From Propioniciclava flava (GTDB lineage Bacteria; Actinomycetota; Actinomycetes; Propionibacteriales; Propionibacteriaceae): 64,000 bases of DNA. Of this stretch, positions 1 through 64,000 are shown one piece after another. The position numbers and the translations under genes were made by a program. Location of the stretch: the NCBI RefSeq assembly GCF_004126535.1, contig NZ_PPCV01000003.1:62001-126000 (forward strand), given 5' to 3'. Every line of letters begins with the position of its first letter. The first letter of the stretch is position 1. The notes under the pieces are model-generated. The model searched no databases, was not told where the DNA came from, and saw only the letters and a list, made by a program, of their open reading frames with translations.

Positions 1-84
1 GTCGAGGCGACCCCGTCGATGTTCGGCGACACCTTGGTGGTGGCCTCCTACGATCGCAACATTTACGCGATCAAGCTGAGCTGA
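1..84 (+). CDS. C-terminal end of a PQQ-like beta-propeller repeat protein (5' cut by window edge)
   Basis: The reading frame open from the first base ends at TGA 82-84 and gives 27 residues containing FGDTLVVASYDRNIYAIKLS. The pattern of a strand, then D/N-x-x-x-Y-A-I is typical of the last blade of PQQ-like (quinoprotein/BamB-type) beta-propellers. Such proteins are usually secreted or membrane-anchored. Nothing of the N-terminus is visible, so localisation and exact family cannot be decided. It converges with the glycosyltransferase that follows on the other strand. Confidence 0.6.
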   Translation, partial: VEATPSMFGDTLVVASYDRNIYAIKLS

Positions 85-96
85 CGCCCGGACGGA

Positions 97-1317
97 TCAC
101 CGCGCTGGGTGGCAGCGGATCGCTGCCGCGTAGGCGTCCAGCAGGCCCGCAAGGTGCCGCCCCTGGGCGGCGGCACCACGCCCGTCCACGAGCACCTGGC
201 TCATCGCCGTGACTCGCGCGGGGGCGTCCCGTAGCCCGGCGAGCGTCGCGGCGAGCCCGGCAGCATCGGGGGATGCGGTGAGCAGGCCGCCACCCTCGGG
301 AACCACCTCGGCCAGGTCCGGATCCAGGTGGACGACCGGCAGACCGGACGCGACGGCCTCCAGCATCACCATGGGCTGGTTGTCGAAGTCGTACGAACTG
401 GACACGAACATATCGTGGGCGCGCATCCCGGCCAGCACGTCAGCCTGCGGGACGCTGCCCCGCAGCACGATCCGCCCGTTCGCGCGCGCCGCGCGCCTGC
501 GGACGCGGCGTAGCGCCATGCCGTCGCCGTACAGGGTCGCCCTCACCCCGGGCGTCGCCGCGACGGCGTCCACGAACACCTCGGGGCGTTTCTCCGGGGA
601 CATCCGGCCGCACCACATCACGCGCAGGTCACCGTGCGGAACGCGGGGTGCGGGCGTCCCCACGGCGTCCAGCACGGACGCCTCCAGCCCGTTCGACAGC
701 ACGCTGACCGGCGTGGTGACGCCTTGGTCGAGGAGCTTCGCGGCGAAGTGGCGCGACGGCACGATGACGCGGTCGGCGGCATTGGCTTGGCTGACCATGA
801 GGCGCCACATCCGCCGGGCCAACCGGGTGCGGGTGTAGGGAGTCCCGCCGCGGACCGGCGGCCCGTGCGGGAGCCGCTTCGCGTGCAGGGCGGCGAGCAG
901 CAGGGTGGTCAGCGCGGGCGCGGGGAGCACGTTTCGGGTGTAGACGTCGATGCGGCCGTGCATGGTCTGGACGACGGGCAGGCCTAGCGTCCGTGCCGCC
1001 CCGAAGCCGCCCAGGGCTGCGAACATTTCGCTGTGGACGTGCACCACCTCGACGCGGCGGGCCGCGAACTCGGTGCGCAGCGCGTCCTCCACGGCGCCGG
1101 GCGGCCAGGCGAACGGAAAGCCGTCGGGCCGAAACACCCCAGACACGGGCAGCGCCACCACCCCGGGATCGGCGGACGGCTCGGCGAGCGGGGCAAACAC
1201 GGTCACTTCGTGCCCAGCTTCGGTGAGGGCTTCGCGGTGAGCCTTCACGACCGTTTGTACCCCGCCGAGGGTGGGCAGGTAGTAGTCACTCACCAATGCG
1301 ATCCGCACGCCGGACAC
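97..1317 (-). CDS. GT4-type glycosyltransferase
   Basis: 406 residues, the usual size for a GT-B fold GT4 enzyme. The N-terminus (RIALVSDYYLPTLGGVQTVV) is the typical start of the acceptor domain with the GGV/GGxx turn. The C-terminal nucleotide-sugar domain has WCGRMSPEKRPEVFVDA and, around residues 307-325, SYDFDNQPMVMLEAVASGLP, the E-x7-E-like donor-binding region. Such enzymes transfer a sugar from a nucleotide donor to a lipid or sugar acceptor at the cytoplasmic face of the membrane. It is divergent from the lipid-type operon that starts 44 bp away, so it may glycosylate a product of that operon. That link is inference; the acceptor is unknown. Confidence 0.85.
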   Translation of the reverse strand: MSGVRIALVSDYYLPTLGGVQTVVKAHREALTEAGHEVTVFAPLAEPSADPGVVALPVSGVFRPDGFPFAWPPGAVEDALRTEFAARRVEVVHVHSEMFAALGGFGAARTLGLPVVQTMHGRIDVYTRNVLPAPALTTLLLAALHAKRLPHGPPVRGGTPYTRTRLARRMWRLMVSQANAADRVIVPSRHFAAKLLDQGVTTPVSVLSNGLEASVLDAVGTPAPRVPHGDLRVMWCGRMSPEKRPEVFVDAVAATPGVRATLYGDGMALRRVRRRAARANGRIVLRGSVPQADVLAGMRAHDMFVSSSYDFDNQPMVMLEAVASGLPVVHLDPDLAEVVPEGGGLLTASPDAAGLAATLAGLRDAPARVTAMSQVLVDGRGAAAQGRHLAGLLDAYAAAIRCHPAR

Positions 1318-1361
1318 TGTACGGGGAGGGCCGCGACGCGGCTGAGGAGGCGTTGACTAGC

Positions 1362-3257
1362 ATGAGCGGCATGCCCCACCCCTCACGCGTCCTGGTCACC
1401 GGAGCCAGCGGCTTCCTCGGCGGGTACGTGGTCCGCGATCTGGCCGAGCACGGCCACACGGTGGTGGCCACCGGCCGCAACCTGACCGCGCTCCGCGACC
1501 TGGGCGACGCCGCCGCCGACCTCATCGTCGGCGACCTCAGCGTCCTGCCCGAGCACCGCACCGAGGTGGACGCCGTGATCCACGCCGCCGCCCTCTCGAC
1601 GCCCTGGGGCCGTCGAGCAGACTTCGAGCGCGCCAACGTGGCGGGCACCCGGGCGGCGATCGAGTTCGCGCGCCGCAACGGGGCGCGCCGGTTCGTGCTG
1701 GTCTCCTCCCCCAGCGTGTACGCCGCGCCACGGGACCACCTCGGCCTGCGCGAGGGCGACGCGGATCCGCGCAACCGGCTCAACGAGTACATCCGCACCA
1801 AGCTCGCCGCCGAGCGGCTGGTGATCGACGCGCAGGCCCGCGGGGTGGTCCCCGAGGCGGTCATCCTGCGCCCGCGGGGGCTGATCGGCGTCGGCGACCC
1901 GAGTCTGGTACCGCGTCTGCTGCGCGTTTACGAGCGGATCGGCGTCCCTGTGTTCGGTGACGGCTCCCAACTCATCGACGTGACGGCCGTGGAGAACGTC
2001 GCCGCCGCCCTGCGGCTCAGCCTGGATCACGGCGACCCGCGGGCGGGCACCTACAACGTCACCAACGGCGACCCGCGCCCGTTCGGGGCCCTGCTGGATC
2101 AACTGCTGGACGCCTGCGGGCTGCCCCCGCGTCACCGGCGGCTGAACCGCCGAGTCGCCTATGCGGCGGCGGGCGTCCTGGAGGGGGTGTGTGGCGTCTT
2201 GCCGACGCGTCCCGAGCCGCCGCTGACCCGTTACACCGTGACGACGATCGCCTACGCCCAGACCCTCGACATCTCCGCGGCCCGCGCCGACTTGGGTTAC
2301 GAGCCGCTGATCAGCCTGGACGCCGCCCTGGAGCGCATCGGCGCCGCCTACCGGGCTACCTCGGCGTGCGCGGGGCATCCGGCGGCGGGCGCTCCTGTGC
2401 AGCAGTCCGCGCCAGCTGCGGCTTCACCCCGGGCGGTCGGCGCACCGCGGCACGGCGACCCGCCCGCCCGGCTGACCCGCTACGTGTGCGGCTCGACGCA
2501 TCACGACCTGGCGGCGATGTTCAGGGGAGCCCCCCGGGAGCGACGCGTGTTCCCCTCGGCCTGCTACTTGTTCGACGACGGTGCCGGACGCCGCGTCTTG
2601 TTCGACACCGGTTACGCCGCCCTGCCGTGGGACACCGGCACCTCCGGCGCGCTGTACCGACGGCTCCTGCCGCCGGTCATCGAGCCCCACCAGACCATCG
2701 CCGCCCAACTGCTCGCCGACGGGATCGACCCGGGCAGCGTCAGCCACGTCGTCCTTTCCCATGCGCACCCTGACCACATCGGCGGGCTGGGGGCGTTCCC
2801 GGACGCCGAACTGTTGCTGTCCGAGGGCGTCGCGATGAGCCTGCACGCCCCCAAGATCCGCGAGGGCGTCCTCGGCGGGCTGCTGCCTGACGGCTGGGAG
2901 GCGCGGCTGCAGATCGTCTGTGACGCCTCCTTCGCGCCGGCCGAGGTCGCCCCCGGCGTCACGCTGGACGCCTTCGATCCGTGGGGGGACGGCGCCTACC
3001 GGCTGGTTCACCTGCCCGGGCATGCGCGCGGCCACCTGGGGGCGCTCGTCGACGACGCGGTGCTGCTTGCCGGGGACGCCTCCTGGGGTGCGGAGTTCGT
3101 CCCGCACGCCCGTGAGCTGCGGCTGGTGCCCCGGCTGATCCAGCACCAGCCCCACGCCTACGCCCGGACGGCGGCCCTGCTGGGCGACGCCGCGGGCGCC
3201 GGGCTGCGGGTGCTGTTCAGCCACGACACCGACGACACCCGCGTCGTGCTGCCCTGA
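1362..3257 (+). CDS. Fusion of NAD(P)-dependent epimerase/dehydrogenase (OleD-like) and MBL-fold hydrolase
   Basis: 631 residues from ATG 1362. An in-frame ATG at 1296 is rejected because it would overlap the divergent glycosyltransferase start. Residues about 10-340 are an extended SDR domain: dinucleotide motif LVTGASGFLGG at 11-21 and catalytic Y143-x3-K147 (YIRTK). After an Ala/Pro-rich linker (about 345-380), residues about 385-631 are a metallo-beta-lactamase-fold domain with metal ligands HAHPDH at 467-472, HLPGHARGH and a late LFSHDTDD. The first half resembles the 3-beta-HSD/OleD reductases that act on beta-keto or beta-hydroxy acids; the second is a generic hydrolase. It overlaps the next gene by one base-triplet register (TGATG), so the two are translationally coupled. 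Substrates are not known. Confidence 0.85.
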   Translation: MSGMPHPSRVLVTGASGFLGGYVVRDLAEHGHTVVATGRNLTALRDLGDAAADLIVGDLSVLPEHRTEVDAVIHAAALSTPWGRRADFERANVAGTRAAIEFARRNGARRFVLVSSPSVYAAPRDHLGLREGDADPRNRLNEYIRTKLAAERLVIDAQARGVVPEAVILRPRGLIGVGDPSLVPRLLRVYERIGVPVFGDGSQLIDVTAVENVAAALRLSLDHGDPRAGTYNVTNGDPRPFGALLDQLLDACGLPPRHRRLNRRVAYAAAGVLEGVCGVLPTRPEPPLTRYTVTTIAYAQTLDISAARADLGYEPLISLDAALERIGAAYRATSACAGHPAAGAPVQQSAPAAASPRAVGAPRHGDPPARLTRYVCGSTHHDLAAMFRGAPRERRVFPSACYLFDDGAGRRVLFDTGYAALPWDTGTSGALYRRLLPPVIEPHQTIAAQLLADGIDPGSVSHVVLSHAHPDHIGGLGAFPDAELLLSEGVAMSLHAPKIREGVLGGLLPDGWEARLQIVCDASFAPAEVAPGVTLDAFDPWGDGAYRLVHLPGHARGHLGALVDDAVLLAGDASWGAEFVPHARELRLVPRLIQHQPHAYARTAALLGDAAGAGLRVLFSHDTDDTRVVLP

Positions 3258-4561
3258 TGGGCAAGCCACGCATCGTCGCCGAGTTCGCGGCGACCCGCTG
3301 GTTGCGTCGCTGGCGCGACCGCGACGCCCTGGAAGCCCATCAGCTGCGCCTGCTACGCCGCCAAATCCGCTTCTGGAGGCGGCATTCGCGGCGGTTCGCC
3401 GACGTGCCCGCCGATGCGGGCCTGGCCGACCTGCCGACGATGGACAAGGCGTCCATGATGGCGGGGTTCGACGACCTGGTGACCGTCCCGCTCACCCGGG
3501 CCCAGGCCGAGGAATTGGCGTTGAGCGGTGAGCGCAGCCGCGACTTCACCGGCGACCTGGCGGGCTGTTCGGTGGGGCTGTCGTCGGGCACCACCGGGCA
3601 TCGTGGCCTGTTCGTCGTCTCCCCGGCCGAGCGGGACGCCTGGGCGGGCACCGTGCTCGCCCGCACCCTGCCGCCGCACCGGCTGTGGGGGCATCGGATC
3701 GCCCTGTTCCTGCGCGCCGACAACACCTTGTACGAGTCGGTCGGGTCGAGAGCGGTCACGTTCTCCTACTTCGACCTGTACGCCCCCGAGGCCGAGAACC
3801 TGGCGCGGCTGGGCGCCTTCGCGCCGACGATCCTGGTCGCGCCGCCGTCCATGCTGCGCCGGATCGCGGACGCCGTCGCACGGGGCGACCTGACCCTCGC
3901 ACCGGAGCGGGTGTATGCGGTCGCCGAGGTGCTGGACCCGCGCGACGCCGCCCACATTCGAGCCGCGATGAACCTGCCGGTCCTGCACCAGCTCTACCAA
4001 TGCACCGAGGGATTCCTGGCGCACACCTGCGCCCACGGCGTCCTGCACCTCAACGAGGACCACGTGATCATCGAGCGGGAGCCGCTGGATGAGCGTCGCT
4101 TCGTGCCGGTCGTCACCGACCTGCGACGGCGCGCCCAACCGATCGTCCGGTACCGGCTGGGCGACGTGCTGGTCGCCCGCGAGACGCCCTGCCTGTGTGG
4201 CAGCGTGCTGAGCGCGTTGGAGCGGATCGAGGGCCGCGAGGACGACACGTTGCTGCTCCCGTCCGCTGACGGGACGCCGACGCCGGTGTTCGCCGACCTG
4301 GTGAGCCGGGCGCTCGTGCACGCCGACGGGTTCGAGGAGTACCGCGTCCGGCAGGTCGGGCGTGAGGCGCTCGACGTGGAGATCTCTCCGTATTCGGCGC
4401 AGGCGGAGGCGTCCGTGCGCACGGAACTGGCGACCCTGTGGCGGCAGCTCGGTGTCCGCCCGCCGGCCACGGCGTTCCTGCCCTACCGTTCGGTCGTGGG
4501 AACGAAGCTGCGGCGCGTGGAACGCGCCTGGAGGGGAGACGACGCCGACGCTGCGCTCTGA
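3257..4561 (+). CDS. F390 synthetase-related adenylate-forming enzyme
   Basis: 434 residues, the size of the CapK/PaaK/F390-synthetase-like branch of the ANL adenylating superfamily. The P-loop-like motif SVGLSSGTTGHRG lies near residues 104-116, LYQCTEGFLAHTC is the A5-like region, and YRLGDVL near 298-304 is the A8-like hinge, followed by Cys-rich TPCLCGS. These enzymes activate a carboxylate with ATP to form an acyl-AMP. In olefin/beta-lactone pathways the ANL protein OleC acts on a beta-hydroxy acid, and a similar job is plausible here. ATG 3257 overlaps the previous stop. The last 15 codons recur in altered form just upstream of the thiolase gene (5160-5209), evidence that these two genes once overlapped directly. 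Confidence 0.8.
   Translation: MGKPRIVAEFAATRWLRRWRDRDALEAHQLRLLRRQIRFWRRHSRRFADVPADAGLADLPTMDKASMMAGFDDLVTVPLTRAQAEELALSGERSRDFTGDLAGCSVGLSSGTTGHRGLFVVSPAERDAWAGTVLARTLPPHRLWGHRIALFLRADNTLYESVGSRAVTFSYFDLYAPEAENLARLGAFAPTILVAPPSMLRRIADAVARGDLTLAPERVYAVAEVLDPRDAAHIRAAMNLPVLHQLYQCTEGFLAHTCAHGVLHLNEDHVIIEREPLDERRFVPVVTDLRRRAQPIVRYRLGDVLVARETPCLCGSVLSALERIEGREDDTLLLPSADGTPTPVFADLVSRALVHADGFEEYRVRQVGREALDVEISPYSAQAEASVRTELATLWRQLGVRPPATAFLPYRSVVGTKLRRVERAWRGDDADAAL
4479..4561 (+). repeat. Direct repeat copy A: functional 3' tail of the adenylate-forming gene
   Basis: Identical to 5132-5146 over its first 15 bases (tgccctaccgttcgg) and nearly identical to the second copy at the stretch ending gcctggaggggagacg (4526-4541 versus 5174-5189). 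It codes for the C-terminal RVERAWRGDDADAAL and stop. See the paired copy at 5132-5209. Confidence 0.8.
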
Positions 4562-4633
4562 CATCCTCGACCCAGGCGAGCACCGGATCAGAGCAGCCCC
4601 GGTGCGGACGAGACGAGCACCGGAGGCCAGGAC

Positions 4634-5014
4634 ATGGACGACACTCTTTCCCGAGAGGCCTTCCTTGAATCGCTGACGGCACGGGGGTACGTCGTGCGGC
4701 GCGTCGCTGCAGGCCGCTACGAACTCACCAGCGTCCCCCAGGCGAGTGTGAACGCCGAGGCGATCCCCCCGGGAGCGAGCGTCACGACCCTCGAACTCGA
4801 CAGCGCGGACTGGAGCGACTTCATCTCGGCATTCAGTTCCCCGCAGGAGGGGCACGCCTTCGCCGACGAGGTGGCGCACGAACTCGAAACCTCGGTGAGG
4901 CCCATCGCCCGGATGGGTGTGAATCGAGAAGACGGGTTCGTTGCCTGGTTCACCGAACGCGTGCCGCAGGAGCCTCGAACCTCGTTTCCTGGCCCCGGCT
5001 GGTACGCCTACTAG
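4634..5014 (+). CDS. Hypothetical protein of 126 residues, in an inserted segment
   Basis: ATG 4634 is preceded by GGAGG at about 4621, 7-8 bases upstream, a good ribosome binding site. The product is acidic, has no signal peptide or membrane segment, and ends FPGPGWYAY. I do not recognise the family. The central part (residues about 50-100) has a mixed helix/strand look with DSADWSDFISAF and EGHAFADEVAHELE. The gene lies wholly between two degenerate copies of the upstream gene's tail, so it arrived, or was duplicated in, as a unit of about 650 bp in an otherwise overlapping operon. It may be an unrelated cargo gene. Confidence 0.6.
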   Translation: MDDTLSREAFLESLTARGYVVRRVAAGRYELTSVPQASVNAEAIPPGASVTTLELDSADWSDFISAFSSPQEGHAFADEVAHELETSVRPIARMGVNREDGFVAWFTERVPQEPRTSFPGPGWYAY

Positions 5015-5131
5015 GAACCCAAGACCTGAAAAGAGGGCACCGCCCACGGCCCAGCGTGGCAGCCAACTCGTCAACCTCATTGCGCGTCGGCGTCCACCGC
5101 GGCAGGTGTGTCGGGATTCTCGACACCGCAA

Positions 5132-5209
5132 TGCCCTACCGTTCGGGGTTGAGACCAGTGGCGCGTGGCACGTGCCTGGAGGGGAGACGGCGCTGATGCG
5201 TCACTGTGA
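5132..5209 (+). repeat. Direct repeat copy B: vestigial tail of the adenylate-forming gene overlapping the thiolase start
   Basis: Read in the right frame, 5162-5209 gives RVARAWRGDGADASL and stop TGA (5207-5209), against RVERAWRGDDADAAL and stop for the true end of the upstream gene. The thiolase ATG is at 5196, so the old stop lay 14 bp inside the thiolase gene. Between the conserved 15-base block and the tail block, copy B is about 5 bases shorter, which breaks the frame. Weaker similarity continues upstream to about 5065. This is a relic of the ancestral gene junction. Confidence 0.75.
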
Positions 5210-6125
5210 GATCGCCGGGACCGGCACCTGGCTGCCGGCCGCGACGGTGACGTTCGGCACGCACACCCGCTACCGGATCGCCCCAGACGAGTCCCACCTG
5301 GACGCCCTGGCGACTGCGGCCCGACGAGCGCTGGCTGCCGCGGGAATCACCGCCGAGGATGTCGATTGCCTGATCGGGGCGAGTGCTGCGGGGGTGCAGC
5401 CGATCCCCTGCACGGCGGCGCTGGTGCTGGAACAACTCACCACCGGCGGGCACGCGGCCGCGTTCGACGTGAACTCGACCTGCACCAGCTTCATCACCGC
5501 CCTCGACGTGGCCTCCCGCTACCTGGAGGCGGGCGACTACGAGACCGTCCTGATCGTCAGCGGGGACGTGGGCACCAGGTTCCTCAATCCCGATCAGCCC
5601 GAGAGCTTCTCGTTGTTCTCCGACGCGGCCGCCGCCGTGGTGCTGCGCCGCACCGACCGGCACGCCGGGGTCCTCGCTAGCGCGCAGCGCACCTGGCCCG
5701 AGCACGCTCACGACACCGAGCTGCGGGGCGGGCTGTCGGCGCATCCGGCGTCCGCCTACGCCACCGGCGACCCGGCCGACTACCTGTTCGACATGGACGG
5801 CCGCGCCGCCCTGTTGGGCATGATGCGCAAGCTCCCCGACTTCTTCGACGGCTTCTTCGCCCGCTCAGGGCTGAACGTCACCGACTGTGATCTGGTGGTG
5901 CCGCACCAGGCCAGCCCCGCCATGGCCCCCACGATGCTCCGACTCGGATTCGCCGAAGGACAGTTCATCGACGAGGTGGAGACCTACGGAAACATGGTGT
6001 CCGCGTCGGTGCCTTTCGCGTTCATTCGTGCGCTCGAACAAGGCCGCGTCGGCCCCGGCGACACCGTCCTGCTCTGTGGCACGGCCGCAGGTCTCACCGC
6101 GAACGCCCTCGCCCTGCGCCTGTAG
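5196..6125 (+). CDS. 3-oxoacyl-ACP synthase III / OleA-like thiolase
   Basis: 309 residues from ATG 5196, with the ribosome site GGAGGGGAG at 5178-5186. The longer in-frame extension to 4941 covers non-coding repeat DNA and is rejected. The family triad is complete: Cys96 in NSTCTSF, His237 in VPHQAS and Asn266 in YGNMVS, with the C-terminal LLCGTAAGLTANALAL. KAS III enzymes condense acyl-CoA with malonyl-ACP; OleA homologues condense two acyl chains head to head. Together with an ANL enzyme and an OleD-like reductase this suggests a condensed long-chain or beta-lactone product, but the alpha/beta hydrolase OleB is missing; the MBL domain might stand in. That is inference. Confidence 0.85.
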   Translation: MRHCEIAGTGTWLPAATVTFGTHTRYRIAPDESHLDALATAARRALAAAGITAEDVDCLIGASAAGVQPIPCTAALVLEQLTTGGHAAAFDVNSTCTSFITALDVASRYLEAGDYETVLIVSGDVGTRFLNPDQPESFSLFSDAAAAVVLRRTDRHAGVLASAQRTWPEHAHDTELRGGLSAHPASAYATGDPADYLFDMDGRAALLGMMRKLPDFFDGFFARSGLNVTDCDLVVPHQASPAMAPTMLRLGFAEGQFIDEVETYGNMVSASVPFAFIRALEQGRVGPGDTVLLCGTAAGLTANALALRL

Positions 6126-6299
6126 GGCCCAGGCAGCCGCACCCGTCTGCTTGGCCGGCTGGCCTGAACGCCTGCTGCGGCGCACACCGGAACGGGGGCA
6201 GTCACGACAAGCCCTGAGGTTGCCCGTAGCATGGGCCGGAACGGTCGCTGACGAGCTGCTGCCCACCGGTGGGCGCGCCGGGGCGGCACAGGGGGTGGC

Positions 6300-7439
6300 A
6301 TGGGCGCAGGGCAGCGCGAGCAGACAACCACGATGACCGACGTCGTTGCACGGCTCGGCGAGTCGCTGGCCGACCTCACCGGGCCCACCTGTGACCGGAT
6401 CTACGCCCAACTCGACAGCTATGCCGCTATCGAGCCGACTGCCCTGGCCTCCGCGGTCGCCCGGAATCTCCGCACCGCACTGACCGCACTGCGGGAAGGA
6501 CGCGTCCCCGAGCCGACCAGCCTCGATGGTGCCGCCACGACCGCGCGGGAACGCTACGAGTCGGGAGTTCCGGTGGAGGAGATCGTGCGCGGCTTCCGCA
6601 TCTCCATCGCCCTCATTCAAGAAGAGTTCCTCGACATCGCCTCCTCGACGCGCCTCTCGGTCGAGGACACCGTTGCCGGGTCGCGCATCATGTGGGGCCT
6701 CGGCGACGCCTTCAGCACCCGGATCATCACCGAGTACCACCAACTCGCCCTGAACGCCGCCCTTCGCGATGCCCGCCTGCGTACCGCTGCCGTGCACCGC
6801 CTCCTCGCCGGGGAAGGACCCGACGCGTCCGCCCTGGTCCCCATCGACGCCCACGCCCCTTACGCCGCGGTCCGCTGCGCGGTAGCCAACCCCGCCGACG
6901 TGGAACGCGTCCGCGCCCACCTGGAGGCCACCGGCTCAACGACCAGCACCCGCGCCCTCGTCGCCGCCGACGGCGGGGTGTGTCTCGGCATCGTCGCCAC
7001 CGAACCGACCGACCCCGGGGTCGCCGTCGGCATCGGCCCCTTCGTCCCGCCCAAAGAGCTGCCCCGTTCCGACCGGGTCGCCCGCCAGGCGCTGCAACTC
7101 GCGGCCCGGCTCGGGCGCGACGGCGTCCAGGGCATCACGACGCTCGGCTGGCGGATGGCGGCCGCGTCACGGCCCGACGTGTGGCGGATGTACGCCGACC
7201 GGTTCCGTACCCCGCTGGAGGCCGAAGGCGAGTTCGGGGCCGAACTGCGCGCCGCCGTCCTGGCCTGGCTGGAGCACCAGCACAGCGTCAACAAGGCCGC
7301 CGCCGCGATCAACGTCCACGCCAACACGCTGCGCTACCGACTGCGCCGCTACGCCGACATCACCGGCTGCGATCTCGGTGATGTGGACGACCTGATGGGC
7401 GTCACCTGGGCGCTCGAACTGGACCACCCCGACCATTAG
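6300..7439 (+). CDS. PucR-family transcriptional regulator
   Basis: 379 residues from ATG 6300, preceded by GGGGGTGG; ATG 6333 (MTDVVARL) is an equally possible start. The last 60 residues are the PucR C-terminal helix-turn-helix: AWLEHQHSVNKAAAAINVHA followed by NTLRYRLRRYADITG. The N-terminal 170 residues look like the helical sensor (RsbRD-like) region and the middle a GGDEF-like CdaR domain. PucR/CdaR proteins activate catabolic operons in response to small metabolites. It is on the same strand as the ketone-body operon 190 bp downstream and is its likely regulator; the inverted repeat at 7452-7464 is a candidate site. Confidence 0.85.
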   Translation: MGAGQREQTTTMTDVVARLGESLADLTGPTCDRIYAQLDSYAAIEPTALASAVARNLRTALTALREGRVPEPTSLDGAATTARERYESGVPVEEIVRGFRISIALIQEEFLDIASSTRLSVEDTVAGSRIMWGLGDAFSTRIITEYHQLALNAALRDARLRTAAVHRLLAGEGPDASALVPIDAHAPYAAVRCAVANPADVERVRAHLEATGSTTSTRALVAADGGVCLGIVATEPTDPGVAVGIGPFVPPKELPRSDRVARQALQLAARLGRDGVQGITTLGWRMAAASRPDVWRMYADRFRTPLEAEGEFGAELRAAVLAWLEHQHSVNKAAAAINVHANTLRYRLRRYADITGCDLGDVDDLMGVTWALELDHPDH

Positions 7440-7451
7440 GACACCCCAGCA

Positions 7452-7464
7452 CTACACGTTGTAG
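7452..7464. promoter_or_regulatory. Inverted repeat CTACA-CGT-TGTAG upstream of the ketone-body operon
   Basis: A perfect 5+5 bp inverted repeat with a 3-base spacer lies 12 bases after the PucR gene and about 165 bp before the CoA-transferase start. The surrounding 7445-7500 is more A/T-rich than the coding flanks, as expected of a promoter. I could not place convincing -35/-10 boxes. Assigning it to the PucR protein is inference. Confidence 0.4.
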
Positions 7465-7629
7465 TTTCGTACAATCGCACGACGTAGAACGCTGGAGTTC
7501 CGTCCGTAGCCACGCGATCACCCGTTGTCTAGCGTGGACGCCAACACCGAAGTTGGAGATCCGAACGAAGACGTTCCGGCCAGCCTCGGCGTGATCCCAC
7601 GTGTATCACTCGCCAGAAAGGGCCATGTG

Positions 7630-8349
7630 ATGACCAAAGTCATCGATGACATCGCGCCCGCACTGAACGAGCACCTGCGTGATGGCATGACCATCGCTGT
7701 CGGTGGATTCGGGCTGTGCGGCATCCCCTCCGACCTGATTCGCGTCGTCCGCGACTCCGGCGTCAAGGACCTCACCATCGTGTCCAACAACCTGGGCGTC
7801 GACGGCAAGGGGCTGGGCCTCCTACTGGAGAACGATCAGATCACCAAGGTGCTGTCCAGCTACGTCGGTGAGAACAAGTTCTTCATGCAGCAGTACATCG
7901 ACGGCGCCATCGACGTCGAGTTCGTCCCGCAGGGCACCCTGGCCGAGCGGATGCGCGCGGGCGGGTCGGGTATCCCCGGCTTCTACACCCGCACCGGCGT
8001 CGGGACGCTGGTCGCCGAGGGCAAGCCGACCATGGACTTCGACGGGGAGACCTACATCCTCGAACGGGGCATCGTCGCCGACCTTGCCCTGGTGCACGCG
8101 CACACCGCCGACACCGACGGCAACCTCGTCTACCGGCTGACCGCGCGGAACTTCAACCCGCTGGCCGCCATGTGCGGCCAGGTGACCTTCGCCCAAGCCG
8201 AGCACATCGTCGCGCTCGGGGACATCAACCCCGACCACATCGTGACGCCGGGGGTTTACATCCACGCGGTGGCCCAGGCGGTCACCCCGACCGACATCGA
8301 ACAGCACACCGTCCGCCCGCGGCCGGTCACCGAGGAGGCCCTGGCATGA
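7630..8349 (+). CDS. scoA: 3-oxoacid CoA-transferase subunit A
   Basis: 239 residues from ATG 7630, chosen over an upstream GTG/ATG extension because [12 protein letters not shown] is the family start and AAAGGG lies 9 bases before it. The motif [14 protein letters not shown] is the CoA-transferase family I alpha signature, and the length matches alpha subunits. With subunit B it moves CoA from succinyl-CoA (or a similar donor) to acetoacetate. ATGA overlap joins it to subunit B. First gene of a five-gene catabolic operon running to 12387. Confidence 0.93.
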
Positions 8350-8984
8350 GCTGGACGCGCGACGAGATGGCCGCGATCGCGGCCTCCGAACTCCACGACG
8401 GCGACTACGTCAACCTCGGCATCGGCATGCCGACCCTGGTCGCCAACAACCTGCCCGAGGGCGTCCGGGTCGTGCTGCAAAGCGAGAACGGCATCCTCGG
8501 CATGGGCCCCTTCCCCTACGAGGGCGATGAGGACGCCGACCTGATCAACGCTGGCAAGCAGACCGTCACCTTGCTGCCGGGAGCGGTGATCTTCGATTCG
8601 GCCACCTCCTTCGGCATGATCCGCGGCGGCAAGATGGCTGCCGCCATCCTGGGCGCCATGCAGGTCGCGGGCAACGGCGACCTTGCCAACTGGCAGATCC
8701 CCGGCAAGCTCGTCAAGGGCATGGGCGGCGCCATGGATCTGGTTGCCGGCACCCGACGCGTCATCGTGATGACCGAGCACGTCGCCAAGGACGGCACACC
8801 CAAGATCGTCCACGAGTGCACCCTGCCGCTGACCGGCGTCGGTGTCGTGGACCGCATCATCACCGACCTGGCCGTGTTCGACGTCACACAGGACGGCCTC
8901 GTCCTGCGCGAACTGGCCCCCGGCGTCACCGAGGACGAGGTCCGAGCCAAGACGGAGCCGGCGTTCACCGCCGCGCTCGACTGA
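8346..8984 (+). CDS. scoB: 3-oxoacid CoA-transferase subunit B
   Basis: 212 residues from ATG 8346, which overlaps the subunit A stop by 4 bases. The catalytic glutamate motif [10 protein letters not shown] is present near residue 46, followed by [15 protein letters not shown] and the [15 protein letters not shown] region typical of beta subunits. The active-site glutamate carries CoA as a thioester during transfer to acetoacetate. Spacing to the permease is 13 bases. It forms the enzyme with scoA. Confidence 0.93.
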
Positions 8985-8997
8985 AAGGCCACCACTG

Positions 8998-10404
8998 ATG
9001 GAATGGCTGTCCCTCATCATCGTGGTCGGTGCGCTGGCCTTCTTGATGTTCATGGCCTACAAGGGCCACAGCGTCATCTTGTTCGCCCCGATCGCCGCCA
9101 TGGGCGCGGTCCTGCTCACCGACCCGGCGCTAGTCGCGCCCATGTTCTCCGGCCTGTTCATGAGCAAGATGGTCGGGTTCATCCAAAGCTACTTCCCGGT
9201 GTTCCTGCTGGGTGCCATCTTCGGCAAGCTCATGGAGATCTCCGGCTTTGCCAAGTCGATCGTCAGCGCCGTCATCAAGGTCGTCGGTGCCCGTAACGCC
9301 ATGCTCACCATCGTGCTGGTGGGTGCGCTGCTCACCTACGGCGGCGTCTCGCTGTTCGTGGTGGTCTTCGCGGTCTACCCGTTCGCTGCGGAGATGTTCA
9401 AGCAAGGCGACATCCCCAAGCGACTGATCCCCGGCACGATTGCCCTGGGCGCGTTCACCTTCACCATGGACGCCATCCCGGGCACCCCGCAGATCCAGAA
9501 CATCATCCCGACGACGTTCTTCAACACCACCGGGTATGCGGCCCCCATTCTGGGCCTGGTCGGCGGCGTCTTCGTGTTCATCGTCGGCATGTCCTACCTG
9601 GAATGGCAGCGCCGTAAGGCTTTGGCCAACGGCGAAGGCTACGGTGAGGGCCACATCAACGAGCCGACGACCCACGCCACCGACAAACTCCCGCACCCGC
9701 TGCTGGCGCTGACGCCTCTCGTGCTGGTGGGCGTCATCAACCTGGTGATGACCCGCGTCATCCCCACATCGTTCGGCAAGGAGATCGTCTTCGACTCCAC
9801 CGTGGTGGGTAAGCCGGTTCCGATCACCGTCGCCACTTCGGCCAACGTCGCGATCTGGGCCGTGCTGGCAGCCCTGCTGGTGGGCATCGTCTTCGTCGTC
9901 GTGACCGCCTTCGGCACGATCCGCAAGCACTTCACCGAGGACGTGAAGCCCGCCATCGCCGGCGCGCTGCTCGCCACGATGAACACCGCATCCGAGTACG
10001 GTTTCGGCGCTGTCATCGCGTCCCTGGTCGGCTTCAAGATCGTCGCCAACGCCCTCACCGCGATCCCCGACCCGCTGGTGCGGGAAGCCGTCACGGTCAC
10101 CTCGCTGGCAGGCATCACCGGTTCCGCGTCCGGCGGCATGAGCATCGCCCTGGGCGCCATGTCGCAGTCCTTCATCGAGTCGGCCAACGCGGTCGGCATC
10201 CCGATGGAGGTGCTGCACCGGGTGGCGTCGATGGCCTCAGGCGGCATGGACACCCTGCCGCACAACGGTGCCGTCATCACGCTGCTGGCCGTCACCGGCC
10301 TCACGCATAAGACGTCCTACAAGGACATCTTCGCCATGACGATCATCAAGACGCTCGCCGTCTTCGTGATCATCACCCTCTACTACACAACCCACCTGGT
10401 CTAG
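8998..10404 (+). CDS. GntP-family permease, probably for 3-hydroxybutyrate/acetoacetate
   Basis: 468 residues from ATG 8998 (GAAAGG about 10 bases upstream), very hydrophobic with roughly 12 membrane segments. Features of the GntP/short-chain hydroxyacid symporter family include YFPVFLLGAIFGKLME, LLTYGGVSLFVVVFAVYP and the C-terminal GGMDTLPHNGAVITLL. GntP proteins are proton-coupled importers of small hydroxy acids. Its position between CoA-transferase and 3-hydroxybutyrate dehydrogenase genes makes a ketone-body substrate much more likely than gluconate. Substrate is inferred from context. Confidence 0.85.
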   Translation: MEWLSLIIVVGALAFLMFMAYKGHSVILFAPIAAMGAVLLTDPALVAPMFSGLFMSKMVGFIQSYFPVFLLGAIFGKLMEISGFAKSIVSAVIKVVGARNAMLTIVLVGALLTYGGVSLFVVVFAVYPFAAEMFKQGDIPKRLIPGTIALGAFTFTMDAIPGTPQIQNIIPTTFFNTTGYAAPILGLVGGVFVFIVGMSYLEWQRRKALANGEGYGEGHINEPTTHATDKLPHPLLALTPLVLVGVINLVMTRVIPTSFGKEIVFDSTVVGKPVPITVATSANVAIWAVLAALLVGIVFVVVTAFGTIRKHFTEDVKPAIAGALLATMNTASEYGFGAVIASLVGFKIVANALTAIPDPLVREAVTVTSLAGITGSASGGMSIALGAMSQSFIESANAVGIPMEVLHRVASMASGGMDTLPHNGAVITLLAVTGLTHKTSYKDIFAMTIIKTLAVFVIITLYYTTHLV

Positions 10405-10416
10405 GAGATTCACCAC

Positions 10417-11178
10417 ATGAGCACCTACCCGCACTTCCACGACGGACGTCGCGCGCTGGTCACCGGGGCTGCATCGGGCATTGGCCGCGCCGCCGCCATC
10501 AAGCTCGCCGAGGCGGGCGCCCACGTGCTGGCCGTCGACCTCAACGCTGAGGGCCTGGACGCGCTAGCCGCCGAAGTTCCCGGCATCGAGGCTGTCCCGT
10601 TCGACCTGTCCAACCTCGACGCGATCAGCACCCTGCCCACCGATGTCGACATCCTCGTCAACAACGCTGGCATCCAGACCGTCGCGCCGATCCAGGACTT
10701 CCCGGTGGAGCGCTTCGAACTGATCATGAAGGTCATGTTGCACGCGCCCTGGTACCTGATCCGGCAAAGCGTCCCGCACATGTACGCCCAGGGCTGGGGC
10801 CGGGTCGTGAACCTGTCCAGCGCCCACGGCCTGCGCGCCTCCGAGTTCAAGTCGGCCTACGTCACGGCCAAGCACGGCCTGGAGGGTTTGTCGAAGGTCG
10901 TCGCGCTCGAGGGGGGCCCCTACGGTGTCACCTCGGTGACGGTCAACCCGGCCTACGTGCGGACGCCGCTGGTGGAGAAGCAGATCGCCGAGCAGGCAGC
11001 CGCGCACAACATGGGCGAGGACGAAGTCGTCCAGAAGATCATGCTCGACCGCGTCCACGTGAAGCGCCTCATCGAGCCTGAGGAAGTCGGCGAGTTGGTC
11101 CTGTTCCTGACCGGGCCCGCGTCGGCGTCCATGAGCGGAACGTCCTACCCCATCGACGGCGCCTGGTCGGCGTACTGA
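10417..11178 (+). CDS. 3-hydroxybutyrate dehydrogenase
   Basis: 253 residues, classical SDR size. TGAASGIG near the N-terminus binds NAD, NNAG is at about 82-85, and catalytic Ser (LSSAHG) and Tyr148-x3-Lys152 (YVTAKHG) are all present. The segment AYVRTPLVEKQI matches bacterial 3-hydroxybutyrate dehydrogenases, which oxidise D-3-hydroxybutyrate to acetoacetate. It follows the permease by 12 bases, with GGAG before ATG. Product feeds the CoA-transferase of the same operon. Confidence 0.9.
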   Translation: MSTYPHFHDGRRALVTGAASGIGRAAAIKLAEAGAHVLAVDLNAEGLDALAAEVPGIEAVPFDLSNLDAISTLPTDVDILVNNAGIQTVAPIQDFPVERFELIMKVMLHAPWYLIRQSVPHMYAQGWGRVVNLSSAHGLRASEFKSAYVTAKHGLEGLSKVVALEGGPYGVTSVTVNPAYVRTPLVEKQIAEQAAAHNMGEDEVVQKIMLDRVHVKRLIEPEEVGELVLFLTGPASASMSGTSYPIDGAWSAY

Positions 11179-11193
11179 GACTGACAAGGAGAA

Positions 11194-12387
11194 ATGACGA
11201 TGATGAAGAGTGACGATCCCGTCGTTGTGCTGGGCTACGCCCGCACTCCTGTGGGGAGTTTCGGCAAGTCGCTGGCGAAGGTGCCCGCACACGTGCTGGG
11301 GGCGACCGCCGCGAAGGCCGCCCTGGAGCGTTCCGGCGTGAGCGCCGCCGACATCGATGAGTGGATCATCGGCTGTGTCGGGAGCACTGGTACGGACGCC
11401 TACATCAGCCGCCGTGTATCCATCGAGGCGGGCGCCGCAGTCGAGTCGACCGCCATGACCGTCAACCGTCTGTGCGGGTCGGCGATGCAGGCGATCGGCC
11501 TGGCCGCCCAAGAGCTCATGGTCGGCGAATCGGATCTCGTCGTGGCGGGCGGCACCGAGAACATGTCGGCGCAGCCGTTCATGGACTTTTCGGGGCGCCA
11601 AGGCGTCACGCTGGGCAACCGGACGGTTCTCGACGGCACCAATTCGATGATCACCGACCCGTTCACCATGGAGCCGATGGGGATCACCGCAGAGAATGTG
11701 GCGCAGCGCTTCGGCGTCACCCGCGAGGAGCAGGACGCCTTCGCACTGGAGTCTCAGCGCCGCGCCCAAGAAGCCCTCGCCAACGGGGCGGTCGCGGACG
11801 AGATCACGCCGGTCGTCATCAAGACGCGGCGAGGCGAGGAGGTCATCGATACCGATGAGCACCCGCGCGCCGGTCTGACCTTGGAGAAGCTGGCGGGCAT
11901 GCGTCCGGCCTTCGATGCTGCGGGCACGGTGACGGCAGGCAACTCGTCCGGTATCAACGATGGCGCCTGCATGCTGGTCCTGACGCGGGCGTCCGTCGCA
12001 GCCGAGCGTGGGCTGACGCCGAAGGCGGAACTGGTCGACTTCACGAAGGTCGGCATCGAGCCAGAGATCATGGGGTACGCCCCCAAGCCCGCGATCGAGA
12101 AGATCCTCGAACGCAACGGGCTGAGCGCCGACCAGATCGGCTGGTTCGAGATCAACGAGGCGTTCGCCGCGCAGGCGATCCCGGTCATTCGTGATCTCGA
12201 ACTGGACGAGGCGAAGGTCAACCCGCTCGGCGGCGCGATCGCGTGGGGTCACCCCATCGGCGCGACGGGCGCGATCATCACGGCTCGCCTGATCGAGAAC
12301 ATGGTCAAGGGCGGCCACGAGTACGGCCTGGCATCGATGTGCATCGGCGGCGGCCAGGCCGTCGCCAGCTTGTGGCGCTTGGTGTGA
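11194..12387 (+). CDS. Acetyl-CoA C-acetyltransferase (thiolase)
   Basis: 397 residues, the normal length. All thiolase catalytic elements are there: nucleophile Cys94 in NRLCGSAMQ, NEAFAAQ, His353 in GHPIGATG and Cys383 in CIGGGQA. It splits acetoacetyl-CoA to two acetyl-CoA in this catabolic setting. AAGGAGA precedes the cluster of ATGs at 11194, 11200 and 11203, so the exact start is uncertain by a few codons. Last gene of the operon; a strong hairpin follows at 12465. Confidence 0.92.
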   Translation: MTMMKSDDPVVVLGYARTPVGSFGKSLAKVPAHVLGATAAKAALERSGVSAADIDEWIIGCVGSTGTDAYISRRVSIEAGAAVESTAMTVNRLCGSAMQAIGLAAQELMVGESDLVVAGGTENMSAQPFMDFSGRQGVTLGNRTVLDGTNSMITDPFTMEPMGITAENVAQRFGVTREEQDAFALESQRRAQEALANGAVADEITPVVIKTRRGEEVIDTDEHPRAGLTLEKLAGMRPAFDAAGTVTAGNSSGINDGACMLVLTRASVAAERGLTPKAELVDFTKVGIEPEIMGYAPKPAIEKILERNGLSADQIGWFEINEAFAAQAIPVIRDLELDEAKVNPLGGAIAWGHPIGATGAIITARLIENMVKGGHEYGLASMCIGGGQAVASLWRLV

Positions 12388-12464
12388 GCGTGAACGTGCG
12401 CGCGGGAATCGAGACCGTCCTCACGCGCTGACTCCGGCGCTCGTTCACACGACAGCACGACCGG

Positions 12465-12490
12465 GAGGGGAGGTCTTTGGCCCTCCCCTC
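12465..12490 (+). terminator. Hairpin terminator after the ketone-body operon
   Basis: GAGGGGAGG (12465-12473) pairs perfectly with CCTCCCCTC (12482-12490) around an 8-base loop. It lies 78 bases after the thiolase stop and before the next promoter region. There is no long T run, which is common in GC-rich actinobacteria. Confidence 0.6.
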
Positions 12491-12580
12491 TGTCCGTGAC
12501 TCGCACGTCCACGCCGCGATCGGCCGGGACGAGCCCGGCGTCGCAACCCGCATGAAACCTCACCCCGCTACCGTGCTCGC

Positions 12581-13651
12581 ATGGATGTGGCGGTGATCGG
12601 GGCAGCCGGAGCGATCGGGCGACAGATCTGCGTGCAGTTGATCGAGCGCCGGGTGGTTCCCGTCTCGTCGCGGCTGCAGTTGGTGGCCCGCGAGGGCAGC
12701 GCGTCGGCGTCCGCCGTTCACGGGCTGCGCGCCGACCTGATCGACGCCTACGCCGAGCATGCCCCCCTTATCGATGTGGCACTGCACCCCCACGATGTCG
12801 TCGCGGACGTCATCGTGATGGCTGCCGGGCGTACTCCGCCCAGCCGGCCCGGGGTCCCGGTCGACCGTCACGCGCTCGCCGCCGACAACCGTGCCCTCTT
12901 TCATTCCTACGCCCACGCCATCGCACGGCACGGCAGCGGTCATGAGGTCGTCATCGTCGTGTCCAACCCGGTGGAGCTGGCCGTGTCGGTGTTCGCCGAG
13001 GCGCTCGGACGCCATCGCGTCGTCGGCATGGGCGCCTGGCTCGACACGCTGCGCTTCCGGCACGAGATCGCCGGATCGCTGGGCGTCCGCCGCCAAGGCG
13101 TTGGCGGGTTCATCGTCGGGCAGCACGGCGACGGCCTGGTGCCACTGTGGTCCAGCGTCCGGTTTACGGGTCTCACGGTGGACGAACGCGTCGAGGCCGT
13201 TGCCCGGCTGCGCGGTGAGCGCACCCTCGACGCCTTCCCCGCCGAAGTCGCAGACGCCAAGCTCGCGCTCATGGAACTCGCCCAAACAGACATGCAGGCA
13301 GCGTTTGCGCTCATCGACACCTGGCCCCCGGATCTGCGAGCCCTCGCCCGGCCGTGGCTCACGCATCAAAGCGGCGCCAAGACAGCCTCCGGGACGGCGG
13401 GCGCCACCGTCGACTTGGTCGACACGGTCTTCGACGGCCGCGAGATCGTCGTCGCAGGCCAAGTTTCCCTGGCCGGGGAGATCACGCTGGCCGGGCGCGA
13501 GGTCTATTCGGTGACGGGCGTCCCGATCATCCTGGGCCCCGAAGGGTGGACGCGCGTCGTCTTGGATCCCCTCGCCCCCGACGAAGAACGCCGCCTCGTC
13601 AGCGTCATCGGCGACATCACCGCGTCGCTCCACCCGGGGGAGGCCGCATGA
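12581..13651 (+). CDS. Lactate/malate dehydrogenase family protein
   Basis: 356 residues, somewhat longer than typical MDH/LDH (310-330). The Rossmann start VIGAAGAIGRQI, the mobile loop with SRPGVPVDR, VVSNPVELAV, GMGAWLDTLRFRHEI and the catalytic histidine His182 in GQHGDGLVPLWS are in the right order. Arginines in the loop are more like malate than lactate enzymes, but GQHGD (not GEHGD) and the extra length set it apart from the housekeeping enzyme. It overlaps the following ACT-domain gene by 4 bases (ATGA), which suggests allosteric control. True substrate unknown. Confidence 0.8.
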   Translation: MDVAVIGAAGAIGRQICVQLIERRVVPVSSRLQLVAREGSASASAVHGLRADLIDAYAEHAPLIDVALHPHDVVADVIVMAAGRTPPSRPGVPVDRHALAADNRALFHSYAHAIARHGSGHEVVIVVSNPVELAVSVFAEALGRHRVVGMGAWLDTLRFRHEIAGSLGVRRQGVGGFIVGQHGDGLVPLWSSVRFTGLTVDERVEAVARLRGERTLDAFPAEVADAKLALMELAQTDMQAAFALIDTWPPDLRALARPWLTHQSGAKTASGTAGATVDLVDTVFDGREIVVAGQVSLAGEITLAGREVYSVTGVPIILGPEGWTRVVLDPLAPDEERRLVSVIGDITASLHPGEAA

Positions 13652-14127
13652 ACCAGAACGCCGCACCACTGCATCTGGGGCGCTACGTCGCCTATGTGCG
13701 CGCTCAGGATCGCCCCGGCTCCCTGACCGCGTTAGCGGAGGTGGTCAGCAGCCGGGGCCTCAGCATGGATTCCTTGGCGACCGGCGATGTGCGCGACGGT
13801 ACCGCCGTCGTGATCCTCAGCTTCACCGCCAGCGAGCGGCTAGCACGCCTCGTCGAACGCACGCTCAACCGGCTCGCGGTGGCGAGCAGCGTCACCGTCC
13901 TGCCCGCCGACGACCCGGCCGTGCGCGCGTCCGGCGTCGTGGAAACCCACGGACTTCCCTTTCAGCCACCCGCTGACGCCGTCGTCACCTGGTCACGCGA
14001 CCCGGACGCCCAGCCGCTGCTGCTGATCGGCCAACTCCTCGAGGTGGAGAAGGTGATGCGCGCCGCCCGCACTGCAGGCATCACCGCGGCCAGCTACGCC
14101 CTCCTGCCGCCGCCACGGCACCCATGA
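13648..14127 (+). CDS. ACT-domain protein
   Basis: 159 residues from ATG 13648 in the ATGA overlap; the longer open frame upstream only shadows the dehydrogenase. YVAYVRAQDRPGSLTALAEV followed by a 'SRGLSMDSLATGD' loop is the ACT fold start, as in the regulatory domain of homoserine dehydrogenase and IlvH. A second, weaker ACT-like half may run from about residue 100. ACT domains bind amino acids or small ligands and control a partner enzyme; the coupled dehydrogenase is the obvious partner. No catalytic domain is present. Confidence 0.7.
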   Translation: MNQNAAPLHLGRYVAYVRAQDRPGSLTALAEVVSSRGLSMDSLATGDVRDGTAVVILSFTASERLARLVERTLNRLAVASSVTVLPADDPAVRASGVVETHGLPFQPPADAVVTWSRDPDAQPLLLIGQLLEVEKVMRAARTAGITAASYALLPPPRHP

Positions 14128-14232
14128 GTGCTCCTCTCTCGTTCCATGATCTGAGCGTTTCGCTCGTGCTCGCCAGGGCCAGATCGCCCCGACCGCCACG
14201 GGCGTCGGTGAGCTTCGCTAGCGTCGCTGTCC

Positions 14233-15498
14233 ATGAGGGACGCGTCCGACGAGGGACAGGCACCCGGCACCGGGGCCGAGGCTCCGCGACGTCCGCTGCC
14301 CTCGGCGTACCGCTGGTGGCTGGCATCTGATTCCTCGGCTGCGGCAGCCGTGGGGTTGCGCGAGTTCACGCTGCCGCTACTGGCCCTCCTGGTGACGGGG
14401 TCGGCGGCCCAGGCAGGGCTGGTGGGCACCGTGCAAGCCGTCCTCACCCAGGTGTGCCTGATCCCCGGCGGGCTGCTCATCGACCGCTTCGACCGCAGAC
14501 GCCTGATCATGCTGCACGGCGTCATCCAGGCCGTGACGCTGCTGGCGCTGGCCGCCCTCGCCTGGAGCGGCCAGCTCACCCTGGCCCTCCTGGTGGTGGG
14601 CGCGGCCCTCGTCGGCATGGCCGGCGGCTGTCTCGGTGAGGCCAGCGACGCCCTGCTGCGCAGCATCGTCCCGGTGGAGCGCTACCCGCAGGCGATCACC
14701 CTCAACGAGGGGCGCGACGCCGCCCTGAGGTTGGCGTCCGCGCCCGTCGGCGGCCTGCTGATGGGGATCGCGTCCGGGGCAAGCCTCGCCCTCGCGGGTG
14801 TACTGAACGCGCTGTCGGTGGCGCTCATCCAGCCGCTGCGCACCCGCCGCACCGCCGCCACCGACGCACGCGGGGCGTGGTCCCTCTTCGTCGAAGCGGC
14901 CCGCTGGCTGCGTCGGCGCCGACGGGCTCACCTGCTGGCGGTGCTGGTGGGGGCGGTGAACTTCAGCGTCAGCGGCGTGATGACCACGACGCAGTTCACC
15001 GTGTTCGCCCGCACCGGCCAGGCCCTCGACGCGGGGCTGATCACCACCGCCGCCGGGGTCTCCGTCGTCGTCGGGGCCCTCGTCGCGGGCCTGGTGGTCT
15101 CCCGGGTGCGCACCGGGGTGCTGATCCCCGCCACCTTCGCCTGGCTCGCGCTCGGAATGACCGGCGTCGCGCTGTTCCCTAGCGGGCCGACGCTGGTCGT
15201 CTTGCTGATGCTCACCTTCCTGGGGGTGCCCGCCGTCAACGCGGGCCTCGCCGGGTTCTTCTTCGGCGCTACCCCCGAGGCCATGCAGGGACGCGTGCAG
15301 GCGCTCGTCGGGACGGTGACGGTCGGATTCGGCGCGCTCGCACCGGTCATCGTCGGCGTCGCCCTGCAGGCGTTCGGCACGTCCGTCGCCTACACAATCG
15401 CGCTCGGCCCGGTGGTCGTGGCCCTGATCGTGTCCTGCATTGCCCGGCCGATCACCGAGATCCCGCGCCCCGACCGATGGGCAGAACTGGAGCTCTGA
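14233..15498 (+). CDS. MFS transporter
   Basis: 421 residues with about 11-12 hydrophobic segments. The loop GGLLIDRFDRRRLIMLHGV after the second segment is the MFS motif A (G-x3-D-R-x-x-R-R). The C-terminal half repeats the pattern with GLVVSRVRTGVLIPATF. This looks like a drug or metabolite exporter of the MFS_3/enterobactin-exporter-like type. No substrate clue comes from neighbours: the ACT gene ends 105 bp upstream and a low-GC island starts downstream. Confidence 0.85.
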   Translation: MRDASDEGQAPGTGAEAPRRPLPSAYRWWLASDSSAAAAVGLREFTLPLLALLVTGSAAQAGLVGTVQAVLTQVCLIPGGLLIDRFDRRRLIMLHGVIQAVTLLALAALAWSGQLTLALLVVGAALVGMAGGCLGEASDALLRSIVPVERYPQAITLNEGRDAALRLASAPVGGLLMGIASGASLALAGVLNALSVALIQPLRTRRTAATDARGAWSLFVEAARWLRRRRRAHLLAVLVGAVNFSVSGVMTTTQFTVFARTGQALDAGLITTAAGVSVVVGALVAGLVVSRVRTGVLIPATFAWLALGMTGVALFPSGPTLVVLLMLTFLGVPAVNAGLAGFFFGATPEAMQGRVQALVGTVTVGFGALAPVIVGVALQAFGTSVAYTIALGPVVVALIVSCIARPITEIPRPDRWAELEL

Positions 15499-15809
15499 GC
15501 TGCAGCCAGTCATGCGCGAGGTCGGTGCGGGAGCAGGTTGGCACTTGAGCGGTCAGCCACGCTCGCCTGCGGCCGCGGCGTCCACAAATAATGGCTGATC
15601 CGTCAATCAGAACCACCCCCGCCATGTGGATCGATCCATACCGGATGCGCTCCTACTAAAGGACCATTGACCACACCGGCGAGCCGTGCCAACATTGGCC
15701 CGGTTGCCATCAAGAAAAATCAAAACGCGCCACTTGACATGCACCCCCGCTCCGGAGTCGGCTGAGCGGCCTGGCCAGTGACAAGTCTGGCCTTTTGAGG
15801 AGGATTCGT
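15499..15809. other. Intergenic border of the A/T-rich island
   Basis: 311 bases with no gene I can support. Base composition shifts to visibly more A/T from about 15580. It contains TTGACA at 15734-15739 without a clear -10 partner, and a terminator-like hairpin with a T run just before the ribosome site of the next gene (separate entry). No tRNA or direct-repeat attachment site was seen. Confidence 0.5.
15773..15796 (+). terminator. Hairpin with T run directly before the ribosome site of the lysin-like gene
   Basis: GGCCAG (15773-15778) pairs with CTGGCC (15787-15792), loop 8 bases, followed at once by TTTT (15793-15796) and then GAGGAGG. Position between promoter region and ribosome site suits an attenuator or a stop for read-through into the island. 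Stem is short (6 bp). Confidence 0.45.
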
Positions 15810-15992
15810 ATGGATCAAGCGGTTTTGGTTGCGCAGCAGTGGGCGAATCGAACTTATGTGGGCAGGGCGGGTTATGTCGCGTGTCCGGAGTCGGGTGTTA
15901 CTGGTTGGCCCACGATGACATCCCTGACGAGAGCATTGCAGATCGAACTCAAGGTGGGGGTCGACGGTTCGTTTGGCCCAGGTACTTGCTAG
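15810..15992 (+). pseudogene. N-terminal fragment of the peptidoglycan-binding/DUF1906 protein, ended by a frameshift
   Basis: ATG 15810 has an excellent ribosome site (GAGGAGG, 8 bases upstream). The 60 codons end in the peptidoglycan-binding signature VGVDGSFGPGT followed by C and TAG. In the next frame the sequence continues LASAMAAFGVV, exactly what should follow in a PG_binding_1 repeat. So one gene has been split near 15980 by a loss of two bases or gain of one. Downstream frame is entered separately. Confidence 0.7.
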
Positions 15993-18141
15993 TGCGATGG
16001 CGGCGTTCGGCGTCGTTACCGCGTCGACGCAGAACAAGAATGTGCTCACCATCGTCCAGTGCGCGATGTATGCAAAGGGGTACGACGGCGGAGGAGCGGA
16101 TGGCGTCTGGGGTCCACGCACGCTGGCTGGCCTTGAGAAGCTGAAGGGCCACATGGGATTGGCCTCGACCACTGCCACTGTGGACATGAAGGTGATGCGG
16201 AGTCTGCTGAATATGGACGCCTACGTGATCATTTGGGATGGAGATCCAGTCGTCCGGGATGTGCAGCGGTGGATGAACGCCACGTTCGTCTCGCGTCGCG
16301 ACTTCCCGATCATCCCCTGCGATGGATTGTTTAGCCGTGGCGTCCAGAAGGGCCTGGTCTACGCGTTGCAGTACTCACTCGGCCAGGCCGATGGGGCAGC
16401 CGATGGGGTGTTCGGCCCAACAACGCGCAATCTCTTGCGTTCAGGCGGTCAGGTATCCAGCGGCTCCAAGGATGTCGGGACGAAGCACTTGGTTCGTCTC
16501 TTCAAAGCAGGGTTGATCTTCAACAGCTACGTCAACGTCGATTGGGACTCCACGACCTTTACTGGCACCACGGCAAGTGTAACCAAGGGGTTTCAGTCTT
16601 TTTGCCATCTGCCCACGACGGGCCAGGGCGACTATGCGACGTGGTGCAGCCTCCTCTCCTCCACAGGCGATCCTCAGCGGCCAGCGTCTGGAGCTGACTG
16701 CATGACCCCACTCAACCAAGATCGGATCAACACTCTGAAGAGCAACTCTGTTGAGATCGTGGGACGCTACATCGCGGGCGGAGTGAACAAACGGATGACG
16801 AAGATGGAGGCATCACTCATCGTCCAGAACGGACTCCGGTTCTTTCCTATCTACCAAGAGAACAATGACGCACCGCAGTACTTCACGTACGCCTCTGGGG
16901 TGCAGCAAGGCACGGCCGCGATCCAGAACGCTCAGGCCTTGACGATTCCCTTAGGGGCCATCATCTATTTCTGCTGCGACTGGGATCCGAACACTGACGA
17001 GATCGACTCCATCATCCTCCCCTTCTTCAGGGGCGTCAGCAGTGCTATCACTTCAGCCGGGAGCCCTTACCGTATTGGAGTCTACGGCACAAGGAATCTG
17101 TGCCAAAGAATTTCCTCAGCTGGAATCGGAGTGACCAGTTTCGTTGGGGGGATGTCCTCTGGATGGAGTGGAAATCTGGGGTTCCCGCTCCCAAGCAATT
17201 GGGCGTTCGACCAGATCGCGGGAGCCACACTGGGGTCGGGAGCGGGGCGACTCGAAATCGACAGGGACGTGGTTTCCAGCCGGGACAAGGGTGTTGCAGC
17301 CCTAGAGGTACCGATCGACCCTGTCAAAGACTACTTCGACTGGCTCCTTCTCCTCGAGGACCGAGCCAGCCAGTGGCGCGCCACCGGAGCCACAACCAAG
17401 CCCGCACCATGGCTAGCAGCCGAGTACATCCGGAGTTTACGGACTGCATACACCTCTCCCACATTTAACGCGCTCTGCGGTTTTATTGATGAGGGTTTCA
17501 TTGGCTTCGCGAACGTCCCGAACGTTCCCAGCGTGGTAGACCCGATCCTAGCTCGGACCGGGGACATTCCTCATTTCGGAGCCGTTCTATGTGCTTGTTT
17601 CAATCAGCCGCTCCCTCAATTCAGGATTGCACCCGGGCCCCACGACTTCGGGGGCTGGGCGGGTGATCTGATTTCACTGTCGGCGGAGGTCTTCTTCCAG
17701 TTGACCGACAGATCTGAGGGCGCTGGCTATGAGAAGGCAATGACCATGTTGGGGCAGGACCATGGATCCTTCTCGGGCCAGGACTTGATCGCTGACGTAG
17801 ACGCGGAGGTGGCCTACTGGACGATCCAGACGAACCCAACTCGTCCTCTAGCAGAGTGCCTGCGGGCCTCATACCAGAATGCCGCGGCCGGCGCGGGAAA
17901 ATACCGTGCGTTTATTGACTTGCGCTTCGGATCGAGGGCTACCCTGCAACGTTCCGCTGAGGCGGTCTTCGGAGCCGGCGGAGATGCCCAATTCGAGGTT
18001 TGGAGGGACGGGTGGTGGGGCCTAAACGCTGGCGGTATCTGGGAGAAGGGGTTCGATCTGGCAGTCGCATCAGCTCCCGGGATGTTCCTGGGTGTGGCGA
18101 GGGCTTTCAGCGACAAGATGCTCCAGTTGGCGAGGTACTGA
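15973..18141 (+). CDS. Peptidoglycan-binding, DUF1906 glycoside-hydrolase-like protein (frameshifted at its N-terminus)
   Basis: Open for 722 codons; the first in-frame ATG with any use is 15997, but no ribosome site precedes it, so the natural start is probably 15810 in another frame. Two more peptidoglycan-binding repeats follow (GADGVWGPRT near residue 38 and AADGVFGPTT near 140). Residues about 240-445 are a DUF1906 (Rv2525c-like TIM-barrel) domain: VGRYIAGG, FPIYQENN, IIYFCCDWDPN and a late FDQIAG. The last 270 residues (from DYFDWLLLLEDRASQW) are a domain I do not recognise, with HDFGGWAGDL. There is no signal peptide, as in phage-type lysins. Next gene starts one base after the stop. 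Codon use is less G/C-ending than outside the island. Confidence 0.7.
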   Translation: MAQVLASAMAAFGVVTASTQNKNVLTIVQCAMYAKGYDGGGADGVWGPRTLAGLEKLKGHMGLASTTATVDMKVMRSLLNMDAYVIIWDGDPVVRDVQRWMNATFVSRRDFPIIPCDGLFSRGVQKGLVYALQYSLGQADGAADGVFGPTTRNLLRSGGQVSSGSKDVGTKHLVRLFKAGLIFNSYVNVDWDSTTFTGTTASVTKGFQSFCHLPTTGQGDYATWCSLLSSTGDPQRPASGADCMTPLNQDRINTLKSNSVEIVGRYIAGGVNKRMTKMEASLIVQNGLRFFPIYQENNDAPQYFTYASGVQQGTAAIQNAQALTIPLGAIIYFCCDWDPNTDEIDSIILPFFRGVSSAITSAGSPYRIGVYGTRNLCQRISSAGIGVTSFVGGMSSGWSGNLGFPLPSNWAFDQIAGATLGSGAGRLEIDRDVVSSRDKGVAALEVPIDPVKDYFDWLLLLEDRASQWRATGATTKPAPWLAAEYIRSLRTAYTSPTFNALCGFIDEGFIGFANVPNVPSVVDPILARTGDIPHFGAVLCACFNQPLPQFRIAPGPHDFGGWAGDLISLSAEVFFQLTDRSEGAGYEKAMTMLGQDHGSFSGQDLIADVDAEVAYWTIQTNPTRPLAECLRASYQNAAAGAGKYRAFIDLRFGSRATLQRSAEAVFGAGGDAQFEVWRDGWWGLNAGGIWEKGFDLAVASAPGMFLGVARAFSDKMLQLARY

Positions 18142-18142
18142 C

Positions 18143-19120
18143 ATGTCTTCACTGCGCGGGGTCTCCAGACGGGTGCTCCTGGCGGGCACTGGAGGTGTGT
18201 TGCTGGCATCATTCACGTGGCAAGAAGGGTGGGCCGCCCCCTCGGAGGGTGTAGAGCCGATCGCCGACTTCGTGGATGTCTTTGTGTCACCCACGTCAGT
18301 TCAGCCGGTCCCCCGCGCGCTGGGTTTCGTCGTCCGCGATCCGAGGACCAAAGTTGAGCGCTACGAGGTATCAGGGGATGCAAGTTCCTACGACGTTGCC
18401 CCTGAGGCAACCGTGGATGCTGCAGGCACACTGACAAAGGCAAAGATCCGCCGTGCTGCTCCCCGCACACCAAACCAACCGACCCTCCGCGTGGACCTCG
18501 CTGACCGGGCAGCAGTCACCGAGATCCTAGTGGGCGTGCTCCCCACGGAGCAGCCGAACTGGGCCATCTCGTCTGCGGTCACACCAACGCAGCAATTCGC
18601 TGTGATGAGCGATGGCACTCGCGCGAGCTTGGCACCGCCGCCCGCAGTTGCTGTGGAAGCATGGGGTCTGCGGGTGGTCACCCAATGGGAACGGATCTCC
18701 TGGAGCGGTAGGTACCGCAGCTACATTCCCACTCAAGTCATCGTGACGTCCCAAGGGCCCTTCAGCACCCCACCACGGCTCGCCCTCCACCTTCAACTAG
18801 ACCCCCGACTCGTTGTCAAAATCAACTCCGCCACCCACCTGGAGGGCAGCAAGAAGGTCAGACTCGGGGCACCCCGTCAGATCGCGGCCGGGGAGTGGGC
18901 GGTCGATCTGCACGGGTCAATTCCGGCAGGGGAGTCCGCACGAATCGCCGTCAGGATAGATGCCAAGGCACCAACCGGACCACTCCCAGGCTTCCGCACG
19001 CCGGTGGTGGATGCTCGGGCCCTTACCGCTGATCGAGCACAGTGGGTCACCGGTGGCGAGTCCTCGACCCGCATCGACAGCATCATCGATGACGCGTCGG
19101 CCCGGGAGTGGGGTATGTGA
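18143..19120 (+). CDS. Secreted protein of unknown function with Tat-type signal
   Basis: 325 residues from ATG 18143, one base after the previous stop. The N-terminus SRRVLLAGTGGVLLASF has a twin-arginine plus hydrophobic stretch, with likely cleavage near GWAAPS. The rest is beta-rich, e.g. SYIPTQVIVTSQGPFSTPPR and GEWAVDLHGSIPAGESARIA, suggesting one or more Ig-like sandwiches. I do not recognise the family. Overlap with the next membrane-protein gene (TGATG) indicates a three-gene unit: cell-wall-binding protein, secreted protein, membrane protein. A mutated copy of its 3' part lies at 19797-19913. Confidence 0.6.
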   Translation: MSSLRGVSRRVLLAGTGGVLLASFTWQEGWAAPSEGVEPIADFVDVFVSPTSVQPVPRALGFVVRDPRTKVERYEVSGDASSYDVAPEATVDAAGTLTKAKIRRAAPRTPNQPTLRVDLADRAAVTEILVGVLPTEQPNWAISSAVTPTQQFAVMSDGTRASLAPPPAVAVEAWGLRVVTQWERISWSGRYRSYIPTQVIVTSQGPFSTPPRLALHLQLDPRLVVKINSATHLEGSKKVRLGAPRQIAAGEWAVDLHGSIPAGESARIAVRIDAKAPTGPLPGFRTPVVDARALTADRAQWVTGGESSTRIDSIIDDASAREWGM

Positions 19121-19674
19121 TGCCGCGGATAGCGAACTCGTACGACGCGCTGATCTTCGTCGCTCTGGCGACGCCGGTGTGGGTGACCGTCGTGGTGGCA
19201 TTGATGGTGGTGACCACATCAGGGCGGCCCCGCGTCATCCTCCATCGCCTGCTGCTGACGAGCCCCCTGTGGACCTGGTTCCCGGTGTTGCTGGTGCTGG
19301 CGATCACGTATTCGGGTTGGGTGCCCGACACTGAGGCGATCGTGTCCTCCGAGTATGCAGGTATGGACTGGATAATCGTCTTGGTGTTCGGGGGGGCGGC
19401 CGGGCTCCTAGCGTGGCTGGTGTGCTTGATCTGGGTACTAGCCAGCACCTACAGCGCCCGCTGGGGTCGCATCCTGATGGGGTGGCCGTTCTGGTTGCTG
19501 TCACCGGTGGTGCTGGCGATGGCGTGGTGGGCCGTAGCTCAACGACTGGAAGCGCTCTCGCCGTACGCGTTCTGCCTAGCCTTCGGAGGGTCCGGAGCAT
19601 GGGTGCTATCCGCCGCCTGGCTGATCGCCCTCCGGCTTCGATCCGGCCAAGAGAAGCCAGCCCATCGTGAATAG
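19120..19674 (+). CDS. Integral membrane protein of unknown function
   Basis: 184 residues from ATG 19120 in a TGATG overlap. About five hydrophobic segments are visible (around residues 8-28, 45-63, 78-100, 115-135, 145-165), with a short basic tail. No motif points to transport or catalysis. It is the last gene of the unit begun by the lysin-like protein, so it may anchor or export its partners. Not recognised. Confidence 0.55.
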   Translation: MPRIANSYDALIFVALATPVWVTVVVALMVVTTSGRPRVILHRLLLTSPLWTWFPVLLVLAITYSGWVPDTEAIVSSEYAGMDWIIVLVFGGAAGLLAWLVCLIWVLASTYSARWGRILMGWPFWLLSPVVLAMAWWAVAQRLEALSPYAFCLAFGGSGAWVLSAAWLIALRLRSGQEKPAHRE

Positions 19675-19796
19675 ATCACGCCGATCGGCTCGGCACTGTC
19701 GCGGAGCTGGTGGGAATATGGGGCATCCGCGCAGTGGTGCCGCCGCAACCGGAGTGAGGCCCCACTTTCGACCATCCAATGTCTCGGGGAGTCGGC

Positions 19797-19913
19797 GTTG
19801 ATCTACACGGTTCAATACCAGCGGGGTAGTCAACACGGATCGCCGTGAAGGTAGATACCAAACATCAACCGGGCCACTTCCAGGATTCCACACACCGGCG
19901 GTGGATGCTCGAG
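19797..19913 (+). pseudogene. Degenerate partial copy of the secreted-protein gene
   Basis: About four in five bases match 18902-19018. Translation gives VDLHGSIPAG, then an in-frame TAG at 19827-19829, then STRIAVKVDTK, against VDLHGSIPAGESARIAVRIDAK in the intact gene. Weaker similarity reaches back to about 19750. It ends where an IS630 remnant begins, so a former tandem copy was cut by the insertion or a later deletion. Confidence 0.75.
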
Positions 19914-19916
19914 GGC

Positions 19917-20251
19917 CACCCCCACGACTACGACAGACACGACACCACCAGCCTGTTCGCGGCGATGAACGTCACCGAAGGGACCGTAATCGCTCGCACG
20001 CACCGCAGGCACCGGGACGTGAAGCTCAAGAAGTTCATGCAGAAGCACGACTGCGACAAACTGCTCCACCCACAAGCACTCACCCGTGACCTCCTCCAAC
20101 GCTCAGACCACGACAGCGTCCAAGCGCTGGAGCAGGATCTCCCCGAATGGGTCGCCGCGTGGACGAGAACCCCAAACCCTTCATCAGAACCAAGGCCGTC
20201 GACGACATCCTCACTTCCATCGACAGATACCTGAAACGAATTGGCTGCTAG
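19917..20251 (+). pseudogene. IS630-family transposase remnant
   Basis: The first part translates to HDTTSLFAAMNVTEGTVIA followed by RTHRRHRDVKLKKF, matching the block around the first catalytic Asp region of IS630 transposases. After an internal deletion it resumes with ALTRDLLQRSDHDSVQALE and LPEWVAAW, then, one base out of frame (near 20160), DENPKPFIRTKAVDDIL to SIDRYLKRIGC and TAG at 20249-20251. The central DDE core with SWLN-VE is missing, so it cannot be active. Terminal repeats were not found with confidence. Confidence 0.8.
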
Positions 20252-20587
20252 GACGCTAGGTCGCGAAGCAGCACCATCGCCTGGCCGAACGCTCAACCGG
20301 GTCAGTGGCACGTCTCCGTTTGGGAGGTGAAGTGTCTGAACTCTCGCCTGAACGGGATCAACCTAAGGACTCATCACCCGCTTCTTGGTAGGCAATCAGC
20401 CCCGATTCTCGATATGCTAATGCGGCAGCCACTGAAGACTTGCGCCCCGGCGGCCCGCGGGCCAACACGGCGACCGCGTGCAACGTTTTCCCGCGCAACA
20501 TGGGGATTTCCTTTCCTCCGGCCAATGTCTAGGCTGGCGCGCAATCGTCCCCATTGGGGCAATAAATGGACTACAGAGGAAAGAACT
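20252..20587. other. Intergenic, probably decayed mobile-element flank
   Basis: 336 bases without a supported gene. An open frame from GTG 20327 runs into the next gene but its first 87 codons look non-coding. The motifs gaacgctcaaccgggtca (20288 on) and ctcgcctgaacgggatca (20343 on) resemble each other loosely and could be remains of an insertion-sequence end. The promoter of the next gene must lie here. Confidence 0.4.
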
Positions 20588-20980
20588 ATGGCATCCGAAT
20601 GGGAGAACGTCCGTCCGTACCGGCTCCGATGGGTAGGGCAGAACGAGACAGGGTACGTCGGCGAGGCCGCGGGGGGATGGAGCGTGAACGTATCGAAGGA
20701 CACCTTCACCCCCATGTCACCCGGCACGTGGATTTCTGGGGCGTACGCAGGACCGGCATCCACCACTTGGTGCTCGTGGGTCCGGTCCCGCAACAGCGCG
20801 TATAGCGCGATCAAGGTGATCCAATCGAAGGTGGGAGCCGCCGTGGACGGCGTCTTCGGCCCCGCGACGAAAGCTAAGGTGATCGCCTGGCAGCGGGCGC
20901 GTGGCCTCAGTCACGACGGCATTGTCGGCCGGAGCACTTGGAATGCCATGTTCCCCAGCGGAGGGACCCAGCCCGTCTAG
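20588..20980 (+). CDS. Small peptidoglycan-binding-domain protein
   Basis: 130 residues from ATG 20588 with GAGGAAAG a few bases upstream. Residues about 73-125 form one PG_binding_1 repeat: AIKVIQSKVGAAVDGVFGPA then KVIAWQRARGLSHDGIVG and STWNAMFP. The first 70 residues (VGQNETGYVGEAAGGWSVNV) are not recognised. There is no signal peptide. It looks like a targeting module without a catalytic domain, related in style to the lysin-like gene of the same island. Confidence 0.7.
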   Translation: MASEWENVRPYRLRWVGQNETGYVGEAAGGWSVNVSKDTFTPMSPGTWISGAYAGPASTTWCSWVRSRNSAYSAIKVIQSKVGAAVDGVFGPATKAKVIAWQRARGLSHDGIVGRSTWNAMFPSGGTQPV

Positions 20981-21013
20981 CTCGAACGGAATAACATCCG
21001 CCCTTCACGCCAG

Positions 21014-21030
21014 GAGGATGCTCCATCCTC
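21014..21030. terminator. Short hairpin between convergent genes
   Basis: GAGGATG (21014-21020), loop CTC, CATCCTC (21024-21030). It sits between the small peptidoglycan-binding gene and the end of the opposing lipoprotein gene. No T run, so weak support. Confidence 0.35.
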
Positions 21031-21036
21031 ACAAGC

Positions 21037-21500
21037 TCAGGCTCGATATGCCTTACCGTCCTTTGCGCATCGCTCGACAAGCTCGATGGCGTCATATCCC
21101 CCCACGATGACCGTCCTGCCAATCCGAGTATTGAAGTCCACTTTGTGTGGCGATGACCGACCGTGCCCGTAGTTGACAGGTTCACCGTTCGAAACGTAGG
21201 TCGAGATGGTGTCACCCTCGTCGACCGCGAGCATCTTCCATCCCTCAGCCACCTCCACAACCCAGCCGATGGCTCCCACTGGAGCTATCTCTTCCCGTGT
21301 CGCTCGCCGGCACGCGAGCGATGTGGGCGCGGTCACTGTCGGATTCGGAGTTGGGGTGGCCGTCACATTCGGCGACCTGACGAAGTCGGACTCGCTGATA
21401 CCACCCTCGGGGTCGGCTTAGTTGTGGACTCCGTAGGAGATTCAGTACATCCGGTTACAGCGATAGCAACCACGGCAACCAACAGAGGAACGCAGTACAT
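21037..21500 (-). pseudogene. Lipoprotein gene with a frameshift after its Thr/Pro linker
   Basis: ATG at 21500 follows GGAGGAGGGC on the minus strand. The first frame gives a lipoprotein signal, MYCVPLLVAVVAIAVTGC, with lipobox VTGC, and a Ser/Thr/Pro linker ending in TGA at 21363-21365. The next frame begins GTG 21366 (overlapping that stop) and continues the same kind of linker, TATPTPNPTVTAPT, then a folded part of about 90 residues with GWVVEVAEGWKMLAVDEGDT. The linker running across the junction argues for one broken gene rather than two. The folded part is not recognised. Confidence 0.6.
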
Positions 21501-21746
21501 GCCCTCCTCCATGACTCATCCCTCCGACGTTTACCAGCAGATGGGCCATTCTCTCCGCGTCCGACAGTGCGGCGCTGATCTGGGGACGAGCCGCCTCAGG
21601 GTCAACGCTCAACAAATGGGGGCAGCGACGCGGCGAACACCCGCAGCCCGATTCATAGTGTCTCCAAGGCTTCGGAGAGAAACCGGGAGCGTGGATGACA
21701 GCCCCCACGCTCCTGGGTGCCCGCAAGACGGCAGCGCGACGTGGGC

Positions 21747-24281
21747 TCACTCCGTGTCCGGGCCGTCTGCCAGCAGGACACGCCCGGCGTCCCCGTCGAC
21801 GGTGATCACGTCGCCGTCGTGGATGCGGGCGGTCGCCGATCCGGTGCCCAGCACCGCCGGGATGCCGTATTCGCGGGCCACGATGGAACTGTGCGACAAC
21901 GGGCCGCCGACGTCGGTGACGACCGCCTTCGCCAGCGCAAACAAGGGCGTGTAGGCGGGCGTCGTGATCGGTGCGACCAGCACATCACCTGGTTGCATGC
22001 GCGCGAAGTCTTCCGGGCCACGGAGCAGTCGGGCCGGCCCGGTGGCACGCCCCGCTGAGGCTCCCAGGCCCGTGAGCGTTGGGCCGCTTTGCACCGCCTC
22101 GTTACTCGGCATGAATCCCTTGAACAGGCGATACATCAGGCCCTTCGCAGGTAGCCAGCCGGGCGGGGTGACCTGACGGCGGCCCCGCCACTCGGCCTTC
22201 CGGGCAGCGACCGCGACCGACGCCGAGGGCCCCACCGGACGCCCCCCATCCCAGGCGGACGCCGCCCGGTCGGCTTCCTCGCCGGTCAACCAGAACACAT
22301 CATCGGCCACATCCAGGAGGCCGCCGGAGGCAAGCCGCGCCCCCAGTTCCCGCAGCAGCCTGCGCGCGGCAGGCCAGCCCACACCGATGGCCGCCAGGGC
22401 GTCCTCACGTAACGGGCCCAGCGCCCGCGCGTTGCCGAGGGCCTTCTCAAGGACGCGGCGCCGCACCGGATCCACGTGAGCGACCAGCCACGCCTGCGCC
22501 CGGGCGCGATCCTCTGCCTGGCGAGCCTGACGAGCATCGGGATCGACGGCCTGCCCGCCCAGGGCAAACCGCAGCGCAGCCAGGACAGGTGCCGGATCGT
22601 CGGCAGCGACCGGTTGCATGACGTCCAGGTTGTAGGTCGCGTGGCCGTAGCGTGCCAGATGCTCGGCCAGCCGCCCCTCGAATGCGGCCTGCTGAGCCTC
22701 GGGGAGAGCATCGCCTGCTACCACGGCGTCCGCGACCCCCGGCGTCTCCCGGCACCATCGCGCCAGCGCGAACAAGGAGCGTTCGGCCCGGATCGGTTCG
22801 GAGTCCTCCCCCACCAGGAAGGTGAGCGCCGGGGGACGCCCAGCCCCGTGCACCAGGAGGTCGTACAGCCTGGTGAAGGTGATCTCGGCGGTCGCCGCCT
22901 GCGGGATGACGGCCTGCACGTAGGTGTAATAGTCGGCCCCGGCGGCGATCAACTCGGTGGCTCCCCGCAACAGGTCCCGGGCCGACATGGTGGCCGCGTC
23001 GACGTCGTTCCACACCCCAGCGATCCGCTGATAGTCGGGCAGGCCGTGCTCGCGCCACTGCGGCACGCCGTTGAGGTCGCTGTGTCGGCCGAACGCGACG
23101 CGCATCCCTCGCGGGGTGGCGGCGAGCAGCCGACGCATGCCCGCATTGGAGTAGAAGTAGTAGGCGAACCCATTGAGGGTCACGAAGTCGGTGTCGTCTG
23201 GGCTGATCGGGTCGGGCCCGAAGAACCGCCGCAGCACGTGATGCAGGGATTCGGCCACGGCCGGGCGGATCAGGTCGGCGAACAGAGGCGACAACGGATC
23301 GGGCATCTGCTCCACAATGGAGGCACGCATGTACATGCCGTCATCGCGCGGGAGCGGCCACGCCGTCGGGGCGGGAGCGACCGGCGGGCGCAGCGCGGTG
23401 ATGGGCCGGCTCTGGACGAGGAGGAACTCCCCCTGCGCCAACGTCCATTCGATGTCTTGGGGGACACCGAAATGCGCGGCGACGCGGACGCCCAGGGCTG
23501 CCAGAGCCACAGCTTGGGCGTCGGTGAGGACGCAGCTGCCGCGCTCCTCTGGCGGCACGTCGGCGGTGGCCGTCCCCGACGAGGTGACGACGGTGCGCAC
23601 GCGCTTGTCGGCGGTCGTCCGGGAGAGCACCGCATCATCGGCGACGATGATTTCGTCGGGGGTGACCTCACCGCTGACGACCGCCTCCCCCAGGCCGAAG
23701 GCCGCGTTGATGACGGCTTCGTCGCGGCGTCCGTTGGCGGGGTTGGCGGTGAACAGGACGCCTGCCGCGTCCGCCACGACGAGACGCTGGACGACCACCG
23801 CCAGGCTCACCTCGGCCGAGTCCACCCCTGCGCGGGCACGGTAGGCGACGGCGCGATCCGTCCACAGGGATGCCCAGCAGCGGCGCACTGCATCGAGCAG
23901 ATCGGGGACACCGTCGATGTTGAGGTAGGTGTCTTGCTGCCCGGCGAAGGACGCCTCGGGCAGATCTTCGGCCGTCGCCGAACTGCGCACCGCAACGGGC
24001 CCCTGCCCGAGCGCACGGTAGGCGTCCGTGATCGCCTCGGCCAACGCTTCGGGGATCGGGGCGTCGAACAGGGCACGGGCTGCGGCGGCGTCGGGGGCGT
24101 GAGGCAGGGTCCGCCCGATACCTGTCGTAGCCACATAGTCGCGGTAGGCCTCAGTGGTGATGACGAACCCGGGCGGGACAGGGAACCCCGCCTGCACGAG
24201 TTCGCCCAGGTTGGCACCCTTGCCACCGGCCAGGGAAAGATCGTCGCGTCCCAGCGCGCCGAGCGGGGCTGTACGAGCCAT
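21747..24281 (-). CDS. PEP synthase-like / rifampicin phosphotransferase-like enzyme
   Basis: 844 residues from ATG 24281 (AAGGAGAACG upstream). Residues 1-320 are the PPDK ATP-binding domain (SLAGGKGANLGELVQAGFPV, AVRSSATAEDLPEASFAGQQ). A middle region of about 440 residues has no PEP/pyruvate-binding barrel. The C-terminus is the swivelling phosphohistidine domain with His797 in GGPLSHSSIVAREYGIPAV. This ATP-domain/middle/His-domain order and length match rifampicin phosphotransferases (about 865 aa), whereas true PEP synthases end in a TIM barrel after the His domain. Such proteins use ATP to phosphorylate a substrate via phosphohistidine. Whether the substrate is a rifamycin is not shown. 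The hydrolase upstream may be cotranscribed. Confidence 0.8.
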   Translation of the reverse strand: MARTAPLGALGRDDLSLAGGKGANLGELVQAGFPVPPGFVITTEAYRDYVATTGIGRTLPHAPDAAAARALFDAPIPEALAEAITDAYRALGQGPVAVRSSATAEDLPEASFAGQQDTYLNIDGVPDLLDAVRRCWASLWTDRAVAYRARAGVDSAEVSLAVVVQRLVVADAAGVLFTANPANGRRDEAVINAAFGLGEAVVSGEVTPDEIIVADDAVLSRTTADKRVRTVVTSSGTATADVPPEERGSCVLTDAQAVALAALGVRVAAHFGVPQDIEWTLAQGEFLLVQSRPITALRPPVAPAPTAWPLPRDDGMYMRASIVEQMPDPLSPLFADLIRPAVAESLHHVLRRFFGPDPISPDDTDFVTLNGFAYYFYSNAGMRRLLAATPRGMRVAFGRHSDLNGVPQWREHGLPDYQRIAGVWNDVDAATMSARDLLRGATELIAAGADYYTYVQAVIPQAATAEITFTRLYDLLVHGAGRPPALTFLVGEDSEPIRAERSLFALARWCRETPGVADAVVAGDALPEAQQAAFEGRLAEHLARYGHATYNLDVMQPVAADDPAPVLAALRFALGGQAVDPDARQARQAEDRARAQAWLVAHVDPVRRRVLEKALGNARALGPLREDALAAIGVGWPAARRLLRELGARLASGGLLDVADDVFWLTGEEADRAASAWDGGRPVGPSASVAVAARKAEWRGRRQVTPPGWLPAKGLMYRLFKGFMPSNEAVQSGPTLTGLGASAGRATGPARLLRGPEDFARMQPGDVLVAPITTPAYTPLFALAKAVVTDVGGPLSHSSIVAREYGIPAVLGTGSATARIHDGDVITVDGDAGRVLLADGPDTE

Positions 24282-24342
24282 GTCGTTCTCCTTCGACGCA
24301 GGAAGGTTAGGCCTCCCCGCGTCATTCCACCATGCCCGCGCG

Positions 24343-25230
24343 CTAGGTGAGCCGGGCGAGGAACCCCAAGACGGCGGCGTCCACGACACCGGGAGCGTCG
24401 CGCTGCACCCAGTGACGCCCACCCGGAACCACCACCAGTTCGGCGCCTGGGATCTCCGCGGCGGCCGCGCGCGCCGCCTCGACGGGGACGCCCTGGTCGG
24501 ATTCACCGTGGACGATGAGCGTCGGGACGCGGATCTCGTGAAGCCGCGGCAGATAGTTGCTGCGCAAACCGTCCGGCAGCATCTCGCTGCGCTGCCACTG
24601 CTCGAACGCCTCGAAGGCGTGCGGGCTGGCTCCCTCGCGGGCGATCTCGTCGCGCATCGCCGCATCCAGCCGGGCAGGATCACGGACCAGTGAGCCGCTG
24701 TCGACGCTCCAGCGCAGCAGCAGACGATTGCGCGCCACCCCACGCTCCAGGCGTCCCAGCCACCCGGAATGGATGGCCCACGCCGTCACACGGTTCCACA
24801 CCGAAGCGCCGCGTCCGGGGATGATCTGGTCGGTCATCCCGTAGCTGCCCAGAACCATGAGCGCACGCAGGCTCGCACCGGGGCTCAGCGCATACCCCAG
24901 CGCCATCCCGCCACCCATCGACAGCCCCCCCACCACAGGACGCTTCAACCCGGACGCCGCGATGACATCGCCGACGAAATCGACGAGGCGTTCTTGGGTG
25001 ACCGACCACGGCGGCAGCGGGGTGGCGCCGTAGCCGGGAGCGTCCGGGGTGAGGACCCCGTAGCCGGAGGCTGCCAGCACCGGGGCGAGCCCACCCCACG
25101 ACAGGGAGGCGTTGTCGAGGCCGCCGCCGTGCAGCAGCAGGACATCACCGCGCGGACGCCCCTGCGGCGGGTACCACCACGCCGACACGTGCCCCCAGGG
25201 CACCTCCAGATCACGACGTTCGGCGTCCAT
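24343..25230 (-). CDS. Alpha/beta hydrolase
   Basis: 295 residues. The oxyanion segment LLLHGGGLDNASLSWGG, nucleophile elbow GLSMGGGMALG (Ser near 117), acid in VHGESDQGVPVEAA and catalytic His in GGRHWVQRD near the C-terminus make a complete triad. No signal peptide, so cytoplasmic. Same strand and 61 bp upstream of the phosphotransferase-like gene, so possibly one unit. Substrate unknown; HG-G pattern fits an esterase or C-C hydrolase. Confidence 0.85.
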   Translation of the reverse strand: MDAERRDLEVPWGHVSAWWYPPQGRPRGDVLLLHGGGLDNASLSWGGLAPVLAASGYGVLTPDAPGYGATPLPPWSVTQERLVDFVGDVIAASGLKRPVVGGLSMGGGMALGYALSPGASLRALMVLGSYGMTDQIIPGRGASVWNRVTAWAIHSGWLGRLERGVARNRLLLRWSVDSGSLVRDPARLDAAMRDEIAREGASPHAFEAFEQWQRSEMLPDGLRSNYLPRLHEIRVPTLIVHGESDQGVPVEAARAAAAEIPGAELVVVPGGRHWVQRDAPGVVDAAVLGFLARLT

Positions 25231-25291
25231 GCCCGTGCCTTTCCCCCATGCTGGCGAGTCTTCCCTCCATCCTGCCAGGGGCGCGGAAGCG

Positions 25292-25706
25292 TTACGCCGG
25301 ATAGCCCCCGGCGCCAGCCTCGCGCAAGGCTTGGTGCAGCCGCGCTTGGACGGCGTCCACCCACGCTTGCCCAGGACGCCACCGCAGCTTGAGCGGCACG
25401 CGGACGACGAGCGGATCTGCGGGCGCGGCCCGCCGGGTCACGGTGACCAGCACGAACCCGAACAGCGAGGACTCACCGTTGGAGTCCGCATCAAAAAGGC
25501 TGATCGCGGCGATGAACTTCTCCCCCAGGCTCGAACCGATCAGTTCCACCCGAACGTCGGCCAATTCCTGCCAGGCGTACCCTGCGTTGCACGATGAGTT
25601 GCCGTTTGCCGTGCAGGTAGACCGACCCGTCCAGTTCGATCCCGTCGCGGCGGACGAGGACGCGTTCGTCGAAGCCCACCCCGATCGCGAATTCATCCGC
25701 GCGCAC
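25292..25706 (-). pseudogene. Hypothetical protein gene with a frameshift
   Basis: GTG at 25706 opens MRADEFAIGVGFDERVLVRR then IELDGSVYLHGKRQLIVQR. At about 25583 the sense moves to the next frame, continuing GYAWQELADVRVELIGSS and then LFGFVLVTVTRR to a stop at 25292. One extra base there explains it. Joined, the product would be about 137 residues and beta-rich. Family not recognised. Either a recent pseudogene or a sequence error. Confidence 0.5.
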
Positions 25707-25774
25707 GTCGCCCCCTTGCTGTTGACTGCCTCACGGCGCTTCGCCGTGTATCCAACCAGATCCTTGCGGTGACG

Positions 25775-27733
25775 TCAGCTACGCCAGGTGCGCCACAGAT
25801 GCGCATACTCACCATCGGCGGCGAGGAGATCGTCGTGGGATCCCAGTTCGGCGATGCGCCCGTCGATCACGACGGCGATCCGGTCGGCGTCGTGGGCGGT
25901 GTGCAGCCGGTGCGCGATCGCGACGACGGTCCGGTCGGTGAGCAGCGCCGTCATCGAGCCCTCCAGGTGGCGGGCCGTGTCCGGATCGATGAGGGACGTC
26001 GCCTCGTCCAGCACCAGCGTGTGCGGGTCGGCGATCACCAGCCGAGCCAACGCCACCTGCTGGGCTTGGGCGGGGGTGAGTTCGGTGCGGCCACGTCCCA
26101 GCGGGGTATCCAGGCCCAGCGGCAGCCGGTCGACCCAGTCGCCCGCGTCGACGGCGACCAGGGCATCGCGGACCTGCGCGTCGGTGGCGTCACCTTCGCG
26201 GGCCAGCACGACGTTGTCGCGCAGCGATCCCATGAACACGTGATGCTCCTGGGTGACCAGGCACACCTGGGTGCGCAGCACCGGCAGCGGCAGATCCATC
26301 ACGTCGACGTCGCCGACGGTCACCTCACCGGTCCTCGGCCGGTTGATGCCCGCCACCAGGCGTCCCAGCGTCGACTTGCCCGAGCCGGACGGCCCGACGA
26401 TCGCGAGCCGTTCACCGGGGCGCAGGTGCAGGTCGATGCCGTGCAGGACGTCGTGGCCGGACCGGTAGGCGAAGCGCAGATCGCGCCCCACCACGTCCGC
26501 GCCCACCGGGACGAGGTCACGCGGCGTCCGGTCATCGGGCAGTTCCGCGACGCCGAGCAGGCGCGTGGTTGCGGCCACCCCGACTTGGAGATGGTCGAGC
26601 ACCTGAATGAGCCGGTCCAGCGGGGTGACGAGTTGCTGGAGGTAGATCGCCGCGGTGGTCACCTGGCCGATGGTGACCAGACCCGCGTCGTAGCCCCAGG
26701 TGCCCAGCAGGACGACGAGCACCAGCGGCAACTGGAAGGCCAAGTCGAGCCACATGAACAGCAGGTTCCGCAGCGACATGGTGTAACGCTCGGCTTGCGC
26801 GGATTCGGCAGTGTCGTCGTCTAGGCGCGCTTGGCGGATGTCGTGCAATCCCAGCGCCTCGACGGTGCGCGTCCCCTCCACCGTCTCGGTGATGGTGGAG
26901 TTGATCTTGCTGTAGGTGGCCGATTCGGCGATGTAGCCGGGGGCCGCGTTGCGCAGGTAGTGGCGCACCGCGAAGAACAGCATCACCCCGGACACGATCA
27001 GCGGCAGCGTCAGCAACGGCGAGTTGAGCAGCAAAGCCACGACCGTCAGCGCCACCATCGACAAGGAGGTGACCAGGGCCGGGAGCGACCAGCGCACCGC
27101 CGTGCTCATCTTGGACACGTCGGAGGTGATCCGGGTGACCAGGTCGCCGCTGGACGCCGCTTCCACATGCCCCAACGGCAGGCGCAGCACGGTGCCGACG
27201 ACGTACTCGCGCGCCGAGGCGAGCAGGTCGTAGCCGACCACGGCGGACGCCCGCTTCGCGAGAGCGGCGAGGACCGCCTGCACGAGAACGACGCCGATGA
27301 CGATCATCAGGACCTGATCGGTCTGGGTGAGCGACGCGCCTTGCGCGGCATCGTCGACGAGGTTGCCCAGCAGGCGCGGGACGACGAGTGCAGCGATCGC
27401 GGCGCCCACGTTCAGGCCGATCATCGCCACCGCGCCGGCCTTCCGCGTCGAGGCGAGTTCTCGCACGAACGCGAACGCACGCCGGGCGGGTGCCACCGGC
27501 AGGCCCCGTTCGGGGTTGCGGGACGCGTCGAACGCGCTGCGGGCACGCGTCCGGCGCAAGGCATGCCGGGCTTTCCAGCGGGCGAGTCGCTCGCGGGGCG
27601 GCAGGGTTGTGTCGACGTGCAGGTCGGCCGGGATGCGTGGTTCGGGGGCCGTCACGCGCCACGTAGACGCCGATCCGGGCAGCCGTTCCTCTGGCGCCGG
27701 GTTGGCGACGGCTGAGGTGTGCGTGCTAGTCAT
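25775..27733 (-). CDS. ABC exporter half-transporter with the catalytic Walker motifs
   Basis: 652 residues: about 95 N-terminal cytoplasmic residues, six membrane segments (about 100-390), then the ATPase domain. Walker A GPSGSGKST near 446 and Walker B TLVLDEATS near 571 are intact, including the catalytic Glu. The ABC signature is degraded to LTPAQ (near 549) instead of LSGGQ. It overlaps its upstream partner by 8 bases. Only the partner has a good signature motif, so the two must work as a heterodimer with one competent ATP site. Exported substrate unknown. Confidence 0.88.
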   Translation of the reverse strand: MTSTHTSAVANPAPEERLPGSASTWRVTAPEPRIPADLHVDTTLPPRERLARWKARHALRRTRARSAFDASRNPERGLPVAPARRAFAFVRELASTRKAGAVAMIGLNVGAAIAALVVPRLLGNLVDDAAQGASLTQTDQVLMIVIGVVLVQAVLAALAKRASAVVGYDLLASAREYVVGTVLRLPLGHVEAASSGDLVTRITSDVSKMSTAVRWSLPALVTSLSMVALTVVALLLNSPLLTLPLIVSGVMLFFAVRHYLRNAAPGYIAESATYSKINSTITETVEGTRTVEALGLHDIRQARLDDDTAESAQAERYTMSLRNLLFMWLDLAFQLPLVLVVLLGTWGYDAGLVTIGQVTTAAIYLQQLVTPLDRLIQVLDHLQVGVAATTRLLGVAELPDDRTPRDLVPVGADVVGRDLRFAYRSGHDVLHGIDLHLRPGERLAIVGPSGSGKSTLGRLVAGINRPRTGEVTVGDVDVMDLPLPVLRTQVCLVTQEHHVFMGSLRDNVVLAREGDATDAQVRDALVAVDAGDWVDRLPLGLDTPLGRGRTELTPAQAQQVALARLVIADPHTLVLDEATSLIDPDTARHLEGSMTALLTDRTVVAIAHRLHTAHDADRIAVVIDGRIAELGSHDDLLAADGEYAHLWRTWRS

Positions 27734-29570
27734 CGCCCTCTTCCATTCCTCGGGCCACGACCCGTCGGTAGTCGGGGCGGGTCAGCAAGTCGGTGTGGGT
27801 GCCGCGGGCCACCAGGACGCCGTCCTGAAGGAAGGCCACCTCGTCGGCTTGGTGCAGGATCAGCGGTGACGCGGTGGTGACCACGGTGGTGCGGCCTTCT
27901 CGGTAGGCGGCCAGGCGGGGCGCGATGCGCGCCTCGGTGTGCGCGTCCACGGCCGAGGTGGGCTCGACGAGGCACAGCACGTCGGCGTCGGCGAGCAGCG
28001 CGCGGGCGAGGATGAGCCGCTGGCGTTGCCCGCCGGACAGCCCGCGTCCCTTCTCGTCGATGGTGCCCTGCCAGCCGCCGGGCAGGGCGTCGAACACGTC
28101 TTCGGCGGACGCGGCGATCAGCGCCTCCTCGGCGCGGTCGCGGGTGGCGCGCCCCCACGGGTCGATGGCCTCTTGTAGGGTGCCCGCGAACAGCATGGAC
28201 GCGGTATCGCTGACGACCACCCGCTTCCGCAGGGAGGCCAGGTCGACGTCGCGCAGGTCGACGCCGTCCGCAGTCACGCCCCAGCGCTGCTGGGCGGCCT
28301 CCTCGTCGCGGGCCGCTTGTACGGCGCGGCGGGCTGCCCGCTCCGAGCGGGCCTGCCGCAGCGCCTTGCCCCGCAAGCCTTCTTCGTCGTCGTCCTCCTC
28401 GTGACGACCGGCCAGGGAGGGAAGGTAACGGCCCAGCCGGTCCACGAGCGCCGCGGAGGCGTCCGGGTCGGCGCTGGCGACGGCCAGGAACCGGCCGGGG
28501 ATCACCTCGACCCCGGACGCCTCATCGACGAGCCGCGGCGAGGGGCCCACGGGCGCGCCGCCGGAACGCCACGGCGACTGAGCGCCCAACAGCGCCGAGG
28601 TTTTCGCGGCGGCGACCAGCCCGGCGATCCACTTTTGGGAGAAGTCGAAGAACGTTTGCAGCGGGGACAGCATGTAGAGGGCGTAGCCCACGAACGAGAT
28701 GAGTTGGCCGACGGTCAAGCGTCCGGCGCTGAGCTCATGCGTGCCCAAGTAGACCAAGGCGACGAGCAGCACCCCCGAAACGAGCACCGAGATCGCCTCG
28801 ACGACGCCCTGCCACGTCCCGACGCGGACGCCGAGAAACCGCACCTTCTGCGACTGCGTGGCGTAGTTGGCGCCAAAAGTCGCCTCCCCGCCAATACCGC
28901 GCAGGATGCGCAGCCCGGCGACGATGTCGGTGGCCAGGGATGTCAGTTCGGAGTTCTGCGTCCGCTCGTCGCGTTGGGCGGCGCTCAGGGGGCGCAGCAC
29001 CGGGGTGGACGCGGCCAGCAGCAGCGGGCTGACAACGATGACGACCAGGGCCAGCATCGGCGACGTCGTGAACATCAGCACGCACACCAAAGCAAAGGAG
29101 ATCAGCGCGCCGATGAAGCGCGACGCAACCTCGAGCGTGGCCCCGAACGTGTCGGAGTCGGAACTGGCGACGCTGAGAACCTCGCCGGTGGGCACGCGGC
29201 GTCCCAGGACATGCCCGAGGCGTCCACTCGTGTGCCCCACCCGCCTTTGGGTCTCATAGATCGCGATCACCCAGGAGCGCACCACATAGGTGTGCTGCAG
29301 GATCCCGCCCGCCGCGCCGACCACGACAGCGAGCAGCAGCAACCCGGACCATCCGGCTGTGGCAAGCGGATCGCGGGCGATCATGCCCGCGTCGATGGCA
29401 CGACCCAGCAACAGCGGGCTGAGCACGCTGGGGAGTTGCCACACCACGACCAGGACCGTCATGAGCGTGACCAGGCCCGCCTGACCGCGCACCAGCCAGG
29501 TCAGGAAGGAGAGAGGGCTCCGCCACGTCGGCGTATCGCCGGGCAGAACCTCGGGAGGGAAATCACGCAT
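27726..29570 (-). CDS. ABC exporter half-transporter with degenerate ATP-binding motifs
   Basis: 614 residues, six membrane segments (about 25-310) and an ATPase domain. At the Walker A position the sequence reads GRFLAVASADPDASAALVDR, lacking GxxGxGKS, followed by a charged insert (about 385-430: HEEDDDEEGLRGKALRQ). The signature GRGLSGGQRQRL near 508 is perfect. Walker B reads DVLCLVEPTSAVD: the usual Asp before the catalytic Glu is Val. This subunit cannot bind ATP normally but supplies LSGGQ to the partner's site. First gene of the pair. Confidence 0.88.
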   Translation of the reverse strand: MRDFPPEVLPGDTPTWRSPLSFLTWLVRGQAGLVTLMTVLVVVWQLPSVLSPLLLGRAIDAGMIARDPLATAGWSGLLLLAVVVGAAGGILQHTYVVRSWVIAIYETQRRVGHTSGRLGHVLGRRVPTGEVLSVASSDSDTFGATLEVASRFIGALISFALVCVLMFTTSPMLALVVIVVSPLLLAASTPVLRPLSAAQRDERTQNSELTSLATDIVAGLRILRGIGGEATFGANYATQSQKVRFLGVRVGTWQGVVEAISVLVSGVLLVALVYLGTHELSAGRLTVGQLISFVGYALYMLSPLQTFFDFSQKWIAGLVAAAKTSALLGAQSPWRSGGAPVGPSPRLVDEASGVEVIPGRFLAVASADPDASAALVDRLGRYLPSLAGRHEEDDDEEGLRGKALRQARSERAARRAVQAARDEEAAQQRWGVTADGVDLRDVDLASLRKRVVVSDTASMLFAGTLQEAIDPWGRATRDRAEEALIAASAEDVFDALPGGWQGTIDEKGRGLSGGQRQRLILARALLADADVLCLVEPTSAVDAHTEARIAPRLAAYREGRTTVVTTASPLILHQADEVAFLQDGVLVARGTHTDLLTRPDYRRVVARGMEEGDD

Positions 29571-29636
29571 AGCCGCCCAACGCTAGACGTGTAGCCGCAG
29601 CGGGTCAATCCCCCGCGCCCGGGTCGGCTTCGTGCC

Positions 29637-29837
29637 TTAAGCGTGGTCCTGAGCCTGGAAGAACCGATACAGCCCCCCGAGCGACCGGCTCTGACAGCCG
29701 CCCCCCACAGCGGCGAGCGGCCACGTGGCATACGTCAGCCACCCCGTTGCCTGCGTGAGGCACCACAAAGCCAACCCCATGCTGAGGCACCCAACGAGAA
29801 ACAACACGATCCAACGGGACAAAGAGTCCTTTTCCAT
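29637..29837 (-). CDS. Small membrane protein
   Basis: 66 residues from ATG 29837, with GAGGAG six bases upstream on the minus strand (a GTG two codons earlier is less well placed). Two hydrophobic segments: WIVLFLVGCLSMGLALWCL and WLTYATWPLAAVGG, then a Cys and polar tail. Lies 66 bp upstream of the ABC exporter genes on the same strand and could be a small accessory subunit. Function unknown. Confidence 0.55.
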   Translation of the reverse strand: MEKDSLSRWIVLFLVGCLSMGLALWCLTQATGWLTYATWPLAAVGGGCQSRSLGGLYRFFQAQDHA

Positions 29838-30044
29838 GTTCACTCCTCGTCGAGATTTCCGTCAGTGAAGCCTTCACCACTCATGCCCAGCAGAGCGACG
29901 CGCGCCTCACCAGGAGCCTCAGCCTGCCGGAAGATGACCATGCGTCATGAATCTCTTCCTCCTTCAGTGTGGAACAGATTCCCTCTCTTGTATATCCATA
30001 AAATGAGGCATGGGGCACCCCGGAGGTGAATTCTTTTGCGGCGC

Positions 30045-30908
30045 CTAAGACGCCGCCAGCGCACGCTCCAGGTGCTCCACCACGACGCTGAGGTCATCGG
30101 CCTCGACGCGGACGCCCGCACCACGCCCCTCGGGGCTCAGGTCCGCCACGCGCAGGGGCGGCATCAGGAACGACACCCCGGTCGCGCCGAGCATGCCCAG
30201 GTCGTTTTGGCCATCGCCCGCCGCCCACACGTCCGCCCAGGCGACACCCAGATCGGCCACGATCGCCTCGGCACCCTTGAACCGCAGCGCGCTGGTGGGC
30301 ACCAGATCGAGGATGCGCGGGTGAGCCCGGGCGACTTCCACGCCGGAAATGGGCAGCTCATAGGCCAGGGCACGCTGCGCGTCGTCGTGCGGGACGACCG
30401 CCATTTTCACCACGTCGGTGACCTCGTCCAGGCCGCCCACGCGGTAGCGCGACCCGGTGACCGAGGCGTCCCACACGACCGTTTCGGACTCCTGCGACAC
30501 GATCCATTCGGTGCGGGTGAACATCCACGTCTCCAGGCCGCGAGACTGCGTCCAGTCCAGCGTCGCGGCGACCGTGTCGGCGTCCAACCCATGGCTGGCA
30601 AGCGGACGCCAACCCTGCGGCCCGCGGGCCTCGATCAGAGTCCCGCCGTTGCCCGCCAGGTGTCCGATCTCGGGCAGGTCCTCCACGAGCACCTTCAAGG
30701 AGGCGAGGGTCCGCCCCGAGCAGAAGGCGATCGGGACACCAGCCGCGGTCAGCAGGTCGAGCACCGTCCGAGCGCCGGGCAGCCACTCGGTTTCGTGCAG
30801 CAGCGTGCCGTCCAGGTCGAACAGCGCCAGCGCCGGACGCGGAAGGCGAGCCGGGTCGCCCTGTGTGCCGCCGACGGGGTGCGAGGAGGCGTCCGACCCT
30901 GCGCTCAA
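30045..30908 (-). CDS. HAD-IIB phosphatase (Cof/mannosyl-3-phosphoglycerate phosphatase-like)
   Basis: 287 residues. HAD motif I FDLDGTLL with Asp31 and Asp33; motif II in IAFCSGRTLASL; motif IV GDGQNDLGML near 232-241. The C2B cap lies between. Such enzymes dephosphorylate sugar phosphates or phosphoglycerate glycosides. Overlaps the upstream HerA-like gene by 4 bases, an unusual partner. Substrate not predictable. Confidence 0.85.
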   Translation of the reverse strand: MSAGSDASSHPVGGTQGDPARLPRPALALFDLDGTLLHETEWLPGARTVLDLLTAAGVPIAFCSGRTLASLKVLVEDLPEIGHLAGNGGTLIEARGPQGWRPLASHGLDADTVAATLDWTQSRGLETWMFTRTEWIVSQESETVVWDASVTGSRYRVGGLDEVTDVVKMAVVPHDDAQRALAYELPISGVEVARAHPRILDLVPTSALRFKGAEAIVADLGVAWADVWAAGDGQNDLGMLGATGVSFLMPPLRVADLSPEGRGAGVRVEADDLSVVVEHLERALAAS

Positions 30909-32533
30909 CGCCGCCGACCCGTGCCGAAGATGGAGCGGGTGATCTCCCGGGCGGCCGAACGGGCCATCTGGCGCACCATCGTGTTCTCGGTGATCTGCTC
31001 GATGAACGACTTCTCCCGAGGCGCCCGGCCCTGGGGACGTTGGGCGCGCTCAGCTTCGCGCTGCGCCCGGTCGGCCTCGCGTTGCGCGGCGGCCTCAGCC
31101 TTGGCCTGGGCGGCGGCTACCTTCGCCTGTTCCGCGTCGGCCTTCGCCTGATCCTTCGCGGCCTGCTCGGCCGCCGCCGCTTCCGCCCCGGCTTGCAGCT
31201 TGGCGTTGAGAATCTCGTAGGCGGACTCGCGATCCACCGGGGTGCCGTACTTGGCCTGCATCGAACTGGTGGCCACTCCCCCGGCCATCGCCCCGGGATC
31301 GAGCGGATCCATGGACGACTCGGGTGCGCGCATCCGCGTCCAGGCCACGGGTGTGGGTGCACCCTTCGGGTTCAAGACGGTGACGATCGCCTCGCCGATG
31401 CCGAGTTGCTGGAGCCGTTCCGCCAGGTCGTAGTCGACCTTCGGGTAGGTCGCCACCGTCGCCTTGAGCGCCTTCGCGTCGTTGGGGGTGTGCGCCCGGA
31501 GTTGGTGCTGGACGCGCGACCCGAGTTGGGCGAGCACGTCCTCGGGGAGATCCTTGGGCGTCTGCGTCACAAAGAACACCCCAACCCCCTTGGAACGGAT
31601 GAGCCGCACCGTTTGCTCGATCGCGTCGTTGAACGCCTTCGAGGCGCCATCGAAGAGGAGGTGGGCTTCGTCGAAGAAGAACACCAGCTTGGGCTTGTCG
31701 AGGTCGCCCGCCTCGGGGAGGTGGGCGTACAGGTCGGCCAGCAGCCACATGAGGAACGTCGAGAACAAGGCGGGACGATCCGCCAGGTTGGGCAATTCCA
31801 GCAGCGAGATGACGCCCCTGCCGTCCCCAGTCACCTTCAGCAGGTCGGAGGTGTCGAACTCTGGCTCGCCGAAGAACTGGTCCCCGCCCTGAGCGGCCAG
31901 AGCCGAGAGTTGCCGCTGGATGACGCCCACGGTCGCCTTCGCCAGACCGCCGATGTTGGCCAGTTCCGGCTTGCCGTCCTCGGAGACGAGGAACTTCAGC
32001 AGTTCGTTGAGGTCTTTGAGGTCGAGCAGCAGCAGGTTGTGCTGGTCGGCGTAGGAGAACACCAGCGACAAGGACGACTCCTGCGTCGCATTCAAGCCGA
32101 GCACCTTGCTCAGGAGGAGGGGGCCGAACGAGCTGATCGTGGCGCGCAGCGGAACCCCCATGCCTTGGCCGCCGAGCGCGTAGAACTCGACCGGGTTGCC
32201 TGAGGGAACGTAGTCCTGACCGATCGCCTTGGTGCGAGCCACCAGCTTTTCGCTGGACTGCCCCGGGATCGCGAGCCCCGACAGGTCACCCTTGATGTCG
32301 GCGGCGAACACCGGGACGCCTGCCTTGCTGATCTGTTCGGTCATGAGCTGCAACGTCTTGGTCTTGCCGGTGCCGGTGGCGCCCGCCACGAGGCCGTGCC
32401 GGTTGAGCATCGACAAGCTGATCCGGATCTTCACCTCGGGGACGGGCTGACCGTCCTCCACGAGGGCACCGAGTTCGATGGAGTCTGCGTCGAACGTGTA
32501 GCCGTCCTTGATGACCTGCGTCGCGTCACTCAT
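30905..32533 (-). CDS. HerA-like/DUF853 ATPase
   Basis: 542 residues from ATG 32533 (MSDATQVIKDGYTFDADS); the longer frame upstream lacks family features and would overlap the divergent gene. Walker A GATGTGKT at 51-58, Walker B FFFDEAHLLFDG near 286, and FVTQTPKDLP are those of bacterial HerA/DUF853 (YjgR-type) ATPases. The C-terminal 100 residues are Ala/Glu/Lys/Arg-rich and should form a long coiled coil, ending ITRSIFGTGRRR. Role possibly in DNA end processing or phage defence, but bacterial YjgR-type proteins are of uncertain function. Coupled to a HAD phosphatase. Confidence 0.85.
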   Translation of the reverse strand: MSDATQVIKDGYTFDADSIELGALVEDGQPVPEVKIRISLSMLNRHGLVAGATGTGKTKTLQLMTEQISKAGVPVFAADIKGDLSGLAIPGQSSEKLVARTKAIGQDYVPSGNPVEFYALGGQGMGVPLRATISSFGPLLLSKVLGLNATQESSLSLVFSYADQHNLLLLDLKDLNELLKFLVSEDGKPELANIGGLAKATVGVIQRQLSALAAQGGDQFFGEPEFDTSDLLKVTGDGRGVISLLELPNLADRPALFSTFLMWLLADLYAHLPEAGDLDKPKLVFFFDEAHLLFDGASKAFNDAIEQTVRLIRSKGVGVFFVTQTPKDLPEDVLAQLGSRVQHQLRAHTPNDAKALKATVATYPKVDYDLAERLQQLGIGEAIVTVLNPKGAPTPVAWTRMRAPESSMDPLDPGAMAGGVATSSMQAKYGTPVDRESAYEILNAKLQAGAEAAAAEQAAKDQAKADAEQAKVAAAQAKAEAAAQREADRAQREAERAQRPQGRAPREKSFIEQITENTMVRQMARSAAREITRSIFGTGRRR

Positions 32534-32615
32534 GAGCGACAGGTTAGCGGCACGGTGCGCGACTGAATCGACGCAACGAAGTAGGCTGGCCGCGCAACGC
32601 TGGGAAAGGCAAGGC

Positions 32616-33140
32616 ATGGACACGAATCAGGTCGTGCGGACGTTCAAGACGCCCGTCACGCTGGTGCTGCTACTCGCCTTGGTGCTGATCGCCGCCAACT
32701 GGGGTTGGGCTGCGGTGCGCGAGCCGGTCCCGCCGCGTCCCCCGGAGCCGTGCGTCGTTCAGCAGATCGGGCCCACATTGACGCCTGAACACGTGTACGT
32801 GCAGGTCTTCAACGGGTCCGCGACCAACGGTCTGGCCAAGCGTCTGGGCTCCATTTTGTCGGCCGACGGCTTCAAGGTGGTGCGCCGCGTCAATGCCGAC
32901 CGCAACGACTACCCGCGCTCCCTTGTCGTGGGGCACTCCGAGGACAGCCCCGAGGTGGTGCTGGTCCGTAAGTCGCTGACCAACGTTGATTTCAAGGCCG
33001 ACGGTCGGATCGACCGCACGGTGGACGTCATCATCGGTAACGAACAACCCTCCGCAGTAGAGCAGCCCAATCTGTCGGTGCCGTTGCCCGACGGCACGGC
33101 GTGCATCCCGCAGATTAAGACCGTTGACATCGGCGAGTAA
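32616..33140 (+). CDS. LytR C-terminal-domain membrane protein
   Basis: 174 residues from ATG 32616 (GGGAAAGGCAAGG upstream). One membrane anchor at about 13-30 (VTLVLLLALVLIAANWGWAA), then an extracytoplasmic LytR_C domain: VYVQVFNGSATNGLAKRLG and PEVVLVRKSLTNVDFKADGR. LytR_C domains occur alone or attached to LytR-CpsA-Psr cell-wall ligases in actinobacteria. Divergent from the HerA-like gene. Confidence 0.8.
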   Translation: MDTNQVVRTFKTPVTLVLLLALVLIAANWGWAAVREPVPPRPPEPCVVQQIGPTLTPEHVYVQVFNGSATNGLAKRLGSILSADGFKVVRRVNADRNDYPRSLVVGHSEDSPEVVLVRKSLTNVDFKADGRIDRTVDVIIGNEQPSAVEQPNLSVPLPDGTACIPQIKTVDIGE

Positions 33141-33170
33141 CGCGCCGCTGTCGCGTCGGCCCAGAGCCTG

Positions 33171-34652
33171 TCACTGACGCAGCCACCGGGCCAGGCGTCC
33201 GTAGCGCCCCACCTCCCGGAAGCGCTTCTCGGTGACGGCGCGGGACGCCGACGGCACCACGACCATCAGTTCGTCGCCCGCCTGAATGCGGTCCAGGGCG
33301 GAGGGGACGAGCGGGTGCCCGTCCCGCAAGATGACCGAGATCACGGTGAAGCGCGGGAGGCGTAGTTCCCCGACCGTGACCCCGTGCAGTTTGGATCCGT
33401 CGGGGACCTTCACCTGCATGAAGTCGGCTTGGATCCGATCCAACGGTGCCACCTCGACCTCAATGTCGAGGGCGGCCGCGTCGTCAACGATGCCGAGCTT
33501 GCGTGCCACCCAGGGCAGGCTCGGGCCCTGCATGAGGGTGAACACGACCACGAAGACCAGCACTTCCTCGCTGATCCGTTCCGCGGAGGGGGCTCCTGCC
33601 GCCAGCGGCACCGTCGCCATGATGATGGGAACGGCGCCCCGCAATCCGGCCCACGAGATGAAGGCCTGTTCACGCCAGGGAACCTTGAACCACACCGAAC
33701 ACAGCGCCACGGACACCGGCCGCGCGACGAACGTCAAGAAGGTGCCGATGACGAGGGATTCGATCACCATCTGCCCGGTCAGCAGTTCTGGCCGCGCCAT
33801 CATGCCGAGCATGACGAACAGCCCGATCTGGGAGATCCAGCCGATGCCCTCGGCGAACGAGCGGGTGGCGTTGCGGTGCGGCAAGGCGCTGTTGCCCAAA
33901 ATGACGGCGGCAACGTAGACGGCCGCGAACCCGGACAGGTGCAACACGACCCCGCTGCCGTAGGCGATCACCACCACCGCGAGCGCCGATAGGGGGTAAA
34001 GCCCGGACGCGGGCAGCGCGACGGCTTTGAGGATCCGGGCCCCTAGGTACCCCAAGACGGCGCCCAGGATGATGCCGCCGACGAGTTCGACCAGGATCAT
34101 GCTCGCGACGCCCGCGACCCCACCTTCGGGGAGATCCCCCATCGTCCAGGCTGTCGCCGCGGACACCAGCAACACCACGGGGGCGTCATTGAGGCCGGAT
34201 TCGCCCTCCAGAACCGAGCGGACGCGCGCGGGCAAGGGCAGCCCGCGCAGCACGGAGAACACGGCGGCAGAGTCGGTGGGGGCCATGATGGCCCCGATCA
34301 AGACGGCCTGGGGTAGGTCGTAGTCGAGCACGACGTAGCACAGGGTCGCGACCAGGCCGATGGAGATGACGACGCCGACCGTCGCCAGCAGCCCGGCAAC
34401 GCTGAGTGAGCCTTTGATGTCGGCCCACCGTGTGGTGAAGCCGCCCTCGGCGAGGATGAACACCAACGCGATGAAGCCGAGCGAATGGGCCAGCGAGGCG
34501 TCGGTCATCTTGATGCCCGCAACCTCCAGGGCCAGCCCGAGCCCGAGGAACAGCAACAGTGAGGGGAGCCCGAGCCGGGAACCGAGTCGGGCGGCGAGTG
34601 CTGCTGCGAGCACCACGACGGCTCCGAACAGCAGCATCACGTCCAGGCTCAT
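33171..34652 (-). CDS. Potassium/proton antiporter (CPA1/NhaP2-like) with TrkA_C domain
   Basis: 493 residues from ATG 34652 (GTG 34658 also possible; GCGGGGGTG precedes). About 12 membrane segments span residues 5-380, with SGLNDAPVVLLV carrying the ND ion-binding pair of CPA1 exchangers and ISWAGLRGAVPIIMAT the conserved arginine region. Residues about 400-480 are a cytoplasmic TrkA_C/RCK_C domain (DFMQVKVPDGSKLHGVTVGE). Such NhaP2/CvrA-type proteins expel K+ in exchange for H+. Confidence 0.9.
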   Translation of the reverse strand: MSLDVMLLFGAVVVLAAALAARLGSRLGLPSLLLFLGLGLALEVAGIKMTDASLAHSLGFIALVFILAEGGFTTRWADIKGSLSVAGLLATVGVVISIGLVATLCYVVLDYDLPQAVLIGAIMAPTDSAAVFSVLRGLPLPARVRSVLEGESGLNDAPVVLLVSAATAWTMGDLPEGGVAGVASMILVELVGGIILGAVLGYLGARILKAVALPASGLYPLSALAVVVIAYGSGVVLHLSGFAAVYVAAVILGNSALPHRNATRSFAEGIGWISQIGLFVMLGMMARPELLTGQMVIESLVIGTFLTFVARPVSVALCSVWFKVPWREQAFISWAGLRGAVPIIMATVPLAAGAPSAERISEEVLVFVVVFTLMQGPSLPWVARKLGIVDDAAALDIEVEVAPLDRIQADFMQVKVPDGSKLHGVTVGELRLPRFTVISVILRDGHPLVPSALDRIQAGDELMVVVPSASRAVTEKRFREVGRYGRLARWLRQ

Positions 34653-34800
34653 CGGCACCCCCGCACGATTTTATCGTTTCGAGTGGGCCCTACGCTCAGG
34701 TTCCATCCGTGGTTGCCGAATCCGCCCACGTCAGAGGGCGGGGTACCCGAGCCTCAGGTACCCCGCCCCCGCCGCATCCACCCCGTACGCGGCGCGCCGG

Positions 34801-35121
34801 TCAGAACAGTCCCAGCAGTCCCCACCATGGGATGCCGACCACGAAGCTGATCACGGCCCAGATCAAAGCCATGGCCAGGCTCATGGCCCACCATTTGTTC
34901 TGACTCACGTAGCCCACGCCGAACAGCACCGGGCTGAGCGTCCCCGAGTAGTGCGTCACCTGCCCGCCGTAGATCGACACCATGGCCAGCAGCATGAGCG
35001 CCGGGTAGGGAGGAAAACCCGCTGCTGCCGCGATAGCGACCAGGATCGGCAAGACGGTGCCCGCATAGACCACCCCGGAGGCGAACAGGTAGTGACATGT
35101 GTACCTCCTGCCCTCCACCAT
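34801..35121 (-). pseudogene. C-terminal stump of a DASS-family di/tricarboxylate transporter
   Basis: From about 35095 the translation YLFASGVVYAGTVLPILV to SIYGGQVTHYSGTLSPVLFG and GYVSQNKWWAMSL is the last quarter of a DASS (SLC13-like, CitT/TtdT-type) anion transporter. A whole member has about 450-480 residues; only some 95 remain. Upstream there is no continuation, just a palindrome and the divergent GntR gene, so the 5' part has been deleted. Confidence 0.75.
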
Positions 35122-35137
35122 AGATTGTTAACAATCT
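35122..35137. promoter_or_regulatory. Perfect 16-bp palindrome, probable GntR operator
   Basis: AGATTGTTAACAATCT is its own reverse complement. It lies between the transporter stump and the divergent GntR regulator, in A/T-rich DNA. FadR-type GntR proteins bind short palindromes of this sort, often in shared divergent promoters. A second hairpin, CGCGCA-acttcg-TGCGCG followed by TTTT, is directly next to it (about 35140-35160). Confidence 0.6.
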
Positions 35138-35234
35138 CGCGCGCAACTTCGTGCGCGTTTTAGTCACAACTTGGATTGGCAGGATCACCAACGGATAATC
35201 GGACGGGCGGAACGAGGAACCAGGAGGTGGAGTC

Positions 35235-35909
35235 ATGTCGGTGTCGGGAGACGAAGGCCGCAGGAAGGCTGAGGCTGCCCTGCGCGAGGGGCTACGCCGG
35301 GGCGAGTTCGCGCCGGGGCAACGCCTGACCGAAGCAGAGTTGGCGGAACGCTTCGGCGTCACGCGCGGTTCCGTCCGCAGCGCCCTGGTCGACCTGACCA
35401 ACGCCGGACTGGTCGAGCGCATCCCCCATCGGGGGGCCCGCATTCGCGAGGTGAGCTTCGACGAAGCCATCCAGATCACCGAATGCCGCGCCGTTCTGGA
35501 GGCACTGTGCGCCGCTCATGCCACCCGGCGAGCCACCGACGCCGAGGTCGCGGAACTGCGCCAGATCGGCGTCGATATGGAAGCGGCCGTCGCGGCGGGT
35601 GACCACTTGGGCTATTCGACACTCAACCGGTCCCTGCACGACTGGCTCACGCGATGCAGCGGTCAACTCCCCGCAGCCAAGCTCCTCGAGACGCTCAACG
35701 CCCAGATCGTCCGCTACCAGTTCCGGCTCGCGCTCATGCCCGGGCGCCCAGCGGAGTCGGTCAAACAGCATCTGGCGATCATCGACGCGGTGGAGTCACG
35801 CGATCCCGACGCGGCCGCCAACGCGGCCCGAGCGCACATCGCCAGCGTCATGCGCGCCATGGCCTCCGTCGCACACGAGGACACCGCGCTTCCCTGGGTG
35901 TCGATCTAG
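35235..35909 (+). CDS. GntR/FadR-family regulator
   Basis: 224 residues, AGGAGG eight bases before ATG. N-terminal winged helix: FAPGQRLTEAELAERFGVTR then SVRSALVDLTNAGLVERIP. The C-terminal FCD domain has the metal/ligand residues in LNRSLHDWL, VKQHLAIIDAV and AARAHIASV. FCD regulators respond to carboxylic acids. The neighbouring stump of a carboxylate transporter suggests this was its target, now lost. Confidence 0.88.
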   Translation: MSVSGDEGRRKAEAALREGLRRGEFAPGQRLTEAELAERFGVTRGSVRSALVDLTNAGLVERIPHRGARIREVSFDEAIQITECRAVLEALCAAHATRRATDAEVAELRQIGVDMEAAVAAGDHLGYSTLNRSLHDWLTRCSGQLPAAKLLETLNAQIVRYQFRLALMPGRPAESVKQHLAIIDAVESRDPDAAANAARAHIASVMRAMASVAHEDTALPWVSI

Positions 35910-35930
35910 CCCGTTCCCGCAGGGCGTGAC

Positions 35931-35952
35931 CTCACCGGCCCGTGCCGGTGAG
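35931..35952. terminator. Bidirectional hairpin terminator
   Basis: CTCACCGGC (35931-35939) and GCCGGTGAG (35944-35952) form a perfect 9-bp stem with a 4-base loop. It sits between the convergent GntR and S4-domain genes, 22 bases after the GntR stop. Confidence 0.7.
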
Positions 35953-35963
35953 CCTTCTGCACC

Positions 35964-36191
35964 TCAAGGCTGGATGCGCACCGACACTCCGCCCAGCGAG
36001 ACCACGTCCCCGTGGTGGAGTTGACGGCCGCGGTGCGTCTCGGTCTCACCGTTGACGCGGACTTCGCCGTCGGCGATCACCTGCTTGGCCTGCCCTCCCG
36101 TGTCGAGAAGGCCCGCCACTTGGAGGAACTGTCCTAGCCGGATCATGTCCCCGCCGATCGCCACGTCCTCAGTGCCTGCCGGATGCCCCAT
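35964..36191 (-). CDS. S4-domain RNA-binding protein
   Basis: 75 residues. IRLGQFLQVAGLLDTGGQAK then VIADGEVRVNGE is a complete S4 alpha-L fold, as in the YbcJ/YaaA small S4 proteins. Likely binds structured RNA or ribosomes in the cytoplasm. Length is normal for the stand-alone family. ATG 36191. Confidence 0.85.
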   Translation of the reverse strand: MGHPAGTEDVAIGGDMIRLGQFLQVAGLLDTGGQAKQVIADGEVRVNGETETHRGRQLHHGDVVSLGGVSVRIQP

Positions 36192-36330
36192 GCCCGCATG
36201 CTAGCCGCACCGCCGCACACCACCGGGAGGGGACAAGCGATGCACGTCTGTAACGTCGACGCTCCCGCTCCGGGGTGGGGGCTGGCAGAATCGGTGAGGC
36301 ATTCTGCCGCGCGTTTTCCTGGGGGCCCCG

Positions 36331-37068
36331 TTGACCACGTTTGATCCGCTGGACGCTGTCTTGTTCGACCTGGACGGCGTCCTGACGCCGACCGCCGAGG
36401 TGCACAGGCGCGCCTGGGCGCGCCTGTTCGAACCGTTCCTCGCCGAGCGAGGGGCCACCGCGTACACAGCGCAGGACTACTTCGATTACATCGATGGCAA
36501 GCCCCGTTATGAGGGGGTGGCGGCGCTGCTGACGTCCCGCGGCATCGACCTGCCCTACGGCGAGCCGGACGACTCCCCCGACGCCGACACGGTCTGCGGG
36601 CTCGGGAACCGGAAGAACGCCGTGTTCACCGCCGTGCTCGATGCCGACGGTGTCGCGCCTTATCCGGGCAGCGTCGCCTTCTTGGACGCCCTCGCGCGGC
36701 GCGGCGGCGTCCAAGTGGCGGTGGTGTCGTCCTCCAAGAACGCCCGCCCCGTCTTGAGGGCCGCCGGATTGATGGATCGCTTCACGGTGATCGTCGACGG
36801 CGTGGTGGCAGCCGAGCATGGCATCCCCGGCAAGCCTGCCCCCGACACCTACCTGTACGCCGCGGAACAGCTCGGCGTCCCTGCCTCGCGCGCGGTCGTG
36901 GTGGAGGACGCCCACTCCGGCGTCGAAGCCGGGCACGCGGGCCACTTCGGGCATGTGCTCGGGGTGGACCGTGGCGCGGGCCGGGAGTCGCTGCTGGCCA
37001 AGGGTGCCGACACGGTAGTCGAAGACCTCGCTGAACTCGTCGACGACGTGAACGGAGCACACGCATGA
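36331..37068 (+). CDS. Beta-phosphoglucomutase-type HAD enzyme
   Basis: 245 residues from TTG 36331; no better start lies nearby. HAD motif I AVLFDLDGVLTP with Asp13/Asp15, VVSSSKNARPVLRAAG as motif II, KPAPDTYLYAAEQLGV as motif III and VVEDAHSGVEAG as motif IV. It overlaps the GH65 phosphorylase gene by 4 bases. Beta-PGM converts beta-glucose 1-phosphate, the phosphorylase product, to glucose 6-phosphate, so the pair makes a pathway from disaccharide to glycolysis. Confidence 0.88.
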   Translation: MTTFDPLDAVLFDLDGVLTPTAEVHRRAWARLFEPFLAERGATAYTAQDYFDYIDGKPRYEGVAALLTSRGIDLPYGEPDDSPDADTVCGLGNRKNAVFTAVLDADGVAPYPGSVAFLDALARRGGVQVAVVSSSKNARPVLRAAGLMDRFTVIVDGVVAAEHGIPGKPAPDTYLYAAEQLGVPASRAVVVEDAHSGVEAGHAGHFGHVLGVDRGAGRESLLAKGADTVVEDLAELVDDVNGAHA

Positions 37069-39596
37069 CCGCCACCCTGTCGGGGGATCCGCTCGACCGG
37101 TCCCGCTACCCCGTGGATCCGTGGGCCCTGCGCGAAACGCGTTACGAGCCGGGGGATCTGGGCAAGAACGAGACGCTGTTTGCTGTCGGCAACGGCTATC
37201 TGGGGTTGCGTGGCAACGTCGAAGACGGGCGGGACGCGCACACCCATGGCACGTTCATCAACGGCTTCCATGAGGTGTGGCCGATCCGCCACGCCGAGGA
37301 CGCCTACGGGTTCGCGAAGGTCGGCCAGTCGATCGTCAACGTGCCCGACGCGAAGATCATGCGGCTCTACGTCGACGACGAGCCCCTGCTCATCAGCGTG
37401 GCCGACCTCCAGTCCTACGAGCGGTCCCTGTCGTTCCGCGACGGCGTCCTGACCCGCGAACTGTTGTGGCGTACCCCCTCCGGCAAGCATGTTCACGTGA
37501 AGTCGCGGCGCCTGGTGTCGTTCGCGGAGCGGCATCTGGCCGTCCTGGATCTGGAGGTGACACTCCTGGACGCCGACGCGCCCGTGGTCGTCAGCGCGCA
37601 GATCCTGAACCGGCAAGACGGCTTCGACGAGTACCACATGAGTTCGACGGCGATGGGGAGCGGGTTTGATCCGCGACGCGGCGCCAGCCTGACCGGACGC
37701 GTCCTGCAGCCGGTCCTCCACGACGAGGCGGGCAACCGCGTGGTGCTCGGCTACCGGGTCACCGAGTCGGGCATGACGCTGGCGGTGGCCGCCGATCACC
37801 GCATCGAGACGACCGACGCCTACGAGGTGAAGACGCAGGTCGAGCAGGACCTCGCCAAGCGGGTGTTTCGCGTCCAGGCCACCCAGGGCACCACGCTGCG
37901 GATCACGAAGACGGTCAGCTATCACACGTCGCGCCGCATCCCGCCGGTCGAACTGGTGGATCGTTGCCGCCGGACGCTGGATCGTGTCGCCGCGGACGGC
38001 GTCGAGACAATTTTCACCAAACAGCGCGCCTGGCTGGACGATTTCTGGGAGCGCAGCGACGTCGAGATCGAGGGCCAGCCCGCCCTGCAGCAGGCGGTGC
38101 GCTGGAACCTGTTCCAGTTGATCCAAGCCTCAGCGCGGGCGGAGGGGACGGGCGTCCCGGCGAAGGGCGTCACCGGTTCTGGCTACGACGGGCACTACTT
38201 CTGGGACACCGAGGTGTACGTCCTGCCGTTCCTGACCTACACGTCGCCGAGTTACGCCCGTAATGCGCTGCGGTTCCGGTACACGATGCTGGACGCCGCA
38301 CGCCGCCGGGCCGTCGAGTTGAACCAGCGCGGTGCGCTGTATCCGTGGCGGACGATCAACGGTGAGGAGGCGTCCGCCTACTATGCGGCGGGCACCGCGC
38401 AGTACCACATCGACGCCGACATCTCCCATGCGGTGTCGCAGTATGTGGCGGCGACCGGGGATCGGTCGTTCCTCAAACGTGAGGCGATCGACATTCTGGT
38501 GGAGACTGCCCGACTGTGGGCTGACCTGGGCTTTTGGCGCAAGACCGCGGGCACCGATGAGGACGCCTTCCACATTTACGGGGTGACGGGTCCCGACGAG
38601 TACACCACCGTCGTCAACGACAACCTGTTCACGAACGTGATGGCACGCGCCAACTTGCGTGCGGCGGCGCGGAACCTGCGCTGGCTCGCCCACACGGATG
38701 AGGCTGCTTACCGGCAGGTGCTGAATCGGCTGGCGCTCACCGAGGAAGAGATCGATACGTTCGAGCGGGTCGCCGAAGGCATGCATGTGCCCTTCGACAA
38801 GCGCTTGGGCATCCATCCGCAAGACGACGACTTCCTGTCCAAGGAGATGTGGGATCTGCCCAACACTCCCGCGGACAAGCTGCCCCTCCTGCTGCACTAT
38901 CACCCGCTGGTGATCTACCGTCACCAGGTCCTCAAGCAGGCCGACGTCGTGCTGGCCCTCCACCTGCAAGGCGACGAGTTTTCCCCGGAGGAGAAGCGGG
39001 CCGACTTCGAGTATTACGACCCGCTGACCACCGGCGACTCGACGCTGTCGGCGGTCGTCCAGTCGATCATCGCCGCCGAGGTCGGGTACGCGGACCTGGC
39101 CGAGACCTACTTTGCGTCCGCCGTCTACGTCGACCTGGCCGACCTGCACCACAACGCGGACGCGGGCGTCCACGTCGCGTCGGTAGGCGGGGTGTGGAAC
39201 GCGCTGGTCGCCGGGTTCGGCGGCATGCGCGACTACCTGGGCGTGTGGTCGTTCGATCCGCGCCTGCCGCGGGACTGGGAGTCCTTGACGTACCGCATGA
39301 CGCTGCACGGCAACCGGATCCGCGTGCACGTGCTGCACGATTCGATCACCTTTACTCTCGAGACGGGCGACGCACCCGAGATCGACCTCGTGGTGCAGGG
39401 TCGTCCGGTGACCGTGACGCGGGACGCGCCGCTACGGGTCACGCTCGATCCGATTCGGAACCTGACCGGGCGTCCGCTGCTGCGCGACATTGCCGGATCG
39501 GTACGCCAGGACGGATCGATCATCCGCACGACCGTGCCCGATCACCCATCGTTGGGCGACAACTTCGACGTCGACCTGGGGCCGCTGCAGCCCTGA
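37065..39596 (+). CDS. Glycoside hydrolase family 65 disaccharide phosphorylase
   Basis: 843 residues, typical of GH65 inverting phosphorylases. The (alpha/alpha)6 barrel carries the general acid Glu512 in GVTGPDEYTTVVNDN. Further family blocks are GYDGHYFWDTEVYVLPFL and LLHYHPLVIYRHQVLKQADV. Family members phosphorolyse maltose, trehalose, kojibiose or nigerose. The coupled beta-phosphoglucomutase favours a beta-glucose 1-phosphate product, which fits all GH65; the exact disaccharide cannot be read from sequence. Confidence 0.92.
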   Translation: MTATLSGDPLDRSRYPVDPWALRETRYEPGDLGKNETLFAVGNGYLGLRGNVEDGRDAHTHGTFINGFHEVWPIRHAEDAYGFAKVGQSIVNVPDAKIMRLYVDDEPLLISVADLQSYERSLSFRDGVLTRELLWRTPSGKHVHVKSRRLVSFAERHLAVLDLEVTLLDADAPVVVSAQILNRQDGFDEYHMSSTAMGSGFDPRRGASLTGRVLQPVLHDEAGNRVVLGYRVTESGMTLAVAADHRIETTDAYEVKTQVEQDLAKRVFRVQATQGTTLRITKTVSYHTSRRIPPVELVDRCRRTLDRVAADGVETIFTKQRAWLDDFWERSDVEIEGQPALQQAVRWNLFQLIQASARAEGTGVPAKGVTGSGYDGHYFWDTEVYVLPFLTYTSPSYARNALRFRYTMLDAARRRAVELNQRGALYPWRTINGEEASAYYAAGTAQYHIDADISHAVSQYVAATGDRSFLKREAIDILVETARLWADLGFWRKTAGTDEDAFHIYGVTGPDEYTTVVNDNLFTNVMARANLRAAARNLRWLAHTDEAAYRQVLNRLALTEEEIDTFERVAEGMHVPFDKRLGIHPQDDDFLSKEMWDLPNTPADKLPLLLHYHPLVIYRHQVLKQADVVLALHLQGDEFSPEEKRADFEYYDPLTTGDSTLSAVVQSIIAAEVGYADLAETYFASAVYVDLADLHHNADAGVHVASVGGVWNALVAGFGGMRDYLGVWSFDPRLPRDWESLTYRMTLHGNRIRVHVLHDSITFTLETGDAPEIDLVVQGRPVTVTRDAPLRVTLDPIRNLTGRPLLRDIAGSVRQDGSIIRTTVPDHPSLGDNFDVDLGPLQP

Positions 39597-39601
39597 CGTG
39601 A

Positions 39602-39637
39602 CGACGCCCCGGCCTTGACGTACAGGCCGGGGCGTCG
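39602..39637 (+). terminator. Strong hairpin after the GH65 gene
   Basis: CGACGCCCCGGCC (39602-39614) pairs with GGCCGGGGCGTCG (39625-39637), 13 bp, loop 10 bases, starting five bases after the GH65 stop. No T run. Confidence 0.75.
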
Positions 39638-39787
39638 CCGTTCCCGCCGGACGCATCGGCCGAACATCACACCCACGTTGTGGGTGACGATGAGTATCAG
39701 CCCCCACAACGAAGAACGCTGCCCCGCACGCGGGACGACGTTCCTGACTTTCGTGAAGACGGGCCGATCACTTTCGTGAACAGCCCG

Positions 39788-39876
39788 TGGCGGTGGCGGT
39801 GGGATTTGAACCCACGGATGGGAGACCCATCACGCGCTTTCGAGGCGCGCTCCTTCGGCCGCTCGGACACGCCACC
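39788..39876 (-). tRNA. tRNA-Ser (anticodon CGA)
   Basis: On the minus strand the acceptor arm GGTGGCG (39876-39870) pairs with CGCCACC before G and an encoded CCA (39790-39788). The anticodon stem-loop GCGCG-CCTCGAAAG-CGCG exposes CGA, reading UCG. A long variable arm (TGATGGGTCTCCCATC) marks it as class II serine. T arm GTGGGTTCAAATCCCAC is canonical. Confidence 0.93.
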
Positions 39877-39939
39877 GTCGAAGACCTTATCGTTTCGGCC
39901 CGCCCCGGCGCCAATCCGACACCGGGCCCCACCCGCGGC

Positions 39940-40269
39940 TCACCGGCGTCGCGGACGCGTCAGCCTGCCCCGCACCGGACGCACCAGCCTCGCATAGACC
40001 AGCGCCCCCGTCGCCAACAGGGGGTGCTCCCCGAACCGACCGGAGGCGCCGGGGCGCAACTCACCCGCACGGTCCGGGAACCGTCGCGCCCAGTACTGGC
40101 TGGCGCGCGGCACGTGGTACGGATCGGAGACGATCCTGACGACGCCACCAGCCGGAATCAGATCGGCGGCATACCCAACGTTCTCCCAAGTGGTGGTGGC
40201 CTGCGGTTCCAGCACAACCTGAACTGACGCTGACGCCTCCGGGTAGCGGGCCGCGAAGTCGGCGGCCAT
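39940..40269 (-). pseudogene. YdcF/DUF218-family protein, N-terminally truncated
   Basis: 109 residues against about 180-220 for the family. EPQATTTWENVGYAADLIP and IVSDPYHVPRASQYWARRF are the conserved second half (E-x-T-x-EN and S-x-x-HxxRA). The first half, which holds the strand with the early catalytic Asp/Arg, is absent, and 10 bases upstream tadA ends. Either a remnant or a short variant; remnant is more likely. Confidence 0.55.
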
Positions 40270-40279
40270 CGTGGCGGCC

Positions 40280-40795
40280 TCATCGCTGCCCCCGGAAGAA
40301 GGCCTGCAACAGGGCGCTGGACTCCTGGGCCAGCACCCCGGAGATCACCTCGACGCGATGGTTCAACCGCGGGTCGCGGACGATGTCGAAGAGGGACGTG
40401 ACCGCGCCGGCCTTGGGGTCGTGGGCGCCGTAGACGAGCCGATCCACTCGGGCATTCACGAGGGCTCCGGCGCACATGGCGCACGGCTCCAACGTCACCA
40501 CCAACGTGCAGCCCGCAAGATCCCAGCCGCGCTCCCCGTGACGCTCCCCCAGAGCCGCGGACGCCCGGCGTAGGGCCAGCACCTCCGCGTGAGCGGTCGG
40601 ATCACCGGTCAGTTCGCGTTCGTTCGCTGCCGTGGCGACCACGGCACCCGAGGCGTCCAGGACGAGCGCCCCGATCGGCACGTCCCCCCAGGCGCCAGCC
40701 CGCCGCGCACAGTCGAGTGCCTCGCGCATGGCGGGCTGCCAGCGCGATGCGCCCGCCGCGGACGCCGACCCATCCGGCTGTAGCGCGCCCGGCAT
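40280..40795 (-). CDS. tadA: tRNA adenosine(34) deaminase
   Basis: 171 residues. Zinc and catalytic residues: His69-x-Glu71 (HAE) and Cys105/Cys108 in TLEPCAMCAGA, with VYGAHDPKAGA after. It makes inosine at the wobble position of tRNA-Arg(ACG). Six bases downstream of the gene for its usual actinobacterial partner protein, on the same strand. Confidence 0.92.
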   Translation of the reverse strand: MPGALQPDGSASAAGASRWQPAMREALDCARRAGAWGDVPIGALVLDASGAVVATAANERELTGDPTAHAEVLALRRASAALGERHGERGWDLAGCTLVVTLEPCAMCAGALVNARVDRLVYGAHDPKAGAVTSLFDIVRDPRLNHRVEVISGVLAQESSALLQAFFRGQR

Positions 40796-40801
40796 GGGTG
40801 C

Positions 40802-41425
40802 CTACAGGTCGAGGGCGGCGACGATCTTCGACAGCGCCGACCCGAACCCGAGCTTCTCGCCGATCTCCTCCAGCGCCTCCAGCGAGTCGTCGGACTCCTC
40901 GCAGATGGCTTCCATCTCCATCTCGGGAAGCCCGGCGTCGGCGAACAGATCCAGATCGCCGACCGGCTCGGAATCGTCCTCCTCGTCCGGGACGTCCACA
41001 CCGAGGTAGTCGACGGCGTCACGCGCGATGGGCCAATCCTGTGCGGCGATCGAATCCGACAGCATCAACTGGACGATCCGCCCGCGCACGCGCACGATCA
41101 CGAACACATCCTGATCGATGCTGACCATGCCGACCGCGCCCGCGTCGCCGGGCATACGCCGTAGCGCCTCGATCAGCGCATCCAGGTCATTGGCCAACTC
41201 CAACTCCAAGGACTGGACGACAGGCGTCCCGTCCTCGCGGTACAGGGCGGCGACCAGGTCGATTTCGTCCTCCGCCGCATCGTCGGGGTAGTCCTCGTCA
41301 TCGTCATCGTCAAAGTCGTCGTCGAGCCCCAACGCGGAGAAATCGTCGTCGTTCGCCTCGTCCACACCTGGCCGGTCGTCGCCGCGGTCAGCGAGGTCGG
41401 CGTCGTAGTCGTCGTCTCCGGCCAT
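40802..41425 (-). CDS. tRNA adenosine deaminase-associated protein
   Basis: 207 residues from ATG 41425 (AAAGGAG upstream). A very acidic N-terminus (about residues 1-55, rich in Asp/Glu) precedes a domain with [20 protein letters not shown] and [20 protein letters not shown]. This is the family found next to tadA in actinobacteria. Role unclear; perhaps a partner of TadA. Confidence 0.82.
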
Positions 41426-41535
41426 GGTGGCTCCTTTCGTCGGGTTCCATCGTCTCAGACTCCACCCGGTTCGGCACGCCGTGGACAACCTTGATCCGCG
41501 GCACTCATCGACGCCGTGGCTGCCACAATGGGGGC

Positions 41536-42177
41536 GTGGAACTCATCGCCGTTGACCATCCGCTCGTCGCTCACAAGGTCCGCCTACTGCGGGACGTGAC
41601 CACTGATTCGCCGACGTTCCGGCGCCTGGTCGACGAGTTGATGACGCTGCTCGCCTACGAAGCCACCCGCGAAGTCCGTGTCGAGGACGTCGAGGTGCGC
41701 ACCCCCATCACGACCACGATCGGCCCGCGGCTGTCGCATCCGCTTCCGCTGGTGGTGCCGATCCTGCGCGCCGGGCTGGGCATGCTGGAAGGCATGATGC
41801 GGGTCATGCCGACCGCGGAGGTCGGGTTCGTGGGCATGGTCCGCGACGAAGAGACGCTGCAGCCCTTCACCTACGCCGAGCGCCTCCCGCATGACCTGTC
41901 CGGACGCCAGTGCTACGTGCTCGACCCGATGCTCGCCACGGGCGGCTCCCTCGGCGGCACCGTGAAGTTCCTGGTCGACCGGGGCGCCGACCACATCACC
42001 TGTATCTGCCTGCTCGCCGCCCCCGAGGGCATCGAGAACATGCGGCGCCTCGTCGACCCGATCGACGTCCCTTGCACGCTCGTGGTCGCCGCCGTCGATG
42101 ACCACCTCAACGAGCACGGCTACATCGTCCCCGGGCTGGGCGACGCTGGCGATCGCCTCTACGGCCTCGCCGAGTAA
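41536..42177 (+). CDS. upp: Uracil phosphoribosyltransferase
   Basis: 213 residues from GTG 41536 ([20 protein letters not shown]), usual length. The PRPP loop reads [12 protein letters not shown], and [16 protein letters not shown] is the uracil-binding C-terminus. Pyrimidine salvage: uracil + PRPP to UMP. Divergent from the tadA partner gene. Confidence 0.95.
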
Positions 42178-42193
42178 CCCTTCCCGACAACGC

Positions 42194-42230
42194 AACGCGG
42201 CCGGATCCTGAAGAAGGATCCGGCCGCGTT
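42194..42230 (+). terminator. Strong hairpin after upp
   Basis: AACGCGGCCGGATCC (42194-42208) pairs perfectly with GGATCCGGCCGCGTT (42216-42230), 15 bp, 7-base loop, then GTC. It lies between upp and the opposing surface-protein relic and can serve both. Confidence 0.8.
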
Positions 42231-42253
42231 GTCATGCGGAGCCCGTGTGAGCG

Positions 42254-43845
42254 TCAGTCGCGCACACGCCTGCGAGCCGCAACCACCAGCGCAACACCAG
42301 CCGCCACCACGAGCGCACCGCCACCGGCGAGCATCAGCACCTGGCCGTCAGCACCCGTCCTCGGCAGTTGCCCACCGGGGGTCGCCGTCGCAGACGGGGA
42401 CGCCGACGGCACCGGGGAGCCGCTCGTCGGGGTCGGCGTAGGAACCACCGTGGGCGTCTCGGTCGGAGTCGGGGTGGGCGTCGGCGTCGGCGTCGGCGTC
42501 GGCGAGGGCACCGTCTTCGCGTTCGTGACGTCGCCCAGCACCGCGTTCGGGACGTCCGCCGTTACCGAGAACCGGCGAGCCGCGTCGCCGCGCAGATAGC
42601 CCTGCGGCGCGGTCAGTTCGGTCAAGGTGTAGTCCCCCACATTGAGGCCCTCCACGAGGAACCGTCCGGGCGTCGTCGCAGTGTTGGGGGCGACGCCGTC
42701 CGCCACGGTCACCGCGTAGCCGTCCGGGCCCTCGATCTTCCAGGTCGAACCGGTCAGCAGCGTCTGATCGGAGGCATCCACCTTGGATCAGGAGACCGAC
42801 CCGTGAATGACCGGGGTGAGGTAGAGCTTGGCGACGTCGTAAGTGGCCTTGTCACCGTTGGTGTTATTCGCCAATGTGACCGACTGCTCCCACCAACCGC
42901 TGAACCCCGAGGGACGAGTGTCCACGGCGGTGTACGAAACGGGTTCGATCGCCGATGGCATCTCAGTGGACGTGATCGAATAGGTGACCTTGGAGCCATC
43001 CGACACCCAGGTGCCGATCTGCGTGCGCGCACCGGCGACGGTGCCATACAGGGCCACGGCGGTGCCAGTCGGCACGATCTGCCCGTCGGCGTCCACCAGC
43101 GAGAGGGTGAAGCCAGCGCAGGCCTTGAACATCGTCTCAGCGGAACTCGACGGCCCCTGGAGAATGCAGGAGCCCGGCGTGACGGCGCCCGTGAACGTGC
43201 CGGTCGTCGGCTCCGTCTCGATCGTTTGGTGCTGATCCTTCGCCGTGGCCAGCGTCAAACCGTAGAACGTCGAGATCGCGCTGTTCTGATTGAGTACCCA
43301 CAGGTTGACCGGCGTCAACGCCGAGCGAGGGGCCAACGACACCTTCAACGGGCGGACGACGCCCGCGAACGAGGGATCATCCAGTCGCAGAGTCACCGCA
43401 GCCTTGCTGCTGGTCGACCACACCTTGCCCTGGGGGAGGACCCAGGAACCGATCCGCGTCGCCGAACCATCAGCGGCGTAGGCAGGTAGTTCACTCGGGC
43501 CATCGACCGACGACGCGTACACCGCGTTGGCCGCCGCATCGTTGACGACCGTCCCAGCCGTGCCGGGCTGCGTCCAGAACGTCATGTTTCCGTCGTAGTG
43601 TACCCCGGGGAGGATCCCGACGCCGCGCCCCGCCAGAACGGGCCGTTGTTCGTGGTGCCCGCGTCCGGGGAGAGCGGGAAGACCGCAGTCCCCGTGTCGG
43701 ACACGTACTGGAAAATGTTGGCCGTGCGCTGCACCTCGTTGTCGGGCGGGGCCGCCGCCGCCGAGGTCGGGACGCCGACGAGCGCCACGATCATCGCCAG
43801 CACCGACGCGCACGCGAGCGCAAGGGTCTGGATTCTTCGCTTCAT
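42254..43845 (-). pseudogene. Sortase-anchored surface protein with SpaA/Cna_B domain, broken by a frameshift and a nonsense codon
   Basis: ATG 43845 opens a signal peptide (MKRRIQTLALACASVLAMIV ... TSAAAAPPDN). Near 43602 the frame ends after GSSPG; the next frame resumes VHYDGNMTFW, so one base is missing in a CCCCGGGG tract. The second lesion is TGA at 42788-42790: HGSVS-stop-SKVDASDQTLLTG. SpaA/Cna_B domains usually have Trp here (GSV-W-K-D), so TGG became TGA in frame. After it come the SpaA domain (LNVGDYTLTELTAPQGY), a Pro-Thr repeat, LPRTG, a membrane segment and RRR. Intact it would be about 530 residues. Probably a pilin- or adhesin-like protein. Confidence 0.8.
42462..42504. repeat. 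Hexanucleotide repeat coding Pro-Thr (stalk)
   Basis: Near-perfect copies of GTCGGC on the plus strand code for (Pro-Thr)n on the minus strand between the SpaA domain and LPRTG. Such repeats vary in number by slippage and set stalk length. Confidence 0.7.
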
Positions 43846-43924
43846 TGGATTACCCCCGAGAGATGTTCAAGCTGCGTCCGGGTGGGGACGGACGCCGAAA
43901 CGACTCCACGCCGTGCCTCGGGCC

Positions 43925-45022
43925 TCACGTGGAAGCCGCGGGAGTAGGGCACGTCCCGCCGGGAGGCGGGGACAGGAATCGTCGGCGAGCAAGGGTAGCC
44001 GCCGCATCCAACTGCGGCGAAACCCTGCCCCCAGAGAAACCTCGGCGATCCGTTGACGCCCGCACGGGCAGGGGCTGCCGCGGGCGCAGGCCGGGAACCA
44101 GCCACAACACCAGCGCGACAAGGCTGAGCGCCACACCGGCCAAGACCCCGACCGGAAGGGCGATCAACCGATCGGCCCCCACCAGCAGCAACACGAAAAC
44201 CGACGCAAATCCATTGAATGCGCCATGCACCACGGCAGGAGCGACGACGGAGCCGGATCGCTGCCGCGCCCACCACAAGATGAACGACAACGGGGTGGTG
44301 ATCACGACGAACAGCCAGATGCCGATGGCCCACTGGTCGCCATAGTTGTGCCCCAGCGCGATGAGCGGCGCATGCCACAGCCCCCACACAACGCCGGTGA
44401 GGAGATTGGCGCGCACCACCCCGAGCGGGGCGAGTTGGTCAGCGAGGACACCGCGCCAGCCGTACTCCTCCCCGAAAGCGAAGATCCCGTTGATGGTGAA
44501 CCCCGCCACGAGAGCCTGGATGAACCCCGACCCGACGACCAGCCCGATAGGAACGCTGCGGCCCGCCAAGATGGGCTGCGCGGCGGTCAGGATCTGATCG
44601 AACTGCGCTTGCGTGGCCCAGGTTCCGGCGCCGGGCACGCGCCCGGAGGCCAGCGCTGCGACGGCGAACATGCCAGCCACCACGGCCACGTAGCCGACAG
44701 CACCCCAGGCGGCGATCCGGCCGATGGTGCGCAGCTTCGCGGCCAGGAAGGATGCCCACCCGCGGCTGAGCAGGGTCCGGCGGCGCAGGACGAAGCGTTC
44801 CACGATCAGCCCCGCGATCAGCGGGGCGAGCATGGCTGCGGCACCCGCGACGATCCCCGTCGCGCCGCTTCCCATGCGCGATCCGACCAGGACCAACACC
44901 CCCGCAGCAAGAGAGCATCCCGCCACGGCGATGAGGTAGAAGAGGCCAACGGCCCGCCAGTTGACGGTGGCCCTGCCGGGGGACGCCTGCCCAGGCGTCG
45001 GACCTGTGGTTGCGTCGTTCAT
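43925..45022 (-). CDS. CPBP-family intramembrane protease
   Basis: 365 residues from ATG 45022, overlapping the upstream gene by 4 bases. About eight membrane segments. CPBP motifs: EE in FGEEYGWRG near 181, His in LWHAPLIALGH near 215 and HGAFN near 266. These glutamate-dependent (Rce1-like) membrane proteases are often linked to bacteriocin immunity or signalling. An extra 60-residue soluble tail (RRGFSGGRVSPQLDAA) follows. Last gene of a PadR-controlled unit. Confidence 0.85.
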   Translation of the reverse strand: MNDATTGPTPGQASPGRATVNWRAVGLFYLIAVAGCSLAAGVLVLVGSRMGSGATGIVAGAAAMLAPLIAGLIVERFVLRRRTLLSRGWASFLAAKLRTIGRIAAWGAVGYVAVVAGMFAVAALASGRVPGAGTWATQAQFDQILTAAQPILAGRSVPIGLVVGSGFIQALVAGFTINGIFAFGEEYGWRGVLADQLAPLGVVRANLLTGVVWGLWHAPLIALGHNYGDQWAIGIWLFVVITTPLSFILWWARQRSGSVVAPAVVHGAFNGFASVFVLLLVGADRLIALPVGVLAGVALSLVALVLWLVPGLRPRQPLPVRASTDRRGFSGGRVSPQLDAAATLARRRFLSPPPGGTCPTPAAST

Positions 45023-45918
45023 GCGCGTGCCTTCCCGGTGAGGTCGCGTTCCTGTTCGCCGCGGCGTCCGGCCAACGCCAGACCCAACAGGCTTACCCCT
45101 GCGCCGCCAGCCAGGGAGGCGATGGTCAGCGGACCAACCCACCACCCCCCGTGCGGGACGGATCGGGCGACCGTGATGGCCGCGGCACCCCCCGCCGCAC
45201 CGGTGGCGACAGCCAGACGCCCGGCTCGCTCGGCGCCCGGACGCCGCGGCGACAAGGCCGTCAAGCCGAATGCTCCGGCACCCGCCGCGACGAGCAGGTC
45301 TGTGCAGGCTGCGGCGCGCTTCGACGTCCACGCGTCAGGACGACCTGCGGCGCTCCAGTGGCGCGGCAGCGGGTCGGCGAGGCTGCGCCCCCGGACGACG
45401 TAGTGGGCGACGACGGCGGCGCTCAATGCCAGCGGCGGAGCCGCCGCGACGCGGTAGGCCTGCGGGGGGACCGAGGTGAAGGGGACGTCCTCGGCGTCCG
45501 GTTCGATCAAGCCGAGGCGGACAGCCAGGGCGCCGACGTTGAGATCCCAGCCCACCCCGAAGGCGCGCGGCCGCAACAGATGCGGGTCGGCGGGATTCCA
45601 CATGCTGCGCCGGATGCGCTCGCCGGTGGGCGGACGCAGATCGTAAGGGATGCCCCACCACGTGCCGACCAGGCGCGAGCCGTCCGTTCGTTCGCCAGCC
45701 TCCTCGTCGCTGGGCACGGTCGCGGCAGCCAGTGGGGCGACCGCAGCGGCCAGTTCCTGCGGCGTCATGCCCGCCTCAACCACAGCGAACATCGCGCCCA
45801 GCAGGTCGTCGCGCACCACGTCCCGGTAATCCTGCGGCAGGTGCGCCACGCTGGCCTCGAGCCAGCGGCGAGCCGTATCGGCAGTAGCTGGGCTGAGATC
45901 GTCTAGGGAACGGATCAT
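45019..45918 (-). CDS. DUF5808/DUF1648-type membrane protein
   Basis: 299 residues. An N-terminal cytoplasmic helical part (about 1-75) is followed by GTWWGIPYDLRPPTGERIRR, a DUF5808-like block, and LPRHWSAAGRPDAWTSKR, which resembles DUF1648. Four to five membrane segments lie between and after these (about 155-175, 205-225, 235-255, 262-285). Overlaps PadR upstream and the protease downstream by 4 bases each. Function unknown; family members accompany PadR or sigma-factor regulators. Confidence 0.7.
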   Translation of the reverse strand: MIRSLDDLSPATADTARRWLEASVAHLPQDYRDVVRDDLLGAMFAVVEAGMTPQELAAAVAPLAAATVPSDEEAGERTDGSRLVGTWWGIPYDLRPPTGERIRRSMWNPADPHLLRPRAFGVGWDLNVGALAVRLGLIEPDAEDVPFTSVPPQAYRVAAAPPLALSAAVVAHYVVRGRSLADPLPRHWSAAGRPDAWTSKRAAACTDLLVAAGAGAFGLTALSPRRPGAERAGRLAVATGAAGGAAAITVARSVPHGGWWVGPLTIASLAGGAGVSLLGLALAGRRGEQERDLTGKARA

Positions 45919-46247
45919 GAGTTCTCCTTCACCACAGTGTCGACGGCGGCGCGGACGGATCGCCAGGCCTCGTGCAGGTCGGCGTAGGCGACGCGCCCTT
46001 CGGCCGTCAGCGCGTAGTACTTGCGGGGCGGCCCGACCGGCGACTCGCGCCAGGTCGAGGCGATCAGCCCCGCCTTCAGCAGGCGGGCCAGCAGCGGATA
46101 GACCGTCCCTGAGGTGAGCGCCAGCGCGGGACGGGCCGCCAGTTCGTCCACGATCTGCGAGCCGTAGCGCTCCCCGCTGGCCAACAACGCCAACACGGCA
46201 AGTTCGACGACGCCCTTGCGGATCTGGGCCGTGCGTTGCTCGTTCAC
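45915..46247 (-). CDS. PadR-family regulator
   Basis: 110 residues from GTG 46247 (VNEQRTAQIRKGVVELAVLA); the longer frame to 46325 runs through the promoter. LLASGERYGSQIVDEL and SGTVYPLLARLLKAGLI then RKYYALTAEGR form the PadR winged helix. PadR proteins repress their own operon. It heads the three overlapping genes ending with the CPBP protease. Confidence 0.88.
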   Translation of the reverse strand: MNEQRTAQIRKGVVELAVLALLASGERYGSQIVDELAARPALALTSGTVYPLLARLLKAGLIASTWRESPVGPPRKYYALTAEGRVAYADLHEAWRSVRAAVDTVVKENS

Positions 46248-46255
46248 CAGTTCAG

Positions 46256-46271
46256 GGTACCGCCAGGTACC
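46256..46271. promoter_or_regulatory. Two GGTACC palindromes 10 bp apart, candidate PadR operator
   Basis: GGTACC occurs at 46256-46261 and 46266-46271, one helical turn apart, just before the PadR start codon. Placement suits self-repression. No -10/-35 boxes could be fixed. Confidence 0.4.
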
Positions 46272-46433
46272 TTGCATTACACGCATCCCGGTGTGACCAG
46301 CCGCCCGTCGTCCGTTGGCAGGCACGCCCCCGAGTTACCCCCACCCCGCGGAACGCCCCCACCCGGGATGCCGCCTGGCCTACCCTGGCAACGACACCTG
46401 CTCGACCGCGACAGGCGGGAAGGATCCACGCCC

Positions 46434-47108
46434 ATGAGCACAGCGGAGCAACGACTGGCCCAGGCCTTCCCGCCGCTCGGTGTCCGCGTCACCGCGGGCC
46501 CTCTCGAGCTGCGCAGCATCAGCGCCGAGGATGTCCTCGCCCTGATCGACGTGGTCCGCGACGGCGTCCACGCCGATGAGGTCATGCCGTTCTCGTTCCC
46601 CTGGACGGACGTCACCGACGAGGATCTCCCCTCCCACTACCTGCAATGGTGGTGGCGAACGCTAGCCACCTTCAGTACGGACGCCTGGGAACTCAACCTG
46701 TCCGCCGTGTGGGAGGGCGAGGTCGTCGGCGTCCAAGGGGTGACCACCCAGGACTTTCCCACGCTGCGCTTCGGAGAGACCGGCTCCTGGCTCGGCCGCC
46801 GCTATCAAGGACGCGGCATCGGGACAGCCATGCGTCGGGCGTTCTGCACCCTGCTCTTCGACGAGTTGGGCTTCGAGTTCGTGACGTCGGCAGCCTTCAC
46901 CGACAACCCGGCCTCCATCCGCGTTTCCCAGAAAGTGGGCTACAAGGAGAACGGGCTGGACTGGAAGCACCCCCGCGATGAGCGCGGCACCCTCCAGCGC
47001 ATGCTGCTGTTGCCAGAAGACCTGATCCGAGGCGAGCCGATCACCGTGTCCGGGGCGGCAGCCCTGCGCCGCTTCGTCGGCATCGAGCCCTCCCCGTCGC
47101 AGCCCTGA
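46434..47108 (+). CDS. GNAT-family N-acetyltransferase
   Basis: 224 residues from ATG 46434 (GAAGGA upstream). The acetyl-CoA loop is RRYQGRGIGTAMRRA near 122-136, followed by NPASIRVSQKVGYKENGL, the RimJ/RimL-type end. It would acetylate an amine on a small molecule or protein N-terminus. No context clue to substrate. Confidence 0.88.
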   Translation: MSTAEQRLAQAFPPLGVRVTAGPLELRSISAEDVLALIDVVRDGVHADEVMPFSFPWTDVTDEDLPSHYLQWWWRTLATFSTDAWELNLSAVWEGEVVGVQGVTTQDFPTLRFGETGSWLGRRYQGRGIGTAMRRAFCTLLFDELGFEFVTSAAFTDNPASIRVSQKVGYKENGLDWKHPRDERGTLQRMLLLPEDLIRGEPITVSGAAALRRFVGIEPSPSQP

Positions 47109-47116
47109 CCGTCGCT

Positions 47117-47147
47117 GCGCCCGGCGACGGTCACCGCCACCGGGCGC
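47117..47147. terminator. Hairpin between convergent GNAT and GDPD genes
   Basis: GCGCCCGG (47117-47124) pairs with CCGGGCGC (47140-47147). Inside lies a second possible stem (CCGTCGC/GCGACGG, 47109-47130). Located between two convergent stops. Confidence 0.55.
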
Positions 47148-47153
47148 GAGGAG

Positions 47154-47876
47154 TCAGCGCGCGTCCAGGACGCTGCGCGCCAACTCGGGATGGTTCGTGA
47201 TCAGCGCGTCCACGCCGCACTCGGCGACACGCTCCATGTCTTCGGCCTCGTTGACCGTCCACACGTTGACCTCGAGGCCGTTCTCGTGGCTGCGCTCCAC
47301 CGTCTTGTGGCGGGTGGCCGCCAGCGACGGGTGCAGCGCGGACGCACCGAGCTTGACGGCGTAGTTCCACGGCCGCCACAAGGGCTCGGAGTACAAGACA
47401 CCGAGCGGCATCCCGACTCCGGCCTCGGCGAGGCCCCGCAGGGAGTTGTGGTCGAACGACGACAGGATCACGCGTTCGCGCAGGCCAAACTGGTCGATGA
47501 GCGCGATGACACGCTCCTCCATGCCCTGGTAGGGGATGCGTGAGTTCTTCAGTTCGACGTTGAGCCGCACGTCCGCGCTCGCAACCAGGGTGAACAGTTC
47601 TTCCAGCGTGGGGATGGTGACCCCGGCGAAGCCGTCATGCCCGGCGCTCGCGTCGAGGCGCTTGAGGTCGTCGAGGCTGTGGTCGGCGACCCAGCCGTTG
47701 CCGTTCGTCGTCCGCTCCAGCGTCTCATCGTGGATCACGACGACGAAGTCGTCGCGCGTGAGCTGGACGTCGAACTCCAGCCCATCCGCACCCTGCTCGA
47801 TTGCCAACTCGAACGCCGGGAGGGTGTTCTCCGGCGCCGATCCGCTCGCGCCCCGATGGGCCCAGACCTTGGTCAC
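47154..47876 (-). CDS. Glycerophosphodiester phosphodiesterase
   Basis: 240 residues from GTG 47876. Catalytic and metal residues: AHRGASGSAPENTLPAF (His7, Arg8, Glu16), GLEFDVQLTRDDFVVVIHDE (Glu, Asp, His). The C-terminal VNVWTVNEAEDMERVAEC is typical. Splits glycerophosphodiesters to glycerol 3-phosphate and an alcohol. No signal peptide, so cytoplasmic UgpQ-like. Confidence 0.92.
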   Translation of the reverse strand: MTKVWAHRGASGSAPENTLPAFELAIEQGADGLEFDVQLTRDDFVVVIHDETLERTTNGNGWVADHSLDDLKRLDASAGHDGFAGVTIPTLEELFTLVASADVRLNVELKNSRIPYQGMEERVIALIDQFGLRERVILSSFDHNSLRGLAEAGVGMPLGVLYSEPLWRPWNYAVKLGASALHPSLAATRHKTVERSHENGLEVNVWTVNEAEDMERVAECGVDALITNHPELARSVLDAR

Positions 47877-48036
47877 GACACCATCGTGGCACGCGCGCCG
47901 ACCCCCTCCATTCCGGTGTTCACGTCGGGCCCGGAGATTCCGAGCCGTTGGCGCCGCAGCGTCGCTGGTGCTCGTCGGGGTTGCCAGTTCGGGGCGCCCT
48001 CTGCCGTGCGCGCGCGTGGGTCGCTACGGTGATTTG

Positions 48037-49719
48037 GTGAGAGAAACCACCGCCATCGATCAACTGGCCGACGACTACACCCGCGCCCTCCTGGAACACA
48101 GCCCGCTCCTGGCGACTGAGCTTGGCGTCCCAGGCAGCGACCACCTGCTGGACGACTTCTCGCCCGAAGGCGCCGCAGCGCTGGCCGATCTGGACCGCCG
48201 CACCCTGGCCGCCTTGGACGAACTCACCCCCGCCGATGACACCGATGTCGTCACCGCCGCATCCCTGCGCGACCGGCTCGGGCTCAGCCTCGAAAGCTAC
48301 GAGGCGGGCGACCACGAGCGCGACCTCAACAACATCGCCTCCCCGCTCCAAACGCTGCGCAACGTGTTCGACCTGATGGGTCAGGACACTGCAGAGCAGT
48401 GGAACACGATCGCCGGACGCATGGCCGCGATGGCGGGTGCGCTGGCCGGGTACACGGAAACGTTGCGCGCGGGCATCCGGGCAGGTCACGTCCCGGCACG
48501 TCGTCAGGTCGACCTGGCGATCACCGAGGCAGCCGAACTGGCCGACGCCGAGGGTTCCTTCTTCACGACGCTCGTGGCGAACGCCGTCGTCGATGGTCAG
48601 CCTGCGTCCGGGGAACTCGCGGCCGCTCTCGCGAATGGGGCAGCCGTGGCCCGCGAGGCCTACGGCACCCTCGCCACCTTCCTCAGCGAGGAGCTTTTGG
48701 AGCACGCGCCCGCAGCGGATGCGGTCGGGCGCGACGCCTACCAGCGGGCTTCGCGGCAGTTCCTCGGCACCAGCATCGACCTCGACGAGACCTACGCCTG
48801 GGGCGTGGAGGAACTGGCTCGGGTCACCGCCGAACAGGAGGCCCTCGCCCAGGAGATCGCTGGCCCTGGCGCCAGCGTCGCTGACGCGGTCGCCGCCTTG
48901 GACGCCGACCCGGCCCGCCAGATCCACGGCACGGACGCGCTGCGCACCTGGATGCAGACGAAGGCCGACGAGGCGATCGCCGAACTCAACGGCGTCCACT
49001 TCGACATCCCCGAGCCGCTGCGGCGCATTGAGGCCATGATCGCCCCCACGCAGTCCGGGGGCATTTACTACACCCCGCCGACCGACGACTTCTCGCGTCC
49101 GGGGCGCATGTGGTGGAGCGTCCCCGCTGGCGTCACCACCTTCAACACGTGGCGTGAACTGACGACCGTCTACCACGAGGGCGTCCCCGGGCATCACCTG
49201 CAGTTCGGGCAGGCGGTCTACAACTCGGCCGAGTTGAACCGCTGGCGCCGGGGCGTGCTGTGGCTCTCGGGCCACGGCGAAGGCTGGGCCTTGTACGCCG
49301 AACGTCTCATGGACGAGTTCGGCTATCTCGCCGACGCGGGCGACCGGTTCGGCATGCTCGACTCGCAGCGGCTGCGGGCTGCCCGTGTCGTCGTCGACCT
49401 CGGCGTCCACCTGGGCAAGCCCGCCTTCGAGCAGTACGGCGGCGTCGTGTGGGATTACGACAAGGCGTGGGCGCTGTTGAAGGACAACGTCAACATGGAC
49501 GAGGCCTCCCTGCGGTTCGAACTCAACCGCTACATGGGCTGGCCCGGGCAGGCGATCAGCTACAAGGTGGGCCAGCGGCTGTGGGAGCAGATTCGCGCCG
49601 AAGCCACGGCTCAGGCGCAGGCCCGGGGCGAGGAGTTCTCGCTGCGTGACTTCCACTCCCGGGCGCTCAAGCTGGGGTCGGTGCCGCTGTCGGTCCTGCG
49701 GGACGCCCTGAACGGGTGA
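48037..49719 (+). CDS. DUF885 family protein, probable metallopeptidase
   Basis: 560 residues from GTG 48037; the open frame upstream overlaps the opposing GDPD gene and lacks conservation signs. The signature VYHEGVPGHHLQFGQ near 379-393 is the DUF885 zinc-type motif, with SGHGEGWALYAERLMDE after it. Mostly helical, no signal peptide. Predicted cytoplasmic peptidase of unknown target. Overlaps or abuts the oxidoreductase that follows. Confidence 0.87.
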   Translation: MRETTAIDQLADDYTRALLEHSPLLATELGVPGSDHLLDDFSPEGAAALADLDRRTLAALDELTPADDTDVVTAASLRDRLGLSLESYEAGDHERDLNNIASPLQTLRNVFDLMGQDTAEQWNTIAGRMAAMAGALAGYTETLRAGIRAGHVPARRQVDLAITEAAELADAEGSFFTTLVANAVVDGQPASGELAAALANGAAVAREAYGTLATFLSEELLEHAPAADAVGRDAYQRASRQFLGTSIDLDETYAWGVEELARVTAEQEALAQEIAGPGASVADAVAALDADPARQIHGTDALRTWMQTKADEAIAELNGVHFDIPEPLRRIEAMIAPTQSGGIYYTPPTDDFSRPGRMWWSVPAGVTTFNTWRELTTVYHEGVPGHHLQFGQAVYNSAELNRWRRGVLWLSGHGEGWALYAERLMDEFGYLADAGDRFGMLDSQRLRAARVVVDLGVHLGKPAFEQYGGVVWDYDKAWALLKDNVNMDEASLRFELNRYMGWPGQAISYKVGQRLWEQIRAEATAQAQARGEEFSLRDFHSRALKLGSVPLSVLRDALNG

Positions 49720-50684
49720 GCATGCTGCGCTTTGGCATCGTCGGCACCAACGTCATCAGCGACTGGTTCGCCGAGGCGGTGGCGTCCCGCGCGGACGCCA
49801 CCGTCGCCGCGGTGTACTCGCGTGCGACCGCGTCCGGCGACGCCTTCGCGCAACGTCACGGCATCGCTTCGGCGACCACCCACTATGAGGCGATGCTGGA
49901 TGCCGTGGACGCGGTCTACATCGCCAGCCCGATCATCGCGCACCATCCCCAGGCCATGACGGCGCTCGCGGCTGGCCGTCACGTTCTGGTGGAGAAGACG
50001 ATGGCGGGCTCGGCACCGCAGATCGCCCAGATCCAGTCGGCTGCGGCGGCGTCCGGGCTGATCGCCATGGAGGCGGTCCGCAGCCTCTACACGCCCGCTT
50101 ATGCGGCGATCCGGGCCGGGTTGGATCGTCTCGGCACCCTGCGGCAGGCGTCCTTGAGTAAGCAGCAGTATTCGTCCCGCTACGACGCGTTCCGGGCCGG
50201 GGAGATCCTGCGCGCCTTCGACCCGGCCCTGGAGAATTCGGCGCTGGACGACATCGGCGTGTACGTCCTCCAGCCCGCCCTGGACCTGTTCGGCCTGCAC
50301 CCCGACACCGCCGACGGCGCCTCGGCGTACCTGCACAACGGTTTCGAAGGGGCAGGGACGCTGACCCTCGGCTACCCCGGCACCATCGTGAGCGTGACCT
50401 GGTCCAAGATCACCCATGGCGTGACCCCGAGCGTCATCACCGGCGAGGACGCCTCCCTCGTCATCGACGACCTCGCCGAGACCGGGTCCGTCATCCTGCG
50501 TCCACGAGGCGGCACGCCGGAAACCCTGTTCGCGCAGACCCCGCCCGCACCCGGGAACACCATGTCCGGTGAGATCGACGCCTTCCTCGCTCAGGTGGCC
50601 TCCGGTGTTCCCGATCCCCACCGCACCGAGGTGACCCTGGCCGCCCGGCGACTGATGGACGCCCACCTGGCGCGTCCGCGCTAG
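49716..50684 (+). CDS. Gfo/Idh/MocA-family oxidoreductase
   Basis: 322 residues from GTG 49716 (GTGA overlap) or ATG 49722. Rossmann start LRFGIVGTNVISDWFAEAV; VEKTMAGSAPQ has the family Lys (usually EKP). The C-terminal beta-sheet domain has SALDDIGVYVLQPALDLFG with the D-x-G-x-x motif. NAD(P)-dependent sugar or inositol-type dehydrogenase; substrate unknown. Confidence 0.88.
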   Translation: MSMLRFGIVGTNVISDWFAEAVASRADATVAAVYSRATASGDAFAQRHGIASATTHYEAMLDAVDAVYIASPIIAHHPQAMTALAAGRHVLVEKTMAGSAPQIAQIQSAAAASGLIAMEAVRSLYTPAYAAIRAGLDRLGTLRQASLSKQQYSSRYDAFRAGEILRAFDPALENSALDDIGVYVLQPALDLFGLHPDTADGASAYLHNGFEGAGTLTLGYPGTIVSVTWSKITHGVTPSVITGEDASLVIDDLAETGSVILRPRGGTPETLFAQTPPAPGNTMSGEIDAFLAQVASGVPDPHRTEVTLAARRLMDAHLARPR

Positions 50685-50750
50685 GGAGCCACGCCTCGCG
50701 GCCCTAGTCCGGGTGGCTTCTCAGGGGCGGTGGCGTGCCGGGCGAAGCGT

Positions 50751-51524
50751 TCAGGCGCGACGCAGGGTGAAGCGGGTGGCAATGGGTTGGCGCTGCCCGC
50801 CAACGTGCACGACCTCGTCGCCGTCGACGGTGACCTGGGTCGCGTGGTGGGCCAGCGCGGCCTTGACCTGATCCAGGTAGGCGGTGGCGTCCACGTGCTC
50901 GCCGGGGCCCTCAGGGTCGGAGGCCACCTCCCAGAACGGGATCCCGAGCAGCCGTGCCGCCTCCACCGTGGGGGTGTGGAGGGCGATGTGGTCGGGGTGT
51001 CCGTAGCCGCCGTGGTCGTCGTAGCTGACGAGAGCCTCCGCCTCGCACGCGGTGGCGAAGGTGGCGATGTCGTGGGCGATCTCGGCGGGTTCGGCGCGGC
51101 TCAGCGCATCGGGTCCGGCGTCGGGGCCTGGCCCTGCCAGCGTTTCGGCGGCGTCCAACCACACCATGCCCGAGTCGGTGTAGCGGCGGGGGGTCAACCC
51201 GGCCGCTCGCGCCCCCTCCTCGCCCAGGAACGCGACGCGGCACACCCCCAGCGTCCGCGCCGCCGCCCGGACCTCCGCGATGCGATGCTGGGCGAGCGCC
51301 TCGGCCTGCTCCGCGCTCAGCGTCCCCGCGCTGACGGCGCCGGGAACGGTGAAACTGCCGGGCACGATCTCGCCCTGCTCGCCACGCGTCCCCGTCAGCA
51401 GGAACACCTCCACGCCCGCGTCAGCCAAGGCGGCGATCAGGCCGCCGGTGGCCAGCGTCTCGTCGTCAGGATGGGCGTGCACGAACAGGACGCGGCGAGC
51501 GCCCCCCAGCAGTTCCGAACTCAT
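50751..51524 (-). CDS. PIG-L family deacetylase (MshB/Mca-like)
   Basis: 257 residues from ATG 51524. Zinc motif HAHPDDE with H18-P-D-D-E22 and the later HPDH at 176-179. Size and actinobacterial setting fit MshB-like mycothiol biosynthesis deacetylase or a related amidase. True MshB is about 290-300 residues, so the assignment to mycothiol is tentative. Confidence 0.82.
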   Translation of the reverse strand: MSSELLGGARRVLFVHAHPDDETLATGGLIAALADAGVEVFLLTGTRGEQGEIVPGSFTVPGAVSAGTLSAEQAEALAQHRIAEVRAAARTLGVCRVAFLGEEGARAAGLTPRRYTDSGMVWLDAAETLAGPGPDAGPDALSRAEPAEIAHDIATFATACEAEALVSYDDHGGYGHPDHIALHTPTVEAARLLGIPFWEVASDPEGPGEHVDATAYLDQVKAALAHHATQVTVDGDEVVHVGGQRQPIATRFTLRRA

Positions 51525-51579
51525 AACGCCCCACACTAGGCCCTGCGCTGAAGGCAGGGCTCCCGGCATCCCGCTGGCG

Positions 51580-53148
51580 TCAGGCCAACGCGATGACTTG
51601 GACCAGCAGGATCTTCACCACGGTCCCGAGCGCGAACAGTGCCCCGTAGGCCGAGTCGATCCGCTCGTCGTTGACGCGCCCGTTGGCGTAGGCGAGGATC
51701 GCGGGCTGGCCCACGAACCCGGCCAGGGCCCCTGCCGTTCGCGGGGCCGACAGTTTCACCGCGCGGGCGGCGACGATGAGGACGGCGCAGCCCAGCAGCA
51801 GAATGAGCGCCGACATCGCCACGACGGACAGGCCCTCCCACGTGAACGCCTTGGCCACGAACGAGGGACCCGAGGCGAGGCCGACGCAGGCCAGGAAGAT
51901 CATCAGCCCTAGTTGGCGCAACGTCGCCCCGACGGGCTGCGGCAGATCCCACCGGAACGGACCCACCCGGTGCAAACCGCCCAAGATCATGCCGACGACC
52001 AGCGGACCAGCGGCGGCGCCCAGCCCGAACCGGATCCCGCCCGGAAGCGGGATCGACACGAACCCGGCCACCAAGCCGAGCAGGATGCCGAGGCCCAGCG
52101 TGAGGGCGTCCACCTGAGAGACGCGTCGCTCCGAGTCGCCGAAGAACTCCCCCGCGCCTTCGAGATCATCGCTGGGGACCACGGCCAGGACGCGATCGCC
52201 GGGCTGAAGGACCAGATCGTCGCGGGCCAGCATGTCGATGTCGCCACGCCGGACCCGGGTGACGATGCCGTGGAGGCGTCCGCTCACGTTCAGCTCGGCA
52301 ATGCTGCGCCCGACCAGCGACGGGTTGGACACCAGGAACCGCCGGAAATCGACCTCGCGACGGTCGTGGGTGAGCGTGCGCTCACTGTCATGGCCGAGGA
52401 AATCGACCGCCATCGCAACATCGTCGGGGTTGCCGACAGCCAGCACCCGGTCGCCCGGTTCGAACGGTTCAGTGGGGTTGAGGACGCGCATGGCGCCGTC
52501 GCGTTCCAGGTAGGAGAACTTGACGGCCTGCTCGCTCCAGCCCGGCACGTCGTGGCACATCACCTGCTTGGACACCACGACGCTACGGGCCGTCAGCCCA
52601 GCCTCAGCCAGCGACGGCGAGTCACCGGTCCCCGGCCAGCGGCGCGCGACGATGAACGCCACCACGGCCATACCGACGATGACCCCCGTCGGATACGCCA
52701 GGGCATAGCCGACCAGAGTGTCGGGGGCACCGCCCGTCGCCGTGATCGCCGCATCAATCGCCGGTGAGGTGAGGACGCCCGCGTACGCGCCCGCCGCGAT
52801 GTTGCGGGTCAAGCCCAGGGCGGACGCCAACCCGACACCAGCCCCCGCCATCGCCACCAAGCCGAGGATGCCCGCGAGCATCAGCCCCCACTGGCGGCGC
52901 AGGTCGGAGCGGAACGTCGTACCCGCGACCAGCCCCACCGTGTAACAGAACAAGACGACACCCAGCGACTTCACCAGGCCCAAGCCTTGCCCGAAACGGG
53001 GATCCAGGGCACCGACGACCAGCCCCATGAACAGCGCCCCGGCTGCACCGAAGCGGATGGGCCCGAACGGGATCTGGCCAAACAGGCCCCCCAGCGCGAG
53101 CACGATCATGAGCGTGAGCAACGGGTTCGCCGCCATCACGTCGAGCAC
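51580..53148 (-). CDS. Aspartate:alanine-exchanger-family (AAE) transporter with two TrkA_C domains
   Basis: 522 residues from GTG 53148 (AAGGTAGG upstream) or ATG 53136. Five or so N-terminal membrane segments, a central soluble part with two TrkA_C-like repeats (DRVLAVGNPDDVAMAVDFLG and DLVLQPGDRVLAVVPSDDL), then further segments. GLASALGLTRNIAAGAYAGV and VGQPAILAYANGR are the duplicated family motif. Likely an amino-acid or dicarboxylate exchanger. Divergent from a FadR-type regulator that may control it. Confidence 0.85.
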   Translation of the reverse strand: MLDVMAANPLLTLMIVLALGGLFGQIPFGPIRFGAAGALFMGLVVGALDPRFGQGLGLVKSLGVVLFCYTVGLVAGTTFRSDLRRQWGLMLAGILGLVAMAGAGVGLASALGLTRNIAAGAYAGVLTSPAIDAAITATGGAPDTLVGYALAYPTGVIVGMAVVAFIVARRWPGTGDSPSLAEAGLTARSVVVSKQVMCHDVPGWSEQAVKFSYLERDGAMRVLNPTEPFEPGDRVLAVGNPDDVAMAVDFLGHDSERTLTHDRREVDFRRFLVSNPSLVGRSIAELNVSGRLHGIVTRVRRGDIDMLARDDLVLQPGDRVLAVVPSDDLEGAGEFFGDSERRVSQVDALTLGLGILLGLVAGFVSIPLPGGIRFGLGAAAGPLVVGMILGGLHRVGPFRWDLPQPVGATLRQLGLMIFLACVGLASGPSFVAKAFTWEGLSVVAMSALILLLGCAVLIVAARAVKLSAPRTAGALAGFVGQPAILAYANGRVNDERIDSAYGALFALGTVVKILLVQVIALA

Positions 53149-53338
53149 ACCGACCTACCTTCTGCGCGGGGTCGCCCCGCGGCGTCAAGGCCAGTGTCTC
53201 GCGCCGGGCGCGGACCCTTCGCAGGCGGTCATCTGGCGGATTCGGCAACACCCCGGCACGACAGGCAGCCCCGCGGCAACGAGGCGCTGCTGGGCGGCAC
53301 TTGGCTTGGGCGCGCAGCGGATCGGTCACAATGGGGCT

Positions 53339-54034
53339 ATGACAACGGGCGTGGGTGGCTACGAGGTGGTTTTGGACTACCTCACCGGAGAGATCCTGCA
53401 GGGCCACGCTGCACCCGGGACGCGTCTGCCGAACGAGCGCGAACTGGCCTCCCGGCTGGGCGCCAGCCGCAGCGCCGTCCGCGAAGCCATGAAGGTGTTG
53501 CGCGCCCAGGGCGTCATCGTCACCCTGCCCGGCGCTGCGGGCGGGACGAGGGTGGCGTCCGAACCCGGCGACGCGTTCGGGCACATGCTGAAACTGCACG
53601 TCGCCTTGGACACCATCTCCAACCGGGAACTCACCCACACCCGCATGGTGCTGGAACGCGCCTCAGCCGAGGTGGCTGCCGAACAGCACGACGAGACGGC
53701 CCTCGCCGAACTCGACGCCCTGGTCGAGCAGATGACCGACGGCACCAGCGCGCTCGCCTTCAATGAACTCGACACCGCATTCCACCTGACCATGGCGCGG
53801 ATGGGTCACAATCGGCTCGTCCGGGATCTGACGGTCGCGATCCGCGAGACGGTCACCTCGCTCCTGCTGGCCGCCGAGCATGTGGCCCCCGAATGGGACC
53901 GGCTGCGCGATGAACTGACCGCCGAGCACCGCGCCATCGTGGCCGCCATTCGCGCCGGGGACGTCGAACGCGCCGGACGCCTGAGCGCCGAGCACATCCA
54001 GCACTCGCACGCCGCCTTGGGGCTGGCCGACTAA
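53339..54034 (+). CDS. GntR/FadR-family regulator
   Basis: 231 residues from ATG 53339; the longer frame upstream is in the promoter region. HTH: LPNERELASRLGASRSAVRE then AMKVLRAQGVIVTLPGAAGG. FCD domain: FNELDTAFHLTMARMGHNR and EHRAIVAAIRAGDVERAGR. Divergent from the AAE exchanger across 190 bp, so likely its regulator in response to a carboxylate. Confidence 0.87.
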   Translation: MTTGVGGYEVVLDYLTGEILQGHAAPGTRLPNERELASRLGASRSAVREAMKVLRAQGVIVTLPGAAGGTRVASEPGDAFGHMLKLHVALDTISNRELTHTRMVLERASAEVAAEQHDETALAELDALVEQMTDGTSALAFNELDTAFHLTMARMGHNRLVRDLTVAIRETVTSLLLAAEHVAPEWDRLRDELTAEHRAIVAAIRAGDVERAGRLSAEHIQHSHAALGLAD

Positions 54035-54046
54035 GGCTCGGGTCGC

Positions 54047-55024
54047 CTACCTCTCGGTCTGGAGGGCGTGCAGCACGCGCTGCCGCGAAGGGATCGCGTC
54101 TTGCGCACCCGCTGCCGTGACGGCGAGCGCCGCAGCTACGGACGCCTCACGCACGGCATCCTCCCAGGAGAGGCCTTGAGCGCGCGCCGCGGCGAGCACC
54201 CCACAGAAGGTATCCCCGGCCCCTGTGGTGTCGACGACATCGTCCACCAGGTACGGCGGCACTGTGCTCTCACAAGCCTCTTCTCTCGCAGGCCCAGGCA
54301 TCGCCACACCTCCATCGGCCAGACTGGCGGCCCGGGGCGTCATCGCCAGCGTCACGCCCGCGGCTCCCCGCGTGATGATCGCCACAGGAACGTGAGCCAC
54401 GAGGTAGGACGCTGCGGCATCAAGGTCAGGCAGCCCGGAGATTTCCCTTGCCTCATGCTCGTTGACGATCAGTGCGTCCACGTCAGCGAGGAGTTCGACG
54501 GGCAGCGGACGTGCCGGGGCCGCGTTCAACAGGAACTCCGCGCCGCAGGCTCGGGCCGCACTGGCCGATGCCACCGCCTCCACGGGGATCTCCAACTGTG
54601 TCACGACAACCCGAGCACGCGCCACCATCTCCTTCTGAGCTGGGGTGAGCGCCAAGGTGGCGTTGGCGCCGGGGGCCACCACGATGACGTTCTCCCCATT
54701 CGCAGCCACGGAAATCAGCGCCTGCCCCGTCGGATCACCGCTACGGGCCAGCATCGCCGTGTCGACACCATCGGCGGCGAGGCGCGCACTGAGCCATTCC
54801 CCCTCGGCGTCAGCCCCGACGGCGCCGATGAACGCCACGAGTGCCCCTCCGGCCCGGGCTGCCGCGACCGCCTGGTTGGCTCCTTTTCCACCCGGGGAGC
54901 GCACAAGGCTCGTGGCCAGCACCGTCTCACCCGGGGATGGAAGGTGAAGGACCCGTGCAGACACATCCACGTTCGCGCTCCCCACCACGACCACATCGAA
55001 TGCTGGCAGCTCCGATTCCCTCAT
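54047..55024 (-). CDS. rbsK: Ribokinase
   Basis: 325 residues from ATG 55024; an in-frame ATG at 55048 is also possible and no ribosome site decides. PfkB-family motifs: VVGSANVDVSAR, PGGKGANQAVAAARAGG, and anion hole with catalytic Asp DTTGAGDTFCGVLAAA near 260. Phosphorylates ribose to ribose 5-phosphate. No ribose transporter is adjacent. Confidence 0.9.
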   Translation of the reverse strand: MRESELPAFDVVVVGSANVDVSARVLHLPSPGETVLATSLVRSPGGKGANQAVAAARAGGALVAFIGAVGADAEGEWLSARLAADGVDTAMLARSGDPTGQALISVAANGENVIVVAPGANATLALTPAQKEMVARARVVVTQLEIPVEAVASASAARACGAEFLLNAAPARPLPVELLADVDALIVNEHEAREISGLPDLDAAASYLVAHVPVAIITRGAAGVTLAMTPRAASLADGGVAMPGPAREEACESTVPPYLVDDVVDTTGAGDTFCGVLAAARAQGLSWEDAVREASVAAALAVTAAGAQDAIPSRQRVLHALQTER

Positions 55025-55080
55025 GTCCGCTGTTTTACCATCGGCCATTGCCCGCTGCACTACCCAGACGGCGGCCGCGC

Positions 55081-55099
55081 CATACCTTCGGGGGGTATG
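55081..55099. promoter_or_regulatory. Probable CsoR copper-responsive operator
   Basis: CATACC (55081-55086) and GGTATG (55094-55099) form an inverted repeat around a G-rich 7-base centre, the pattern of CsoR boxes (ATACC...GGTAT). It lies 46 bp before the CueP start. A further inverted repeat CTACG-TAC-CGTAG follows at about 55106-55118. Confidence 0.5.
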
Positions 55100-55144
55100 C
55101 CTATACTACGTACCGTAGGAGTCGTCGATCACGGAGCATCTCTC

Positions 55145-55747
55145 ATGCAGCACACGCACCTGGCCCTCCCCGCAGCCGCCCTGGCCGCCCTTCTCGCCCT
55201 CGCAGGCTGCACGACACCGGCCACCCCGCCCGCCGCGCCCGCGGCGAGCACCCAGGCGTCCGACGGCACCGGCAACGGCGTCCTGGCCTCGCTGGGGCTG
55301 ACCGGGCTCAGCGGTCCGCAGATCGTCGAAAAGCTGGACCACGACCCGGCCACGCGTCCGCTCCGGATGAAGGCGTCGGTGCGCCCCGACCGGGTGATCC
55401 TCGGCGACGGCACGGCCGAGACGTCCGTCCCGCTCGCCGGTGCGCAAGAGTTCTACCTGTCGATCGCCCCGTTCGTGAACCAAACGCACGACTGCTACTT
55501 CCACAGTCTGGCGACCTGCCAGGGCGAACTGCCCCGCGCCGCGGTGCACGTGACGATCACCGACTCCCACGGCGCGGCCCTCGTCGACACCGACGCGACC
55601 ACCTACGCCAACGGCTTCGTGGGGTTCTGGCTGCCCCGTGACATCAGCGGCACCGTCACGATCACCACCGACGGCAAGACAGGAAGCGTCCCGTTTGCCA
55701 CCGGCCCCCAGGACGCCACCTGTCTCACCACCTTGCGGGTCGCTTAG
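55145..55747 (+). CDS. cueP: CueP-family copper-binding lipoprotein
   Basis: 200 residues from ATG 55145. Lipobox LAGC with Cys22, Thr/Pro/Ala-rich linker, then the CueP domain: FYLSIAPFVNQTHDCYFHSL with Cys117, TCQGELP with Cys125, GFVGFWLPRDI and the C-terminal TCLTTLRV with Cys193. Three such cysteines bind copper in Salmonella CueP. It would sit outside the membrane and buffer copper. The CsoR-like box upstream agrees. Its stop overlaps the convergent carboxylase stop by 3-4 bases. Confidence 0.88.
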   Translation: MQHTHLALPAAALAALLALAGCTTPATPPAAPAASTQASDGTGNGVLASLGLTGLSGPQIVEKLDHDPATRPLRMKASVRPDRVILGDGTAETSVPLAGAQEFYLSIAPFVNQTHDCYFHSLATCQGELPRAAVHVTITDSHGAALVDTDATTYANGFVGFWLPRDISGTVTITTDGKTGSVPFATGPQDATCLTTLRVA

Positions 55748-58700
55748 CTCTCGCCGCCGCCCACCCGGGACGCGTAGGCCTCGATCACCTCGACGATCCC
55801 CGGACGCAACTGCGCCGGGGTGATGACGCGGTCGACCGAACCGACCTCGACCGCCCGGTGAATGCTGTGGACGGCGTCGAACTCGGCGGCCACCTCGGAG
55901 ATCTTCTCCGCACGCACCGCACCACGCGCTTCGGCCAACTCCAACTGGAGCGCAGCCCGGGTGTGCGCTGGCGCCTCCCGCAACTGAGCCTCCACCGAAG
56001 CCACCCGCGGGTCGGACGCTGTGCGCTTGGCGACGTCCCCGGCGAACACGACCGCAGCGGCAGGAGCCCCGCCCAGCACTGACGCGAACGAGCCTTCCAG
56101 CGCCAGCACCGTCATGTTCTCGTTGAGGCGCTTGGAGAACACCACGAACGCTCCCCCGTGATAGCGGGAGATGACGACGAACACGATGGGGCCAGAGAAG
56201 TTCACGATCGCCCGACCGATCTCGGCGCCGTACTCCAGTTGCAGGTTCCGCATCGATTCCGGTGACCCATCGAAGCCCGACAGGTTCGCCAAGACCACCA
56301 ACGGGCGGTTGCCGGACGCCGCATTGATCGCCCGCGCCGCCTTCTTCGACGACCGCGGGAACAGCGTGCCGCCCGTGTAAGTGTCGGGGCCGTCGGTGGG
56401 AGGGAACCCTTGACGCGGCACCGGCTGGGACTCGATGCCCAGCACGCACACCGCGTGCCCGCCGATGCGGGCGTCCATGACGACGGCGGTCTCGGCGTCC
56501 GCCATGCCCGCCCAGCGTTCTACCCGGGGGTGATCCGCGTCACACACGGCCGCGATCACGGTACGGATGTCGAACGGCTTCTTGCGGTCGGGGTTCTTCT
56601 CCGCGGAGAAGATCTCCCCGACGGTACGAAACTCCGAGCCCTCGATCTGGTGGGGGTAGGCCGAGACGTCACGGTCGACCGGGTCGGTGGTGAGGGCGCG
56701 GCGCGGCGCGCGCTCCCCGGGCGCGATGTAGCTGTGCGCGTAGTGACTCATGAGGATCCGCATCGCTGCACCCAGGTTCGGTGCCCAATACTGCGCCTGC
56801 CCGTTGGGGCCCATGACCCGGTCGTAGCCGCCGATGCCGAAGTTGTCTTCGGCGGAGACGCCACCGGAGAAGTCGAGGGACTGCTTGCCGGTGAGGACCA
56901 TCGCCGAGTCGGGCGTCATCACGAGGATGCCCTTGGTGTGCATGAGCATGGTCGCTTCGGCGTTCCAGTAGGGCTGGGCGCCGACGTTGATGCCCGCGAC
57001 GACGACGTTGATCTCGTAGCCGTCTTGGGTGAACGAGACGATGCGGCGCAGCGCAGCGGCTACCCAGTCCATGTTCTCGGTTCCCGACTGCATCGACACC
57101 CGAGCCCCCGACGACAACGCGAACCACTCCACGGGCAGCCCGCGTTCCTGCGCCAGGTCGAGGGCGGCGATGATGCGGCGGCATTCGGGTTCGGACAGCG
57201 CACCCAGGCCCTTGGTGGGGTCACCGGACAAGGCGATCCGGGTGATGCCCTCGGGGTACAGGTCCGTCGGGGTCGTCACCTCGGCGACGATGATCCCTGC
57301 CGTGTTGTTGCCGGGAGCACGATCCACAGGGACGAGGCGCCCCTCGGCGTCCAGGTCGAGTTCGGTGAGCGTGCCACCGTGACCAGCCAGGGAACGCGAC
57401 AGCTCGTAGGGGTACACCAGCCCGCGCCGACGGGCACGCAGCACCTTGGTGGCGTAGTCATCCAGCGGTTGGAGAGGTTCGGTCGGCGGCGCCCCGATGG
57501 ACGCCGTGACGCCCGCGCCCGGCACGTTGTGGAACCGCACCGCCACCGGGACGGTGCCGTCCGGGGAGGCGTAGCGGCCCTGGCACAGCACCTCCTCGAT
57601 CCCCGCCCCATCAGAGAGCGGGGTGATCTTGGTCTGCAGGGCGGCGACCTCGTCCAGGCCGACATCGAACTCGGGCCACACGTGAACCCAGACATAGTTC
57701 ATGTCGAGTTTGCTGCCTGCCTGACCGCGCTCGGCGCGGGTGCGACGGATCGCTTCGAGCCCGTTCTCGACGGCACGCTCGGCATGCGGCAAGCCGAGGA
57801 GGCGCCCCTCGGCGTCCCGGACGACCGCCAACTGCCGCACCTGCGCCATCGCGACGAGGCGGCGATCCTCCGGGTTCGTGCGGGCCACGCACTCGAACAG
57901 CACCACATCCTCGGGGGCGGGCAGCCGGGTGAGGTGGAACTCGCGCAACCGCCACAGATCCAGGCGCCGTGCCAGCATGGCGTGCATGCCGCGCATGTTC
58001 TCGTCCTCGGCGAACCCGCCGGACGCGTCGGGACGGAAGGAGCGGTACTCGACCCCGCCGTCGGGGGTGCAGATCCCGACGAGCACGCGGCGCACGCCCG
58101 AGCCCCAATCCCAGGTCGCCAGCGTGGCCTCCAGGTCGATCGACACCGATGCGGCGTCCACCCCGGCGGGCCAGGCCACATACAGTTCCACGACCGCCTC
58201 GGCACCGGGGCGTCGACGGGCGAGTTCCGCGGTGACGATCCGGGCCAGCGGGCCCTCAGCCGCCAGTTCGTCGCTGCTGCCCAGCGTCGACACGAACCGG
58301 GTGGGACGCCCCTCGATCTCGTAGTTCGCGGTCAGGACGGCCCGGCCGTCCACCTGCGTGGCAGTCACGTCGGCCAAACCGAAGTCCGCGTAGTACTTGC
58401 GCAGCAGCACCTCCAGCATGGGCTCGTGCGCGCTCACCCCGTGACGGGCCAGCCGGTCGGCGAGGAAGCTCGCCGTCCACTCAGGAATGGCGGCCAGCGC
58501 CAGGATCCGGGGGGCATAGTCGGGCGCGTCCGGGTGAGCGGCCAGGTCAGCCACCTCGTCCGCGACGCCAGCCAGCACCGCCGCACGCTCGGCGTCCACC
58601 TGCGGCTGGTCGAACCAGCGGAACCGCACGGAACGCGCCACATCGCCCACGGCGGGGAACCGGAGCTGGGTGGCCCGCACCAGACGTTCCAGATGCGCGC

Positions 58701-61248
58701 GCGCCGAATCGGCCAGCCCTGCGCTCGGCGCGGGCTCCCCGATCCAGCGGTCCAGGATCCGCAGCACGATGGGCAGATCGTCGGCGCCGCGCTTTTGCGC
58801 CAAGAAGATCCGGAAGACGGCCTCATCGAGGGCGGGCGTCCGGTCGAGACTGTCGACGCCGTAGTGAGCCAGCACGGTGCGCAGCCGCTCCTGGAACTGC
58901 TCGGGCAGCCCAGCACGGTCGGCGTCCAAGGTCGTCAGGTAGCGGTGGAAATGCTCACGGTCGGAGTGGACGCGCAACTCGGTGTTGACCTGCTCGCCGA
59001 GGGGGCGGTTGCGGTTGAGGGCGGCCAGGTCCGCGAACAGGCCGATCAGGGCGATCTCACCGGGCAGGACGTCTCCCCCCGCCGCACGCACCTCGTCGCG
59101 GGCGGCCAGGTAGGCCTCGAGGGTGTTGGCCTGCGGCGTGACGTCGTAGCCCATCAGCGTCGCCGAGAGGTCGGCACGGAGCCGATCGGCGCGCGCGGAC
59201 GCGTCCGCATCCGGTGTGAGGGCGGGCAATTCGACGGTGGTCGCGTCCGAGGATTCCTCCGCACCCCCCTCGCTGAGGGGTTCGAGGCGGACCAGCGGCG
59301 CCATCGTCTCGACCTGCGAGCCGGTCATCACGAGTAGTTCCTTGACGCGAGCGTCGAACGGCGCGGCGATGACGCTTTCCATCTTCATGGATTCCAGCAC
59401 CACGACCGGAGCGCCCGCGGACACCTCGTCGCCGACCGCGACGGGCGTGGCCACCACCAGCGCCGGTGCCGGGGAGCGCAGGACGCCGCCCTCGTCACGG
59501 GAGACGCGGTGCATCACGTTGTTGACCTCGATGAGGTGAACGGGGCCGTGCGTCGCCGACACGATCCGGTACTGGATGCCGTTGACCCGCAGCCGCCCAT
59601 GGACGTCGTCGAGGCGTTGCACCTCGACGCGCGCCAGGTGGCCGTCCACCTCGACGGTGAAGCGTCCCGGGCCCGTCGCGTAGGCCGTGACGCGGTGGGC
59701 TGAGCCGCGCAGCTTCAAGTCGACGCTCACCCCGTCGGTGTGCTGCGTCTGCGGGCGCCCGCCGTGAGCGGTCTCCAGGAGACGCTCGGATTCGACGGCC
59801 GCAGCGTCCTCGTAGGCCTCGATGGCGGCGGCGACCAGCGCCACGCCCGCGTGCGCGTCGGGAACCAGCCCGCCCTGCGCGCGAACGCGATCGATCCACC
59901 CCGTGTCAGCCCAGGCCACGCCGGGGGCACCGACGACCTCGGGCCGGTCCAGCAGTTCCAGCACGAAACTCTTGTTGGTGGCGCCCCCGTCAATGACGAC
60001 GGTGGTCTCCGACAGGGCACGCCGCAGGCGGCCCAGTGCCTCGTCGCGGGTGCGTCCGTAGGCGATGATCTTGGCGATCATCGAGTCGAAGTCGGCGGGG
60101 ATCGCGTCCCCCTCGGCGACGCCGGTGTCGACGCGAATGCCGGGCCCAGCAGGCAGATCGAGCCGGGTGATGAGCCCGGGGGCGGGCGCGAAGTCACGGT
60201 CGGGATCCTCGGCGTTGAGCCGCGCCTCGACCGCGTGCCCGAACTCTTGTGGCCGGTCGGCCAGCGGCTGGCCCGAAGCGATGGCGATCTGGGCCTTGAC
60301 CAGGTCGAACTCGTTGGTGACTTCGGTGATCGGGTGCTCGACTTGTAGCCGGGTGTTGACCTCAAGGAAGGCGAACAGTTCGTCGGCGGGGTGGTAGAGG
60401 AACTCGACGGTGCCCGCGCCGCGGTAGTCCACGGCGAGCGCGAGCCGTTCTGCGGACGCCTTGAGGTCGGCCACCTGGTCGGGGCGCAGCAGCGGGGACG
60501 CCGACTCCTCGATGATCTTTTGATTGCGGCGCTGGACGCTGCAATCCCGCACCCCGAGCGCCCACGCGTGGCCTTGCCCGTCGGCGATGATCTGCACTTC
60601 GACGTGGCGCGCCCCCGTGACGAGCTTCTCCAAGAAGACGACCCCGGACCCGAACGCGCGCTGGGCTTCGTCGCGGGTCCGCTGGTAGGCGTCGGTCAGG
60701 TCGCCGGGCCCGTCGACGCGGCGGATGCCGCGCCCGCCGCCACCGGCGGTGGCCTTCAGCATGAGGGGGTAGCCGATCTGTGCGGCAGCGTCCAGGGCGG
60801 CGTCCAGGGTGTCGACGCCGCCGCGCGACCAGGGTGCCACCGGGACGCCCACCTCTTCGGCGATGAGCTTGGAGCCGATCTTGTCGCCGAGTTTGCGCAT
60901 GGCGTCCCCGGAGGGCCCGATGAAGGTGATCCCGAGGGATTCGACGAGGTCGGCGAACTCCGCGTCCTCAGCGACGAACCCCCAGCCGACCCACACGGCG
61001 TCGGCGCGCGCGTCGCGCAGGACGCGTGCCAGCAGCGCATGGTCGAGGTAGGGCCGGGCGGACGCGGGCCCGAGCGGGTAGGCCTCGTCGGCTTCGCGGG
61101 CGAACATGGCGGAGCGTTCGGCGTCGGTGTAGAGCGCGATGGTGGTGATGGGGTCCGCGTCGCGACGTTCGGCGTTGAGATCCCGCACCGCATGGATGAG
61201 CCTCATGGCGGCCTCGCCTCGGTTGACGATGGCGATGCGCTGGAACAC
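55744..61248 (-). CDS. Single-chain biotin-dependent acyl-CoA carboxylase (BC-BCCP-CT)
   Basis: 1,834 residues from GTG 61248 (GGAGGCCCC upstream). Biotin carboxylase about 1-460 (IAIVNRGEAAMRLIHAVRDL, KATAGGGGRGIRRV, FLEVNTRLQVEHPITEVTNE). Biotinyl domain with Lys622 in LESMKMES. A central 600-residue region without recognised enzymes (about 690-1250). Carboxyltransferase about 1260-1834, with SMQSGTENMDW, GKQSLDFSGGVSAEDNFGIG and NLSGFDGSPESM. The order is that of eukaryotic acetyl-CoA carboxylase; bacteria normally use separate subunits. Product likely malonyl-CoA or another carboxyacyl-CoA; substrate length not readable. Confidence 0.9.
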   Translation of the reverse strand: MFQRIAIVNRGEAAMRLIHAVRDLNAERRDADPITTIALYTDAERSAMFAREADEAYPLGPASARPYLDHALLARVLRDARADAVWVGWGFVAEDAEFADLVESLGITFIGPSGDAMRKLGDKIGSKLIAEEVGVPVAPWSRGGVDTLDAALDAAAQIGYPLMLKATAGGGGRGIRRVDGPGDLTDAYQRTRDEAQRAFGSGVVFLEKLVTGARHVEVQIIADGQGHAWALGVRDCSVQRRNQKIIEESASPLLRPDQVADLKASAERLALAVDYRGAGTVEFLYHPADELFAFLEVNTRLQVEHPITEVTNEFDLVKAQIAIASGQPLADRPQEFGHAVEARLNAEDPDRDFAPAPGLITRLDLPAGPGIRVDTGVAEGDAIPADFDSMIAKIIAYGRTRDEALGRLRRALSETTVVIDGGATNKSFVLELLDRPEVVGAPGVAWADTGWIDRVRAQGGLVPDAHAGVALVAAAIEAYEDAAAVESERLLETAHGGRPQTQHTDGVSVDLKLRGSAHRVTAYATGPGRFTVEVDGHLARVEVQRLDDVHGRLRVNGIQYRIVSATHGPVHLIEVNNVMHRVSRDEGGVLRSPAPALVVATPVAVGDEVSAGAPVVVLESMKMESVIAAPFDARVKELLVMTGSQVETMAPLVRLEPLSEGGAEESSDATTVELPALTPDADASARADRLRADLSATLMGYDVTPQANTLEAYLAARDEVRAAGGDVLPGEIALIGLFADLAALNRNRPLGEQVNTELRVHSDREHFHRYLTTLDADRAGLPEQFQERLRTVLAHYGVDSLDRTPALDEAVFRIFLAQKRGADDLPIVLRILDRWIGEPAPSAGLADSARAHLERLVRATQLRFPAVGDVARSVRFRWFDQPQVDAERAAVLAGVADEVADLAAHPDAPDYAPRILALAAIPEWTASFLADRLARHGVSAHEPMLEVLLRKYYADFGLADVTATQVDGRAVLTANYEIEGRPTRFVSTLGSSDELAAEGPLARIVTAELARRRPGAEAVVELYVAWPAGVDAASVSIDLEATLATWDWGSGVRRVLVGICTPDGGVEYRSFRPDASGGFAEDENMRGMHAMLARRLDLWRLREFHLTRLPAPEDVVLFECVARTNPEDRRLVAMAQVRQLAVVRDAEGRLLGLPHAERAVENGLEAIRRTRAERGQAGSKLDMNYVWVHVWPEFDVGLDEVAALQTKITPLSDGAGIEEVLCQGRYASPDGTVPVAVRFHNVPGAGVTASIGAPPTEPLQPLDDYATKVLRARRRGLVYPYELSRSLAGHGGTLTELDLDAEGRLVPVDRAPGNNTAGIIVAEVTTPTDLYPEGITRIALSGDPTKGLGALSEPECRRIIAALDLAQERGLPVEWFALSSGARVSMQSGTENMDWVAAALRRIVSFTQDGYEINVVVAGINVGAQPYWNAEATMLMHTKGILVMTPDSAMVLTGKQSLDFSGGVSAEDNFGIGGYDRVMGPNGQAQYWAPNLGAAMRILMSHYAHSYIAPGERAPRRALTTDPVDRDVSAYPHQIEGSEFRTVGEIFSAEKNPDRKKPFDIRTVIAAVCDADHPRVERWAGMADAETAVVMDARIGGHAVCVLGIESQPVPRQGFPPTDGPDTYTGGTLFPRSSKKAARAINAASGNRPLVVLANLSGFDGSPESMRNLQLEYGAEIGRAIVNFSGPIVFVVISRYHGGAFVVFSKRLNENMTVLALEGSFASVLGGAPAAAVVFAGDVAKRTASDPRVASVEAQLREAPAHTRAALQLELAEARGAVRAEKISEVAAEFDAVHSIHRAVEVGSVDRVITPAQLRPGIVEVIEAYASRVGGGES

Positions 61249-61464
61249 GGGGCCTCCTTGATGCGACGACGCTCCCGGATGCGGGCGCGTCGAGACGCTC
61301 CCGCGTGGGGCTGGGGACGAATCTTCCACCGAATCTTGACGGTGGCGAGTCGGCACGACGCCCTGTCGGCGCACTTTCGGGAATCAACGGCGCGCGGCCC
61401 AACACCGCTCGGCGAAGTTTGTAGAGACCCCACAAAGTGGTTTGAGGGCCGCCTGTGGCGCATC

Positions 61465-61668
61465 ATGGACGCCATGGTCGCCCGCTATCTCATCTCCTAT
61501 CCGTGCCAGGACGCCTGCGGCACGGTCGAGACCGACGAGCGCGTGGATGGTGCGCCCGTCTACCGGTGTCCGGGCTGCGATTCAGAGTGGTTCGAACTCC
61601 ATGAGCGCACCGTCGCCGCGCCCGGACCCAGCGACCCGCAGCGGGGATCCGCACCCACCGCGCCCTGA
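61465..61668 (+). CDS. Small zinc-ribbon-like protein
   Basis: 67 residues from ATG 61465 (61474 possible). CQDACGTVETDERVDG then YRCPGCDSEWFEL gives C-x3-C ... C-x2-C, a rubredoxin/zinc-ribbon-like knuckle pair. The Pro/Ala tail is coded by the first copy of a 42-bp tandem repeat. Divergent from the carboxylase gene. Function unknown. Confidence 0.6.
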   Translation: MDAMVARYLISYPCQDACGTVETDERVDGAPVYRCPGCDSEWFELHERTVAAPGPSDPQRGSAPTAP

Positions 61669-61708
61669 CCTAGCGACCCGCAGCCGGGATCCGCGCCCGC
61701 CGCCCCCT
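61625..61708. repeat. 42-bp tandem repeat across convergent gene ends
   Basis: 61625-61666 and 61667-61708 are copies with few differences (gacccagcgacccgcagc versus gacctagcgacccgcagc). Copy 1 codes for the tail of the zinc-ribbon protein; copy 2 contains its stop and codes, on the other strand, for the tail and stop of the TspO-like gene. A tandem duplication has thus shaped both C-termini. Confidence 0.75.
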
Positions 61709-62455
61709 GACCGCCACGGCGGCGACCAGGATCACTGCCGCCGCAGCCACAGCAACCACCCCGACCACGGTCGAGGCCGGTGCGGCGGTGAGGCGACCGA
61801 CCGCGATCCAGACCATCGCCCAGGCCATGGCCGCCGCCACCGAAATGCGTCCGCCCAGACGCAGCGCGAAGACGACCCCCAGCAGCGCACCGACGGCGAG
61901 GATGCCGATCGCCCAGACTTGGCCCTGCTCCAGGGGCGGGTTAACCCCGGACGCCACCAGCGCCGCAGTGACGTTGGCGATGGTCGCGACGCTGACCCAG
62001 CCGAGATACAGACCAAACACCCCATCCAGCAGCACGCCCTCAGTGGCCGTGCGGGCCGGAGACTCACTCAGCCGCGCCATCACCTCACCGAGGGTGAGCG
62101 CTAGCGCGGCGATCACCACGACGCTGACCCACACCCACCCCACCTGGGTGACCAGGAGCCAGGCGCCGTTGAGGAGCATCGAGACGGCTGCCAACCACCA
62201 GATGCGATCGGCCCGCCCCGAGTGCCGCGCCGCAGGCAGCCACTGCCACGCAACGTAAGCGAACAGGCCGAGGTAGATCACCGACCAGATCGAGAAGGCG
62301 GGCGAGGCGGGAGTCACCAGCGTGGCGTCGGCGGCGAAGGCACCGCCCGAGCTTTGCTCGACCCGCTGCCCGATCACCCCGAAGCCGTACAGCGTCCCCA
62401 GCACCATGAACACGGCGCTGATCGTCACCAGCACCCGGCGCACTGTTGCGGACAT
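61670..62455 (-). CDS. TspO/MBR-like tryptophan-rich membrane protein
   Basis: 261 residues from ATG 62455 (AAGGAGAGAGGAG upstream). Seven or so membrane segments; PASPAFSIWSVIYLGLFAYV matches the conserved second segment of TspO-like proteins, and Trp is abundant (WWLAAVSMLLNGAWLLVTQV, WVWVSVVVI). True TspO has five segments and about 160 residues; this is the longer relative with extra C-terminal segments. Ligand unknown (porphyrin or lipid in TspO). Confidence 0.7.
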   Translation of the reverse strand: MSATVRRVLVTISAVFMVLGTLYGFGVIGQRVEQSSGGAFAADATLVTPASPAFSIWSVIYLGLFAYVAWQWLPAARHSGRADRIWWLAAVSMLLNGAWLLVTQVGWVWVSVVVIAALALTLGEVMARLSESPARTATEGVLLDGVFGLYLGWVSVATIANVTAALVASGVNPPLEQGQVWAIGILAVGALLGVVFALRLGGRISVAAAMAWAMVWIAVGRLTAAPASTVVGVVAVAAAAVILVAAVAVRGRRARIPAAGR

Positions 62456-62684
62456 GACCGCTCCTCTCTCCTTGGCCGTGCACGGTGCCGGCCGAGCACC
62501 TCCACCCTGCCCGGTGATGAGGCTGTTGACCACCGTCAGCACGACTCCACAGCGCAAGACTCCCAGGAGGCCAGCTCCATGCGCCACTCTTGTCGCAGGC
62601 GAAGAACCACGGCCCCTCTCGCGTGGTGTACGACGCCGGGTCACCTCCGCCCGGCGGCGCAATCGCGCTCAGGGCGCCACCGCG

Positions 62685-63575
62685 TTAGGGCAGCCAGTAG
62701 CCGGGATCGGCGACGGAGGCGTCGTAGTAGGCCAGCAGCGCGGCCGAATCGGCGGCGTCCAGGCCGCGGGAACGCAGCCAGCGATGCACCTCCGCGGACG
62801 CGGCGGTCAGCGGCACCGGGACGCCCGCCCCGCGAGCTGCTTCGGTGGCCCCGTCGAGGTCCTTGATCATGTTGCCGATGCGTCCGGTGACGGTCGGGTC
62901 AGCGGTGGCGAACTTGACGAAGAACTCCTGCAACAACGGAGAATCGGCGCGCCCGCCACTGAGCGCACCGCGCACCACCTCGGGATCCAGGCCGCTAGCT
63001 CGGACCAGCCCAGAAACTTCGGCCAGAGCGTTCATGGCGGTACCGACGATGATCTGGTTGAGGAGCTTCACCGTCTGCCCGGCCCCCGACGGGCCGCAAG
63101 GGGTGATGCGTGCGGCCAGCGCCGAGAGCACCTCCGAGGCACGCGTCACCGCGTCCTGCGTGCCACCGAGCATCAGCGTGAGCGTCCCGGCCAGGGCCGC
63201 CGGGGCGCCCCCCGACAGCGGGGAATCCACCCAGGCATGCCCGGCGTCAGCGGCACGGCGCGCGAACCGCTTCGTGGCTCCCGGATCGATAGAGGACATG
63301 TCGATCACCAGCACCGGGGTGTCCCCTGTGGCAGCGCCGTGCGCGCCGAAGGCGGCCACCTCGACGATGGGCGCGTTGGGAAGCGACAAGATCACCACGC
63401 CGCTCGCGGCGGCTGCCGCGGGCGTGGCTGCCGCCTGGGCGCCTGCCTCGACGGCTCGCGCGACGGCGTCCGGGTTCACGTCGAAGGCGGCCACCTCGTG
63501 GCCCGTCTCCAACAGGCGCGTGAGGATCGCCGTCCCCATCACGCCGAGCCCTACCAGTCCGATCGTGCCTGCCAT
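62685..63575 (-). CDS. NAD(P)-dependent beta-hydroxyacid dehydrogenase
   Basis: 296 residues. GxGxxG start GLVGLGVMGTAILTRL, substrate-binding DSPLSGGAPAALAGTLTLML and catalytic Lys near 170 in GAGQTVKLLNQIIVGT. Family includes 3-hydroxyisobutyrate and tartronate-semialdehyde reductases. Exact substrate unclear; no pathway neighbours. Confidence 0.9.
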   Translation of the reverse strand: MAGTIGLVGLGVMGTAILTRLLETGHEVAAFDVNPDAVARAVEAGAQAAATPAAAAASGVVILSLPNAPIVEVAAFGAHGAATGDTPVLVIDMSSIDPGATKRFARRAADAGHAWVDSPLSGGAPAALAGTLTLMLGGTQDAVTRASEVLSALAARITPCGPSGAGQTVKLLNQIIVGTAMNALAEVSGLVRASGLDPEVVRGALSGGRADSPLLQEFFVKFATADPTVTGRIGNMIKDLDGATEAARGAGVPVPLTAASAEVHRWLRSRGLDAADSAALLAYYDASVADPGYWLP

Positions 63576-63650
63576 ATCGCCCCCGTCGTCGCGTTGTCGG
63601 TGGGCCTCATCGTCGCAGACAGGACGCGGCCCCGGGCCGGGAGCGTCTGG

Positions 63651-64000
63651 TCAACGGACGCCGGGCCCCGCCAGCAGTCCGGCTCGTTCAGCGAGGACGG
63701 CGACGCCGACGCGATTACCTACGCCGAGCTTCTGTTGTACCGAGCCGAGATGCTGCTTGACGGTCGCCGGGGACATGTACAGCCTTTCCCCGATCACCGC
63801 GTTGGTCAGGCCGTGTCCCGTCGCGACGGCTACCTCACGTTCGCGTTCGGTGAGCGTCCCCATCAGGGCGAGGGCGGCCCGTCGCGCTGCATCGTCACGG
63901 CGTCCGACATGGTCGAGCAACTGGCGCGTGCTGCGGGGAGACAGGACTGCGTCGCCCTGCATCACTGCCCTGATCGCTCCCACGATCTCCAGCGGGGCAG
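63651..64000 (-). CDS. LuxR-type response regulator, C-terminal part (5' cut by window edge)
   Basis: The frame stays open to the window edge, reading APLEIVGAIRAVMQGDAVLS before the HTH: LTEREREVAVATGHGLTNA then MSPATVKQHLGSVQQKLGVG. The linker fits a NarL/FixJ response regulator whose receiver domain lies beyond 64000. It ends AGPGVR. Confidence 0.88.
   Translation of the reverse strand, partial: APLEIVGAIRAVMQGDAVLSPRSTRQLLDHVGRRDDAARRAALALMGTLTEREREVAVATGHGLTNAVIGERLYMSPATVKQHLGSVQQKLGVGNRVGVAVLAERAGLLAGPGVR

Follow-up and report, generated by a model that had tools for sequence, protein, structure and literature searches.

The locus considered here lies within a 64,000-nucleotide stretch of the Propioniciclava flava genome (the window) and raises the question of whether a bacterial acyl-CoA carboxylase (ACC) that carries its biotin carboxylase (BC), biotin carboxyl carrier (BCCP) and carboxyltransferase (CT) domains in one chain shares its origin with the eukaryotic enzyme or arose by a separate, convergent fusion. 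A sequence-only reading had described a eukaryote-like single-chain enzyme of 1,834 residues, left both origins open, and suggested that its central region of about 600 residues might be a new structural module.

The open reading frame and the Pfam matches confirmed the single chain and its three catalytic and carrier domains (Table 1). The frame itself extends from 55744 to 61374 (1,876 residues), and the GTG at 61248 gives the 1,834-residue product. We favor this start because the alignment with the homolog from Saccharopolyspora soli (L074) begins at residue 1, and because the published forward primer for SACE_4237 of Saccharopolyspora erythraea, which encodes MFSRVAI, falls exactly on the first codon of L074 and of a second homolog, L085, with 20 of 23 bases matching; the published reverse primer matched the end of neither (best 15/23, elsewhere). 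Pfam identified Biotin_carb_N (residues 1-117), CPSase_L_D2 (122-330), Biotin_carb_C (341-453) and Biotin_lipoyl (590-655) in the N-terminal half, and ACC_central (1050-1205, E 9e-10) and Carboxyl_trans (1334-1827) in the C-terminal half. Between BCCP and CT, the stretch from about 657 to 1260 agrees in length (about 600 residues) with the central region first proposed. The BT-like linker was placed by alignment of profile positions 327-708 with residues 423-805 of yeast ACC (5csk), and a yeast fragment comprising AC3-AC5 (5cs4) aligned to positions 231-612 of the central-domain model. The CDC2-like subdomain covers most of the Pfam ACC_central match.

Table 1. Features of the multidomain ACC locus, in window coordinates.
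Feature	Residues	Position	Strand	Basis or remark
Multidomain acyl-CoA carboxylase gene	1,834 aa	55744..61248	-	GTG start, stop 55744-55746
Biotin carboxylase (BC) domain	1-455	59884..61248	-	Pfam, conserved residues, BC tree
BT-like linker domain	456-585	59494..59883	-	aligned with yeast ACC; limits set by analyst
Biotin carboxyl carrier (BCCP) domain	586-656	59281..59493	-	Pfam, biotin motif conservation
Biotin lysine	K622	59383-59385	-	within BCCP domain
ACC central domain	657-1260	57469..59280	-	profile and model; end set by analyst
CDN-like helical subdomain	~683-892	58573..59202	-	limits set from model secondary structure
CDL-like helical linker	~893-956	58381..58572	-	limits set by analyst; model comparison
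CDC1-like alpha/beta subdomain	~957-1103	57940..58380	-	limits set by analyst; model
CDC2-like alpha/beta subdomain	~1104-1260	57469..57939	-	Pfam and model; limits set by analyst
Carboxyltransferase (CT) domain	~1261-1834	55747..57468	-	Pfam, CT tree

The catalytic residues of the BC domain are intact. K123, K165, E207, H215, K244, E282, E296, N298, R300, E304 and R351 are all kept in the window protein, and these eleven positions we take to be the catalytic residues of E. coli BC. Among 107 aligned rows (106 homologs and the window protein), ten of the eleven were kept in at least 106 and R351 in 101, while the biotin motif E-[SA]-M-K-M-E was present in all 107.

A one-chain, eukaryote-type ACC in actinobacteria was already published in 2019 (PMC6491548), and the window protein is a further example of that known family. 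Livieri et al. describe the family in S. erythraea, where SACE_4237 forms a homodimer of about 400 kDa, and propose a common ancestor with eukaryotic ACC (PMC6491548). The window protein likewise has its BC, BCCP, central and CT domains, in that order, on one chain of about 200 kDa, and its central region is conserved; in both cases CT and BC cluster with the eukaryotic enzyme, and no architectural difference was found. With S. soli L074 standing in for SACE_4237, the homology extends from end to end (64% identity over 1,837 columns), and the Saccharopolyspora homologs as a group were 63-64% identical to the window protein. The nearest named homologs among the matches listed were from Tessaracoccus (Propionibacteriaceae) at 77%. 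The Propionibacteriaceae, the family of our host, are absent from the eight example families of PMC6491548. We therefore hold, with high confidence, that the window protein is orthologous to the homodimeric multidomain acyl-CoA carboxylase of actinobacteria typified by SACE_4237 and that its homology with eukaryotic ACC runs the full length of the chain.

Fold comparisons of the central region support that homology. In eukaryotic ACC, the central domain consists of CDN, CDL, CDC1 and CDC2 and lies between BCCP and CT (PMC4833862), and our modeling predicts parts resembling all four in the same place. The AlphaFold model of the region had a pLDDT of 88, and the structural comparison, proposed in the sequence-only reading for yeast ACC, returned the eukaryotic ACC fold (ACC entries at Z 25-31). 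With figures taken as one row per entry, VIA-align gave at least 15 ACC entries at Z 24.9-30.9, among them 8xl1_A (Z 30.9, rmsd 4.8, 501 aligned), 5cs4_A (Z 29.7, rmsd 3.5, 354 aligned) and 5csk_B (Z 29.4, rmsd 5.7, 570 aligned), together with two C-terminal ACC fragments at 19.2-19.7. The highest non-ACC chain reached Z 8.6, rows at or below which were not counted as kin, and no family besides ACC stood out among the best 50 entries listed. Several high-Z alignments had a large rmsd of 10 to 17.5 (8xl2_C, 5i6e, 5i6i_A and 5i6h_A), which we put down to hinge movement. The ACC fold spans approximately residues 16-678 of the model. Similarly, a profile built from 43 central regions matched eukaryotic ACC in the PDB with E-values down to 1.9e-23, and all 43 members matched PF08326. 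The idea of a new or unrelated central module is accordingly disfavored, as both fold and profile identify the known ACC central domain.

The eukaryotic enzymes compared (yeast 5csk/5csl, Chaetomium 5i6i and human 8xkz) share the domain order and central fold with the window protein, and their BT and BCCP regions can be aligned with it, but it is shorter (1,834 residues against 2,211-2,407 for full-length eukaryotic chains), has no N-terminal extension before BC, and lacks the long insertion found in the yeast central region (5csk from about 1164). The central domain of eukaryotic-type ACC also carries a phosphoregulatory loop (Ser1157 in yeast).

Phylogenies of the two catalytic parts, also proposed at the outset, both grouped the family with eukaryotic ACC, in unrooted trees with two eukaryotic rows each (yeast and Chaetomium for BC, with the Chaetomium row limited to the first 354 columns; pieces of the yeast and bovine enzymes for CT). 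In the BC tree, 22 family rows and the two fungal sequences fell on one side of a branch with 99/97 support; in the CT tree, 15 family rows joined yeast and bovine ACC with 100/100 support; and in both, these sequences stood apart from ordinary bacterial subunits. Family rows were the window protein and every second (BC) or third (CT) member of a 42-row diverse subset of the 106 full-length homologs, including L151, whose BC later proved disabled. Conventional rows came from the window genome and five analyst-chosen genomes (G267, G129, G657, G619 and G361), all of which carry the multidomain enzyme; for BC, E. coli and Pseudomonas aeruginosa were added. Further paralogs of these genomes were omitted (for BC, L183, L187, L196, L200, L204 and L230; for CT, L174, L179, L183, L184, L187 and L198), as were overlapping copies of one gene, carbamoyl-phosphate-synthase-like hits and matches without an assigned locus. 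The eukaryotic branches are long and their composition was flagged as odd, and in the CT tree the meeting of two long conventional branches (L189 and L192) drew a program warning. Constraining the fungal BC rows to join, in turn, one of four conventional groups, chosen once the BC tree had been seen, gave AU-test p values of 0.006, 0.0165, 0.0137 and 0.0115. The motif W-x-G-W-G in BC was present in 22/22 actinobacterial family rows and 2/2 fungal rows but in 0/20 ordinary BC rows. By raw profile score, the BC part of the family is closer to ordinary BC than to that of eukaryotic ACC.

These results bear directly on the two origins left open at the start, of which shared ancestry with eukaryotic ACC is favored. 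Had ordinary AccA-like and AccB-like subunits been joined independently in actinobacteria, with the central region an unrelated spacer, that region would not be expected to show the eukaryotic fold and significant sequence homology, nor would BC and CT both group with eukaryotic ACC and away from the conventional rows (AU p 0.006-0.0165) or all 24 family and fungal rows share a motif found in none of the ordinary BC sequences; the outcome was thus the opposite of an unrelated central fold with catalytic domains nested among bacterial subunits. Fusion does recur, since other one-chain acyl-CoA carboxylases exist, such as the bacterial LCC and a chain named AccADCB (PDB 9kkm). LCC (4rcn) resembles the window protein in holding BC, BCCP and CT in one bacterial chain, but LCC-like frames, named by length, are shorter (1,084 and 1,127 residues) and fall among the conventional rows on both trees, unlike the window CT. 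LCC is also without a central domain (PMC4833862) and is described as hexameric, with a preference for long chains (PMC6491548). The two-subunit AccA and AccB/PccB enzymes perform the same chemistry and yield the same carboxylated products from separate chains, in contrast to the one open frame here. We consider convergent fusion very improbable. Recent acquisition of the gene by actinobacteria from a eukaryotic donor would also account for the homology, and our survey covered Actinomycetota and 14 control genomes, but the family is diverse within the phylum (intact members down to 48-49% whole-chain identity to the window protein), is carried by 20 genomes of the phylum sample outside the window's class, and in each tree forms a single clade distinct from the two eukaryotic sequences, which makes such an event unlikely. 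An old transfer in either direction is possible given the few eukaryotic rows.

A scan of genome contigs yielded at least 80 loci, of which 77 matched from residue 4 or earlier to residue 1,819 or later and three were partial (L038, L062 and L106), so the single-chain architecture is not a product of chance. ACC_central had matches in 75 of the 394 genomes sampled from the class, in 29 of the 396 from the phylum (20 of the 29 being those outside the class), in 49 of the 118 from the family and in none of 14 control genomes, which bears out the earlier statement that most actinobacteria do without the single-chain enzyme. PF03255 was tried as a marker for a competing AccDA and rejected because it cross-matches ordinary CT chains (116/118 family genomes); only the 20 genomes with a strong match (E 3e-38 or better, the next being 4e-14) are therefore informative. 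Seventeen of these also have the multidomain enzyme, against 49/118 overall (Fisher p 2e-5, kinship ignored), and hence there was no sign among the 118 family genomes of AccDA replacing it.

We infer activity, substrates, dimeric state and cellular role by analogy with SACE_4237, which carboxylates acetyl-CoA and propionyl-CoA, with no activity detected on palmitoyl-CoA, and which is essential and provides malonyl-CoA (PMC6491548). A temperature-sensitive E. coli accB strain has been used in complementation with SACE_4237. In the proposed mechanism, BC would carboxylate the K622-linked biotin using ATP and bicarbonate, BCCP would swing from BC to CT, and CT would pass the carboxyl group to acetyl-CoA, and to propionyl-CoA as well, with the malonyl-CoA product entering fatty acid synthesis; the central domain would act as a non-catalytic scaffold that sets the positions of BC and BCCP with respect to CT within the dimer. 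Very likely, then, the window protein supplies malonyl-CoA, and perhaps methylmalonyl-CoA too. The neighborhood offered no functional clue: the gene is flanked by frames for a CueP-like copper protein, a pfkB kinase, a GntR/FCD regulator, a TspO/MBR protein and a hydroxyisobutyrate-dehydrogenase-like protein, and in the flanking sequence compared (at most 6 kb, for some loci less) the adjacent frames had counterparts in at most two of 80 named loci.

The window genome additionally encodes an ordinary AccA/AccB pair (C23) and a fused AccD-AccA-type CT (C24), and the window gene therefore need not be the sole source of malonyl-CoA. The same enzyme could instead serve chiefly as a propionyl-CoA carboxylase or supply secondary metabolism, leaving malonyl-CoA production to AccA/AccB or AccDA. 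Consistent with this, SACE_4237 has the lower Km for propionyl-CoA (PMC6491548), 69 of the 118 family genomes have no match, and the genome seems, judging by its frames, to have one gene set for a methylmalonyl-CoA transcarboxylase and another that is decarboxylase-like, so that methylmalonyl-CoA may be a central metabolite in this host. Against it, SACE_4237 shows the higher kcat/Km with acetyl-CoA, and S. erythraea, which also has AccB-type subunits, ceases to make fatty acids when the enzyme is lost (PMC6491548). We regard a different main job as rather unlikely and malonyl-CoA supply as the preferred role.

One clade departs from the intact family. In at least three genomes of an actinobacterial family outside the window's class (f56; source assemblies of 130 to 530 contigs), a paralogous multidomain ACC occurs beside the intact enzyme. 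Its BC is disabled in the same manner throughout: it lacks about 70 of the residues between positions 138 and 213 of the window protein, corresponding to the ATP-grasp lid, and seven other catalytic positions carry substitutions. Elsewhere BC is conserved to the same degree as in active copies, with the biotin lysine and CT retained. Tentatively, this paralog may be an ATP-independent partner chain that either takes carboxyl groups made in trans or tunes the intact enzyme in a heteromer. No heteromeric ACC with a disabled-BC partner was found in the titles and abstract beginnings of the open-licence papers that our searches matched.

A bacterial family with the whole eukaryotic ACC architecture, central domain included, makes the origin of eukaryotic ACC testable and provides less complex systems in which to study the workings of the central domain, an argument made already by Livieri et al. 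2019 (PMC6491548). To that work our data add fold-level evidence, a host family beyond their examples, a wider spread in the phylum and the disabled-BC paralog clade, which could reveal roles of the BC domain besides catalysis.

An uninterrupted minus-strand frame of 1,876 residues runs over 55744-61374, giving 1,834 residues when begun at the GTG at 61248, and within this single frame Pfam places the biotin carboxylase (BC), biotinyl, central and carboxyltransferase (CT) domains in that order, as the sequence-only reading had correctly described. None of the best 25 of 47 NCBIfam matches to the protein reached its curated cut-off, and the top matches covered the BC part alone. The AccADCB protein of PDB 9kkm_A (1,517 aa) is also a one-chain ACC, but its BC part matches at chain residues 949-1393 and its domain order therefore differs. 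The carboxylase gene lies tail to tail with a copper-binding protein gene, the two frames sharing four bases that include both stops.

Features of the carboxylase (protein residues) and the adjacent gene (window positions)
Feature	Position	Strand	Evidence or remark
BC	residues 1-453		Pfam
Biotinyl	residues 590-655		Pfam
ACC_central	residues 1050-1205		Pfam, E 9e-10, above family cut-off
CT	residues 1334-1827		Pfam
CueP-family copper-binding protein gene	55154-55747	+	start not settled

This kind of enzyme is already in print. Livieri et al. 2019 characterised SACE_4237 of Saccharopolyspora erythraea, the first homodimeric multidomain ACC from a prokaryote. It forms a dimer of ~400 kDa whose kcat/Km is higher with acetyl-CoA (0.85 per s per mM) than with propionyl-CoA (0.52), palmitoyl-CoA giving no detected activity, and it is essential, its loss being rescued by oleic acid (PMC6491548). 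The same paper groups CT of this type with eukaryotic ACC at 100% bootstrap, finds the central region conserved, and proposes an actinobacterial ancestor; the eight families it gives as examples do not include the Propionibacteriaceae (PMC6491548). Among the matches listed, the closest named homologs of the window protein were from Tessaracoccus (77%) and other Propionibacteriaceae, which makes this the most likely family of the window genome; over the 80 loci retained, identity ranged down to 61%, with hosts including Nocardioides, Kribbella, Saccharopolyspora, Amycolatopsis, and Micromonospora. The Saccharopolyspora soli homolog was 64% identical to the window protein (1,170/1,837 columns). 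Of the published SACE_4237 primers, the forward one matches two Saccharopolyspora homologs at their start, and the reverse one had no fit at the end of either. The central domain (PF08326) was present in 49 of 118 sampled genomes of the window's taxonomic family, 75 of 394 sampled from its class, 29 of 396 sampled from the phylum (20 of them outside that class), and 19 of 35 in family f56 of another class, and was absent from all 14 control genomes.

The central region is tied to eukaryotic ACC by profile and by fold. A profile of 43 diverse regions (residues 657-1334 of the window protein, thus including the first CT residues), all of which matched PF08326, found eukaryotic ACC in the PDB with E-values down to 1.9e-23 (5i6h; yeast 5csk, 1.8e-20), and the sole non-ACC among 23 PDB sequences at E ≤1 was a kinesin-like chain (E 0.012). 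An AlphaFold model of the 678 residues (pLDDT 88, pTM 0.83) was helical to about residue 300 and continued into two alpha/beta units, the same layout as CDN, CDL, CDC1, and CDC2 of yeast ACC (PMC4833862). All 31 Foldseek matches at E ≤0.001 were eukaryotic ACC, with moderate whole-model TM-scores (best 0.55). With one row per entry, the 12 top VIA-align entries had Z of 28.7-30.9, among them 8xl1_A (Z 30.9, rmsd 4.8, 501 aligned), 5csk_B (29.4, 5.7, 570), 5cs4_A (29.7, 3.5, 354), and 5i6e (29.4, rmsd 17.5); ten covered the model from residue ≤24 to ≥608, and two (5cs4, 5trc) were AC3-AC5 fragments matching 231-612. Three more long ACC entries followed at Z 24.9-26.5 and two C-terminal fragments at 19.2-19.7, and the top non-ACC chain among the entries listed reached 8.6. 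The moderate TM-scores and large rmsd values would fit the hinge movements between central subdomains described for ACC (PMC4833862).

Convergent fusion and shared ancestry had both been proposed for the likeness to eukaryotic ACC. In an unrooted BC tree of 44 rows (22 of the SACE_4237 type, two fungal ACC, and 20 conventional chains of AccA, E. coli AccC, MCC-like, PC-like, and LCC-like kinds, most labelled from frame length and similarity), the multidomain and fungal rows split from the conventional ones with support of 99/97, and constraining the two fungal ACC to join four conventional groups in turn gave AU p-values of 0.006, 0.0165, 0.0137, and 0.0115. Likewise, the CT tree (41 rows) separated the multidomain, yeast, and bovine ACC from 24 conventional rows at 100/100. 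The BC motif W-x-G-W-G occurred in 22/22 multidomain, 2/2 fungal, and 0/20 conventional rows, and PGYG in 0/22, 0/2, and 20/20; less clean were G-D-K-I (20/22, 2/2, 6/20) and T-G-W-x-D (19/22, 1/2, 0/20, the Chaetomium row stopping before the motif). Against shared ancestry, the multidomain BC is nearer by raw profile score to ordinary than to eukaryotic BC. The eukaryotic branches, from fungi and cattle only, are long, with letter make-up flagged for both fungi (BC) and yeast (CT), and the trees are unrooted; any transfer could have run either way. Based on the central fold and profile and both trees, we concluded that the enzyme shares ancestry with eukaryotic ACC; convergence was disfavoured.

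In f56, seven multidomain ACC paralogs (L149 in genome G698, L151 in G706, L254 in G766, L258 in G768, L259 in G764, L262 in G763, and L265 in G758) lacked ~70 residues of the BC ATP-grasp lid between residues 138 and 213 (window protein numbering), with seven more catalytic positions replaced (K123 to P/R, E282T, E296R, N298S, R300G, E304G, and R351A, position 351 being variable in some intact members too). The biotin lysine is retained in all seven, as is GAR, the first of the CT oxyanion-side motifs; five also keep the later CT glycines, the other two (L262 and L265) being cut by contig ends. The seven formed one clade (100/100; alignment columns 657-1441 in window protein numbering), separate from 14 intact f56 rows. 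Mean identity of the BC remnant was 75% among the seven versus 74% among 12 intact copies (ten from f56, two from f87), and dN/dS was 0.09-0.12 in three disabled pairs, whereas two intact pairs gave 0.13 and 0.19; these values show constraint on the remnant, not decay. A model of the L258 BC and linker (BT) part (529 residues; pLDDT 85.5; 7 disabled and 11 intact sequences in the input alignment) structurally matched BC-containing carboxylases. Intact and disabled copies occur together in G766 (L253, L254), G768 (L257, L258), and G763 (L261, L262); G764 and G765 have two copies each, one a fragment; and G706, G698, and G758, whose assemblies are 61-88% complete, yielded a disabled copy alone. 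This clade is a lead separate from the window gene. Elsewhere, a frame of 1,418 aa in L143 (G560:C141:9000-17500) encodes the BT, BCCP, central, and CT domains, no BC being detectable within the 8.5 kb of this locus, and L267 (G729:C228), a second multidomain copy in its genome with its 5' end cut by the contig, reads MKQ instead of MKM at its biotin site.

Across 26 contigs totalling 3.0 Mb, the window genome contains five CT and two BC domains. It has an AccB-AccA pair on contig C23, an AccD-AccA-type CT in a 517-aa frame (L161, G000:C24:75000-90000, ~6962-8512, minus), and, with neighbours named by inspection, a CT beside decarboxylase-like frames on C21 and one flanked by putative 5S-type and biotinyl transcarboxylase subunits (L159, G000:C19:138000-154000); a transcarboxylase set is expected in an organism with the Wood-Werkman cycle. 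Across the taxonomic family, strong PF03255 matches occurred in 20 of 118 genomes, 17 of which also carry the multidomain ACC. Because the genome carries these further CT and BC genes, the window gene has competitors for the role of acetyl-CoA carboxylase, but by analogy with S. erythraea, which likewise has other carboxylases, it would be favoured and is a strong candidate.
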